Source: Aquilaria yunnanensis
Lineage: Eukaryota; Streptophyta; Magnoliopsida; Malvales; Thymelaeaceae
Assembly (NCBI GenBank): GCA_039654915.1
Contig: CM077600.1
Location: forward strand, 41,462,492-41,526,491
Reading direction: 5' to 3'
DNA length: 64,000 nucleotides
Shown: positions 1 to 64,000 of the stretch, one piece after another
Numbering within the stretch: the stretch's first letter is position 1
Layout: each line of letters starts with the position of its first letter
The notes under the pieces: generated by a model
The model's input: the letters and a program-made list of their open reading frames with translations, nothing else
Databases searched by the model: none
Told to the model about the DNA's origin: nothing
Translations under genes and position numbers: made by a program

Positions 1-20
1 TGCCCAAGACAGGATTGGGT

Positions 21-149
21 ATGCTAGCTACTCTCAGAGGAGCATCTAGCAAAAAAAGAAATCATTTTATATGGACAATGTTGCCATTTTATATGGTTTC
101 GAGTTTATGGGCTGAAAGACATACATCCGTTTCTGGTTTAAATTCAGAG
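21..149 (+). other. Possible 5' coding exon of the GDPD4-like gene
   Basis: An open frame of 43 codons starts at an ATG at 21 and runs to a possible donor (GAG|GTTCAA) at 149/150. It encodes a basic patch (SSKKRNH) followed by a hydrophobic run of about 16 residues (FIWTMLPFYMVSSLWA), which would suit a signal anchor. Its length is a multiple of three and so fits in frame onto the exon at 1232. Proteins of this family usually carry an N-terminal membrane segment or signal. The donor is weak and I cannot match the residues to a homologue, so this could equally be 5' leader. The true first exon may lie outside the window. Confidence 0.25.
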
Positions 150-1231
150 GTTCAATGAAGTTCTTTCATAGTTTCTCAGCTTCAATTTTTTCCTTTTTGG
201 GTCTTTATTTTTAACGTTTCAGTTTGCCATTCCTGTTCAGTTTAACTAATATGTTTTGTGATTTTGAGTTTTGGTTTTTTGCTAGTCAGCTATGGATCTC
301 TCTTGGTAATTTTAGTGGTTTCATATACGTCCTGCTGTTTGTGGATATGGCTCTTTCTTTTTCCTTTAATCTTCATGATTTCAAAATATAAATTAGGATC
401 ATCTCCAGTCAGGGCTCCGTTAGTTGGCCTCACAAAGGAAAATTATTCTGATCTTTCTAGGGATGGTAGACTTAAAATGGGCTTTCAGTTTGTATACTTT
501 TCTGTTGCTTGGCCAATGAAATTTGAAAGGATTGTCTGAGTGAAATTTATCTTAAAATAAAAATGCAAGGTTTGGCTTGGAATTAAAAGAAGATTTTTAT
601 TTGGCCCATATTTTAATTTAAAATTGTCTCAAGAGTCAAGAGCATGACTCTTCCATGACATGTAAGAGGACAAAGTGGTCATTATATGTTATTCTTGTAG
701 AGTTGTCTAATTTTCTTTTGCAGCTGATATATGGATACTTTTGAGATTCTAAAATACATTTAAGTCAAATAGGAAACAAAAATTTCACATTACGGTATTA
801 GAGGAAAGGCTGAAAAAGAAATTACAAAACAAAAGTAATCTGAAATCCCAACCAAAACAGACTCTATTTATTTGAAACTCCTGCTTAGTCCAAAAAAAAA
901 AAGAAAAAAGAGTAAGAGCATGCAACCATATATTTCAAGAATGAGAAAATGACTTTCCTACCATTCATAAGCTCTCTTTATCCTTCTCTCCATGCTATCC
1001 AGAAAATCTAGAGGGGATCATTCAGAAAGTTTTCCTATTTTTGTCTGAGCACATATTAGACCAAGTCCACAATTCTATCTTCAACATTTGCAGCCATCAC
1101 CCAGGAGATTGCCATGGCTGATAGAGCATAATTGCATTATTCACACATAAATTCATGGGAGACATTTTTTAATAACTTCCATGATATTTTGATACCTATT
1201 CTCTGTTTATAATCATATCTTGTTTCTGCAG

Positions 1232-3792
1232 ATGCAACTAAAGAGATGTGGCTGGTTACATAATCCTCCCCTTGTATGTGCTCACGGTGGTGACTCAACT
1301 AATGCATTTCCTAACACTGTATGCTCCTTATTCATGCTTTTCTAGGCTATAATTTGAGTTTTCTTGTTATCAACAAGAAATGTTTTCTTTTTCCTATCTT
1401 CTTTTGTATACTATGTTTAGTGTTGCATAAACCTTTTCTGTGCTGGTAAGATTCTTTGCTGGCAGAGTAGAATTCTTCTTGGAGCTGGAGTAGTCATTAA
1501 TCCTTGTGCACAGAAATTGTTTATCCTTTATGATCCTATCATGTTTTAGAGTGTTTATTCTTCTTTCAGGATAGATGTGTAGTATAAGTTGCTTAATAAG
1601 CTCCAAGATGAGGTCTTTACTTGTTCAGAAGGTGGAAATGTGTGCATTGAAAATAAATATTTTCATCTAATGGTTGGCTTAGATCTTATTTGGATGTATA
1701 AGAAATTATGGGTATTAGATCCAATGGTTGTAGTTTTTTCCACCCTCATTTTGATCATTCTGACAATTTAAAACTAAAACAATTCAGTCAGCTAATCTAT
1801 CTTTTTGAATATCTGGTAACAAAGTGTAGACATACCCCTAAGAATATCCTTTGACCTCTATATCTCAACTCTAGTGTTTCCCTTCTTTTACAAGTGACCC
1901 AATTAAGACGTGTAACAATTTGCTTTTTTATATTAAAAACTTATCACAGATTGCTGCATATCAATATGCTATTCATTCCAAAGTAGACTGCATTGAGATT
2001 GATGTTTCTCGTTCATCTGATGGGATTCTGTTAGCCCTTCATGATAGGTATGTTTCGTTTCTTGCACCTGTTAGCTTTTATCTTTGTAAGCATGACTGGG
2101 CTTCTTGTACCTCTGGGTAATAAACTCACTTTCTGATAACATTGGCAGTAGTAGCCATGTGTTCATTAAGATTGTTTACTTCATTGATATATTCAGGTGA
2201 GCCTAAATGTTGACAAATATCATATGGCAGTATATTATACTTCAGTACCCATCGGAGCATCATGATTCAGGTTATAGATTCTGTTAAGTCAGATAAGGGC
2301 GTAATGTAAGTTTAACTTTGTAGGACTTTGGCCCTTGTAGTTGTGTGTCCACTGTTATTACTTTGGCCTCTTAGTTGTTTATTCACTGTTATTCAGATGG
2401 CTGATTGTGAAACTTCTCAGTCAGGGATTTGCAGCTGATATCTGGTAACATCACCTCTAAAGTCGGGCACTTGTCCATGAAAGAGGTGAGGATAATTGCT
2501 ATAACATATTATCTGTGTAACTGTTTATGCATGGCCTCATGGTTAAGGAAATGGGAGTTAATCTCAAAAGATGTAGGGAGTATTGTATCAATTGTAAGAA
2601 ACACCCAAAAGAGAAGGAAACTATTTTAGCTGTGGGCATTCATTTTAATTTTGAACTTTGTCTTCAGAAAACTGTACTGGCTTGAAGTAACAAATGTGCC
2701 ATTGTGTGAGTTTTGTTTTTTAATTCTGATGAGGTTAGTTTCTTATTCTAGATTGGAGAGCTAGATCTGTCTCACCAGCCACAGTCAGGCAGCCAAAAGA
2801 TCTCTACCGTTGAAGATGCGTTGAAGGTATGTGTGTTATATATTTATACACAATGTATTATTTGCTTATAATGCAGAGAAGATTGATAATTAGTTCTACT
2901 TGTCCACTTATGGTTAAGCCCAATCTTCAGTTAATATCAGGTTCAGTTCGTGTGGTGATTTTGGATGTCAAAATTGGACCTCCATCATATGAAAAGGGGC
3001 TTGCACAAGATATTCTTTCAGCTGTGAGCTTGCTGCCACCTTTGTCTTTTTATCTTTTGGATTTAATACGTTTTGAAACTAGTTTTCTTTGTTGGTGGAT
3101 TATATTGTTTACACTAATCTTTTGTGCTTAAATGGTTTTTGAGATGCCTTTCTTAAACCCAATATGACAAATACTTTTCAGGTTAGAAAAATGCAATGCG
3201 AGAATTGCGTAATTTGGACAAAAAGTGATAGTTTGGCAAGAGAAATAATTAAACTGTCATCAGATGTTACGGTACGAAGCAATTTTGGTTACTATGAACC
3301 TTAACTTTTGTACCTCAAAACAAATTGTTGTGCTGAGTTGCTGATTTTACCCTGCTGATGCATTACTACCCGGTTGCATTTTGTGCAGGTGGGCTACATT
3401 GTCATGATTGATCCCTACACTGGATCTAGAACCAGCTTATTGAGGATGAAAGGGGCTGGAGTGGTTGGTGTATACCATCCATTAATAGATGCAAACCTCA
3501 TGAGAATTATGCACAGGTATGTATTTAGCGTGTGCTGAAATTCACTAGTGGCAATTTGGGAAGAAATTAGACGAACTAAATCGGGATTGGGTCCGGTGTT
3601 GGACTTGTGAATTTCAACAGGAGAAACAAAAAGGTGTATGCGTGGACGGTTGATGATGCCGATTCTATGGCAAGGATGTTGCATGAGCATGTGGATGCAG
3701 TTGTTACAAGCAATCCCTCCATGCTTCAACGTGTTATGCAAAATCTAAGAACAGAATGCTTTGAGGAAGGTTATTCTCTACCACGGTCATGA
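1232..3792 (+). CDS. GDPD4: Glycerophosphodiester phosphodiesterase, GDPD4-like (5' end uncertain)
   Basis: This enzyme hydrolyses glycerophosphodiesters to glycerol-3-phosphate and an alcohol, a step in phospholipid recycling and phosphate salvage. Exons by splice sites and frame: 1232-1318, 1950-2047, 2425-2485, 2752-2826, 2931-3023, 3182-3271, 3389-3516 and 3621-3792 (stop TGA). Diagnostic pieces in order are AHGGDSTNAFPNT (the HRG-like catalytic start of the GDPD TIM barrel), CIEIDVSRSSDG (metal-binding Glu and Asp), ALHDRDLQ (catalytic His-Asp), VVILDVKIGP, and VYAWTVDDAD near the C terminus. The first listed exon opens directly after a good acceptor (TTTCTGCAG), so its ATG is probably internal and an upstream exon is missing or is the one at 21-149. 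For the exon at 2931 an alternative acceptor at about 2875 would add a short insert; I chose 2931 because it fits the family alignment. The domain is complete with no frameshifts. The family call is firm; the orthology to GDPD4 is likely but from memory. Confidence 0.9.
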
Positions 3793-3935
3793 ATGGGTAT
3801 GGGTGCCTGATAGGTATTGATTGTACAATAAGCACCACTTGCTGCTTTATGCAGTTTGTGCTTGTCAGTAAATATGTCAGTTGCCTCAAGTGCAAGCTAC
3901 CGTCTAGGGGGAATACATTTTGAATGTCATCAAAA

Positions 3936-3941
3936 AATAAA
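3936..3941 (+). terminator. Candidate polyadenylation signal of the GDPD4-like gene
   Basis: An AATAAA hexamer lies about 145 bases past the stop codon in a U-rich downstream context, a plausible near-upstream poly(A) element. The stretch up to about 4160 holds nothing else that I recognise. Confidence 0.4.
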
Positions 3942-4162
3942 GAAAAATCCTACTACTATCTTTTTCTTCTCAATGATTCATCAAGGGAAATACTAAAAAA
4001 GTTATCACTGAACTTCAACTTTGACAAGTCGGAAATGATTATATACAAGCAAATATATTATTTTCGTCAGTAAAGTATGAAATTCTGGTTAATTGTCACT
4101 GAAGTGTTTCTCATTCTGTGGTGCCAAATATAAAATATTCGTGAGAATATGTACCAAAAAAA

Positions 4163-5050
4163 GGCCTAAATGCACTATTGGTCCTCCAACTTTGTCAATT
4201 TGCATGAGTTGGTCCCTCAACTTTAACTCAATATGACTTAGTCTTTCAACTTTGATAAATTGTGCGACTTAGTTCTCAAACTTTGAGAAACTATGTGACT
4301 TGGTCCCTTGATTGACCAAAAGAGCACATGGAGAGTCACATGACCTAAACAATGTCAGTAAGGGGTTGCTTGTCATGTAATCGGGCAGCGGAGCAAAATG
4401 GCCTAGCATAGGAGAAGGGTGAGTAGATGAAAAAGGTTGGTATCAAGGGGCAAGCAAAGGTGGTGAGGGTCCTAGGTGTAGCAGCAAGGTTTGGGCATGA
4501 GGGACAAGAAAAATCTAGTGGTGGCAATGACTGTTCATTTTCAGATTTAGGGACGATTGGTAAGGGGTGACGGATTTGATGAAAAAGATGCGATGGATAA
4601 GATTGAGGGAGGCGTAGATAGGCCGAATTCGATGAAGAGAGGCGTTGGATTCAATGAAGAGAGGCATTAGATTTGGAGAAGAGAGGCGGCGGATTCAATG
4701 AAGAAAGACATCAAATTTAATGAAGACGTGATGACTAGGAGCAAAAGAGGAGAAGAGAGGTGTCAAATTTAATTAAGAGAGGCCGACAACAAGGAGCGAG
4801 GCCTAATTTGATGGAGAAGTGGCCAACGGCGCTGGGGGCGGGGCCAAATTCGACAGAGATGGCCAGTAGGTGGTAGTGAGGGGAAGAGAGACTAACACCA
4901 TCTGTTATTCCGTACAACAATGGCTAATTTGCTCAATTTTTGAAAGTTGAAGGACTAAGGTGTGCTAAATCAAACTTAAAGAACGTCAAAGTTAGAAGAC
5001 TAACTCTCTTGAGTGAGTAAAGTTGAGGAATCAAATGTACATTTTGGCAA
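4163..5050. mobile_element. Non-autonomous Mutator-like element with long imperfect terminal inverted repeats
   Basis: The left end (GGCCTAAATGCACTATTGG, then repeated phrases of the type GTCCCTCAACTTT) is matched in inverted orientation by the right end around 4920-5050 (for example TTTAGTCCTTCAACTTT on the complement). The inverted repeats extend about 100 bases or more and are built of roughly 35-base sub-repeats. The interior (4330-4900) is richer in GC and purine-rich on the plus strand, with recurrent GAAGAGAGGCG-like words. There is no transposase. I could not fix a target-site duplication because both ends sit in A-rich DNA. Long subrepeated inverted ends without coding capacity are typical of plant MULEs, but the class is inferred. 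Confidence 0.55.
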
Positions 5051-6112
5051 AAAAATCACCAAGAAACCTAGATGACATCAAATGGTAAATTCAGGCACCT
5101 ACCCTTTATGTTTATATATTTTTAAATTTCAATATTACCCTTCAAAACATAAAACAAGTGTGAACATATCAAATTTTATATTTCCCTAAAACTAGAGATA
5201 TGTACAAAGCAAATACTAGATATCTAAAAACTTGATGTACAAAAAAGTGAGAGATCTGTATGAATAATGTATAATATTTGTACAAATGAAATCACAAATA
5301 TGTTATTAATATATTCAATAGTATATATGGGTTCAACCTCCCATAAAAAAAACCTAGTGTAAACATATCAAATCTTATTTCCAACTAAAATTGGACATAT
5401 GTATAAATCGGATGATAAACGTGTATAAAATTTCATGTATAAAGCAATTGACGGTTTTGTACAAAATATGTGGCATATATGTATGAATGAGATTAGAGAT
5501 ATGTTACAGACATATCTTCTTATGATTATACATTTGTATTTATGTATTTACTTTTTGTTATAATTTATACATATCCAACTCATTGTTTTTACCCATCCTT
5601 TTCCTAATTGTTTAATTTTTTTTCTAAAATAAACTTGAGCTTTTCTTTTGTTCTCACACTCTTTGAAAAAAAAATAGTCACAAATTCATCCCCTATTTTG
5701 CACAAAACATTGTCTCTCTCTCCCTCGATCGAAAGCCACGACCAAAAGAACACGAACATAGATGGCCAGAAAAGTAACATTGTTAACCTTGAAATAAGAT
5801 ATTTTCTTGCAGATTTGGGAGTATGCTTCGGCAAGTGAGTCTAGTTTGGCTAAGGAACTTTGATCAAGGAGCTTGAACGATAGGGCAACACTGTGAGAGG
5901 ACATGGCGGATCGAGGAAGATAGCCGGGGGAGGAAAGTGTGAAACATTGAAGTGGCGATAAGGACTTGGGACTAAGCACCACCACCCGCCATGGATTAAC
6001 AAAAAAAGAGTAATTAGAGGGGTATGACATATATAAGGTAAGGAATATATAAGACAATTCCTGTGATATATAGTTATAAAGATAGTATAATCAATAATGT
6101 ACATTTTGATGG
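5051..6112. other. AT-rich intergenic DNA, no gene recognised
   Basis: This stretch contains AT-rich sequence with many TACAAA/TATGT words up to about 5600, then a moderately purine-rich part (5700-5990). The short open frames here on both strands overlap each other and show no family resemblance or splice logic. It ends at the target duplication of the solo LTR. Confidence 0.5.
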
Positions 6113-7485
6113 TGTGGCAACGTGCGGGTTTTCTGGAGTCGCCACCAATCTGTTTCACCTAGGTCGATTGGTCACCTTAAAATTGGTCTGCGAGAGTTCG
6201 GGGATTCGGGAGTACGGTTACGTTAAAACAACTTTGTTAAAACGCCCAAAAATTGGTACCTTAGTTGATTTCAATTTTGTTTTGCTTTGCTTTAAAAAAT
6301 ATTCAGTTAATTTTCAAACTAGAAATTTTAACTGAATTAATCGGATGTGGATTTTTAAATTAATACCGGTTTAAAAATCTTTAGTAATTAATTTGTATAA
6401 AAATTTGATATTTCCGAACCATGGATTCTGCCGAGTCACCCGGACACGGAATTTGACGAAATTTTTATCTTTATATTTATTTTTATTCAATTTAAAAAAA
6501 TTTGATATTTTCCAAACCGTGGATCCTGCCGAATCATCCGGATATGGAAATTAAATTTTTAATTAATTATTTATTTAATGAATTTTAGTCATAATTTTTA
6601 TTGGATTTTATTATTATTTTATTATTTTTCTTGAATTTTTAATTATTATTACTTTAAAAATATATTTAAAAAAAAAACAGAATTGATTTTTTGTTGTATC
6701 TTTAGAATTATTCAATTATGATTTTTTAATAATTTTAATAAAAGGTTAATTTTTTAAAAGAAATAAAAATTGATGTTTCAAAATAATGAAGATTTGAAAT
6801 AATGAAGGATGGGGATTTTTGTTTGAAAAAGATTTTTTTTGATAGCCTTAAAAATGAAGAAAGTTAATTATTCACATAAAAACTTCTCTTTTTTTTTTTC
6901 ATTTATAATTAGTTATTATTTACTTATTTATTTTATTTATTATTAAATAAATGAAATAAATTTTATCATGAAGTAAAATTTTGGCATAAAGGAAAATTAA
7001 ATAAAGTAAAGTAAAGGGGAGGTTTTTTTTTTTAGTTTAGACATAAAAAATGCATAAAATAACACATGTAAACATATAAAGGAATATTAAAAGATAATAA
7101 ATAAATAAATAAAGTGGGGCTTTTTGACCATCCACTTAAAAAAATAAATAAATAGGAGGTATAACCTTCCATGAATTATAAAAGTTAGCAAAAGTTAGAA
7201 AAGTTAGATGTTAATAATGATAATAACAATAATAAAATGTTAGTAAATTAGTAACAATAATAATAATAAAATGTTAGTAAAGTTAGTAAGTTAGTGAGTT
7301 AATAACAATAATAAAAAAAAAAGGGTTAGTAATAATAACAATAATAAACAAATAAATAAACAAGTAAAAATTAAAAGAGTTAGTAATTAATTCTGCAAGA
7401 TCAAAATAAAAGGTTAGTGACCAAAGTGAAATAAATTGAAAAGATAGAGGACTAAAAGTGAGTTGTACCCTTAGTAATTGAAATT

Positions 7486-7870
7486 TGAATTTCTGGAAAC
7501 GCGAAACAGAGGCGACGCGGGCGCGCAAGGGGGGGGGGGAGCTGGTGCAACAGCACGGGCACGGGGCAGCGAGGCGGGGCAGGGCGACGGCGGCGAGGGA
7601 GCACGGCGGAGGCGGCAGGACGACGGCGACGATGAGTAGAGGGAGAGGAGAAAACGCGATGGGACGGCGTGGGGGCGGAGGTGACGGTGGACGGCGTGGG
7701 GGCGGCAGGACGGCGGAAACGGACCAAGGGGCGACCGCGGGCGCACGGGCGGTGGCGGCGTGTGGCGTGGAAGAAAGAGGACAGAGAGAGACCGAGACAA
7801 AACGGAAGGAGGAAGACGGGGGCCAAAGCGTCAGAATAAAAACTTTTGAGATTTTCTGGAGAAAGGGAGG
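7486..7870 (-). other. GC-rich leader-like block inside the solo LTR
   Basis: In an otherwise AT-rich window this block is strongly GC-rich and purine-skewed on the plus strand (GGCGACGGCGGCG-type words). It gives overlapping long open frames on both strands rich in Arg, Gly, Ala or Pro, which is a composition artefact. It sits about 100 to 480 bases downstream of the minus-strand TATA box, where the R/U5 transcript leader would be. Confidence 0.5.
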
Positions 7871-7968
7871 AGAGCCAGGGACAAGGGCTGTAATTTTCTC
7901 TTTTTTTTAAAACGGAGCTCTAAGCTTTCTTTCTATTTTTTTTTCTTGTTCAGCCTCAAATTTGAAGG

Positions 7969-7979
7969 CCTATTTATAG
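7969..7979 (-). promoter_or_regulatory. TATA box of the LTR promoter
   Basis: Reads CTATAAATAGG on the minus strand, a textbook plant TATA box, within the solo LTR. It would start a transcript running toward lower coordinates. Confidence 0.6.
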
Positions 7980-8412
7980 AGGAAGTTTGGCTGAACTGTT
8001 GATGGATAAATTAATAAAAAATTTCAAACTTATCTTTTAAATTGGTAAAATGACAATTTGAGTCCTTTACGTTTCTCAGGCTCTGGATAAGCTTCAGAAG
8101 CTTCTGATTTTGACAATTTTGTCATTTTCTGTTAATTTGGGCCAGAAACGTCCGTTTATGCCCAAAATTGACGCGAAAAATTGCCCAAAGCTCCTGGAAC
8201 TTTCATAATTTGTCAATTTTTCTCAAAACTTCTCAATTTTATCATTTTTACCCCAAACTTTTTAATTTTGTCATTTTTATGGAGTTTTCTTTTTTTCTTT
8301 CAAACATACACATATACACACATATATCATTTTAAATCAAATTCTGACAAAAAAAAAATGTATTTTAAATTAATTAACTTAATTAAAATTTTTCAGTAAT
8401 AATAATAATAAT

Positions 8413-8415
<3 letters not shown>

Positions 8416-8479
<64 letters not shown>
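8416..8479. repeat. (TA)n microsatellite
   Basis: About 32 uninterrupted TA dinucleotides, preceded by a short AAT tract, inside the solo LTR close to its right end. Confidence 0.98.
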
Positions 8480-8482
<3 letters not shown>

Positions 8483-8543
8483 TTTAATTAATTTTTAGTT
8501 TAATTTTTTTAATGGTCGGACAAAATTGGGTGTCAACAGATGG

Positions 8544-9668
8544 ATATATACCAAAGTTAACAATTTCAGACAACAATAACCTATGATAGAATCCTGATGC
8601 AGTGGTAATTTAAAGAAGATTAGCTTCAAGCCTTCAATGGGAACGAAAAAATAAAAGAAGAAAAGAGAAGGAACAACTTTTGCAAGAATACGCATAGTTC
8701 AGGGGTGAACCATGTGTTAATTGTTATCCACTGGACGGGATGTAAGTTAAGTCCGTTACAAAGCGTAGGAATTACACCGTTGGCTCCACGATGATGTTGC
8801 CGCAAAAGAGAACGAAAAATAATGCTTTCGGGTCAAACTTTTATGAATCTTTCTATTAGCCTATTGAGCTTGTTTTTGTACCTATCTACTACTCATGCCT
8901 AGTATAGGTCACTACACTCGGTGCCTCGTTTGAAATCTTTCAAAACTTGGACCAAAAATTGGAGCTTTGTCTTTTTGGGAAAAGTGGAGTTGTTTCAATA
9001 TGAAAATTCAGATAAGGTGCAATATAGAACTGATGTTGATAATACTTCCAATCTTAGCGGCTAGTTAACTAATACACGAGAGGTCTATTTATAATTTCAA
9101 CAAGATATTAGGGGATGAAAATAATTTAAGTTCATCAGATCTTGTTTAATGAGACTTTATCACTCTTGATCAATATTAATTAAGTGCTGCTCCTTCTATC
9201 AGTTTTCAGATCTAGAAAAAGACTCTTTTGTTACAAATTTTCTGAGATATCCCAATCCAGACTAATAGTGGTCTAGGCACAATTTTGGAAGTTTGATAAG
9301 CAGATGACTACAAAAAGGATTAGCTGGGTTGATCGGGCAATTCATAAGAGTTCGATGGCCGCTGCAGGATTTATGCCAAAGAAAATATGGAGGAAAAACG
9401 TGAGAATTTGGTTGACGTAGACGTACTCCAGACCGCAGAAAATCAGATCGCGGGTTCCTGCTCTGCAGATGCACTTAACTGATTTCTGATTTCTCAAGTT
9501 TCAGTACCGAAACTCATAAATTCTTTTGTGAACCCAAGGAAGGAATCTCATGTTTAATATGCTGCTTCATCGATTCACTCAATAAGGGAAAGTGGTATCA
9601 TTATAGCTCGCAGTCTTGAATTGTAAATCCAATTTCCTTCCTCCGAAATTTGAGTCGGTGGAAAACTT
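8544..9668. other. Intergenic DNA and promoter/5' leader of the DUF2062 gene
   Basis: No gene recognised. The last 200 bases before the ATG at 9669 are likely promoter and 5' leader. The short open frame on the minus strand at 9262-9474 has no recognisable domain. Confidence 0.5.
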
Positions 9669-12137
9669 ATGGCGGTCATGAAGATTCCGTTTGTGCTTTG
9701 GTTTCAGAAGAAGATCGTCGACCCTCTTCTCCAGATCCTCAGCAGGTATTCTAAATTTCCTGCACTTGTTTATCGCTTATCGTTTTCAGATCTTCGGTTG
9801 TTGTTTATGATGTTGTTTTGACGGTTGCGCAGGGGTGCAGAGCCTAAGCAATTAGCCTTTTCTGCGGCTTTGGGTGTTACATTGGGGATCTTTCCTATAT
9901 GTGGTAATGGTGATTTGTTTTATAAGTTTCTTTGGGTCTAGTTGATTAATATGAGGCGGAAAAGGTTGGAATTCTTTGTGGGCAGCTGTGTTGATCCCGA
10001 CAGATTAATTGTTGTTTCTGAATGTGAAAGTTTTGAAGTCAGGTAAAGCTTATAATTGTATTTGAGCTGAATTTATTTTGAACAGGAGTCACGGTTTTGC
10101 TCTGTGGGGTGGCCATCGCATTTCTTGGATCTTTCTGCCATTCGCCTACCGTGATGCTTGCCAACTTTGTTGCTACTCCGATAGAATTAAGGTATTCTTG
10201 TACTTTACAAGCTCCTCCGTCATAGAATCTCGTAATTGTATTGCAGGATGAGCTTAAATGAAATGCATTTAGTGATTTGATCCAAATAAAGTTATCCGGA
10301 ATGATAGGATAAATCCATTTTCATCATTGTTTTATAATATAATCATTATTGTCCAGAAACTGTCACATGTCTCTGGTAAAAATTGTTTCTCCCTCAATGT
10401 TAAGTCATCTCTTGGCCTGCATTTTAGGGTATTGATGCTCAGCTTATCTTCCTTTGTTCTGATTTCTGTTGCCTATGTTGCATTTAAGCCTTGTGCTGCC
10501 TTTTTTGCGCCTTGGTGAAGCATTTTCTGGTGGACCACATTTTCCATTGACATCTGATGCTTTGAAGAGGGTTTTGACTGGCCATGCTTCACGTGAGGTC
10601 CTACTAAGTATTGCCCATGCTGTAAGTTGCTAATTAGTCTTCCAACATTATTCTATTATTAGTATTATTATTATCAACCATTCAGACATGGCATGAGCAT
10701 ATGAACATAGACCACCCTGTTCCCTTATGATTTCATGGATAATTGTACAGTGTCTGATTAACCTAAGCATGAATATTCTTAGCAGAGCGGTTCTGTTGTG
10801 CATATACATAAACCAGTGGACAAGACACATTTTGCATGTAAAAATTTAGTTTTGAGGTGGTGTTCTTGGCTTCTGTTTAACCTTTATCGTCAGATATATA
10901 TCTCTCATTGACAGAGAGGTTCTAATCCCTATTTCAGATTCCCTGTCACTGCAATTGCTCTCAAATTTCCTTTCTTTGCAAACTAAGATAAAGATATATA
11001 AAGTGATGCCAATAACAATATAATTTGGCATTATGATACCAAATGGAAAGTTTAGTACCTATGGTGGTGGCAAGTTGGTTTAGTTAGTAATTTGACAGTC
11101 ACCTTACTCTGTGAGTGGCCTATCAATCGAAGAACATAATGATTGCAAAAATCAGTAATCGCCCTAAAGTTGGAGATTTCTGGGGTAAGGATATGGATAT
11201 TTAGGTGATGATGATCCTAGATTTGGTGAGCATCTTTGGTGAATGGATAGATGATTTAGCAGCTTGAGAGCGAGGATATATTTAACTTGCATTTGGCTGG
11301 TTTGGTGAATTTGGTTCCCGAAGGTTATTGAAATGTAACCATTTACTGGAGAAAGCCCTTCCTTAATTGCTTTTTCTGAGAAAAAAATATCCATGTCATG
11401 TGATTGGTAAACAGGTTCAAAAACCAGTTGTCATTTGTGTGCTCACACTCATGAGAACAGGCTCAGACACTTCACTGAGAAATATGCCTTTTTGGAGAAG
11501 TTCATTTTTGTGGAGAAGATATAGGAAGTTGTCAACTGCAGGATATCTAAAGTTTGTTGGTAGAAAGGTTTGGTGTTCAAGGTGCCAAAACATTTGGTTT
11601 AAAACATTCATGAATTCAACACATTCACAACACCGGTCATGTTCTCTCATCTGTGGTTCACCAAACATCATATTCAATAAAGATCCTGATTGACGTGTAG
11701 CAACTGACATCTGTCATAGGTTAGGGTTCAGCTTTTGATCATTTCACATGCAGCTGCACTCTTTTATCAGCGGAATCTGTTCTGTTTAAAATTGATTGCT
11801 TGAGTTGAAAGTGCTCATTGTGTAGCACCAAGAGTAGCACTTCAAAGTGGAAAATAGAAGATGTAGATATAAATGGGTTCTGCATAATAAGCTTGCAGTA
11901 TATTTCATAAACAGTTGAGAGTTTTGCTGCCGCAGCTGCTAATTGGGGTGTTTGCTTCTCATGCTTGTGCAGTTGCTGGGATGGCTTATTGCAGCACCAT
12001 TCGTTTTGGGCATACTGTACATAATATTTTTACCTGTTTTCAAGATCCTGGTTCCTAAATTCAGTTCCAAGCCCTTAAGCCCAAGCAAAGTACCTCATCT
12101 ACACTCAGAAATCAAGCTCAAGGTTAGGGATGTTTGA
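9669..12137 (+). CDS. DUF2062 family small membrane protein
   Basis: Five exons join in frame: 9669-9745, 9833-9903, 10086-10191, 10489-10621 and 11973-12137, giving 183 residues. The predicted protein has a charged N terminus (MAVMKIPFVLWFQKKIVDPL), two adjoining hydrophobic stretches (LAFSAALGVTLGIFPICG and VTVLLCGVAIAFLGS), a hydrophilic middle (LRLGEAFSGGPHFPLTSDAL) and a long C-terminal hydrophobic segment (LLGWLIAAPFVLGILYIIFL). The pattern of a hydrophobic ALGVTLGIFPICG block followed by N-x-x-A-T-P matches the DUF2062 domain, widespread in bacteria and plants and of unknown biochemical role. All introns have GT-AG ends; the last is long (1351 bases) and holds no recognisable element. 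In the last exon I chose the acceptor at 11971-11972 because the nearer-upstream one (CCGCAG) would put a 37-base insert out of frame. The domain name is recalled, the gene structure is read directly. Confidence 0.8.
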
Positions 12138-13189
12138 TCTGTTTTTAGAGGTCTCCTCCCATCGACTGCAAAACAAGCTAGTAGCAGTTGTTGTACATAA
12201 ATGTAATTCCAGCTTGTGCCTGTATAGTATGATTGTGTTACGCTCTTGCTTGATCCTCAAAAGATTCATTCCATTGAATCGTTGCTTGCGTCTTTGCTAA
12301 AATAATGCTCATATGAGGAACATGCGCGTTTGTACGCTTATACACTGTCCCTAATGCTCGTATGAGGTACACGCGTGCTCATACACTGCCCCTTCTTTAA
12401 ATTACTTAGGCCTATCAGTTCTAAATGATGAAATTATCGTACCATAGTGGTGCTTACCCATTTGATAATGGCTCTGCAATATTGTAGCTAAAAAGGTTAG
12501 CGAGTATGTGCAGTGTTTCAACCAGGGCTAGCTCGCGGCTCTGATGCGCTCGTGTCACTGTCGAATGGCTTCATATTTATCTTTCATCTTTGTTTTCTTT
12601 GCTGGACGTACACTGGGTTATGGATGTACGTATGGAAAATCTGAGTGGGAAGGTGTATGTGGTGAAATGGGCACCTAGCAAGAAGGCTTGCATTCTTAAA
12701 TAGGAGTATTTTGGAAACACTTGTGGTTGGAACCTGGAACTCAATTTTGGTGATCAGGGTGCAAGGGAAGAGGGTGGTTAGGTCAACGATGCTGAGGCAT
12801 CGTCTCAAGCAGGTAGTTCTTGTAATTTTCGTTAGAGACTTATCGAGTGTGACCTGTTGTCTTTCAAGTGAATGCGAATCTACTGAATTAATCTTCTCCA
12901 TATCCTTAATTTTATTTTTCTCTTTTTGAAGTTTTTGGTTGGATTAAATGTAAATGTATAACTAGTCACCAATCATCTCTTTGTGACTAATTATCTTTTG
13001 ATCTAATGACTGGCGACCCATATTTGATCACAAGAAACATAATTGGCCATATCTAGAACATTTTTTTTCACTCTTAACTTCGCACATTTTCTAATAAAAG
13101 ATAATTATAGAGCAGTATTATCTGAAGAAGTACATGAATTTGATTTACTGCCTTCGATGATTTAAGGAAAAGTACCTTCGATGATTTAA
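12138..13189. other. 3' flank and intergenic DNA
   Basis: Likely 3' UTR of the DUF2062 gene in the first 150 bases; beyond that nothing recognised. Just before the next element there is an exact short tandem duplication, ACCTTCGATGATTTAAGGAA, seen twice at about 13150-13195. Confidence 0.5.
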
Positions 13190-13992
13190 GGAAAAGTTAA
13201 AAAAAAAAAATCACCATAGCTATAGACGGTGACTAATTTGATCACTATAGTTTTAAGTCATTTTAATTGCATCATTAAAGTTATAGTTTGGGCTTAAATT
13301 AGTTACTAATGTTATAGTTTAGTATCGAATATGCCACAAAATATTAAAAAATCTAATGATAAATATGAAAAATTGTTAGTTTTGAAATCTTGTGATACTA
13401 ATGTAACTTTTAATAAACTTTAAAAATTTTATATAATTTATTATTTTCATTTATTTTGTGTGCCAACCAACGTATCGGTCACCATCAGATCCGATATTAG
13501 TGATGGAGGTGATGTTGAAGGAGGTGGTGCTGGACATCACTATTTACAAACAAAAAAAAATCACGTACCAGGAAGTTGATGATAAAAAATACATTAATAT
13601 TAGATGAATAAGTTTCATTTGATTGAGATTCGGAGTTATTTTTAGTATCGAAATGTAGTGACTAATTTGAGTGTCATTTCTGGAAGGACTAGCGGCGGAT
13701 TTGATAAATGATAGAAGTGATTGTTGCACAAAAAATGAAAATGGTAAGTTTTACATAGTTTCTAAAGTTTGTTAAAAGTTACATAAATACCTTAAATTTT
13801 CAAAACCAACAATTTCTCACAATTACCGTTAGGTTTTTAATGACTGACAACATATTTTGTACCAAACTATAATATTAGTGACTAATTTGAGTCCAAATTA
13901 TGACTTTAGTTATGCAATTGGAACTACTTAAAACTACAGTGACCAAATTGGTCCAAATTCATAATTATTTTAAGTTTTTTGACACTTTTTCC
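13190..13992. mobile_element. Non-autonomous Mutator-like element
   Basis: The left part (13230-13340: ACTAATTTGATCACTATAG, AGTTATAGTTTGGGC, ATTAGTTACTAATG) recurs as the inverted complement at 13820-13960. That makes inverted repeats of at least 110 bases, made of phrases such as TCACTATAGTTTTAAGT. Both termini begin GGAAAA on the outside. The flanks GATGATTTA and AATGTTTTA agree at 7 of 9 positions, a weak candidate for a 9-bp target duplication. There is no coding capacity. The same style of subrepeated end occurs in the elements at 14824, 19871 and 26505. Confidence 0.6.
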
Positions 13993-14823
13993 AATGTTTT
14001 ATTATTAGTACGAGTTTATCTCTCGCGTTCGTGTCCTTTCGTTTGCCCGAAAGCCATCACAAAACCACCGGTCAAAATTTGTCCAACATGAGACGAATGT
14101 TTCCATCTCAACCTTGACACCTATGTTGTTTGCTCGCTGCTTGTGCTAACAATATCCTCTGTGAGAACTTAAATTAAACTGTTTTATTCATGAAAATTAG
14201 GGATAACAATTGATAGGTTAGGTATGACAATTTAAATGAACTTACTGTTTTATGTTGAATCCATATTTTATCCATCATTAACCGATTTTATAATTGTAAT
14301 ATCTTTACCATATCTATTTTAAGGTGAATAGAATCGAATAAAACTCATCTACCCATTTCATAATGCCATAATAAAACAGAAATGCTATAACAAAGTGCAA
14401 TAATAAAAAAATATTAAAATTGATCTTGCAAAGAAGCAATATCAATAATAAAAACAAAAATTGGCTAAGTCACAAATAAATTGTAAAGAATTTGTCTAAA
14501 TCAAATTAGTGAAATAAGCATGTACTTAACAATAAGTGTGCAACTTTGACACTTATTATAAAAAAGTGGGAACCTTCTGTGAAGCTTCGATATAGTCATC
14601 TTGTTTTGGTGTTACTATGGCACTTATTTATAATTGTAAGTAGCGAAATTGAGTAGGATGTTTTGTATATTATTATATTACTTTTAGAAAGTAGGATATA
14701 GGATGGGTAGACCTAAACCCAAATTATACCCACATCCAATTGGTATAAAAAAATAAAATAAAATTCACTTCTACTTCAAATCTATTTAATTCTAAAAATA
14801 TTCTATCTACCATATTTATATTA

Positions 14824-15415
14824 GACAGAAGTATCAAATTTGTCACTAATGTTTTGGATAGGGAGCGAATAAACCACTATAATTTTTTTTACCCAATCTC
14901 CCACTAATGTTTTAAAATGGGTCGAATATACCATTGACAATTAAAAAATAACAGAAAATAGTAAAAATAACAGGTTTTGAAATCTTAGTGTTATTATTCA
15001 CCTTTTAAAAACTATCAGAACCTTTGAGATTTTTGCTAAAAGAGGGTATAATATTTGTTACTAGCGCTTTAGTTCTGTTGCTGTCTCTGTTACCAGCGTC
15101 CCAGACCTATCACCAGCCTCCCTTTGTCTTCACTGTCTAATCTCATTATTAACATTCGAGAGAAACAGAGAGAGTCTAATTGTAAAAAATCTTTGAAGTT
15201 TGTTAAAACTTGCATTATCACCCTAAAATTTCAAAACATTAGTGCGAGATTGGGCAAAAAAATTTTAAAAGCCAATGACATATCCACTTTTAATTTGAAA
15301 CTTCAGTGTCATATTCAGCTCATTTTAAAACATTAGTGCGAGATTGGGAAAAAAAACTATAGTGGCATATCCGCTACCAAGCCAAAACATTAATGGCAAA
15401 TTTGATATTTTTACC
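14824..15415. mobile_element. Mutator-like MITE with perfect 9-bp target duplication
   Basis: 592 bases bounded by a perfect 9-bp duplication, TTTATATTA, at 14815-14823 and 15416-15424. The terminal inverted repeats are about 100 bases long. They share TATCAAATTTG, ACTAATGTTTTGG, CCACTATA and CACTAATGTTTTAAAAT between the left end and the complement of the right end. It has no protein coding. The 9-bp duplication plus long inverted repeats identify the Mutator superfamily. It landed about 18 bases inside the left end of the Helitron-like element. Confidence 0.85.
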
Positions 15416-18049
15416 TTTATATTATATATATAAAGGAGAAATCGAGACAATAGGTTGGAACCATTAATTATGAAACTTCTCTGATTTTTAAAAATTTTTT
15501 TGACTCACTCTTCAATGCCAAAATATTTTAAAGACCCTTTATTTACAGTTTGTTATTTAGATTTTTATTGTATTGACATCCTCATGAATCTTTATTAAGT
15601 TGTAATTTGGTCCTCATCTTTTATTTTTACTCATTTACTCATCCTAAATATAATTCTGTCTATTAAAGTAAACAAATAGATTTATAGTTAATCATTTACT
15701 CACATAATAATTGATATAATTGAACTTCTTATGAGGTTTATTATAGAGCTATTGTTATCAATTAGAGTATTATGATGATAATGCTATTACTATTATTTAT
15801 TATGTTTTAATGTTTCAGTTACTAATATTTGTTAGGCAATAATTTTGATCAACTAATTCTAGCAAATTTACACATTGAATGTGTGATTCAATTCTTTAAC
15901 CAAAATTTATTATATAATAATTATAGAAAAACAATTAGTATAAATTAGCCTAATCTTGTCAACTAGAAGAAGAAACAAAAAACATTTAAGTCTATATGAT
16001 GCCAAAATGGTTAGACTTTAGATATATCACTTTAGGAATTCTAATTTTATCCATAATAATTTTAATTCTTTGTTTTTCTTATTTTATTTTTTCAACTGAA
16101 AGAAACCTTTTATACTATCTAATACTTCTATCCTTTTTTGCATTATTGGCAATGGGTTATACTTTTTTCATATAATAGTTTGAGTTATTTTATAAAATCA
16201 TTTAAGATATGATTAGATGCAATTAACTGTGTTATTTTTAATTTTAGTACACTATTCTTTTCTCTTTTGTTTAGCTTAAAAAAGTTAATCTATTTTTTTT
16301 AAAATTACCATTTACATTTTAATTCTCTTTGCCCACTAAAAACTAATTTAAATATTTTTTATTCAATAATTATTAATATAAAAATATAAAATATAAAATA
16401 TCATCTCAATTGTACATATTTTTTCCCCATAATTTTGAAGAATTAATTGAAATTTTTATTTCCAAGTTTGATGATTTGAAATTGATATTTTATTTTTTAT
16501 TTGGTTTTGGGGAAAAAAAGAAAGAAAAATGTTGAAAATCAAACTCAAATTTAGATTTTGAATAGATAATTATTCTTTAATTGTTACATTCATTTCTTTA
16601 TCAGAAATTAAAAATAGCTATATTTTATTAGTGTATGAAATATAGATTTATTTTTAATCTCTTATGCATTATTATTATTATAAAAAATAATTAGGCAACT
16701 GTATATACAATTAAAATATATAATTAAAAAATGAAAATATATAAAAAATAATTAGAGGCAAAGGTCCGTTAACATCCCAAATGCAAACGTGAGTTCAAAA
16801 TATGGGAATCGCGCGTATTATAGTATATTCTAAAAGAGAGGAGTTTTATTATTCATCAACATTAAAACTTATGTGGCTTTTTTTTTTTGTTTTTTACTTC
16901 TTCTAATTTATGATCAAAACCCCTTTTTTGGTACTTGAATATTTCACATCTGTCATAATACTTCCCCACTTTCACCTACTGTTGCCAACTAGAGGGTAGA
17001 CCATTTTCTGACGGTGACATGATTATCATATCATAAAAATTGGTGAGTAATACTAACTAAAATAAACATTATAGGGACCCAAGAGTATTTTGTTCTTTTT
17101 TTTACATGTCCGCTCACTGTTTTAACTTTTTTTTAACTCTTCTGCAGAATGGACAAATCTCTCTTTTAGTCTCTAGATATAATATTTCCGCCATAATGGT
17201 CCCCAACTTTCATGATTTATCATAAACTTTTTTTTCCCTTTTGCTAGTCGGAAATTTTATATATACTATAAGTCAAAGGTTTTTAAGGAAAAGGGAAGAG
17301 GACTTTCTCGATCCTTAGTTACGAATGTGGCAGGCTTTCAGATGTCTAACATGAACTTTTAGAAAAATAAAATTTTTGATGACATATTTAAATTTAAGAT
17401 GATAAAACCTTAAATGAAAGTGAAAGACATGCTTTCATTAACCATATTAAATATCAAAATTTTTTTATTTTGCATGGTTTGACTCAAATTTTTAATTATA
17501 TAGGTTTCATTCAAAGTTTTATTTAGTTGAAACAGAAACACACTTTTCATAATATATAAGTGCTTTATATATATTTGATTTAGAGTTTTGATTAATTGGA
17601 GTAAGTAAATAATTTGTATTATGTATAAGTGTACGATTCTTAAAAGGTTTTATTTTATCACTAATTCATTTGTGAGTAAAAATCTGAAAAACCTATGAAT
17701 GTATATTATGCAATATTATCCTACACTATGAATGCCAGGAACTTTATTTATTTTAATGGTTTTATTGAATTGATTAATAGAATTGCTTTAATCATTTTTC
17801 ATTTGTTATCTTTAATGCTTTTTTGAAACTAAATAAATACATTTTCAGTTGACTACTTTATGTGTTTATAATTATTTATAATTACATTTTACTTAATGTC
17901 AAGATAAGTTTTTCTCATTTTACATTGTTCTGTTAATAAATTATATTGATTATATTATAGCTAATGTTAATATAGAATTTACCCATGCAACACGTTGGTC
18001 TCACATACCTCACTTACTTCTAAAAGTCATTTTTATTGTTTATTATTGA

Positions 18050-19830
18050 AGGTAAATATTTTTTTTTGTATTTGCCTCTTTTTTTTCCAGATATAATTGA
18101 TCATTCCTTAAGTTTAAATCCCTTTTCACAATGTGCTTGCAGTTTTTAGGGTCTATTTTGCAATTTCTCTAGTTTTAGGTTGTTTGATTAAATGTCAATT
18201 TAATCCCTAAGCTTATACTCTTTTCCATGTTAGTCCCTAATTTCCATCCATGTTTTATTTTGGTCCCCAAATTTAATAAATATTTAGCTAGATTCTTTCT
18301 ATTTATTTTTTTGGTCCCCAAAAATTTTATTGTTTTTATGTACTATATTCCAAAGTAAGACATTGGCTATCATAACTTATTTATTTTTGTGTTAAGCCAT
18401 TTTTTATATTCATTAAATCTTTTTTTAAGCTTTTAATACCTAATATTTTTCTATTTTCTATCTTAGTTCAAAATTTTTATTGTTGCTTTTCTTTAATTTT
18501 TTTAAAATAAAATTTAATTATTATAATTTACCTACTTCTATTTATGGTTTTGGTTTTAATATTTTTTTATTATTTTTATCTTTATTAAAGTAATGGTTAA
18601 ATTGTAAATTTATTACCATAAATTAAGCATAATTTTGTGTTTCAATCATATTATTTTATTATTTATGATTGCATTTTGCAGTATGAAATGTTGTTTACAG
18701 TTTAATAAAATAATTTGGTCCATAATTGGTACAATTGAAAGTGAATTTTTTTAAATAAATTTCTCATTGATATTAAAAATTAGAGTTTAACTTGATAAAA
18801 GAGAAAAAAAAATTTAGTGAATTATTTTTAATGAGAAAACTATACATTATTTTAAAATACATATGATGTTATGTTTCTATTTACCTAATTTAATTTATTG
18901 TTCAGGTTAAGTCAGCTTTAATCAAATTTTCTCATATTTTTAATTATTTGTTATTTAAATTTTTTATACTAAATTTATTGTAAAAAATGCCCACTACATC
19001 GTGCAGGCTAACATACCTCATTATAACTATATATTAATTGCCGACTTAAGGTTACTGTTCATGAACAGTGCCAAGTTTTTTTTTTCTTTTTCAGGACTAT
19101 CTATTTGGTCCCATTTTTTTGCAAGAAAATATAGTCTTGATGGCCTATATTGCAATTTTCTCAGTTTCTACCTGCCTCACTTTTTGCTGTAGTTAAATGC
19201 ATTTTCAGTCCTAAAATTTCTAACATTTACCATTTAAGTCACTAATTTCAACCCGTATACATTTTGCTCCCCAAACTTAATAATTGCTTAATATTCTTTC
19301 TATTTGCTCTCTTACTCCCCAAACTTCTTTGTTGTTTTTTATGTACAATATTCGAAAGCAAAATAAATTAAGCACAATTTTTCTATTTCTATCATATCTT
19401 TTCAATATTGATAATTGAGTTTTGTGGAATGAGTTATTTAATTCAAAATTTATATGATTTAATAAAGTAATTTTATCCATAACTGTTAAAATTGAAAGCA
19501 AATTTTTCTAAATAAAATTTTTCATCAATATTAAATATTGAAATTTGAATTGATAGAAAGTAAAATTTTTTAGTGAATTCTTCTTTAGTAACAAAAAAAA
19601 TATTCATTATTTCAAAGTATGTACATGTGTTATGTTTCGATCATAACTAATCATTTGAATGATAAGAACATGATATAAAAAATGTCAAACTTAAAATTAA
19701 AATAATGTAAAATTTTAACTTATTAGCATAAGTTTGTGACAATTTTTTTTGTTATTTATTATTGATGTTTATTTTAATGATAAATTTAAGAAAAAAATAC
19801 ACGCTACAAAGTGTAGGTAAAAAAAAAACC
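18050..19830. repeat. Diverged tandem duplication inside the Helitron-like region
   Basis: Phrases around 18155-18360 (TTTTGCAATTTCTCTAG, TTGGTCCCCAAATTTAATAA, TTTATGTACTATATTC) recur in the same order at about 19145-19355, and those at 18735-18880 recur at about 19490-19640. Offsets vary from about 755 to 990 bases, so the second copy has lost roughly 230 bases. Each unit is followed by a Helitron-like hairpin end. Confidence 0.6.
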
Positions 19831-19870
19831 TAATTCCCATTAATAGGCTATTTGTAGTGGTTCAAAAGGT

Positions 19871-20689
19871 AAAATACCAAAAAAGTAACTAAACTTTTGG
19901 CACTAGACAAATTTGGTTACCTATCTTTTAAGTCGTGCCAAATTCATCATTGAAGATAAAATTTTGTGCCAAATCGGGCATCAATGTTTTGAAATGGTAC
20001 TAATAACATGACCAATGTAATTGACAGTGTAAAAGTATCATCAAATGGCAAAATATTCTATGATGATTAGGTAGCAATTAACGGACAATTGTGTGGCAAA
20101 ACGACATGCCAAGTAACCAAAATGACATGAAAATTAAATTGAGACTTTGGATTTTGTTGTAATTGAAGGTTTTAGGAAGAATTGGCATGGGGAATGGACT
20201 CAATTTAATTCGATTGGCTCTAGTGCGATTCAAGTAAAAATTTGGAGGAATTAACCGATGCAATTCGAGGAAGCAACCGGTACAATTTCGAGCAGAGATT
20301 TCAAAGTGGAATCGAAGATGCCGCAATTCCTAGGCATCGTTGGACAATTTTGAGCCGAGATCGAAGAATAGATGACTGAGCAAAGATGTAATGGAGGGAA
20401 ATAAGAGCAGAGATGCAAGGAAGAAGAGATTCTGAGAAGAGACACTTTCTACCACTTCATTCATCGTCATTTCATCCGCAACCCTTGACTTTCTACCTTT
20501 TGCTTTTGACGAGATGAGGAATGCCACCTCAATAGCCCATTCGCCACTCCATTAACACATTATCAAATCTAATCGCAAAATGATGATTTTGGGCCAAACA
20601 TAAAACTTCAATTATGAATTCAGAACCACTTAAAAGATTGGTAACTAAATGTGTCCAGAGCAAAAAATATTATCACTTTTTTTTCATAC
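19871..20689. mobile_element. Non-autonomous Mutator-like element
   Basis: The left end (ACAAATTTGGTTACCTATC, TTTTAAGT, AATTCATCATTGAAG) is matched by the complement of the right end (ACACATTTAGTTACCAATC, TTTTAAGT, AATTCATAATTGAAG). The inverted repeats are about 110 bases. The interior (20090-20540) is less AT-rich and holds only short open frames without family resemblance. I could not find a convincing target duplication. Confidence 0.55.
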
Positions 20690-20719
20690 TTTTCTCTTTT
20701 TCTTAATAAAATTTTGTTA

Positions 20720-20990
20720 TGGCGCCTCCTATTAAACTAGGTGTATTGTCACTCTTGATAGTTCTAATCTTTGATCCAAACTTCTCAAAGATAGCATCAT
20801 TTCCCTATTTCATTAAGAAAGTCCAAGTAGTTTGACAAAAAAAAATGTTACACACTATAAGGACCACAAGCATCAATATGAACAAAATGGAAAAGAATGC
20901 ATTGTATTTGAGCAAGGAGAAAGTAGACTTATTAGCACACTTCCTGAGTGATATCCCTCAAAGACTCAAACTAAGCTAATTGGCTATCTG
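20720..20990 (-). pseudogene. Copia retrotransposon integrase remnant
   Basis: Read on the minus strand, fragments resemble the Copia integrase core: a phrase like VDACGPYSV near 20870, then TWTFLMK near 20830, then KIRTIKSDNT near 20740, which matches the family pattern (D-x-WGPY ... FLMK ... I-x-S-D-N). Several frameshifts and stops separate the pieces. No LTRs are evident. Confidence 0.45.
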
Positions 20991-21043
20991 CTCATCTTTC
21001 AAAAAGATGCACATCATTTTGATGCCTACCTACTCCAGTTCCT

Positions 21044-21330
21044 CCTGTTGAAGCACCCAGGCCTTCTACCTCATCTCAAACTCATAAGGTTGACTATGCG
21101 ATTATTTGATGATTTAGAGGAGGTTGAGATCTCTAAACCTTTAACAATGTGTGCATCTTTGTCCTTGAAACTAGCTATTAGGCAAATGAATGACTCAATT
21201 AAGTAAGTGTTGTATACTAAATAGGTTTTTGGCTTTTAAAGGTGATATGGTGTGCGGTGCCTGTGTCAAGCCTAATGACTACACTCAAGTATCCATCTAT
21301 TTAGGTAAGTATAACTCTCACCACTAGGCA
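21044..21330 (+). pseudogene. Partial copy (3' end) of the unidentified palindrome gene
   Basis: This segment is a direct repeat of 22023-22310 at an offset of about 980 bases. It begins with the final coding exon (LLKHPGL, RLFDDLEEVEIS, QMND) and continues through the 3' flank to TTAGGTAAGTATAA. The final part of the frame is lost (the stop comes early after DSIK). It is a truncated third copy lying head to tail with the copy at 21352. Confidence 0.6.
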
Positions 21331-21351
21331 GCCTTACTCCCTAAGCGAAAA

Positions 21352-22194
21352 ATGGCTTCCTCTTCTTCTACTCGATGGTTAAGGGACAAAATGAAAAATT
21401 ATTTGGCTAGTGTGCCTCTACACAGGAAGACCATATCCAGCTTTGCTATGCCCATATTAGTACTATGCTAAATTTTATGCTCAGAGTTGTTGATATATTG
21501 TCTGGTTTAATTTAGTTCCGTTATCTTCATGTAGGAACGAAAAAACACATTTGAATCGTATAATGTGATCGAGAAAAATTTTGTTGGGCATCACAAATTC
21601 TATACACTGACACATAAGTCAGATTATAATCAAGTCTTTCTTGGATGTTTTGGACTTTGACCTAAGGCAGCGCCAAGTTCATAATGAGATTTCCTTATCA
21701 ACTGTAATTGTTCGCTTTGATGATCTGATTGAAATTTACTCTTCAACTAAGAAATTCCAAGATATGGATCCTGACTTAATCCCAACCTTTAGTAAAGAGT
21801 TGGAATCAACCAGAAAACTAATATTAATAAACCTTTGCAAGGGAGGGGATAGGACTCCGCCAGATATTATTCATCTTATCAACTTCCTAAAAGACTATGA
21901 CTCCTTTATGTGAGTTTCTCTAACACCAAAAAAACTGAAATTCTTTTTTCTAAGTTTTGCTGCTTGGTAATACTGTGAACGTGAATTAATGAATTATTAT
22001 TTGACAGGAAATATAGGACTTTTCTGTTGAAGCACCCAGGCCTTCTATCTCCTCTTAAAGTCATAAGGCTAAGTATGCGATTATTTGATGATTTGGAAGA
22101 GGTTGAGATCTCTAAGCTTGGAACAAGGTGTGCTTCTTTGTACTTGAAACCAGCTATCAAGCAAATGAATGACCCGATTAAGTATGCGTTGTAG
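21352..22194 (+). pseudogene. Copy 2 of an unidentified spliced gene (plus-strand arm)
   Basis: I do not recognise the family. The copy opens MASSSSTRWLRDKMKNYLAS, then a probable intron, an exon after TTCATGTAG at about 21537 (NTFESYNVIEKNFVGHH), a long exon to 21909 (DVLDFDLRQRQVHNEI ... KFQDMDPDLIPTFSKELES ... CKGGDRTPP), and a last exon 22018-22194 (KYRTFLLKHPGLLSPLK ... FDDLEEVEISKLGTR) ending in TAG. The 21909/22018 junction is canonical and keeps frame. The link between the first two exons is not clean, so I call it a probable pseudogene or gene fragment. The protein looks soluble with many charged residues and no obvious motif. Confidence 0.45.
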
Positions 22195-23592
22195 GCTAAC
22201 TAGGTTTTTGACTTTTAGAGGTGATATGGGTGTGTGATGCCTATGTCAAGCCTAACAACCACACTTAGATACCCATCTGTTTAGGTAAGTATAACCCTCA
22301 CTCCTAGGCAAACAGTTTTACATAAACATCATAAAACATGTATTATTATAAAGAAGGTTAGCAAAGTAATAAGATTTGATACTTACCTAAACAGATTGTT
22401 GGCATAACACCTTTCCTACAATACAGAAACAAGGCATGAGTAAGAAACATTTAACTACTAAAAATGTAAGTACAAAGCTAAATTTCAAATTATAACTTAC
22501 TTGTATAGTATTCGGCATCTTTATCATGTAGTTCGAACATAAAACTGCAGAAAAATTTATGAAACTTTAAAATTACCAACTGTATAAGTTTCTCCATATT
22601 TACATTCTACTGATGGTCCATAACATTCCCAATGATATCACGAACAAAGATAAGAATTCCTATTATTTTTGTGAACTTGACATATATTTTCTTCTTTTGG
22701 TTGCTTTACCTTTTTGTATAATTAAGAACTCTCTGGGTTCCCTTAATCATCCTAAATCACTCAAGTTGGTTGAATTTGAAGTTAAATTTCTCAGATGGAT
22801 GTACATCTTTTAGAAGATTTTCAATCGCATTGTAAATAACACAACATTTAAAACTAGGATTCGATATCATCAATCCAATTTTTTTCTACCTCCATAGGTA
22901 GAATTAATATGAAATCCTTGTTTCAGACATTGCGCTCGAGTATCTATAATGTGATTGGAAATCATCCAAAAGATGTACATCCACATCCATTTGATATATT
23001 CAACTTCAAATCTAGCCAACTTGAATGGTTTGAGATGGTTAAAGGAGCTCAAGCAGTTCTTAATTATGAAAAGGGGCAAAGCAACTATAAGAAGAAAAGA
23101 TATGTTAAATTCACAAAAGTAATAAAAATTCTTACTTTTTGTTTGGGATATTACTCGACATGTTATGAACCATTCAAAGAATGTAGATGTGAAGAAACTT
23201 GTGCAGCTAATAATTTCAAAGTTTTATAAATTTTTCCACAGTTTCATGTTCAAACTGTATGATAAAGATACTGAATACTATACAAGTAAATTCTAATTTA
23301 AAATTTAGTTTTGTACTTACACTTTTAATAGTTAAATATTTCTCACTTATAACTTACTTTTGTATTGTAGGAAAGGTGTGTTATGACAACAATTTGTTTA
23401 GACAAGTATCAAATCTTATTACTTTACTAACTTTCTTCATAATAATACATACTTTATAATATTTATGTAAAACTGTTTACCCAGTAACAAGGGTTATACT
23501 TACTTAAACAAATGGGTATCTGATTGTGATCGTTATGATTGACATAGGCACCACACACCATATCACCTCTAAAAGCCAAAAACCTAATTAGC

Positions 23593-24426
23593 CTACAACG
23601 CATACTTAATCGAGTCATTCATTTGCCTGATAGTTGATTTTAAGGACAAATAAGCACACCTTGTTCAAAGCTTAGAGATCTCAACCTACTCCAAATTATC
23701 AAATAATCGCATACTTAACCCTATAACTTTAAGATGAGGTAGAAGAGCTGGATGCTTCAACAAAAAAGTCCTATATTTTCTGTCAAATAATAATTCATTA
23801 ATTTACATTCACAGTATCACAAAGTAGCAAAACTTAGAAAGAAGAATTTTTATTTTTTTGGTATTTGAGAAACTCACATAAAAGAGTCATAGTCTTTTAG
23901 GAAACTGATAAGATGAATAACATATGACAGTCCTATCCCCTCCGTTGCAAAGGTTTATTAGTATTAGTTTTCTGGCTGATTCCAACTCTTTACTAAAGGC
24001 TGAGATAAAGTCAAGGTCCATATCTTGGAATTTTTTAGTTAAAGAATAAATTTCAATCAGATCATCAAAGCGAACAATTACAATTGATAAGGAAATCTCA
24101 TTATGAACTTGGTGCTGCCTTAGGTCAAAATCCAAAATATCCAAGAAAGACTTGATTATAATATGACCTGTGTGTTAATGTATAGAATCTGTGATGTCCA
24201 ACAAAATTTTTCTCGATCACATTATACGATTCAAATGTGTTTTTCCATTCCTACAAGAAAACAAAACTAGATTAAACCAATAATATCACAACTCTAAGCA
24301 TAAAATTTAACATAGTACCAAAACGGGCATAACAAAGCTGGATATGGTCTTCCCGTGTGGACGCACACTAGCCAAATAATTTTTCACTTCGTCCCTTGAC
24401 CGTCGAGTGGAAGAAGAGGAAGCCAT
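23593..24426 (-). pseudogene. Copy 3 of the unidentified spliced gene (minus-strand arm)
   Basis: Mirror image of the copy at 21352-22194. It starts MASSSSTRRSRDEVKNYLAS at 24426, has the exon with W-K-NTFESYNVIEKNFVGHH near 24230, then DILDFDLRQHQVHNEISLS near 24140. Compared with copy 2 it lacks 2 bases after GGDRT (about 23925), which shifts the frame and breaks the protein. Its upstream flank (24451-26450) is not duplicated and looks like a leader/promoter region, so this may be the original locus and the plus-strand copies derived from it. That ordering is inference. Confidence 0.45.
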
Positions 24427-24450
24427 TTTTTGCTTAGGGAGTAAGGCTGC

Positions 24451-26504
24451 AAAATACAACTATGTCTTAACATAAGGATTAAATAAAGAAACAATGACTG
24501 CAAAGTGTACAGAAAGGAAAAGTGAACATAATGATGTATGATATACCTAGTTAGCAAAAAATGGATGTCAGAAGCAAATGAAGTAAAAGTATCAACATTA
24601 TAATATCAATACATTATTCGAAGGCTCCTAATGTGACACTGCTCCTACCTAATGTATAATGATGATTGAACAGGGAAATGAATACCACAGCATGTTCAGG
24701 AAGAAGCATACACACACACATATATAGAGAAACAGCCTGAGAGAGCAAAATGGGGAGACGATAATTCTTCTTGAAGGAACAGGATGCTGAAACACAAAGA
24801 CCTTCATAGAATTTCAAACTGGTGTGATAAATGGTGGATAAAATGTAAAAATATGTAATTAGTTATGAGAAGCCATAAAGTTTTGAAAATTGAAACAGAA
24901 CTTCAAAAAATCAGAGATAAACACCAGAAGATATAATTCAAGTGGCAAAGAACAATTTATGAGAAAGGTATATAAGACACGGAAGAGAAATTGGTGCGGG
25001 ACGGTTGTTTGAATACCTGGGAAGATGATCAGCACTCTCTGGTTTAGACTGTAGTAGTGTGTTGCAAGTGTCCTAAAAAGCACCAAGTTACCTGATGCAA
25101 TGCATAAAATAATTGCAAGATTTAACCTATCAAAGTTTTAAAATATATATATATATACCTGCTTGCAACAAACACAACCAGGTTTCCACATGCATCAAAA
25201 CTCACAAAGGATTTGCAATGAATATAACATCAATCCTTACTGAAGGATGAAGAAATCAAAGCAAGCAAATCAAAAGAGACAACAAGCTCCAAACCTTATA
25301 GGGTCCAGAATAAATTTTGAGTTCACGAACACCACAGCAAGATGTGACAGTGCGCTGAAAAGCGACAGTGAGTACGAACGGAACAAAAGCACTAATGATC
25401 TTGTTGGCTACACCGAATGGCTCGTGCTGAACCTCTCACATTCGTCGGACAAGGGGCTTAACGACCTAAACCCAAGAGTCACTGCAACATACATGAAAGA
25501 AAAGCGAAAAAATTATTTGAACGATAACGCAATAGAAGTTCTTATGAAAGAACAAACGGAGCACATAAAATAGAGAAATCCAGTGGTCCCCAAACATGGA
25601 AACAGATAAATATATCGAATCACTTGAGACATGGCACTAGAGTTAACCCAAGCTTGCAACAGAATAAACAATACGTCTTCTCCTTCTTCTTCTTACAATA
25701 AACAAGCAACTGTTGATTAAAGTGAAAAGAAACATAAAACCCAAGTTCCATATCCAAATTAATGAGCAATGATAAAGGATCCATAATTTATCCGACTAAA
25801 TGACCAAACTTCAAATAACGTAAATGTAAGACAGAACCTACTTGTTGGATAGAGAATGATTATAATTAGCTCAAATCAAGAAATAATTATCCACAAAAGC
25901 TGCCCATTATTAGCTGTTCACGCTGCCTCGAAATGGAAGAAGTTTAAAATCATGGAAGGATAGGGTTCAACTTATTTCCCATTTCAAATTTTTTACATGG
26001 AGCAGAAGATTAATTTTGTATCAGAGAGTAGCAAGGCAGCCACAAAACACCAACTTAAGCGAAAACCTTCTTCGCACTGAGTGCAGCAAAATTCATCAAA
26101 TCAATTACAAAAGGGAGATTCTAACCGAGTTGCTATTGATTGCAGAAGCAAAGCGTTATCTGCTTCAGATTCTGACAAATTTGCTGCTTGCTACCCTTGA
26201 TTCGAGAATGACGGAGACGGACAAGCGAGGCGTCCAGTACGGAGGATGAGGAAGTGGCCAACGGCGAGCGCGCACGACGTAATCAGAACCTATCGCGCAT
26301 TTTCGCCGGGGAGTTGTCTGTCTGTGTCGAGGAGTGGACTTGGGGGGAAGGTGGGTGGGCTGTACATATCTCCAGCTTGTGTTCGCATGTAGTTTTAGGA
26401 AAAAAGCGCGGGCTACTGGAAGAAAGCGCGGGCTACTGGGATTTGTGAGAGGGAAAACCACATAAACTTGATCAATGAGAAACTTGGTGGCCAAATTTTA
26501 ATGG
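24451..26504 (-). other. Possible leader/promoter of a minus-strand transcript; no firm gene
   Basis: The stretch lacks clear repeats and is less AT-rich than its surroundings. On the minus strand, 26450 down to about 25800 resembles a plant promoter and 5' leader. A 17-base word, AAAGCGCGGGCTACTGG, is directly repeated at about 26403 and 26424. The open frame at 25247-25573 on the plus strand shows no family resemblance. Confidence 0.3.
25017..25195 (-). other. Two small splice-compatible open exons of unknown identity
   Basis: On the minus strand an ATG at 25195 opens 12 codons (MHVETWLCLLQA) to a GT donor at 25159/25158. After an intron of 67 bases, an acceptor (GCATCAG) leads to 25091-25017 (NLVLFRTLATHYYSLNQRV, then LIIFP) and another CAG|GTATTC donor. 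Frame is kept across the junction. I cannot place the peptide or find the next exon. It could be an untranslated leader with chance coding capacity. Confidence 0.2.
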
Positions 26505-26740
26505 CAGAAATATCATATTTGCCACTACTGCTTTGGATAGGAAATAAATATATCACTATAATTTTTTTTTTTCCTTAATTTTTTACTAATATTTTAAAAT
26601 GAACTGACTGAATATGTCATTACAAGTTAAAAAATAATAGAAAATGATAGAAATAACATATTTTAAAAATTTGAGATTATTATGTATTTTTTTAAAAAAA
26701 TACTAGGACCTTTACGAATTTTTAACTGTTAGAGCAAGGG
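26505..26740. mobile_element. Truncated copy of the 14824-type Mutator-like MITE
   Basis: The run ATATCATATTTGCCACTAC, GCTTTGGATAGG, CACTATAATTTTTTTT, ACTAATATTTTAAAATG and AGGACCTTTACGA follows the left half of the element at 14824-15415 phrase by phrase. The right inverted repeat is absent. Confidence 0.65.
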
Positions 26741-26811
26741 TGTTGTGTGTGCATTGAGTTTTGAAGTCATGCTCTATCCGCAAACCTAGAAACAGGCATT
26801 AAAAAAATTAA

Positions 26812-28053
26812 GGAAAAAATACCAAGACCCCTGGAGGTTTAGGGTAACCTACAGCTGTGTCCCCCATTTTTCAAAAACCTCCACTTACCCCCTAAAAACT
26901 TGACTCCGTTAATGTCCGTTACCAAAAAAAGAAAAATTCCTTACTTAGCCCCTCTGACCTACTCCCATAAAAAATTTCTCCCCCAGCTTTTACAGGTAAC
27001 AATTTGCCCCATCTTTAGAACAAAACCTAAATTTCTAAACCAAACCCACTCACCTCGCACAGATGTCATCACCGCCGTCGGCCCAAGTCTGCTTTCACCC
27101 TCCCTCCTCTCCTCTTCTCTCCTCCAGCCTTCTTCTCCCTCCTCTCCTCCCGCCTCCGTTCTTCTCCTCCAGAACTTGACTCCGCCTTCGCATCTCCACT
27201 CCAGAACTTTCGGCTCCCCCGAACAATTCGCCGTCTGATTCCGCTGCTCATTGATTCTCCTCCAACTTCAGCAAGCCCTCATTCGCTATCTCCTCGTTCG
27301 CCGCTGAAACCCTCCTCTCTAAAATCTGCTCGGATCGGAATCGAAAATCAAAAATCGCCGCTGAATCTCCTGGTATCTCCTCGTTTGAATCTACTCGAAT
27401 CTCCTCATTATCTCTATCACCGCCGAGATCATCCTCTCTCGAATTGGAAATCAGAATTGGAATCAGGATCACGAACGGTCGCAGAGGTAAACAAAATCGA
27501 GTGTAGGGGACAAGTACGACGGAGACGGCTGGGAGAAGAGACAGCGAATTCGAACAAATTTGGGTCATGAAGAAAGAGAAAAATAGGCAACTGCTGGCGA
27601 GACAGAAGAGAGATGACGGCGGAGTGAAGAGATGAAGAGAGAACGAAGGCAGAGAGGAGAAGATGGAGACGGAGGCAGAGAGGAGGGAGGAAGAGGTAGG
27701 AGACGGAAATGAAGGAGGAGGGAGGAAGGGCGGTGGGCAGTGGGCAGAAGGAAGGGCGACAGAGGAAAAGGCGGGTTGATGAATTTAATCTGCAAACTCT
27801 GAGGTTGATGTTTAGATATGGGTTTTTTAATTTCTTAGAATTTATTTTTCATTTATGAATTATGTTTTTCTTAACTTAGGGGTAAAGATTATACGCATGA
27901 AGTTTAAGAGGGTTAAGTTAAGTGTTTTTCTTTTTCTATGGTAACAGCCATTAACGGTGTTAATTTTTTAAGGGGTAAGTGTAGATTTTTTTTTAAATAG
28001 AGGATACAACTGTAGGTTACCTCAAACCTTAGGGTAGTCTTGGTATTTTTCCC
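26812..28053. mobile_element. Mutator-like element A with GC-rich cargo (Pack-MULE-like)
   Basis: The ends are inverted repeats of about 110 bases sharing AAAAATACCAAGAC, GGTAACCTACAG, CACTTACCCC and CCGTTAATG between the left end and the complement of the right end. Flanks AAAAATTAA and AAAGATTAA agree at 8 of 9 positions, as expected of a 9-bp target duplication. The interior 27060-27780 is GC-rich, pyrimidine-rich on one side (CTCCTCTCC words) and purine-rich on the other, with short open frames on both strands. No transposase is present. The cargo looks like a captured gene 5' region but I cannot name a parent gene. Confidence 0.75.
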
Positions 28054-28107
28054 AAAGATTAATCTTCCATCGCCCTAAGATAAGTTTCCGACTATGCCCA
28101 TAATTAC

Positions 28108-29171
28108 GGATAAATTGCGTTTGTGGCCCCTAATCTTTAATTGTTATACTATTTTAGACCTTAACCTCAATTTTATACATAAAAATTCTCTAACCTAATT
28201 TATATATTTTTATTTTGAATCTTTTATGGATGAAAAATATTAGTATGGACGGAAAATGCCATATGGCACATCAACATGGATGATTTGCCATGGGGCACAA
28301 TAAATCAATTGCCATGAATGATGTGGAAAAATAAGAAAAAATTATGAAAATTAAAAATATATATTAAAATTAAAAAAATTATTCAAATGGATCAAGTATA
28401 CAAATTGATTCCCTTGCCCCGCTACCCCATCGCTGTTCCCCCAACGCCACTGCCCTACCGCCAGTCACTCGTTCCATTGCCACTAGTCGCTCACCCCATT
28501 ACCATTCCCCCTGCCCCACCACCCTATCATTCGGTGTTCTTCCGTCTCCCATTTGATTTACATTGTCCACCGCTCTTCCATCCCCCCACCTGATTCGCAT
28601 CATCTGCGGCCTATTTGTCCTCCACTTGATTCATGTCATCAGCCATTCCTCTATCCACCACTCAATTCACATCATTTGCCTGAGCCCAGCCGTCGAGCCC
28701 CCACTCAATTCGCATCAACCTCGAGCCCACAGTTGACGAATAGATCCAAGGGAAACGTTAAGCCATTGACATACAGATGCGAGCAATGGAACAGGTGACC
28801 AGCGGTAAGGCAGTGGCACTGGGGGAACAAGGACAGGGCGGCGTGGCAAGGGAATCAATTTGGGTACTCAATCCATTTGAATATTTTATTTTTTTCTTAA
28901 TTTTTATATATTTTTTAATTTTTCTTATTATTTTTATTTTTTCTTACTTTTCCACATCATCTATGGCAATTGATTTATTGTGCCACATGACATATCATTC
29001 ACGTTGGCGTGTCATGTGGCATTTTCTATCCATACTAATGTTTTTCATTCATAAAAAGATTCAAAATAGAACACTTAAATGAGGTTGCTGATTTTTCACG
29101 GACAAAATTAAGGTTAGGGTCTCAAATAATATAATAATTAAAGGTTTGAAGCCACGAATGCAATTTATCCC
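28108..29171. mobile_element. Mutator-like element B with GC-rich cargo
   Basis: Long inverted repeats of about 250-280 bases: the left end (GGATAAATTGC, TTTGTGGC, TTTTGAATCTTTTATG, CAATAAATCAATTGCCAT) matches the complement of the right end phrase by phrase. Flanks CATAATTAC and CATAATCAC agree at 8 of 9 positions. The interior 28390-28860 is richer in C, with repeats of the type CATCATCTGC/CACTCAATTCGCATCA, and encodes only Pro/His-rich low-complexity frames. No transposase. Confidence 0.75.
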
Positions 29172-29195
29172 CATAATCACTATCTTCTTTTCTTA

Positions 29196-31703
29196 GGATA
29201 AAATTCTTTCGCAATCTCCTATATTTAGTATTTATCCTAAAGTGGTTATTTATCTCACCTTGTGCCTTCATAAAGTCCCACACCTCTTAATGCACGTCTT
29301 ACTGCAATCCCTTCTATCAATGTTTCTGTTATTTCGAATAGAAGTTGATAAGGTGTCAATTTAAATGTTAATTTGGCTCTCCAAAATGCCACATATTATC
29401 CGGTTTCATAACAAAAAATGACTATAGTCTATATTGAAATAAAAAAAAATTGAGGCTAAAATTGACACAAATATATAATATTACGGACTTAAAACGTAGA
29501 TTTAGCCAATTTTCATCTTCTTTACCAAATATTCTTCCTCTCGTCCGACGCCGCCCGATTGCTCAGTGTCGCCGCCCTCTTGCAACGCCACAGGCGACCA
29601 CTTCTGCTCCTAAATCAACCTCTACCACACTCTGAGATGACGTTAATTTATCGCAACCACGGCTGCGTCAGGGAAAACATGGGCCTCGCTGGCCCCACCG
29701 ATTTCGAAGCTCTTGTCGACGTCGGTGTGTACCACGCGGTCCAGATCCCCTCCATCCTCTTTCTTCCACCGGAGCTCCACGACCGTCGCAGATTGGTGTC
29801 CGAGAGTCGCCCTTTTTTTCTGGAGCTGGCTCCAAAGCAGCCTTGTCCATGGGCCACCACCCCCATCGGAGATTGAAGGAGAGAGGAATCACGGGCCTGC
29901 TCGAGCACAACCGGCCCCCAGCTCTGCTTCTGCTCAGTGATTTGGTACATAAGCCGGAGCTGAATTCGGGTATTCTTGATGGAATCCGGACAAAATGAGT
30001 TTTTTAGGTTAGAGCTGCGTCTGTCTGTGCGGTTTGTTTATTTGTTAAATTTCGCTTTCTGGGCAGCAGGAGAAGTGTGTGTACTAACGACGCCTCCAGT
30101 CTTATGCAATTGTTTTCTTTATTCAGTCATCATGATTTGGTCTATGCTCTTGTTGAGTTGCGATATGGTTGTGTTTTGTATTGTAGTTGTTGTAAGGACT
30201 TGTAACTAATTTTGCAGTCATTTTTCTATAATTCAATGCCATAAGGCATTTCTATGCAGCCGAGCTTGCTTTTCTCTAATAGTCTCAAGGCACAACACAG
30301 CTCTACTAATGTTTTGTGCATCTGTTCTGTTGTCTTCACAAATTTGGTTTTGATTTTGCGTCAGATTCTTTCATAATTTTTCAATCTTGCCCAATCTCCT
30401 TCCTCATGGTCAAAAGTAATGCCCTTTTATTTGGACTGGGAAAACAATGGAGAGGAGAGAGTCGCCCCACGACTTACAGGCGCGCCGGTGTTGCAAGAGT
30501 GCGGCGACAGTGAGTAGCCGAGCAGCCCTCAGTTAGTCAGTTCTGCTTTTGCTCGCGACGGCACAGACGAAATCCAAGGCCTAAGGGTAGGCAGTGCCCT
30601 CAACATGGCGTAGACGAAGCAGAGGCCGCGATTCGGATCAGCAACAACGACGCCGGGCAACGATAAGGGTGAGGTTGAAGAAGTATAGGGATGTCAATTT
30701 GTATTTTTAAGTGTGGGTATTCTACTTAACCCTATCTCACAAGTAATTGTTTTTTGCTTTTTTTTAATTTAACAGGTTTGGGTCGGGTTTAAATATTTTT
30801 TATTTTATACTTGCCACATATGAGGAGAGTATGAGTTTGGGGATTTACCTTCTCTAAATACTATAGAGAGGGTATGGGTTTAAGTGTTTACCCTCCCTGA
30901 ATGCGGCCTATATCCTACCCGTATATTATATATAATGTATGAATATCTTAAATATTATATATGTATACCAAATTCTAGTCCTATATAACCCAAATATATG
31001 ATATAATTCTAACATAAAAAATCCTAAAATTCACAATCGTATAACAAGGTTACTTTGTTTTCGATTATATTATATATTCAATTATGTCATGCTTTCTTTA
31101 ATTTCAATTTTATATATTGTAATCACTTATGTGGGTATTACAGGTACAATACCCGATCCTACCAGCCCCAATATGATAAGGGTTTGGACGAAAAAATTCT
31201 ATCTACTGTGGGTTGTAGGGAGAATTTGGATAGAGTTTTTATATTATGAGTAGAGTTTAGGAATCACTTTACTCTCTCTAAACCCGATCCGTTGGCATCT
31301 TTAAATAAGGACAACGTTGGATGAGAGGAAGAAGATTTGGGAAAGGAGATGAATATTGACTAAATGTACATTTCAAGTCCCTAAAATTATATGTTTGTGT
31401 CAATTTTGATATGAAATTTTTTAGTCTTCCAATATATTCATCTGTCGTTGTGAAAGAAGATGTCATGTGGCATTTTGGACTGCTACGTGACATTATGGAT
31501 TGCTTCGTGGCATTGTAGACCGCTACATTGACATTCAAATCATCACCTCATCAACTTCTATCTATAATAGCAGAAAAACTGAGGAAAGTAACAAAAATAG
31601 GGAGTACATTAAGGGATAAAAGATTTTATGATAGTACACTATGAGGTAAATGGCCATTTTAGAAAAAGTGTTAAGGCTAAGGGACCATAAATAAATTTTA
31701 CCC
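29196..31703. mobile_element. Mutator-like element C (2.5 kb) with GC-rich cargo and a nested insertion
   Basis: The left terminal repeat (GGATAAAATTC ... TAGAAGTTGAT ... AAAATTGACACAAA ... AATATTCTTCCTCTCGTCC) matches the complement of the right one (GGGTAAAATTT ... TAGAAGTTGAT ... AAAATTGACACAAA ... AATCTTCTTCCTCTCATCC). Together the inverted repeats are 300 bases or more. Flanks CTTTTCTTA and CTTTTCTAA suggest a 9-bp duplication with one mismatch. Cargo at 29550-29960 and 30440-30690 is GC-rich; a frame at 29559-29876 shows no family that I recognise. A hAT-like insert lies at about 30686-31303. Confidence 0.7.
30686..31303. mobile_element. hAT-like non-autonomous insertion nested in element C
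   Basis: Ends TAGGGATGTCAA and, on the complement of the right side, TAAAGATGCCAA form short hAT-style inverted repeats. The interior has the AT-rich, GGGTA/CCCGAT-punctuated sequence common in small plant hAT derivatives. I could not confirm an 8-bp target duplication. Confidence 0.4.
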
Positions 31704-33209
31704 TCTTTTCTAAGGTCCAATTCTTCTTTCACTCTCCTAACTATAAAGGGAAATTTGTAAAATCAATTGATTGTGTCCATCAAACCAATCTAGTATTATT
31801 AAGAATAAAGAGAAGAAATAACAAGTATAAGAGGGAAAATCCAAGTATGCATTCATAAATTCAACCAAACATAAGTTAGATCAAGCAACTAGAACTATAA
31901 AAAGTGTAAAGGAAATCTACTTCATGCTTAGACTAAGAACAAACATTAATCTAGAATCCAACATGTCTATCACCAAAACAAAAAAGAAATAATAAAGAAA
32001 AGAAACAAGAATCCCTTTGAACACCAATGTCTTAATCTTTAAGGGACTCTTAGCTCTTCCTCCAAAAAATTCAAGGCAAAGACTATAAAAATTCAAAAAC
32101 ACTAAGAACAAATATCTCTTCCCCTCAAAAGTGGCACACAAGAATATGATGAAACCTAGGCTAAAATCCCCATTCAAATCTCTTCATCTAAGCCTTATCC
32201 CCTTCCATCTCTTCCTAAGCTTTAATAGCAAACTTGGTTGGTGAGATTTGTCGGCGACAAGTTGTGGAAATGCTTCCATGCTAAAAAAATGGCCCTTCTT
32301 TTTAGGATCCATAATGTGATCCTACTACACAAGAGATGCGACCGCATCTCTTATTCTTCTTCTTCAACACGTTACAGCTCTAGCTTTCACAAATGCAATC
32401 AGACGCTCTTAAATATATGAATTGCATCTCCATCTGTTTGTCCATTTTTTCTCTAATAGTTTCCTTTGATGCGATTGCACCTCTCAGTAAATGCGATCAC
32501 ATTGAGCCTTCTCCAACTCCTCTTCTTCTCTTTTGTTAGTCCCCAAACTTTGCTTCTCTGTGGAATTATGCCTCAATTTGTGCCAAAGTCCACTCAAGCC
32601 TTCTAGGAATGAAATACAACTAACATAAACACAAAATGAACTAAGATCTAGAAAATTTGATTGTAATTTAGCACAAAGGTAGAGTAAACTATATAAGAAC
32701 AACATGTGATTATCAGTAATCAAATTGACCGATTGATCACCTTTACTAAAAAATGATAAAAGAATAAATGTTAAGGGCTCAATTAACCTTTTCAGTCTTC
32801 GCTAGGGCTCTCCACAAACTTTACGAGAAAATGGAAAACAATAATCCAACATAGAAGCAAAAGTGAGGAAAGAGAAATAAATGAAGGATGTGGCAAAGCA
32901 AGAAGAAAACTCAAAAGAGATATCCAATAAAGAACTTGTTTCTTTTCCATCTCCTCTTCTCGTAAGTGGAATTCAAATTATATCAATATATAGGAACATA
33001 CACTGATTTCTATTTTTAATCTTTCATCAATTATTACAATAGAAGTTTTTTACTTATATGATAAGTTACAAGCCTATCTTTATCTCCTAGATAGCTTATA
33101 AATAAGTTGTATAGGACTTGAAATAGAAGTGAACCTCTTGTAATGGCTTTTATAAGTGGCCCTTAATGTTACCACAAACACATAAAGTTGAATACAATAC
33201 AACTTCACA
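31704..33209. other. AT-rich DNA, no gene recognised; probable 5' LTR of the Copia fragment at its right end
   Basis: No coding region or tRNA is evident. Near-palindromic words GATGCGACCGCATCTC (32335) and ATGCGATTGCACCTCTC (32468) hint at an old repeat. The last 200 bases, before the primer-binding site at 33210, are likely LTR sequence, but I see no matching second LTR. Confidence 0.4.
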
Positions 33210-33919
33210 TGGTATCAAAGCAAATGAATTGAAACAAACCAAAATGTCAAACAACAAAAACAATAAAATCACAACAGGGTCGAGCTCGATTTTACTCACA
33301 GTCGCTCCTATGTCACTATTTTACCTTAACCCTTCTAACACTCCAAAAATTATCTTGGTCACCTACTTGTTGAAGGGTGGCAATTACCTGACTTGGCATC
33401 GAGTGATGCTTAATACAGTTAAAGCCAAAAACAAACTGAGATTCATAGACGGATCCCTACAGAAAAATGAAGATGATGCACTATAGGCATAAACGTGGGT
33501 AAGTGCAACTCCAGGGTGATTGCAAGGATCTTTAATGCATTAGCAACAAAATACATAGCAGCATAACATTTTCCAACACAATAACTAAGATGTAGGTTGA
33601 TTTATAGGGGAGGTTCTCCCAGAGTAACTTTACTCGCGTTCATAATCTCAAGTAAGAATTAGCACTTAAACAACAACATGACCTATTTATTATGCCATAC
33701 TATACAAATCTAAAAGGATTACGGGATGAATTGTTGGCTTATACTATTCTTCCTGTTTACACTTGTGAAGTGAAAAAACAACTAAACAAGTTTGGATCAA
33801 TAACCACTTTAAATGAAGCAGCAGCCTTTGCAACTAAGTTGGTGAAGGCAGGAGCTCTCTGTTTCGCAATAAAAGCAAGCTTTGGTACACCCACTATGAG
33901 AATAATAAACATGTCTTAG
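33210..33919 (+). pseudogene. Copia retrotransposon fragment: primer-binding site and gag
   Basis: TGGTATCAAAGC at 33210-33221 is a near-match to the initiator-methionine tRNA primer-binding site used by plant Copia elements. Downstream, an ATG at 33244 opens an 80-residue gag N terminus with the family pattern (SLFYLNPSNTPK, GGNYLTWHRVML, KNKLRFIDGSL), ended by a stop at 33483-33485. Further gag sequence follows at 33692-33919 (YYTNLKGLRDELLAYTILPV, CEVKKQL). Pol is absent, so this is a truncated relic. Confidence 0.7.
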
Positions 33920-33929
33920 ATGATTGCTT

Positions 33930-34699
33930 CAAACCAGCTTGCACAAAGGTGTTGTGTTGCTTGAAATGCAACTCATAGCTCAGTAAATGACCGTATAGAT
34001 CATTTTATAGACATAAAATCAATCCTAGCCAAAATGGATGTGACCAAAAAATCACATTCCAAGCTAAGACCTGTCAAAAAATACTTGATAATCTCATATT
34101 CGTGAAAGGGTTGGCCAATCACAACCAGAGCATCGGCCAAACCCTTGACATGCATAAAATAGTCAGTAATAGAGAGATCCTTCTTCTAAAATGTTGATAG
34201 TTGTAGATGAATTTGCATTATTCTTATATGAAATTGAGATGAAAAGATCTTTTCAAGGGCTATCCAAACTTCATACGAAGTTGTCATGTTAATAACATGA
34301 GCAAAAATCTCCTCAAAGAGGGATAAAAGTATAGCACTTAAAACCATCTGGTCTTGTTGAAACCATAACTAGTATGCCAGGTTTGGAATTTGATTTGCTT
34401 CAATTGCATTAGGTAAAATATCAGACAATTGTTCATTAGTAATGTCTTGGGAGGACACACAAGGGTGCCGCCAACGTACCTTAGAAGTCTTTGACCCTAA
34501 AGATAGGTAGGAATTAAGCTTTCCACTGCAAGTAGTTGTCTCGAGTAAGACGAATGTTTATAAGGTGGCCTAAGTTTAAGGAAGAGGTTGGTAATAGCGG
34601 AGGTGCAAACAGAGAATGGGGGATGAAAGATGAAGATGTTGTCGAAGAATTGATGGAAGACATGATTGATTTTTTAGGTCAGGATAGGCTCTAATACCA
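33930..34699 (-). pseudogene. Copia retrotransposon gag relic, minus strand
   Basis: A primer-binding site TGGTATTAGAGCC reads on the minus strand at 34699-34687. Lower in coordinate, on the same strand, come gag (UBN2-type) pieces such as WFQQDQMVLSAILLSL, TTSYEVWIALEKIF, and ITDYFMHVKGLADAL with EYEIIKYFLTGL. At least one stop interrupts (after QLSTF). It ends within about 10 bases of the opposite-strand Copia gag at 33919, so the two relics are tail to tail. Confidence 0.65.
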
Positions 34700-34880
34700 T
34701 AAAGAATTTATGTTTTGGCTACACACAATAAACTACTTTTACTCATATATTTTATACATGTTTACATGGGTTGCGAGTAGAAGTACAACTTAAGTACATA
34801 CATAAGAGAACAATAATAAGCAAATAACTTCAAGAGCACTCTATCTATTCAGATAACTTAGAGCTTTATCTTCAATATTC

Positions 34881-36593
34881 TGAAAATGAATAAATTTGTA
34901 ATGGTAGTACAAACAAAAATATTTCTAATTGTATTGAATAATAGTTCATTTGTAGTTGCTTCCTCACTAACTAACTCGAACTACTCTTTATTTATGTGAG
35001 AGGGTGAAAATGGGGTTGAGGACAAATGGCCAGTAAGTGGTGGGTTGTGAAAAAAAAATAATATAAAAAATATATAGAGATCAAGCGAAAGTAATCATTG
35101 TGAAATAATAATATAAACATCACACAGAAAAAATAAAATATTTGAATAGTATGAAAATAATTAATGAAATCACAGTTATGAGAACCGAACGAATAATAAT
35201 TGTAAATAAAAATAATTAACCAAAACAGAGTATTTCAGAGTAGAAAAAATTTAGAGCAAAAGTGGGCAAGGTGACTCGTGTGACTATACTTAAATTGTTG
35301 TAATGCATTTAGAACTGACTAAGAATAACCATTCATTAAGCGCACAACAAGACTAGGACTAAAAATAGTGCACTTTAAAATAGAACAGAACATAATACCT
35401 TATATAGAGGATCCAAAATTACACTTTCCCAGTAGTACGGGTACAAAACCAACACCCACCAAAATAGAGTTAAAACAGAGATTCAAAGTATTACAATTGT
35501 CATAAAATTTCAATGCAAAATATCATAATAAAAAAAATACCTAATCCTAACTTGATTAATCAAACACAATATGTTGCATAAATAAGAAAGAATCTAGAAA
35601 AATAAATAAATAAGTAAATAAATAAAATATTTGGAAAATAATTTTAGAATAAAACATGTATTTGGAAACTCTTATTCTAATTGAAAATAAATTTAATGAA
35701 AATAGTTTTATATCGCAATATTGAAAGATTAATAAATTGGAAAGCTTAACATTTTGAAGAAATAATATACACATAATATCAAAATAATATAAATTTTAGA
35801 AATGGTGGTAGCCACTTACTTTAAAACGTAACTTTCCAACTAATAAAATAATGATTTAGTCACCTAAAATAATTATGCAAAAATTTATATCAAAATATAA
35901 CCAATTTAAGGAATAACACAAAATAACTGTTTGACAATGACCTAAGAACCCACCAGTCACAAAACCAGTGCCAAAAGCCCGAGATACTGATGTTGTTATT
36001 AACCCAAGTGTATGATTTAGCCTTAAGTTTGTAGTAACCGAATTGTAACTTTTAAAATTTTTGAATGTCCATCCACCTGCCCCTAAATCTTAAGGACCTA
36101 CTAGGTAACTCAACCTATTATGCCCAGAAATCTTTCCTTCTTCTGTTCCACTCTCCTGCAACTCACCGAACTCCACCAAAATACCTAGCCAAAAGCTCAC
36201 CAATCTAATCATAAAAAATTAAATATATTCAACCAAATCATTAACCTAAGTCCACTTTCAAGTTCTAAGAATAAACTAGTATATGAATTGAAAAATATTA
36301 ACAATCACTTACTGATGATTCTCCCTTGAAGAAAAACTTCACAAGTGTTTTCCCTTGATCCTCAATTGGCAGTTTCTTCTTCTTCTACTTTTTCAACACA
36401 AGAGAGCAGCTACATGAGAAAGTAAAAGAAATATCCAGAACTATACTTTTCTTATTTCCCTCATTTTTAACAACCCATTCATGTTACTTTCCCCTAATTT
36501 CTTTTACATACTTCTTTTTTTTTTCTTTATTGGGCACTGACAAAAAAACCCAAAATAATAAAAAAAAATCTAAATTAATGTTGGGTAATTGCA
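34881..36593 (-). mobile_element. 3' LTR of the Gypsy element
   Basis: Begins TGAAAATGAATAAATTT and ends at ...GTAATTGCA, directly followed by the pyrimidine tract TCCTCCCCTTAAAA, the polypurine tract of a minus-strand element. The left 1.1 kb matches 41151-42660 with many substitutions, so the LTR pair is old. Confidence 0.65.
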
Positions 36594-36709
36594 TCCTCCC
36601 CTTAAAATAAGTTTCGTTTGTAAAACTTACCTTCATTAGTGAATAAAAATGGATATTTATCACACTTTTTTTTGTGTTCCCATGTAGCTTCTGATGATGA
36701 GTGTTTTTC

Positions 36710-39700
36710 CTAGTGAATCACAAATGGAATAGTGCATCTCCTTAATACTTTCTCATATTGATCAAGAATCCATATTAGTTGCTTTACATACATCAAATTT
36801 GGCTTAATGTCGATAGTTTGATGTTGAACTATGTTATTCAGGTCGTGCACATGCTTATGCAGTATCGATACATGAAACATATTATGTACTCTTAAAAAAG
36901 ATGTTGGTAGATCAACTTTATAATCGACATCCCTAACTTGATTCATAATTTCAAAAGGATTTGCATATGTCAGGCTCAATCTCCCATGCTTCCCAAACCT
37001 CATAGCTCTTTTCATTGGTGATATTTTAATATGAACACTATCTACAAGCTCAAACTTTAACTCATGACTTTTCATTCAGTATAACTCTTTTGCCTACTCC
37101 GTGTAGTGCGTAAATGATCATGAATAATTCAATTTTCTCTACCATCTTTACAATTATATCTCACCTTAATCTTTCAATCATTTATGTCATCCTAACATAT
37201 CAATGACCTGCATCTCTATCCATATAATGCTCATAGGGTGTTATTTTAATGCTAGACTGATAGTCATTATTGTAAGTAAATTCAATAAGTGCTAAATAAT
37301 GATCCCAATTACCCCCAAAATCTAGCACACAGGCTTGGAGTATATCATCAAGAATTTGAATAGTTTTTTCTGATTGCTCATCAATTTAAGGATGATAAGC
37401 AATACCAAAGTAAAGTTGAGTTCCCATGGCCTTCTGCACTTGTCCTTAAAATCTTGCCATCATCTTGAATCTCTATTTAAAACAATAGATAATGGGACAC
37501 CATGTAGTTGGACAATCTCTTTCATATATAGCTTAGCTAATTTCTCTAAACTTGCACATTCTTAAAATGACAAAATGTAAGCCAGTTTAGATAAATGATC
37601 AACAATCATCCATATAGCATTGTTACCTCTATAATCCTTAGAAGTCCTATAGAAAAATTCATAGTAATGTGCCCTCAATTCCATTTAGGAATTAGAAGAG
37701 GCTGTAAAGGTCTTGAAGGCTTTTGATGTTCTGCTTTCACTTGTTCTCAAGTTTGACACTTTGTAACAAATTTAGCAATCTTTTTCTTAAATCCCCACCA
37801 CAAAAAATGCTCATGTAGATCTTTGTATATTTTAGTTATACCAAGATGCACAGCGTAAAGGGTATTATGGGCTTCTTTCATAATTTATTATTCTTTTAAT
37901 GGCTTATCTTTAGGGACACATGCTCGACCACCAAAATTTAGAAAACCATCATCATGGATATAAAATCTTAAATGCTTTCTTTATGAAACTTCTACTTTTA
38001 ACTTGTTAATTTTATCATCTAAACTTTGAGAAATTTTGATTCTTTCAATCAAAGTCAATTGAACCATCAAGTTAGCAAACACATCATCTGTTATAATTTC
38101 CACTTTTAAGTTTCACAGATCATTAAGAATAACTTTTCTGTTAGTAAGAAAAGAAGCTAAAGAGCCATAGGACTTATGACTTAGAGCATCAACAATAATA
38201 CTTGCCTTACCAGCATGATAGTAAGTATTCAAATCATAATCTTTCAGTAACTCTAACCACCTTCGTTGCCTAAGATTCAATTTCTTTTGTGTAAAAATAT
38301 ATTGCAAACCCTTATAATTAGTAAACACCTTACAAGAAACACCACAGAGATAATGTCTCCAAATTTTTAAAGTAGATACAACTATTGCTGATTCCAAGTT
38401 ATGCATAAGGTGATTCTTCTCGTATAGCTTCTGCTGCCTAGAGGCATAAGTAATAACTCTTTCATTCTACATATGTACACATCCCAAACTAATTTGTAAG
38501 GCATCAAAATAATTTTCCAAACCTGTAGTGCCAAATGGGATGGTAAGGACACGTACGAATACTAATATTTGCATTAGCTCTTTGAAGCTTTTCTCACAAT
38601 CCTCATTGCACTTATACTTACATTCTTTTAAACCAATTTGTATAAATGCATAGCCAAGGTAAAAAAGTCCTTTAACAAACTAATGATAGTAACTGGATAA
38701 ATTGAGAAAAACTATGAATTTCAGCAACATTACATGGTTTAGTAGAATTCACCACTGCTTTAACTTTATATGAATCTACTGAAACTTCATCTTTCAAAAT
38801 TATGTGGAAAAAAAAACTTTCCACCTAAAACTCACATTGGTTGAATTTTTCATACAACTGCTTCTCCTTCAGTGTCTGAAAAACAATTCTTAAATGTTCT
38901 TCATTCTACTTCAGGCTCTTAGAATAGACCAAAATATCATCAATAAAAAAAATAACAAATTGGTCTAAGTTAGGCTTAAAAACATGGTTCATATAGTCTA
39001 TAAAAACAACAAATGCATTTGTTAGACCAAATGGCATATCCACAAATTAATAATCATCATACCTAGTCTTAAAAGCAGTCTTAGGTATATTCTTGGCCTT
39101 GATCTTCAATTGGTGATACTCATACCTCAAATCAATTTTAAAAAAACTCATGCATCTTGAAGTTTATCAAAAAAAGCATCTATACGAGATAATGGACATT
39201 TATTCTTAATAGTTATCTTGTTCAACACATGACATGAACACCCCATAATGAAAAATGAAGGCTTATATGCCCTTTGTTAAGCAACTTTTGCAGTTGTACC
39301 TTTAACTCTTTCATCTCTGTCAGGTGTCATTTGGTAAGGAGTTTTAAAGATTGGGGTAGTCATCAACTTAAGATTAATGGAAAATTCAATCTCTTCATCA
39401 ATGGCTAACCCAGGAACTTCCAAAGGAAAGATATTTGGAAACTCCTTGATAATAATAATGTCTCCAGCTTTAATTCTAATTAGCTAACATCTCCAATAAA
39501 AGCTAAATATCTTTAACAACCATTTCTTAACAATCAATATGCATACATAGTAAAGATGACACAAAGGGGGACAGGTTGTCTATTCTTGAAAAATATGATT
39601 TCGGGCTATTAGGAATGCAGAAATACTGCTTTCTTTTTATGGTAGGCAACCAAGCATAATTCATAGATAACCAGTCCATCCCCAAAATCACATCAAAGTC

Positions 39701-40900
39701 AATCATATCGAGCCTAATCAAATTCACGGGCATATCTCTTCCTTCAATTTTCACTACACACCCTTTATTTAACAGAATTAGTAACAACAAGCTTTGCGAA
39801 ATAGGTCTTGATAGATAATTCAAAATTTAATAGCTCAAGTACACAAGACAATCTGGTAGCAAGCTTGGGTGATGTAAACAAATAATTGGCACCAAAATCA
39901 AATAGGCATGAACATAAATAGAACTAATTTTCACTATAACTGAAACAATTACATTACAGTTATCTGCACCATGCTAAGTAAGTGCATAAACTTAGCAACA
40001 AACGTGTGGATTAGCTGCACCTCATTTCTCATCTTACTTCTTTAAAGTAGGTGGATTACCTTTTGCCTGAAAGTTTTAGTAAAGATTTATAATTTGTGGT
40101 TATTTATAATCAGCAATCAAATGGTCTTTCTTGCCACAACAGAAAAAATTGCAAATATTTCAGTGACATTCACCAAAATGGAATTTCCCACAATAATCAC
40201 ACTCTGGAACATCCTAGTGTATAAAAGCTCTATTATGGGTTTGGGTAGAATTTTGTTTCTTTGTTAAATTTCCAAATAGCTTACTTGAAGATCCCTTAGC
40301 CCTATTTTTCCTCTTTAGATCCCTAACAAAAGGGCCTAGCTCCTTTTCCACTATAGTTGTAGTCTCCACTACCTCTTGAAATCCTATGTGGAGCAACCTT
40401 GCTTTGAATGGGCTGTTGAAGTCCTATTTTGAATTTCATTGCCTTTGAACTCTTATGAGCTATCAAGTCTAGAGCATAAGATGAAAAGTCGGTGGACTTT
40501 TTCATATACTCCACTACAGTCATATCTCCCTGTGTCAATTGCATGAACTTTCAAATCTTTTGCATCTTATAGGTTTTAGGGAATAACTTAGCATTGAAGA
40601 TTTGCTTGAATTGTTCTTATGTGAACCCCTCTAAATTCTTAAGCCGTACAATCTACAACCAATCCTCAGCTCAACCCTCTATAACAAAAATTGTAGCACC
40701 AACCTTATGTTGATCATTATACTGAAGAAGATCAAAACATTTTTTCATCTTTGAAAGCCAATGCTTGGCTTCATTTATATTACCTTCACCATTAAATATG
40801 TCAGGTCCTAACCTCAAAAATTCATTGAGGCCTTCTCAACATTCCCACTCTGTACACCAACATTCGGAGGAACACCTATTTGACACCTAATTTGCTGCAT
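36710..40900 (-). pseudogene. Gypsy gag-pol polyprotein, decayed
   Basis: Domains in order on the minus strand: gag near 40900-40210 (MTVVEYMKKSTDFSSYALDL); aspartic protease at 39823-39527 (IDFDVILGMDWLS, with the usual D-x-G signature not clear); reverse transcriptase at about 39080-38920 ([20 protein letters not shown]); RNase H at 38406-38113 (ALKIWRHYL-like TLKIWRHYLCG, NLRQRRWLELLKDYDLN, HAGKASIIVDALSHKS); integrase at about 37900-37600; and integrase C terminus at 37075-36710 (SPMKRAMRFGKHGRLS, LPTSFLRVHNMFHVSIL). Protease-RT-RNaseH-integrase order defines Gypsy (Metaviridae-type plant retrotransposon). Many frameshifts and stops show it is dead. Confidence 0.85.
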
Positions 40901-41386
40901 TCCAATGAAAAATGAGCCTAACGCTCCTATCCTACTTGCTGAGCAATAGGACATCATCATCATTTCCTTGATTTGCATAAGCATGCAAAGTTACACTATT
41001 CCAAATAATTCCAAACTTTGTAAATAATAATCCAAACTTATAAAATTTAACTTCTGACAATAACTATAGACCTTGACATTGAAATATAATTCATAAAATC
41101 TTAGAGTTCTAAAGAACAAAATGAAATTTGAAGATTTTTTTGAACATGAATAAATTTCTAATAGTAGTACTAACAAAAATATTTCTAATAGTCTCAAATC
41201 ACAGCTGGTCTTGTAGTTACTCCCTCGCTAGCTAACTCAAACTACTTGTTATCTATGTAAGGGCTGAAAATGGGGTGAACACGAATGCCTAGAAAGTATA
41301 GGATTGTGTTAACAGAAATACAATATAAAAAACATATAGGGATAAAACAGGAGTAATTCTTATAAAATAATAACATAAACCTCACG

Positions 41387-41388
<2 letters not shown>

Positions 41389-41420
<32 letters not shown>
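41389..41420. repeat. (AT)n microsatellite
   Basis: About 16 AT units inside the Gypsy LTR, absent at the matching place in the other LTR. Confidence 0.95.
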
Positions 41421-41423
<3 letters not shown>

Positions 41424-41903
41424 AAAAATCAGAAAATAATCAATGAAATAACAATTATAAAAACTGAGCAAGTAATATTTGTGAATAGAAGTAATTTAAC
41501 TAGAATAGAGCATTTTAGAGTGAATTAATAGGGCAGAAATTCAAAACAACGTAGGTGGGGTGATCAATATGACTATACTTAAGTCATTGTACGTCCAAAT
41601 TGACTAAGAATCGCCATCGATTGAGCGACTAGAAGAACTAGTAATAAAAACAGTACACTGTGAAATAGAACAGAATAAAATACTCTATGAGAATGGTTCG
41701 AAACTATAATTTTCCAGTAGTACGGGTACAGAACCAACACCCACTAAAACAAAGTTCAGACAGAAATTCAAAGTATTGCAATTGTCATAGATTTTTAGTG
41801 CAAAACATCACAATCAAAATATACATGATCCTAATTAATCAAACACAATATGTTGTGTAAATAAGGTAGACTTCAAATAAATAGATAGATAGGTAAATAA
41901 ATA

Positions 41904-42305
41904 CTCCCTCCGTCCCATTTTAGTTGAAACATTTCTTTGGGCATGGAGATTAAGGTATATGTAATTTGTGTTATTTTTTTCAATTTTACCCATGAAATTA
42001 AAATTAATTTTTTTTAGATTTTGTGTAATGAGAGTTTAAATAATGTTTAAAAAAGAAAAGATTCTGTTTTCAAGTTTTGTGTTGAGAAAGATTGAGTGAA
42101 AATTAAAAAAATATTTTTTATTGGGTTTGTGTAGTGAGAGTTTAAATGAGAATAAGGGAGTAAATTGATTGTTTAAAATTTTCTAAAAGAGAAAATTTTA
42201 AACAATGGAACGGAGGGAGTAATATATACATAATATCAAAAAATAAATACGTTTTTGGGACATCCCAAAAAGAAATACGTTTCAACTAAAATGGGACGGA
42301 GAGAG
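41904..42305. mobile_element. Stowaway (Tc1/mariner) MITE, double right end
   Basis: The left terminus CTCCCTCCGTCCCATTTTAG is flanked by the TA target at 41902-41903. Two right termini match it in inverted form: one ends CGGAGGGAG at 42219 followed by TA, the other ends ACTAAAATGGGACGGAGAG at 42305 followed by TA. The first pair makes a 316-base element; the extra 86 bases carry a second right end joined to an LTR-like phrase (ATATATACATAATATC). This fits a Stowaway inserted into, or recombined with, another copy. The motif is the standard plant Stowaway end. Confidence 0.85.
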
Positions 42306-42693
42306 TAAATATTTAGGAAAATGGAACATGAATATAAAAACTCTTATTCTGATTGAAAATCAATTTAATGGAAAATAGTTTTAAATCACAATATTGAAAG
42401 ATTATTAAGTTGGAAATTTTAACACTTTGAAGAAATAATATATACATAATATCAAAAAATACAAATTTTAGAAATGGCAGTAACCACTTATCTCAAAAAA
42501 TAACTTTCCAACTCCTAAAATGATAATTTAGATGAAATTTAGTCATCTAAAATAATCATGCAAAAGGTTATGTTCAAATACAACTAATTTAAAGAATAAC
42601 TTAAAATAATTGTCCAACAATGACCTAAATGAGCCTTTCGAAAGCCTGAGAACTCACTAATATGAGTGAGAGCTTTTAACCCTAACCCTAAAA

Positions 42694-43368
42694 TAAGGGT
42701 GTAAATGAGCAGAACATTCGGTGAATCGTTCAGTAAAAGTTTGTTTATATTCGTTTATTTAATTAAACGAACGAACTCGAACATATTTTTTTGTTCGATT
42801 AGTTAAATAAACGAACACGAACAAGGTCTCGTTCGTTCATTTACATTCATAAACCATTCGATTATTGTTCGTTTATGTTCATTTATTTATTTGTTCATTT
42901 ATATTGATTTATTTGTTTGTTTATTTATTAGATGTAATTTATTATTATATATGTTTTATAGATAATGTATTTTTATTAGTGTCTACCTACTCCACTCATG
43001 TGATTATACTCCAATCTTTTCCAAATTAATATATTATTTTTGTTTCCCCAAATATAACAATTATTTTCCTCATAACGTGAACCTGCTACAGTATCAAGTT
43101 GAGCCCCATTGCCATAACCCATAATCTCTCTTATCATCGCCTATTGCCTTGTTGGCCATTGTTAGACTCATTCCAATTTAAATTGGTGGTAGTCATTAGG
43201 TTTAATTGTTCGTGCTCGTGTTCATGTTCGTTTATTAATAAATGAACGAAAATGAACAGAGAAGTTGCATATGTTTATTGTTCGCATTTGTGTTCGAGTT
43301 CATTTAAAGTTAAACGAACGAACATGAACATAGCTTATTCGTATTCGTTCGATTCATTTATAACCCTA
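42694..43368. mobile_element. hAT-type MITE with perfect 8-bp target duplication
   Basis: 675 bases flanked by CCCTAAAA at 42686-42693 and 43369-43376. The left end TAAGGGTGTAAATGA and the complement of the right end TAGGGTTATAAATGA form the inverted repeat. The interior is built of CGAACGAAC/GTTCGTTTAT repeats that fold back. There is no transposase. A relative lies at 62991-63483. Confidence 0.85.
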
Positions 43369-43376
43369 CCCTAAAA

Positions 43377-44906
43377 CCTTATTCAAGGATAGAGAAGTTG
43401 GGTTGGTTCGGGTCAAACTGGAAACCACCCGATTAACCCGAATATAGGCCCTGAACTCAAAATTCCATGATTTCTATACCCAACCCAGCTCATTCCCTAA
43501 TTTGCTTGCTTAGGCCCATTACACCTAAATCTAGCCCTAAATTAAGTGGCCTCCCATCCCAACCCCCAGCCTGCCTTGCAGCAACCCCAACATATTACTC
43601 TCGCCTCTGTGCATCTACTGCTCTGCTCGAAGTCTGCTCCTTTGATTCGAACACCCTCCTTCGCTGCTGTCCTCCTACCAATCCTGAACGGCCGCAGCTA
43701 CCATCACGCTGCCCTCCTCGTTTGCCCGCTCTCCCACGTCGTCGCTCCAGCCTCCTCGTTCACCGTTGCTTCTCGTGCTAATTGTTGTCTCATGTGCTGC
43801 ATGTTTTTTTTTCCTTCTCTTTCGTGTCCTTATTTTGTTTGCTAGTTTGTTTCTTTATAGTTGGTTTTAAACCTCTCTTTGATTCTCTAATTTTTTTTCA
43901 TGCCTCCTTTGGCGTGTTTGTAGTTGTATTTGCTTACTGATTTTTTTTGTTTTTTTTTTTTTTGTGTGAATAATATTAGCTCAAGATGCCTAGGAAAAGT
44001 AGGGGTGGGACGTCCAAGCGTGAGTAGCAAGCATGAAGTTAAATGCCGCAGTATACCCATGGTGTACTGCAGTACAAATATTTTCATATTTTGTCATTTT
44101 ATCATGTTGTATAGCGCGATATTTTGCATATCACTCACTTTTTATATATATTTTATTCAAAAAACACAATATACCGCAAATAATGCGAGGTACGTATCGC
44201 GGCATTTTATTTTTTACGGATACGTATGAGATATTTTTTTTGTCATTTTACATCAACATATCATAAATATATAAAATATTAAAATATAATTAATACATAT
44301 ATCATTAAAAAAAATATTTACTTTTATTTGTTTGGTTACTTTTCTTAGCTAACATAAAAATTTAATGATTACTTTAAGTCACATAAAAGCTCAATGTGGT
44401 ATTAGAAAATATATTTTTATTATTAAAGTATTATTTTTTCTCTTATATCAATAAATTAATTTTTTTCTAAGTATTATTTATTTTTCTCTCTATATATATA
44501 ACATATTTTTTATGTTTTTTTTATTAAAAAATATCTTCCATCATATATAGTTTTTTTATATTTGATAAATTATGATGAGAAAAATTAGAATACATATAAA
44601 ATATGTTAAAAAAAATATTAAATTTATGTTATTTTAAAATAATATTTTAATATCTATTTTTCTGTGAAAACAGTAATAATATGCTGTGCGGTATACCATG
44701 TGGTATACCTTAAAAATTTAGAGTGTAGTATACTTAACGGTAACAATATTTAATACCTTGGTAGCAATTATCTTTATCACCAGTTACCGAGCTTCATGCT
44801 TCTTTACTCCCTTGAACTCTTAACTCTTATTTAATAATATTTCAATCATCTTACATGGAAATAAACTTTATGAAGATTTTTATTATTTTTTTTTTGTTTT
44901 CGGTAG
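43377..44906. other. Repeat-derived DNA, no gene recognised
   Basis: 43480-43790 is C-rich with Pro/Leu-rich low-complexity frames that look like captured or decayed gene sequence. 44000-44780 is very AT-rich, with CGCAGTATACCCATGG near its left and GCGGTATACCATGTGG near its right, so it may be another eroded element. Confidence 0.35.
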
Positions 44907-45862
44907 ATGAATTGATAAGGCAATTTGGACATGCAACAGCTCTAAATATTGACAAACCAGGGTGGGTTAGTAGTGATATTGGTCATTTTTGTTCATTAAT
45001 TAGTGATGGATACTTTTCTTATGTGTATATCAATTTAACAGGAAACATTATTCGGCTTGGTACCTATACAAGAGTTTTTAAACAGTAACCTTGCTACTTA
45101 TGAAATATCCTCCGGACAACGCAAGACAAGAAGGCTTACTGGAAGGGGTCAAATTGTAGTAAAAGGTCTTTTAGATATTTTGTACTTAGATTTAGTGTTC
45201 TGTACACCGGAAAATTTTGAGTTGAACAACATATATGTTCAAGCAAATGTGGTTGTGGTTAGGGGTGAACGACCTGTTAACGATAAAGAGTTATGCACTG
45301 GGGGTGGTTCATTCACTCTACCCGATGATGTAGTGACGCTTCTTGATTTCATGAGCATCAGAGATAAGTTTTTGTATGTATAACTTGTTTTTCTTTCTTT
45401 GACATCCCGTTTATTTAATTTTTGTTGCGTACTATTTATAATTTAATTAGTTTACTCACAGATATTCATTTTTTTTATTGGGAGCAGGCAGATTTCATTC
45501 GGAATTATTCATGCTTTTATACTGCTGAAAGGTTGGATGATACGTTTGTTGCATTACGTTCGTTTCAGAAGTCATCTGATAGGGCATGGATTGATTTTTG
45601 TTAGGTTTTGAAAAGTTTTTGAATGAACTACAAGGTGAAGACATTATAAAGCAAAAGTGCCTCGATATCCTTCATTGAAAAGAAAGCACCAAGTTCAACT
45701 TATGGAGATTATGAGGGACCTGTAGGCAAATTCGTGTTCTTTAGAGATGTATTTCTACATCTTCATCAAATCAAGGATAAAGCAGATGATGCCAAGACAA
45801 AAGTTGCTGATACGTTACATGTACTTTTCCCTCACTATTTAGGTGGAATGATATGTAACTAA
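44907..45862 (+). pseudogene. Frameshifted pseudogene of unknown family
   Basis: A conserved-looking reading is broken across frames: ELIRQFGHATALNIDKPGW at 44909, continuing to RLGTYTRVFKQ (45088); then, after a 1-base slip, NLATYEISSGQRKTRRLTGR at 45090 through LCTGGGSFTLPDD to about 45373. After a probable intron comes ADFIRNYSCFYTAERLDD (45488), then another frame with FEKFLNELQGEDI (about 45608), then another with SSTYGDYEGPVGKFVFFRDV (45688) to a TAA at 45862. At least three slips make it non-functional. I cannot assign the family; a loose likeness to plant chromatin ATPase/SMC-hinge proteins is only an impression. Upstream exons are missing. Confidence 0.5.
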
Positions 45863-45934
45863 ATGGCAAAGAACGAGTATCGAGGTAATCAAAATATCAG
45901 TACTATGATTGAGTGGTATTCTAATTTTTTGCAC

Positions 45935-45974
45935 TTATTATTATTATTATTGTTATTATTATTATTATTATTAT
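45935..45974. repeat. (ATT)n microsatellite
   Basis: About 13 ATT units with one interruption, just after the pseudogene. Confidence 0.9.
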
Positions 45975-46282
45975 AACGAGATTTATTAACCTCTTTTGTG
46001 CAGCTATCTTCATGTGACTTGGGTGATGTCTCAAAGTTGATGGAGACTTAAACTTCAGGCATTGGTCTAACTCTTTGTATTCTTCTGATTGCAACATTTT
46101 GCATTTGTAGATTTCAGTTCTACTTTTTGGTAAAATCAAAATATTGTTTGGTGCATTGATTTGTCATTAGACAGGTGATATATTTGATCCACCAGTTTAC
46201 CTTGAATTGGTACTTATGTGGGTCCTTTCTGTTTGCTTATTCTAAAACAAGTTGGTGCTGCTGTGGATGTAAGTTGAGGGAT

Positions 46283-46627
46283 AGGGCCAATTCGTTTCGT
46301 CTAAAGTCAATTGACTTTTTTTAACTTTTTCATCTTTTTTACGTGAAACCAATTTCATTTGAAAGTTAATGTTATATAGATGCAATAATCAATTTGAAAG
46401 TAAATTTTTAGGATGTTGTTAAATTTTTATGAATTTTTCTTTTTTAAGACTTGAAACTAGAAAAATTCATAAAAAATTAGTAAGATTATAAAAATTATAT
46501 TTTTAATTGATTATTGTAGCTACATAATATTGGCTTTTAATTAAAATTAGTTTCAAGTAAAAAAGATGTAAAAATAAGAAAAAGTCATTTTGTAGTCAAT
46601 TGGCTAAAGTTAAAACGAATTGGCCCT
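46283..46627. mobile_element. Foldback MITE
   Basis: Starts AGGGCCAATTCGTTT and ends with its complement AAACGAATTGGCCCT. The match continues inward (AGTCAATTGACTT against AGTCAATTGGCTAA, then AATCAATTTGAAA) nearly to the centre, where GAAAAATTCATAAAAA pairs with its complement. The whole 345-base unit can fold as a hairpin. Superfamily is not clear as no target duplication is obvious. Confidence 0.75.
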
Positions 46628-47941
46628 GGGCCTTAGGAATTCAGCATTTTTTAAAGGAAAAAATGTTGGAGGGAAGTGAATTCCGGATGAGATATGTTGT
46701 CTTGTCTTTGTGATAGGCTGAACTAGCTTCACATTGTCACTTGAATCCAACTTTGAAACTTTTCTAGCTACAAACTAGTTGTTTATTTTTCCTATTTGAA
46801 GGATTGATATGGTCTTGTCCATTTTAGTGGTTTATTCTTTTGTTTGCTTTAGAAATGTTAGTACTAACCTTAAATCACACACAAGGATATGGCAAAGTTA
46901 GAGGTGAATCTGTTGTATTGATTTTGCAGAAGTCCCCCTCTAGGTGTAAATATGTCTGCCTCTAATGGCGCATGCACCTTATGCAGGACCGTGCATAAAT
47001 CTCTGCTCCGTCTAAATCTCTGCTCTCCCTCTTTTTAACCTGTTTAACAGTGGAAGATCCTCCACTAGCAACTAGCCACACACCAAAAACCGAACCAACA
47101 CTGATTTGGGGCCAAGAAAAGGAGATTGGCCCTTGATTTCTCAGCCTAAATTGTCAGTCTCATTATGAAGTTGTATGAACAGATAATTCCAATTGGCTTT
47201 GTTCACGAAGAACAAATTATGAACCAATTTTCCAGCATTTTTCGTTAAACGAACTGAGGGTCGCACCTGGTATTTTGTAGCGAGTGGTTCCCTATTCTCA
47301 CGTATTCATTCTTGAAGGAATGCACGTTGTGGCATAACTGTCAACACTGAATTATTGATGATAAACGGTACAGCAATATCTACCCCACCACAAAGTTTGG
47401 AGAGGCTTGTTTTTATGTCTGGGCTACTGTTCTATACCGATCAAGCTGTATCATGAAACACTTATTTCACACCTATCACATGTTCGTAACTTCATTTTTT
47501 GGGGCATTTGTTTACGGTGTCGTTTACTAATGACTACAATATAATGACATTGGCCCTCCTCCCGCAATGAATACTGGAATTTGATAGCACCATCCAGCCT
47601 TGTGTTTATATTCGTTCCACTTCTTTCCTGAAGGTTTCACGTTATTCTTTTTAAATATTTTTTCCTTAAAAAGGTCATAAAGGTGTACTCAACTAACAAA
47701 AAGAAAGTTGACCAGTTTATGGTTAGTTCACTATCAAATAATTCTACGGTTCTAGGAAACTTTTGTTTCTCCTCAAGTACAAGATCCAGAAAGGAACTTG
47801 TAATGAAATATCAGCAGCCAGTGGAAGTGACTCCGAGTTATAGCCCCAACACACACTAGGGTTCTGCAATTTGGGGACTTCTCTTCTGCCTTATGTCTGA
47901 ACCATGCACCCGCACTTGCTAAAGTCTCCAGGAACAATGGC
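46628..47941. other. Intergenic DNA downstream of TAD3
   Basis: No coding region or repeat boundary recognised. The last few hundred bases next to 47942 are probably the TAD3 3' UTR, whose poly(A) site I cannot fix. Confidence 0.4.
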
Positions 47942-50900
47942 TCAGTTTTTCTCAAGGACTCCTTCTGGAAGTAGTACTCTGAAAACTGCATAGTGATGGT
48001 TTAAGCTTTTCTCACCCTGTAGTCTCACCACACTGCCTAATGCACCTGCTCCAGGGTTCGGGAAAGCATAAAATATGCGCCTGATTCGTTGATGAACCAA
48101 TGCCATTGCACACCTGAATACGAATTAGACGTCATGACTTCAAATAATGACAGTATTATCATCAGGTCTACGAAAAAAAACTTGGGCACAATTATAAAGG
48201 TTGCAATTGAAATGAAATATGATATTGCCGTACAACTATTTCCTCAGTACCAAAGACACCTATCCAACAGCTAGCAGGTCTTCAGAAACCATTGATAATT
48301 GCATGCATAAATGTTCAGTAACTAATATACATGACAGAAAATAAAAAAACTCCAGGAGAATACCATGGTGTATCATAATGGATTCACCCTTCTTTGATAA
48401 CAACAAAACCCTATAAACATGTGAAGGCCCAACAACCAATTCAGCTTAGTAAATCTTTTTAAATCACTGTCATCAAACTCAGGAACATTATATTGCCGGG
48501 AACAGAAAATGCGGTAAGAAATCTTTGCTGTTTCCATACTTACAATGTACAAGGCTCCCAAACAAGGTAAATATCATAGCCAGTACAAAGATAATGTCTG
48601 GGTGACAAGGAACAGGAGCCTCCACAATTATGTCCCCCATCATCCTTGATCTGCAGTACCAACAAAGAAATATATGGTGAATGCCACAAATGGGGAATTC
48701 TGAAGGACTTCAAAACTTGACTAAAAATAGAGAGCATTCAACAATATTTATGATTCCTGTAATCCTTCCACAGCTATTTTGGATTTTCTAGATGCTTTAG
48801 ATGCACTCCTTCTACAATGACCAGTGGTTTTGGGCCCATACAATTTCTAAACCTAGTGTTTAGAGCCTGAAAAAGATGAGCCTCCCAAGAATTTAGAACT
48901 AAGCAAATTTCTCAAAAGGAATGTAGAACGAAACTAAAACAACCAATTCTCAAACATCTCCCACACCAAGTAACAGGATAAGGATCTCAAGCTTGTCTAG
49001 TCAACCATTTAGAAATGATCTACTGGTTGGAATATCAGTTAGGCTCAATTGACATAGTAGACGGTGATGTGGTCAGATTTAAAGTACCAACTTTCTGCCT
49101 TTTTGATGCAGAACCTTCTGAATGGATTATAGTGCAATCAACTTCACACCACTTATCTTCAGATGGTCTGGAAGAAGGGTATAAATGTCTGTCCCGGGCA
49201 GCAGACATTTCAATAGCAACCATGGCTGCATGTTGTAGGGGGTGCCAATAAGTACAGCTGGATTCTAGTGGTTGCTTATCCCACTGCCATGGATTCAAAC
49301 AAGCAACACCAGCATATAAAGATTTCACATTATCAGAAGATTCATTTGATGGCCAAGGTAAACATTCAACTGTTCTATAGAGAACAGTGTTAGAGCTGCA
49401 TGATTTAATGCTTGATTTGTTCCTTGAAATACATCGGGAAGAAACTTGATCACAGGCAGTTGTGATAATCTCCTTAAGTGAAGGCTCCACTATAACAGCA
49501 GCATTAACAGTCTGCAGCAGAATGTATTAAACTTTAGGAGCTGTAGGAGCAAATAGCATATATTCACTGCAGACAAGCTGGTACAAGTATTTCTAATGTG
49601 GCAAAACAAATCGAAAGAGAACTACTTTCTTGTAAGTTGCACATCTAAATGAAGTATGTTACCCCGTAAACTTATGATGTTACTTAGATGCACATTGAAG
49701 GCATGAAATTAGCAATGGATTGGCTTAACTGACAAGGTCGAAGGACTGAAATCCCTACTCCAACACGAAAATGTAGGGAGTATGGCACACCAATTGTAGA
49801 GGAATACTTGAGCAAATTGAAAACTACAAACATCAAGATGACCTCTGACAAAGATACCTTTGCCTGATTCTGAATAACAGTGTGCACAACAGTTAGCAAG
49901 CAAGCATGTAGGCATGGAGAAATTGAAATACATACCAAATCATCAGCAGATGTGGCCAAACCAATTGCAAGTTTCATATATTCGAAAATTGCAGAAGTGT
50001 CATCTTCATTAAATCCAGTAATCCCATCAATATTGCTGGCCAAACAAGAAGAGTACCAGAATACAAGTTAGACAGCTATAACTAATGTTTTCACCGTCCA
50101 AGAAAGGATACATTCATGCTATTTCGTGAAAGATATCAAAATTCCAAAATTGATCCCTTATTAATGGCATAAGATAAACAATAGTGCCATGTGTTGTTGG
50201 CTGAATGTAAATCTACAAGTGCATATATCGGGTTTAGTGATTGTTGGAACCTATTTGGCATTACAATGAAACTTGTCTCGTGTAATACAAAATAACTGAA
50301 ACAATTGCAACTCAACAATTTATTGTGATTAGAACGTGATCAAAAGTTTCTGAAGCTGCCTGTCAGACAGTTGGAACTTTTATTGATCTGAAGAGGAGAA
50401 AAAAAAAAGTAAATTTTAGCCACAAACACTTCTCTAAAATCTGTATCAAAACAGATGTGAAATGAAAGAAGCTATAACAGAAAAAATAGGCCGTAAATTT
50501 TTTTGGTACCATTATCCAGATTAGAAAAAATTTCTATGAATCAAGGAACCATATGAAAGGCAAAGATGAAGAGAATTAAGCATAAATAGCTCTCAACCTG
50601 TTGGAAGAAGTTACATAACCAATGAACCACAACTTACTAAGTTGGTGGATGATAGGAGGTTGGCCATAGCTTGCATTGCTCTTCCCATTCTGCTTTTGAT
50701 GATGCCGCATATTTATACACCTATAAAGATTAAAAAATGAGGAATGGCTATCATGACTACACCAGAAGAAGAGACCAACAATATCAATTCCTCATTCCTC
50801 TGCTTTGAACCACATATGAATGAGTGCTAGCAACTCATTAAATGTCAATACTGTTGTTATACTTTTCAATAGCAATTAATAGGGTTGAATATAACTCATG

Positions 50901-52475
50901 GATACTTGTAACAATTTCTTTTAACAATAAATCCTTTTGAATGTGGGGTTTAGAACTGCACGGTTCCACATTAACAAATTTCCTCCATATTTAAAAATGC
51001 AAATATTTAAAAGAATGAGTCATTTATCAAATTAATGGATTATTGCTTCTCTTTACTTTAAAAAAAACTTGAAAGGGCACCTCAACACAACACAACTGCC
51101 ATTGATCAAGACAGAAAACCAACTACTGAGAGTTGATCATCTCTTATCATACATAATTCTGTTATCCATAAGTAATTTTAACAAACATTTAGCTGATTTT
51201 CTGTGGCACTTGATCACTTTCATGAAAAAGAGAGGCATATATAAGCAGCTCAAAAAAATAAAAAAAAGGACCCACTTTTGCAATAAAAGAACTCAAGTGG
51301 TACTTGTTGACAAGCTCTTGTACTTCCTTAGGCATGTTTCTGGATCGAGTTTCATCATCGCCAGCGAGACATAATATCACAGATAACTTAGTTTGTCCTG
51401 TCAAACAAGCCTTCTGTCAATAAATATATGAATCAGAGCCCTGAATGTCACCATAGTAAGATAAGCAAGCAGGTTAGGAGTGAGACTCCACTTATACCAA
51501 CAACTACTAAACTGAAACTAGAACAAATGATTTCAAACATCTGTACAAAGAAAATGTATCGTTTTATTTATCAACAATGAGATTTGTGCCCCTTTTGGAT
51601 CTTCTGGGCATCAAAAGATTTCAGCATTATTCATATGCCTTTCATTTGTTAGTGTACAGCCATCCCAATCAATCACCCAAAGGAAATTGCACCTTATCTA
51701 GATATGGATATTATTCATAACATTCCTATAGGCCCAAACAGTTACTTAATCATGCAACCAATAAGTTCTAAATCATATAAGAGCATTATAAACAATCAAA
51801 TTGTGAACATCTAGCCTTTCTGAATAGAAAAGAATCAGAAGCAAATATTCTATCACAGATAAAATCACTTCATAACACGTGCCAGCATGTCTGTGGGCAA
51901 ATTAAAAAGAACACTCAGGAAAAGTAGGTCAAACACCTTCTTCATGATACTTCTTCCAAACACGCTTCACATGACGAAGATCTTCCAATGGTGCTACTTG
52001 ATTAAGGTGCCTGTGATTCAAGAAAAAGAATTTCATGAAAAAGCTTCAAAGCATAAATATTCTCATCAAATTTAGCCAAACAAATGTCCACAAAACAAAA
52101 TATGAAGCCATTGGTAAAAAAATTCAAAATTAAGTCGATTTAGTAGGATGTTTTGATGGATGGATGGATATGTAGGTGCAAATCAGAAAAATATCTCATT
52201 CATTGTAGAAAGCAACACGGATGAACACGGATGCCAAAATACCTGACAAGCGTGTTGGCAAGCTTTGGTTCAACTGCAGAGGCATAAACATCAACTGTAC
52301 GTGTAAAAGCAACAAAGAAAACATATCAAGACAGATGAACAACAACAGCAAAAAAAGACACAGAACAACAATATAGGAGGATTAAAGTATCCTAACCTGT
52401 GGGTTGTTGATTATGAGGTAGTGGTGGCTTATCAGGTATATGGATCACTTGCCATGTACCTATGTCCTTTTCCAT
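47942..52475 (-). CDS. TAD3: tRNA adenosine deaminase subunit TAD3 (ADAT3 homologue)
   Basis: TAD3 pairs with TAD2 to convert adenosine-34 to inosine in the anticodon wobble position of cytosolic tRNAs; TAD3 itself is the non-catalytic partner. Nine coding exons on the minus strand: 52475-52397, 52294-52243, 52010-51937, 51397-51276, 50720-50638, 50035-49936, 49511-49092, 48650-48544 and 48113-47942, total 1209 bases and 402 residues, close to plant family length. Landmarks: IHIPDKPPLP at the N terminus, LSVILCLAG, WPTSYHPP, NIDGITGF, YWHPLQHAAMVAIEMSAARD, YLCTGYDIYLVWEPCTLC, ALVHQRIRRIFYAFPNP and EKSLNHHYAVFRV. The deaminase motif H-A-A-M lacks the catalytic Glu, as expected for TAD3, and P-C-T-L-C keeps the zinc cysteines. 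The donor after 49092 (AAA|GTTGGT) is not an ideal consensus but is the only one I found that keeps frame. All other junctions are canonical. No breaks seen. Confidence 0.93.
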
Positions 52476-52843
52476 TGCATTTAACTGTTGTTGAATTTAT
52501 TCAGTTGGGCTTGGAGGATTAAAGAATACTGCTTCAACGATGTCTGAACCCCAGAAGGAATTCTTGGAAATTTAACTGAAACCTGAAAACTACACCATGC
52601 AAACCATTATATGAACAATATACTCGCACGAATGAGGAATTAGAATGCAACTGATTCATCAAACATTTTTGTGTCTACTCAACCTTCAACCTCAACTCGA
52701 CGATCCAAATAACCTTCCACGCAACTGTGGATCATCGAACTGGTGCTGTGGGAATAGGTGGAGAGTTTCAAGCTGGAGTGACTTAAAAACGGGCGAGGGT
52801 GAGGCCATGAGCTAGTGGCAGTTTCTGCACAGGGCCGGCCGCT
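52476..52843 (-). promoter_or_regulatory. 5' leader and promoter region of TAD3
   Basis: A leader precedes the ATG at 52475 on the minus strand; a possible 5'-UTR intron ends near 52580 (TTTTCAG|GTTTCAG). No TATA box is clear, which suits a housekeeping gene. The region abuts the tandem duplication. Confidence 0.35.
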
Positions 52844-53548
52844 GGCAGTCATGCTGGTTGGTTGAACAGAGAAAAGGGGAAGCTAACGGAGACTGATTCA
52901 CTAGGGTTAGAAACAGCGGGTACCTGGTGAGCGTCAATTAACAGCGGTGGCAGATTTGGACGGACTTAATAATAATAATCATAATAATCATAATAACAAT
53001 AATAATGTGTAATTCTATTACTTCTCTATAAGATAAGAATGCTTGGAACCTTAATTGTTGGGTTAGTCTTCTTGTTTTGATCCTTTAAACTCATCCAAGA
53101 GGCCCTAAGAAAATTGCAAATCAATAGTGGCATCAGCACTTACATCACAGAGCTTATGTCGGGAAATGTAAACAATTCAATACTGAATTTCCCCTCCTGG
53201 CGGTCATGCTGGTTGGTTGAACAGAGAAAAGGGGAAGCTAACGGAGACCAATTCACTAGGGTTAGAAACAGCGGGTACCTGGTGAGCGTCAATTAACAGC
53301 GGTGGCAGATTTGGACGGACTTAATAATAATAATAATAATAATAATAACAATAATAATGTGTAATTCTATTACTTCTCTATAAGATAAGAATGTTTGGAA
53401 CCTTAATTGTTGAGTTAGTCTTCTTGTTTTGATCCTTTAAACTCATCCATGAGGCCCTAAGAAAATTGCAAATCAATAGTGGCATCAGCACTCACATCAC
53501 AGAGCTTATGTCAGGAAATGTAAACAATTCAATACTCAATTTCATCTC
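52844..53548. repeat. Direct tandem duplication, unit about 352-355 bases
   Basis: Unit 1 (52844-53198) and unit 2 (53199-53548) are nearly identical, for example CTGGTTGGTTGAACAGAGAA, CACTAGGGTTAGAAACAGCG, ACCTGGTGAGCGTCAATTAA and GTGGCATCAGCAC in both. Differences are few single bases and a changed TAA microsatellite (52967-53006 against 53322-53358). The high identity indicates a recent event. It lies just upstream of TAD3 and copies probable promoter-distal DNA. Confidence 0.92.
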
Positions 53549-54610
53549 CTTCATGAGATTTTTCCTTTTTTTTTTCACTTTTCTCTTTCACGTGACTTTT
53601 GTTGTCAATGTTATTATTAAGCCTAAACTAAAAAAGAACAAAAAAAGTCAATGACCCAAACTTAACTGTACCCAACCCGACCTGAACCTGAATCCAATTG
53701 AAGCGAGACCTAAACCTGAATGACCCAAATCCAAATTGAATTGAACCAAAATTAGACTAAACCTGAAATGACCCGATGATTAGCCCTGGCAAGACCTGAT
53801 TTTAGCCCAAATCAACATAAATATATGATCGACAAAGATGTAAAAACTTGAGTTTGTTTATATATTGTTTATTTATCTAAATTACACACAATTATGACCA
53901 TACCATTTTAGAAACTTTAAAATGCTATGAAAGTAGTATTTTTTATATAGGGATCTTTAAAGAATAAATTAACAAAAATAATATGCTTTACGTAAGAGTC
54001 TTATAAATCAATGAATACAAATGCTATGTTAAGCATTTCTAAATGCAAATGCTATAGATGCATGAATCCTAACAATACTCAAAAATTCTAAATGAATACA
54101 AATGCAAATGTCATTACACTTCACAATTTAACATTAACAATGGTAAAGTTGCAAACATTTTGTTAAGCATTTCTACTAAGTCACAAATCAATTACTAATA
54201 TTTTTCAATATCACTGTATCAGCAATTATTTTTATGTAAACAATAAGTTCTCAATTCTCAAATCTTAATAACCTTTTTTTATTAAAGAGAACAAGTTTAA
54301 CTACTTAAAAATAATTCCATATATCAAACAAATGTCTTTTACTCCTGCTCATTCTGCCAAAGCTACTTGCATAAGTACATCTCGCGTATTAACCACAAGG
54401 AATGAAGTAGGATGCCCAATTTTCAAAATAGCTCCTCTTAACGTGAGAAAAATAAATTGTCAAAGATAGTAGGTATCTTAAAGCAGATTCAAGCAGAGAA
54501 GAAGATGATGGAATGAAAGGAGTTTCGACCTGGAATCGTGGCTACCGAGTGCTGATTGACTGAAGAAACAAAAATGGTGGCCTATGACGGTGGGAAGGGG
54601 TAAGGCTGGT
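53549..54610. other. AT-rich intergenic DNA with hAT-like debris
   Basis: 53650-53830 has GACCCGA/CCTGAACCTGAA phrases of the kind seen inside small plant hAT elements. No gene recognised. 54490-54600 may belong to the flank split by the next insertion. Confidence 0.4.
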
Positions 54611-55478
54611 CAGTGGTGGAACCAGGATTTTTTGTTCGGGGGATGAGGTCGAAAAATTAATAAATGTGTAAAATTTTATACAAACCCAGCAATTTTTTGT
54701 AGATTTTTGTCTCACAAAGCAACCTTGTTCGGTTGTTCCTCTTCCATCAATTAACCAATATTTAGATTTCAAAGCCAATACAATATCAATATCACTTAAA
54801 AAATTAGAAAATCACTCAAACAAACAAAATCACTTAAACAGTAAACGCTGACTTACCGAGGCAAATTGTAGTCGCACCAAATGAATCACGGATTCACGGG
54901 GTCGGGGGAAGTCGAACGGAGGATGGGCGGAGCTGGAGGACGCCCGGTGGCCGGTGCCAGTGAGACGAGAAAGCCGAACGGCAAACCCGAATCGTGATGA
55001 CGGTGGTGACTGGTGAATCACTAGGCGAGTTGACGAGTCAGACGAGAGCAGGACCCAGGGAGTACGGGCCCATGAGGTGAGTCGACAGAGAACAGGGACG
55101 ACGAGGCGGTAGCCGGTAGGGAGGCGGAGGTCGTTGTCGAGCTGCTCGAGCACTAGCACCAGTTGCGATTTTGGAATTGGAATGACCGAGAGGGAGATTG
55201 GGATTTTGAAGGGGTAAATGAAAAACGATGCCGTTTCTTATACATTAAAATGGCTGCTAGAGGCTTGAGGGGAGAATCACTCATTTGGTCCCTATTTTCT
55301 TCAGCACCTGCAGGATTGTCCCCCACCTCTATATTCTTCAATAATTTTCGGGGGGCAAGAATACATATTCAGTCCCCAATTTCTCTCGAATTAACCAATT
55401 TAGTACCTCATATCTATAGATTTCCAAAATTTTCGGGGGCCGGCAGCACCCCCGTGCCCCTTCATTGGTCCACCACTG
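54611..55478. mobile_element. hAT element with GC-rich cargo and perfect 8-bp target duplication
   Basis: 868 bases starting CAGTGGTGGAACCAGGA and ending, on the complement, CAGTGGTGGACCAATGA. It is flanked by AGGCTGGT at 54603-54610 and 55479-55486. CAGTGG-type ends with 8-bp duplications define hAT. The interior 54880-55160 is GC-rich and gives a 109-residue minus-strand frame that I do not recognise, so it may be captured gene DNA. No transposase is present. Confidence 0.85.
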
Positions 55479-55486
55479 AGGCTGGT

Positions 55487-56114
55487 GGAGGTGCGCGGAC
55501 TGCAGAGGGACTGATTTCTTCCGTCTGTTCTATTAGGCAGGGTAATTTCTAAGCGACAAGACCAGCGATTACGAGAGGGAACCCGATGGGCCGACCGATC
55601 AGTGAAATAGCCAAAGCCGAGAGGGAGCAGGTCTGAGGATACTCTGTTTTGCAATTTGTTTTGTTAAAAGGCAAATTGCCAAATTGGTGACTTTCTCAAA
55701 TTTGGTTTAGGGTTTCACTTTTCGCTTTCAATTTTCATTTGCCGCACAACTTTTTTGTTTTTTCAGTCATACCATGAAAAATTGTTGTCTGTTGAATTGT
55801 TATCCCGCAACATTTTTTTTTCTTTTTAGATTATTTGCTTTTAAATTTCTAGTTTGCCGCACAATATTAATTTAGCAATTTTTTTGTAGCAATCTAATAT
55901 AGTTCATTTTATTAAATTAGGGTATTTCAAATTTAATTTAATTAATATCCTTCACTTCTTTGTTTGAAATTTGACTCAATAAATTTAAATGTTTCGAATT
56001 AGGTTATTTTTATATCTAGTCAAACTAAGTTTTTTAATAATTTTTTCTTCCACTAGTATTAACACTCTTTCCCTATCCCGTATTACTAACATTCCCACCC
56101 TATTTTAGTGACAA
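55487..56114. other. Intergenic DNA, no gene recognised
   Basis: 55487-55640 is moderately GC-rich and continuous with 54490-54602 across the hAT insertion; it may have been a gene leader before the insertion. The rest is T-rich without structure. Confidence 0.35.
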
Positions 56115-56560
56115 AGGTAAATCCTAAACTATAAACCTTAAACCCTAAATTATAAACATTAAACTCCCAATTCTAAATCATAAATCCTAAACTATAAAAT
56201 CTAAACCCTTAACTATAAACTCCAAACCCTTAACTCTACCCTAAACCTAAACTCAAAACCCTAAACATTTACCCTAATATAAACTATAAGCCCTTAATCC
56301 TAACTGTAAACCATATACTTAATCCTAAACTCTAAATCTTAAATCCAAAACTCTAACCCTAATTGAAACCTTGACCTTTAACATAAACCTAAACTGTAAA
56401 TTTAACCATAAATCCTCAATCTTAACCTAAACTCCTAAACCTTAACACTTAATCTTATGCTTATCCCCTACCCATAAACCTTAACACTTAATCTTATTTA
56501 TAACTCTTATCTAAACGTTAACGGCTTAATCCTAACTTTTACCATAAACCTTAAGTTTCC
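56115..56560. repeat. Degenerate telomere-like tract
   Basis: About 450 bases in which CCCTAAA, CCTAAAC, ACCCTTAA and TCCTAAACTATAAA phrases recur irregularly on the plus strand. The perfect heptamer CCCTAAA occurs only a few times, so this is either a decayed interstitial telomeric repeat or a sequence that drifted into similarity. Confidence 0.6.
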
Positions 56561-56739
56561 TCTTCTATTACTTTTCCTATTTAATAAGTCATATATTTGG
56601 GAGGTTTTCATATTTAACAAACATTTTTTTTAACATTCATATTTAGTAACTTCCATATTCAAAGACTTCTATATTTAATAAATTTCATATTTTAGTTCTT
56701 ATAAATTAAGTAATGAAAAAGATTGATGATTTTGGTAGG

Positions 56740-57430
56740 TAATTGTCAAAACTATAACATTAGTCCCTAAACTTTTAAGTATAGTACAATCAGATACCTA
56801 AATTTTTAAAATTTTCATTTTAGTCACTCAAAATAATTACAACATGGGTACCTAAACTTCTCAAATCTTTGCATTTTCATCCAAAATTTTTAAAATTTTA
56901 TAGTTTAGTCACTAATAGTATAATAGTGAACTAGAGTTATATTTCATTACAATTTCACATCAAAAGTTGGATATAATAGGAAATTTGTCGGAACATAATT
57001 AACAAAAATATGAATTTTTTAATTCAACATACTAAGAAAAAAAAATTAAAGTAAATTAATTGCACCAAAAATCAAATTATTTAATTTAAATTTTAACAAA
57101 AACAGGGAAAAAAAAATTGAACGGAGATTTTCACTATGTACACCAGTAACTCAGATAAACCCAACTAATCAACCTAAATTTGGCCCGAAACCTAAATAAT
57201 CCGACCTAAAACTACCCGGAACTAAAATCGACCTAACTTGTATTGATCCCGAACCCAAATAAACCTGTCCAACCCGAACCCGAACATAAAATCTACCAAC
57301 TCGAAATCAATCTGATCTCAAATGACCCGACTTGAACTCGAATTCATACTAATCCGATTAAACCTAAATCTAAATGATCTAACTCAAACCTGGCCAACTC
57401 ACTCAATTGTCATCCCTAATTGTAAAATGT
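56740..57430. mobile_element. Remains of Mutator-like and hAT-like elements
   Basis: 56750-56930 carries TTAGTCCCTAAACTTTTAAG and TAGTCACTAATA phrases like the ends of the Mutator-like elements elsewhere in the window, with no partner found. 57140-57420 carries CCCGAACCCGAAC phrases ending in CAATTGTCATCCCTAAT, a hAT-type end. Confidence 0.4.
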
Positions 57431-57712
57431 ATCGTGTCATCCACTTCTCAACTTTAACCCATATTCTGACTACCATCCTAGTTTTATGTCTGTCTAGTTT
57501 TAGCCCATTATGCACGTAGTGTTCTTAGGGTGATCGGGTCGAAAGACCGCCGGCCGCCACTGGACTTTTGATTGCACTTTAGTTAGAAGCAACAGGCGCT
57601 CATTACCAAGAACTGAACCGATGCATGAACAAATAAATAGTTAATTTAAAAAGAAATAGTACTAGAAAATTGACATCACTTGAAAGAAAAAGAAAAAAAA
57701 ATAATGCTACTG

Positions 57713-57829
57713 TTAAGAAGTTTTCATTTCACCAGGATCGCCATCCAGCCGTTGAAGACAACATCCCAATACAACTATCACTAACACAATAGGCAGTGCA
57801 GCGGACACAAGGTTCAGCGAGCAATGTAC
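57713..57829 (-). other. Possible alternative 3' exon encoding a membrane tail
   Basis: On the minus strand a good acceptor (TTTTCAG) at 57830 opens 38 codons: VHCSLNLVSAALPIVLVI, continuing with VVLGCCLQRLDGD and ending at a TAA at 57715-57713. The hydrophobic stretch would make one membrane segment. It lies past the normal WHIRLY stop, so it could be only spliced 3' UTR. It could also be an alternative end if the terminal WHIRLY exon were skipped, because exon 7 ends in matching phase 0. Confidence 0.2.
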
Positions 57830-57948
57830 CTGAAAACATGATGCAAGCAGGCAAAGTCTTAGTTACAAACAGCATTTGAATGCCCACCTCCGTATGTCAC
57901 TGAGCACCACCACAAACAAAAACTTTTTTCTCATGAGATGCATCAGCT

Positions 57949-60900
57949 TCATCTGTCCCACTCTAGCTCCAATTGTCCGTCCACCTTCGGGGGCCTCAAG
58001 TCTGACCTCCTCACCGACTTGCCTGTTAGTCGATCCCAACCCATGATGTGGGGCAAAGCAAACTGTCCAATGGACAAAATGAACAGACAAGTCCATCAAA
58101 TCAGCCAAACCTTAATAACACGTACCTGGCTTGGACAAAATGTACACATAAGTAAACATTATGAAAGAATACGACTATGAACACAGACTGCTTTCATGCC
58201 AAAGAATCTTTCCTTCAGCAGAACAGCATTAGAGTATTTCAATGTAAATTGTCCCAAGACGGTGAAGATGTTAATTTAGATTAATTTCAATAAAAGTTGA
58301 AAAGAAAGCTTCAGAAGAGTATATAGTTCAGAACTGGCTTCCTTTATCAGAAGCAACAAGGAGCCAGCAAAGATTAATCAGTCCTACGTTAATAAGTGTA
58401 TATCACATGGAATATACTAAATTAAGGTATACTGAAGACAATCAGCAAAATTATGGTTATCAGAGCACAGTAGTCTGATCTTACACGTCACAAACAGACA
58501 TGCCAAAACCTAAAATACTTTCTTATGCATGTGCAAAAGCAACAAAGTTGTAATATTTGAACATACAATCCAAATATGCGTTTCAGAACCATTGACATGA
58601 AGTATACATAACCATCTACCATTCCTCTTTCAGCTTGTAAAGAATATCACAATGCTAATGAAAATGGATCATCAGATAATAGTAAAAAGTTATCCCAAAG
58701 AGCGGATAAAATCAAGTTATCTTACAGTGCAAGCTGTCTTCAACACTGCAAATTCAGCGACCGTAAAAGGAACATAAAAACGTTCAGTTGTCCTAAGAAT
58801 GTTATTCTGAACAGCTGCAAGTTAAAAACAATAATCTAACAATTAAAGAAAATGACAAGCTGAAGGACTAGCTACTAATTAGCCTGTATTTCAAAGAGGA
58901 ACTTTACATGGTAAACAATCGATAAACAGAGATTTCTTCAGCACAGCATAAAACTACACCATCCCACCCCACCTCTTTCCTTATAAGTTATAAAAAACCT
59001 ATTGAACTTTGGCATCACTTATACCAGGTATAAGCAGATGCAAAGCGGAAGAAGAGATCAAATTATGAGTTAAATGTGTTGTGTCAACACTAGGGCAATA
59101 ACCTTCTTGAAGGGCAGACCACCCAATGCATTTCAACCTCTTTGCATGCTCACATATTGTTGGATAATTCGCAATTTTTAGGTACTAAGTAACAGATTCA
59201 AACCCCTTCACCAGCAGAAACTTTTGGCTCCAGATCAACCAATTTTTTCCTCTCCTTTGGAGTGACAAGATCCTTATAGGTTCCTTACGTTTTCCTTTTT
59301 TCCATTAAACAATGACTATAACATAAATTTGACTAGGGAGCATGGGAACTCTGTAATACATTGGATGCCACAAACTCACTTTTTATGACTTCAAAGTCAA
59401 AAACAGTGAAAAACACATAACTTTTAGATTTTCAAGTTTTCCATGAACAATAATTCATGTTCGTAGGGGTTGATTGTAAGTTATGAGGCCAACATCAAAA
59501 TTTTTCATCTTTTCTCATCCTGTCATTAGAAGCTTTCAAATATATAAACAGTAAAATATCCACCAATCACCTTGAACAGACCCACCTCAGAAGATTTTGG
59601 TCCAAACTTGCCAAAATAAAGAAAGGTAGAAATCTACAATTTCTTCTCCTTTCATCCCAAAAAAGAAGTTACAAGCCTAGGCTACAGTCTTTCTTACATC
59701 AGATTTTCACTTTTATAGCTTAATACATCCCTCATTTTCCAAAAAAATCTCATTCTGGAAAAGGGAACATTCTTTGATAGAAAGGCTTTAAATCTAAAAC
59801 AAAAAGCAAACTCAAGAAGAAATAAAACTTACAGAGAGAAATGAAGAAGCCAGTGCCATCATCAAGTGTCCTTATAGAGAAGCTTTTCCTCACTTGACCA
59901 GAATTGCTGTAGTAATATTTGCAGACAGAAAATCAGCAAATGATTGTGAAATAATCTACAAATGTTTAGTTACATCCTTTCTAGGAAAAGTAATATTTAG
60001 AGGGCAAAAAGAACTATAATCAACCTCGATTTCATTGCAGGGTCATGGAAGAACTCTGCAGAATCACGAAGAGTCATACTTAACAAAGAGCCAACCTCTG
60101 TTGGTGAAAAACCAAAATGCTGCAATAAAACCAAATATAAAGTCATTGAAGAGATTTAATATGAGGTACAGAGACTAATGTAGGAAATGATGGAAATAAA
60201 TCGACTGAGCTTTGAGGGAAAAGAGGTGGGATAGGTTCAGCATTAATGGGAACATGAAATGGACAGACATTGCCAAGGAAAAAAAATTCAAACTATTTCC
60301 CTATGATTTTGTTTTCCTTCGTTTGAAATGATCAAAACAAATCAGTAACAATTTATCAACAACTTCAAGGAAAAGATTCTTTTGCTATTAATAGACACTG
60401 ACTTAGTTCCATGTCCGATGTTATTTGCATTCAATTTATAGTATATGATTTAATGAGAATCTATCATACTTCAACAATAAGGTGCATTTAAACCGATTAA
60501 CAAACACCATGAAAAGGGAAATCCAATAGCTATTTAATTCCTCAAACAACAGGGTGAAGGGACTCCAACATTTGATGCAAAATGGAGAAAATTGCATTCA
60601 GGGCTAGAGTAATAAAAAAGCTAAATAAACAAATAATTCAAAATGAAAACAAAACGCCATCACATTATTTGAAATTTGGAGATCAGTTCCACAGCAGAAC
60701 TATTCATCAAGGATGGCAGAATGTAAAAATCTCAAGTGTAAATCAAAGGAGAGAATAGAAAAAGAAATTAATAGAATTTTACCTGCCTCTTTTCCCAATC
60801 ATATTTGCGTTCACCAACTGCAGGCCAGAAAGTAAACAACATAACACCTTTGCGTTCAAGTCGGAAGTCCCCAGACTGTAGAATAATAGACACAAATAAA

Positions 60901-61651
60901 ATCAACATCAAATTAGATGGGGTAGTTAGTGATGGGTAGTAATGGAGTAAGGACTTCAACCATACATCTAGCTTACTAAAAGTCGGTAAAATGGGCTGAA
61001 CAGAGAGCGCAGCTTTTCCCTTGTATACAGTGTAAGGGGCAAATACTCGAGCAGCAGAGCTGCCTGTAAACTTAGATAATAGAGGGCAGAAATGACCACA
61101 GAGTAGTGGGGATGTGAAAGAGACCATAAACAAAGATCAGCTAACAACAAACCAGTTCCAACTAGGTCTTGAGCAACAGTTGTAATGCCTGAAGCATCTC
61201 CATATCCACAAACTTTCCCTAGCAACAACTTTTCAGAAGAACGGAGCCTGTTTCCATCCAGCCAAAAAAAAAAAAAAGAAAAGACTCATAAATTTCGAAC
61301 TGCTAAAATAGACTAGGGGATGCCCAGAAAAGACCACCGCATGTTCACAAGGTAATAACAAACCCGACTTAAATTGCTATAAGATTGCCCAACCAAGACG
61401 AGGAAAAAAGCATCACTTGGTTATGAATTCGGAATAATTAAAATAAGAGAGGGAATTGTAAAGTAGCTCCGCGAGGGCAGGGATTCGCAAAACCTAAGAG
61501 CTTGAAACTTCTATCCGAACCAAAAAAAATTTGGTTTCTCCTTCTCAGACACGAGGAACGAAAAAATAAACAAAAGGAAGAGAAAAATAAGATTAAAAAA
61601 GAAGAAGTTAAGGTATGACCTGGAGAGGCAGAAGCGCCCAAGCTTCATCAT
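57949..61651 (-). CDS. WHY2: WHIRLY single-stranded-DNA-binding protein, mitochondrial WHY2-like
   Basis: WHIRLY proteins form tetramers that bind single-stranded DNA and protect organelle genomes from illegitimate, microhomology-driven repair. Eight exons on the minus strand: 61651-61620, 61247-61153, 61063-60966, 60875-60783, 60119-60025, 59906-59833, 58814-58726 and 58062-57949; 690 bases, 229 residues, in frame throughout with canonical splice sites. The N terminus ([20 protein letters not shown]) is basic and lacks acids early, as in mitochondrial presequences. The core follows: [19 protein letters not shown] with the invariant KGKAAL DNA-binding motif, [63 protein letters not shown] and a C-terminal LELEWDR. 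The C terminus without the acidic extension of nuclear/plastid members, together with the presequence, points to WHY2. No breaks seen. Confidence 0.94.
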
Positions 61652-61833
61652 CTTCGTACCGTGACAAACTCACACTCGGACTGTCAGTCCAGAGCCTCGA
61701 CAGGTCGAGCAGGACCTGACTGTTCCACTTAGCCGAGCGGAAGGAAATTCGAAGAAATTAAATTAGCCCGACAGAGAGACTTTTGTAATTTGATTTCCTT
61801 TATTTTGAAACTTTGTCTTGCTGCTGATAGATA

Positions 61834-62362
61834 GGAGTAAATAGCAATAATGGTCCCAAAACCTTTAATTCTCGTTAAATCGGTCCCTAATCTTTATTTC
61901 GGTACAAATAGGTCTGAAATATTTTATAATTCATTATATATTGGTCTCTGATTATAGGCAGACACAGAAACTCAATTTATAGAGAAGAAAAACTAATAGA
62001 TCAAAATTATTTATTAATTATAATAAAATTATAACATAATTTGAATTTCTTAGAAAATAACTATTAAACAGTTTGAGTTTGTTAACTCTCACGAATTATT
62101 TAATATTAACTTTTAAAATTTTAATTTAAACTATCCAATAACTATTTTTCCAATAAATTCAAATTGTATCATAGTTTTTTAACAGTTAATGGATAATTTA
62201 AACTACTACTTTTTCTTCTCTATAAATCCAATTTCTGTCTCTGCCTAAGACTAGGGAGCAATATGCAAGTAATTATAAAGATTTGAGATCATTGCAAAGA
62301 AATGAAGTTTGATGATCAATTTGTAATGAAATTAAGGGTTTGGGACCAATGCTTTTGTCCTC
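61834..62362. mobile_element. Foldback MITE upstream of WHY2
   Basis: The left end (AAATAGCAATAATGGTCCC, TAGGCAGACACAGAAA, TTTATAGAGAAGAAAAA) is matched by the complement of the right end (AAAAGCATTGGTCCC, TAGGCAGAGACAGAAA, TTTATAGAGAAGAAAAA), and the match continues to an AT-rich centre near 62090. It has no coding. It inserted about 180 bases upstream of the WHY2 start codon. Confidence 0.65.
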
Positions 62363-62990
62363 AAGAATAACCAGACAACGCTTTATAATAATAATAACAA
62401 TAATAATAAACAAGGCTAAAACGCCCACAAGTCCATGTCTGGCCTGAAAGTGAATTACATGGATCCGGTCCGCTAGCAGTGAAATACTACTATGTCCGTT
62501 TCACACACAGCAAACTTTTTCACCCATATGTTTAGAATAATTTACTCTCAACTATACTCTTGTAATAGATTATAAAAAAAAAATGTATTTCATGATTTGT
62601 CATAAAATATAAAAACTAATTTTTGCAATTTCATTATCATAACTAGAATTATTTTATTTATTTTATCAATATTATTGCATTTGTCCATTTATTAGTTATT
62701 AGATGGAATGACAATTATATCAACTTTATTATAGATTATGCATGGTACTTGTCATATGCATGTATACACATTTATAGGTCACTTTCTTTGAAGACAAACA
62801 TCGAACACTATATGATATTCGCTTAGACATAAATTACTGAGTATAATCTTCCTAAACTTATGGTCCATCGTTTAGATTCATTGTTGAACATAATAACCTA
62901 TCTTATGGGGTATAAAAGATTTGTTTGTTGTATGAATAAAGGGAATCATTACAGTGTATACTATCTTACATAGCTGTGTTGAATTGCAAA

Positions 62991-63483
62991 TAGGTTGTAG
63001 ACGAACAAAATGTTCGGTAAAACCATTCTGCTGGAGTTTTTTTTTTATATTCATTTATTTAGTTTCATTTTTATTTGCAATCAATTTAGTTAATGTTCGT
63101 TCATTATTTGTCAGTTTTATTTGCTTGTTCATTTACTTATTTACTTATTTTTTTTCTAAGTTTGTTTAATCCTAATATTTGCTTTTATTCATATGTTTGT
63201 TTGTTCATTTACATTTATTTTTGTTGTTTTTTAATGCATTTATTCACATTGTTCACGAATATATTCATTTAATGATGTTCACGAATATGTTTATTTAGTT
63301 CACGACAATGTCATTATTCATAAATAAATATGAACGAACAAACACATGCATTTATAGACGAACCAATACAAACAGAGAAAATGTGTTCGTTCATTTAATT
63401 ATTTGTATTTGTATGCGTTTAAAGTTAAATGAACGAATACAAATAGAACATTTTCGTGTTAGTTCAATTTATTTACAACCCTA
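62991..63483. mobile_element. hAT-type MITE, relative of 42694-43368
   Basis: Left end TAGGTTGTAGA and complement of the right end TAGGGTTGTAAATAA. Flanks ATTGCAAA (62983-62990) and GTTGCAAA (63484-63491) agree at 7 of 8. The interior has the same GTTCGTTCATTTA foldback words as the other copy. Confidence 0.75.
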
Positions 63484-63707
63484 GTTGCAAAACAAGAGCA
63501 CTTGTACATAGAACAAACGATAGAAGTAGAGCTTCACTTGTAGGACTGCAGAAAGAGGGTTGAAAAAAAAAAAAAAGTCACCTGCAAACAAGGGTACCTT
63601 CATATATTCCTATACTAACTGGTGGATAGCCCACATATACACAAGTTATAGTGAGCTACCTTCTAAACAACCTATAAGAAAATACCCACAATACGAATAC
63701 AGAAGGT

Positions 63708-64000
63708 TCAAATACTACCAAGCGCCGGTGGCGGTGGCGACGCTACGGATGCTTGCAATTCTCCCTCATTTGGGGCCTCCCCTTCCTCCCAAATCCTATG
63801 ATCTTCACAAGGCCCGTAAGCCCAACTACAGACCAAAAAGTAGCCGACATTTAGAGCACAGAGAACAGAAATAATCCAGTAATAATAGTCATATCGACTC
63901 TTGTTAAGGTTGTCCCCAACCCAACTCTGTCCCCCACCGGTTCTAGTCAGATGGTCCAAGATGCTCACTATAAGGCTCCCAACCACATTGCCAACGGCCA
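63708..64000 (-). CDS. NRT1/PTR family (NPF) transporter, C-terminal end
   Basis: Partial gene running off the right edge. On the minus strand the frame reads AVGNVVGSLIVSILDHLT, then GGQSWVGDNLNKSRYDYYYW, then a membrane segment (ISVLCALNVGYFLVCSWAYG) and a short acidic tail ending GSI before the stop at 63708. The pattern N-x-VGSL...SW...NLN...DYYYW and the YF-x-VC-x-WAYGPC end are those of the last two transmembrane helices of plant nitrate/peptide (NPF) transporters, which are 12-helix proton-coupled carriers. The tail is Pro/Glu-rich, of a kind seen in NPF1-like members, but the subfamily is not certain. Confidence 0.88.
   Translation of the reverse strand, partial: AVGNVVGSLIVSILDHLTRTGGGQSWVGDNLNKSRYDYYYWIISVLCALNVGYFLVCSWAYGPCEDHRIWEEGEAPNEGELQASVASPPPPALGSI

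What the first reader, a model, noticed from the sequence alone, without database searches (positions are those of the whole stretch)
21328..24450. Gene-sized palindrome that could form a long hairpin RNA
Two arms of about 1.5 kb, 57 bases apart, carry inverted copies of the same spliced, unidentified gene, and a third partial copy lies in direct orientation beside it (21044-21330). Such inverted gene duplications are known in plants to yield double-stranded RNA and small RNAs that silence related genes in trans. The arms are diverged enough that processing could be miRNA-like. The encoded protein family is not one I recognise.
Basis: partly seen in the sequence, partly recalled or inferred. 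Interest (0 to 1): 0.75.

Follow-up and report, generated by a model that had tools for sequence, protein, structure and literature searches.

The report
Old inverted duplicate of plant pseudogene
A probably dead plant gene was long ago copied into a mirror-image pair; if RNA is made across it, it would fold into a very long hairpin that could give gene-silencing small RNAs, but whether that RNA exists is not known.

Summary
The palindrome is real: 21328-22867 pairs with 24450-22907 at 86.6-86.9% identity. With gaps the arms run to the centre, about 4 nt apart, not 57. A third partial copy lies at 21045-21330. A fold-back assembly error is very unlikely: the arms differ at 205 aligned sites, 4:1 transitions. 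The gene is probably a pseudogene broken before inversion: both arms share one frame break, the right arm has two more stops and a 2-nt gap, and arm differences look neutral (22 of 62 synonymous, 31% expected). Its family is unidentified. Either strand's RNA folds arm to arm (-1909, -2035 kcal/mol), with uninterrupted runs, G.U counted, up to 60 or 78 bp, so siRNA-like dicing is likelier than miRNA-like. One hint of use: transitions preferentially keep G.U pairing in minus-strand RNA (102:62, P=0.002), but nine control pairs do not differ significantly from it (P=0.07). No RNA data were available, and the own-genome search did not complete. Verdict: a genuine, probably relic, hairpin-capable locus of a known kind.

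The parts
21045..21330 (+). Third, partial copy (T): last exon and 3' part of gene-A-like pseudogene, direct orientation, 979-980 nt before its match in the left arm
   Evidence: 85% identical to 22024-22310
21328..22890 (+). Left arm of palindrome (gene A sense on +)
22884..22899 (.). Centre: 6-bp inverted repeat CTACCT/AGGTAG with 4-nt spacer; possible fold-back point
   Evidence: sequence, gapped alignment; 74 of 1599 40-nt stretches of the window hold such a repeat (6 bp, loop 3-6) anyway
22893..24450 (-). Right arm of palindrome (gene A sense on -)
21352..21459 (+). Inferred exon 1 of pseudogene A, left arm (ATG...); right-arm match 24426-24319
   Evidence: inference from open frame and splice-like borders
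21535..21911 (+). Inferred exon 2, left arm; frame break shared with right arm near 21634
22009..22194 (+). Inferred exon 3, left arm
23593..23778 (-). Exon 3 counterpart in right arm, with two in-frame stops not in the left arm
   Evidence: coordinates read from the alignment
22311..22883 (-). Inner part of left arm: second gene-like stretch (B) on the opposite strand, more diverged (inferred)
22900..23477 (+). Inner part of right arm: B-like stretch (inferred)
24451..26300 (-). Right flank, not duplicated. On the minus strand a splice-acceptor-like TTGTATTTTGCAG straddles the border (its last four letters are inside the right arm). CpG o/e 0.68 against 0.41-0.44 in the arms. Candidate source of minus-strand transcription (inferred)

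Best explanation
A plant gene-like segment (pseudogene A plus a stretch B on the opposite strand), probably already frame-broken, was duplicated as a near-spacerless inverted pair by a fold-back or template-switch event, possibly primed at a 6-bp inverted repeat; a tandem event left a third partial copy. Since then (K2P 0.15) the arms have drifted without protein constraint. The locus is now a relic that would form a 1.5-kb imperfect hairpin if transcribed. The likeliest transcript is minus-strand, entering from the right flank through the right arm; it would be diced into siRNAs acting mainly in cis (methylation of the locus) and possibly on relatives elsewhere. Shown: duplication, divergence pattern, coding decay, computed folding. 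Inferred: prior pseudogenisation, origin mechanism. Not shown: any transcript, siRNA or target.
For: Arms and third copy. Shared frame break and arm-specific lesions. Neutral differences: 22 of 62 synonymous, expected about 0.307, P=0.41. MFE -1909 (+) and -2035 (-) against -788, -806 and -603 for three other 3123-nt stretches; 1361 arm-to-arm pairs on +. 102 of 164 transitions keep pairing in minus RNA, P=0.0022; bootstrap 95% 0.54-0.70, composition-free 2x2 P=0.0028; T-polarised 20:6, P=0.009 (counts, test). ts:tv 163:37 against 133:59 in the gypsy LTR pairs, P=0.007. Splice-acceptor-like site at the right-arm border on the minus strand.
Against: No transcript or small-RNA data. Nine other inverted pairs of the window show no strand bias (108:98), but the palindrome does not differ significantly from them (P=0.07); those pairs may have diverged elsewhere. 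The inner part of the arm alone is not significant (49:36, P=0.19), and one 250-nt bin (22578 on) runs the other way, 17:25. The third copy against either arm has an ordinary ts:tv (30:12 and 31:14), so the raised ratio is not seen throughout the locus. CpG depletion of the arms is ordinary here (36 of 80 windows at or below 0.43). No homologue supports the exon inference.
Confidence: 0.62

Rival explanations
1. Inert relic (a sub-case of the origin given above): the inverted duplication is not transcribed across its centre and makes no small RNA; the strand bias is chance or replication-strand mutation asymmetry.
For: Neutral decay; ordinary CpG depletion; strand bias not distinct from controls (P=0.07); transposon relics in the same window.
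Against: 102:62 strand bias and raised ts:tv relative to LTR pairs.
Confidence: 0.45
2. Active hairpin-RNA locus that silences intact relatives in trans, as in soybean GmIRCHS; pairing in minus RNA is kept by selection.
For: Stable hairpin with long uninterrupted runs; pairing-keeping transitions in excess.
Against: Inner arm at 18% divergence; no target known; pair-breaking A.C changes are not rarer relative to transversions (62:41) than half the transitions are in the LTR pairs (66.5:59).
Confidence: 0.15
3. Transposable element with captured gene fragments (Pack-MULE or foldback element).
For: Gene-like pieces in inverted arms; inverted or dispersed repeats nearby at 19879-20682 and 26505-26722.
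Against: No target-site duplication seen by eye at 21044/24451 or 21328/24451.
Confidence: 0.12
4. Assembly artefact (fold-back read or collapsed haplotypes).
For: Short spacer, as in fold-back artefacts.
Against: 13% divergence, 4:1 transitions, arm-specific stops and gaps, third copy at similar distance.
Confidence: 0.03

Closest known systems
Soybean GmIRCHS / I locus (inverted repeats of a pseudoCHS gene; 27-kb CHS1-3-4 inverted repeat cluster)
   Same: Inverted repeat of a pseudogene that can give dsRNA (abstracts and section lists of PMC13051633 and PMC3804491 seen)
   Different: There RNA silencing, siRNAs and targets are reported; here none is known, the arms are 13% diverged, and the family is unidentified
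Arabidopsis Ws PAI1-PAI4 inverted repeat
   Same: Two gene copies as an inverted repeat; a minority of RNA from one copy reads through the centre into the other and gives fold-back dsRNA (passages of PMC3203196). [quoted passage not shown]
   Different: PAI1-PAI4 is tail to tail and transcribed; here inner B stretches meet at the centre and transcription is not shown
Rice inverted pseudogene pairs with small RNAs
   Same: Adjacent inverted paralogous pseudogenes predicted to form hairpins (12 passages of PMC2708354)
   Different: The rice example is a 185-nt duplex with a 1,283-nt loop; here the stem is about 1.5 kb with almost no loop
Teosinte Tpd1 hairpin
   Same: Long non-coding hairpin RNA locus (abstract and passages of PMC11390486)
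   Different: There 22-nt siRNAs, Dcl2 dependence and a target are reported
Inverted-duplication model of MIRNA origin
   Same: Inverted duplication of a gene or pseudogene (abstract of PMC3237417)
   Different: No short, precisely processed foldback is shown here

Membership tests
Plant hairpin-RNA (hpRNA/hp-siRNA) locus | Near-complete inverted repeat able to form a long duplex | tested here: met
Plant hairpin-RNA (hpRNA/hp-siRNA) locus | Transcript crossing the centre | not testable with these tools
   No RNA data; only an indirect strand bias
Plant hairpin-RNA (hpRNA/hp-siRNA) locus | Strand-biased 21-24 nt small RNAs | not testable with these tools
   No small-RNA data
Plant hairpin-RNA (hpRNA/hp-siRNA) locus | Targets or relatives in trans | not tested
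   Own-genome search did not complete (14 tries)
Known MIRNA families (Rfam) | Score above the family's gathering threshold | tested here: not met
   Best MIR7533, 47.2 bits against 230; the match rests on pairing, with little sequence identity
TIR transposon / Pack-MULE | Target-site duplication at outer borders | tested here: inconclusive
   None seen, by eye only; old duplications can decay
Functional protein-coding duplicate pair | Intact frames under purifying selection | tested here: not met

The most novel reading that the evidence does not exclude
The arms have diverged under a minus-strand RNA regime: transcription through both arms, with transitions that keep G.U pairing favoured by mutation or selection. 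The old pseudogene palindrome would then be a long-lived hairpin-RNA locus whose substitution pattern records its transcribed strand, a signature that could be used to find active hpRNA loci from sequence alone.
Probability: 0.2. Interest if true: 0.6.

Novelty: new member of a known kind. Interest (0 to 1): 0.38.

Why it matters
Inverted pseudogene duplications are a known source of plant siRNAs and are thought to seed new MIRNA genes. This one is long, near spacerless and diverged, so it could show how long hairpin capacity survives neutral decay. If the strand bias holds in other loci, arm-to-arm G.U asymmetry would be a simple sequence-only test for the transcribed strand of hairpin loci. 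As it stands it is one more locus of a known kind.

Tried and rejected
Gene identity: Pfam scans of exon pieces, composites and stretch B gave only matches below the curated cut-offs. PDB sequence searches gave nothing credible (best E 0.45, amyloid precursor, chance level; 0 at E<=0.1). Protein collection: none of 109 candidates at E<=0.001 and none of 954 at E<=10; these look only at proteins of 0.55-1.75 times the query length, so a long parent protein would be missed. Viral contigs: 9 pattern matches, no relative. Genome contigs: 97 pattern matches, no relative. AlphaFold of part of exon 2 (two sequences in the alignment): all-helical, pLDDT 68; Foldseek PDB 41 matches at E<=10, 0 at E<=0.001 (several weak clamp-loader hits, E>=3.3), not taken as identification.

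MIR7533/MIR1435 rejected as matches that rest on pairing; for miR7533 only a listing of 4 papers was seen. CpG depletion as a mark of methylation of the palindrome rejected: ordinary for the window. C-to-T differences are commoner in CG (15 of 65) and CHG (31 of 113) than CHH (118 of 808) sites, but LTR and MITE pairs show the same order or a similar one, so this says nothing special. Outer-inner divergence (10.6% against 18.3%, P=3e-5) is real but unexplained (gene conversion of the outer part, or different mutation). Exon against intron divergence in A: 9.3% against 13.9%, P=0.085, not significant.

Dropped rows: the script stopped at the seventh of 13 comparisons; six were printed and used. 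The inverted pairs were run, but three direct pairs (14826/26505, tandem 52842, 18221/19226) were never computed. Of the inverted pairs listed outside the locus, the small self-palindrome at 42741-42824 was left out of the controls, and the arm limits of 46283 and 61851 were set by me. The strand-bias test was made after the two strands' fold energies were seen; it is two-sided.

Full report
What is there. The window is plant DNA by its contents: a copia gag, Ty3/gypsy pieces and a Whirly-domain exon were found by Pfam. At 21328-24450 lies a palindrome. The repeat finder splits it into colinear inverted pairs. A gapped local alignment joins 21328-22867 to 24450-22907 with 1329 identities in 1529 ungapped columns. 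MAFFT gives 1325 of 1530, K2P 0.15. With gaps allowed the arms continue to CTACCT-CCAT-AGGTAG at 22884-22899, so about 4 nt separate them at the very centre. A direct partial copy at 21045-21330 is 85% identical to 22024-22310; BLAST at E<=0.01 found no further copy in the window. At a neutral rate of about 7e-9 per site and year (recalled, species unknown) K2P 0.15 would be roughly 11 million years.

Not an artefact, most likely. The arms differ by 164 transitions and 41 transversions. The right arm has two stops and a 2-nt gap that the left arm lacks. The third copy is at a similar distance from both. A fold-back read error would give near-identical arms.

What the arms encode. Each arm holds a gene-like stretch A, with three open pieces bordered by splice-like signals, and further in a stretch B on the opposite strand (inferred from open frames). 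In A both arms change frame at the same place within exon 2; the simplest reading, without a homologue to prove it, is that the sequence was a pseudogene before it was inverted. Differences between the arms in these pieces are 22 synonymous and 40 nonsynonymous, as expected without constraint (about 31% synonymous expected, P=0.41). The longest open run in 21528-21912, 100 codons, is longer than Markov shuffles give (P=0.006), so a coding origin is likely. No relative was found in Pfam, the PDB or the protein collection. As a control, a gypsy piece of the same window found 3271 proteins, of which 120 were listed; several of the named ones are from plants such as Tanacetum, Ananas and Camellia. 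So plants are held, but a parent protein longer than about 620 residues would have been missed.

How it arose. The 6-bp inverted repeat at the centre fits a fold-back or template-switch origin like that proposed for human inverted duplications (abstract of PMC3907307). 74 of 1599 40-nt stretches of the window hold such a repeat anyway, so this is only suggestive. The third copy joins the left arm at ...CTAGGCA/GCC..., consistent with a GCA microhomology (read). On the minus strand a splice-acceptor-like TTGTATTTTGCAG straddles the right arm's outer border, its last four letters lying inside the arm. So the right arm may be the original place, with 5' sequence in 24451-26300 (inference).

RNA. 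Folded alone, the plus strand gives -1909 kcal/mol with 1361 arm-to-arm pairs, the minus strand -2035; three other stretches of the same length give -788, -806 and -603. Uninterrupted runs, G.U counted, reach 60 bp (plus) and 78 bp (minus); 18 and 19 runs are at least 21 bp. 76 of 1543 21-mers and 25 of 1534 30-mers of the left arm are identical in the right. This favours siRNA-type dicing over a miRNA-like one.

Strand bias. A transition in one arm leaves a G.U pair in the RNA of one strand and an A.C mismatch in the other. 102 of 164 transitions keep the pair in minus RNA, 62 in plus RNA (P=0.0022); gene A part 53:26 (P=0.003), inner part 49:36 (P=0.19). A 2x2 table that cancels base composition gives P=0.0028. 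Where the third copy polarises the change, 20 of 26 transitions favour the minus strand (P=0.009; counts, test). Transitions are also commoner than in the gypsy LTR pairs (163:37 against 133:59, P=0.007) and in nine other inverted pairs (206:128, P=1e-6). Against it: those nine pairs give 108:98, from which the palindrome's strand bias does not differ significantly (P=0.07); one bin of the arm runs the other way, 17:25; and the third copy against either arm has an ordinary ratio (30:12, 31:14). Transcription-linked mutation, replication-strand mutation and selection for pairing all predict this bias; it does not prove a transcript.

Comparison. The layout works like PAI1-PAI4 (passages), GmIRCHS and the soybean I locus (abstracts) and the rice inverted pseudogene pairs (passages). 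Membership among hairpin-RNA loci is met for structure only; transcript, small RNAs and targets are untested. Known MIRNA families are not met. The own-genome search, which could show a parent gene, never answered (14 tries).

Verdict. A real inverted duplication of a probable pseudogene with strong hairpin capacity; a new member of a known kind, most interesting for the strand-biased divergence, which needs RNA data. The confidences overlap: the inert relic and the active trans-silencing locus are sub-cases of the same origin, so they do not add to one.

Noticed in passing
34878-42628: Old Ty3/gypsy element on the minus strand: LTR-like direct repeats 34878-35945 / 41138-42628 (79-85% identical) and SH3_Tf2-1, RNase H and protease pieces on separate open frames.
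   Followed up: partly
52842-53550: Tandem duplication of a 352-nt unit, 95% alike, less diverged than the palindrome arms.
   Followed up: no
56118-56446: Degenerate repeats of CTAAACT-like units, reminiscent of plant telomere repeats (motif recalled), in several arrays.
   Followed up: no
33971-34110: snoZ247 C/D snoRNA match just at the gathering threshold, minus strand (38.1 against 38 bits).
   Followed up: no
46283-46627 and 61851-62348: Two further palindrome-like repeats with arms 76% and 71% identical, perhaps MITEs.
   Followed up: partly
21328-22867: Arm divergence is 10.6% in the outer gene-A part and 18.3% in the inner part (P=3e-5); unexplained.
   Followed up: partly
22275-22396: Within the left arm, the end of A and a piece of B form a small imperfect palindrome of their own (71%, 126 columns) around a TTTAG/GTAAGTAT-like motif (read).
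   Followed up: no
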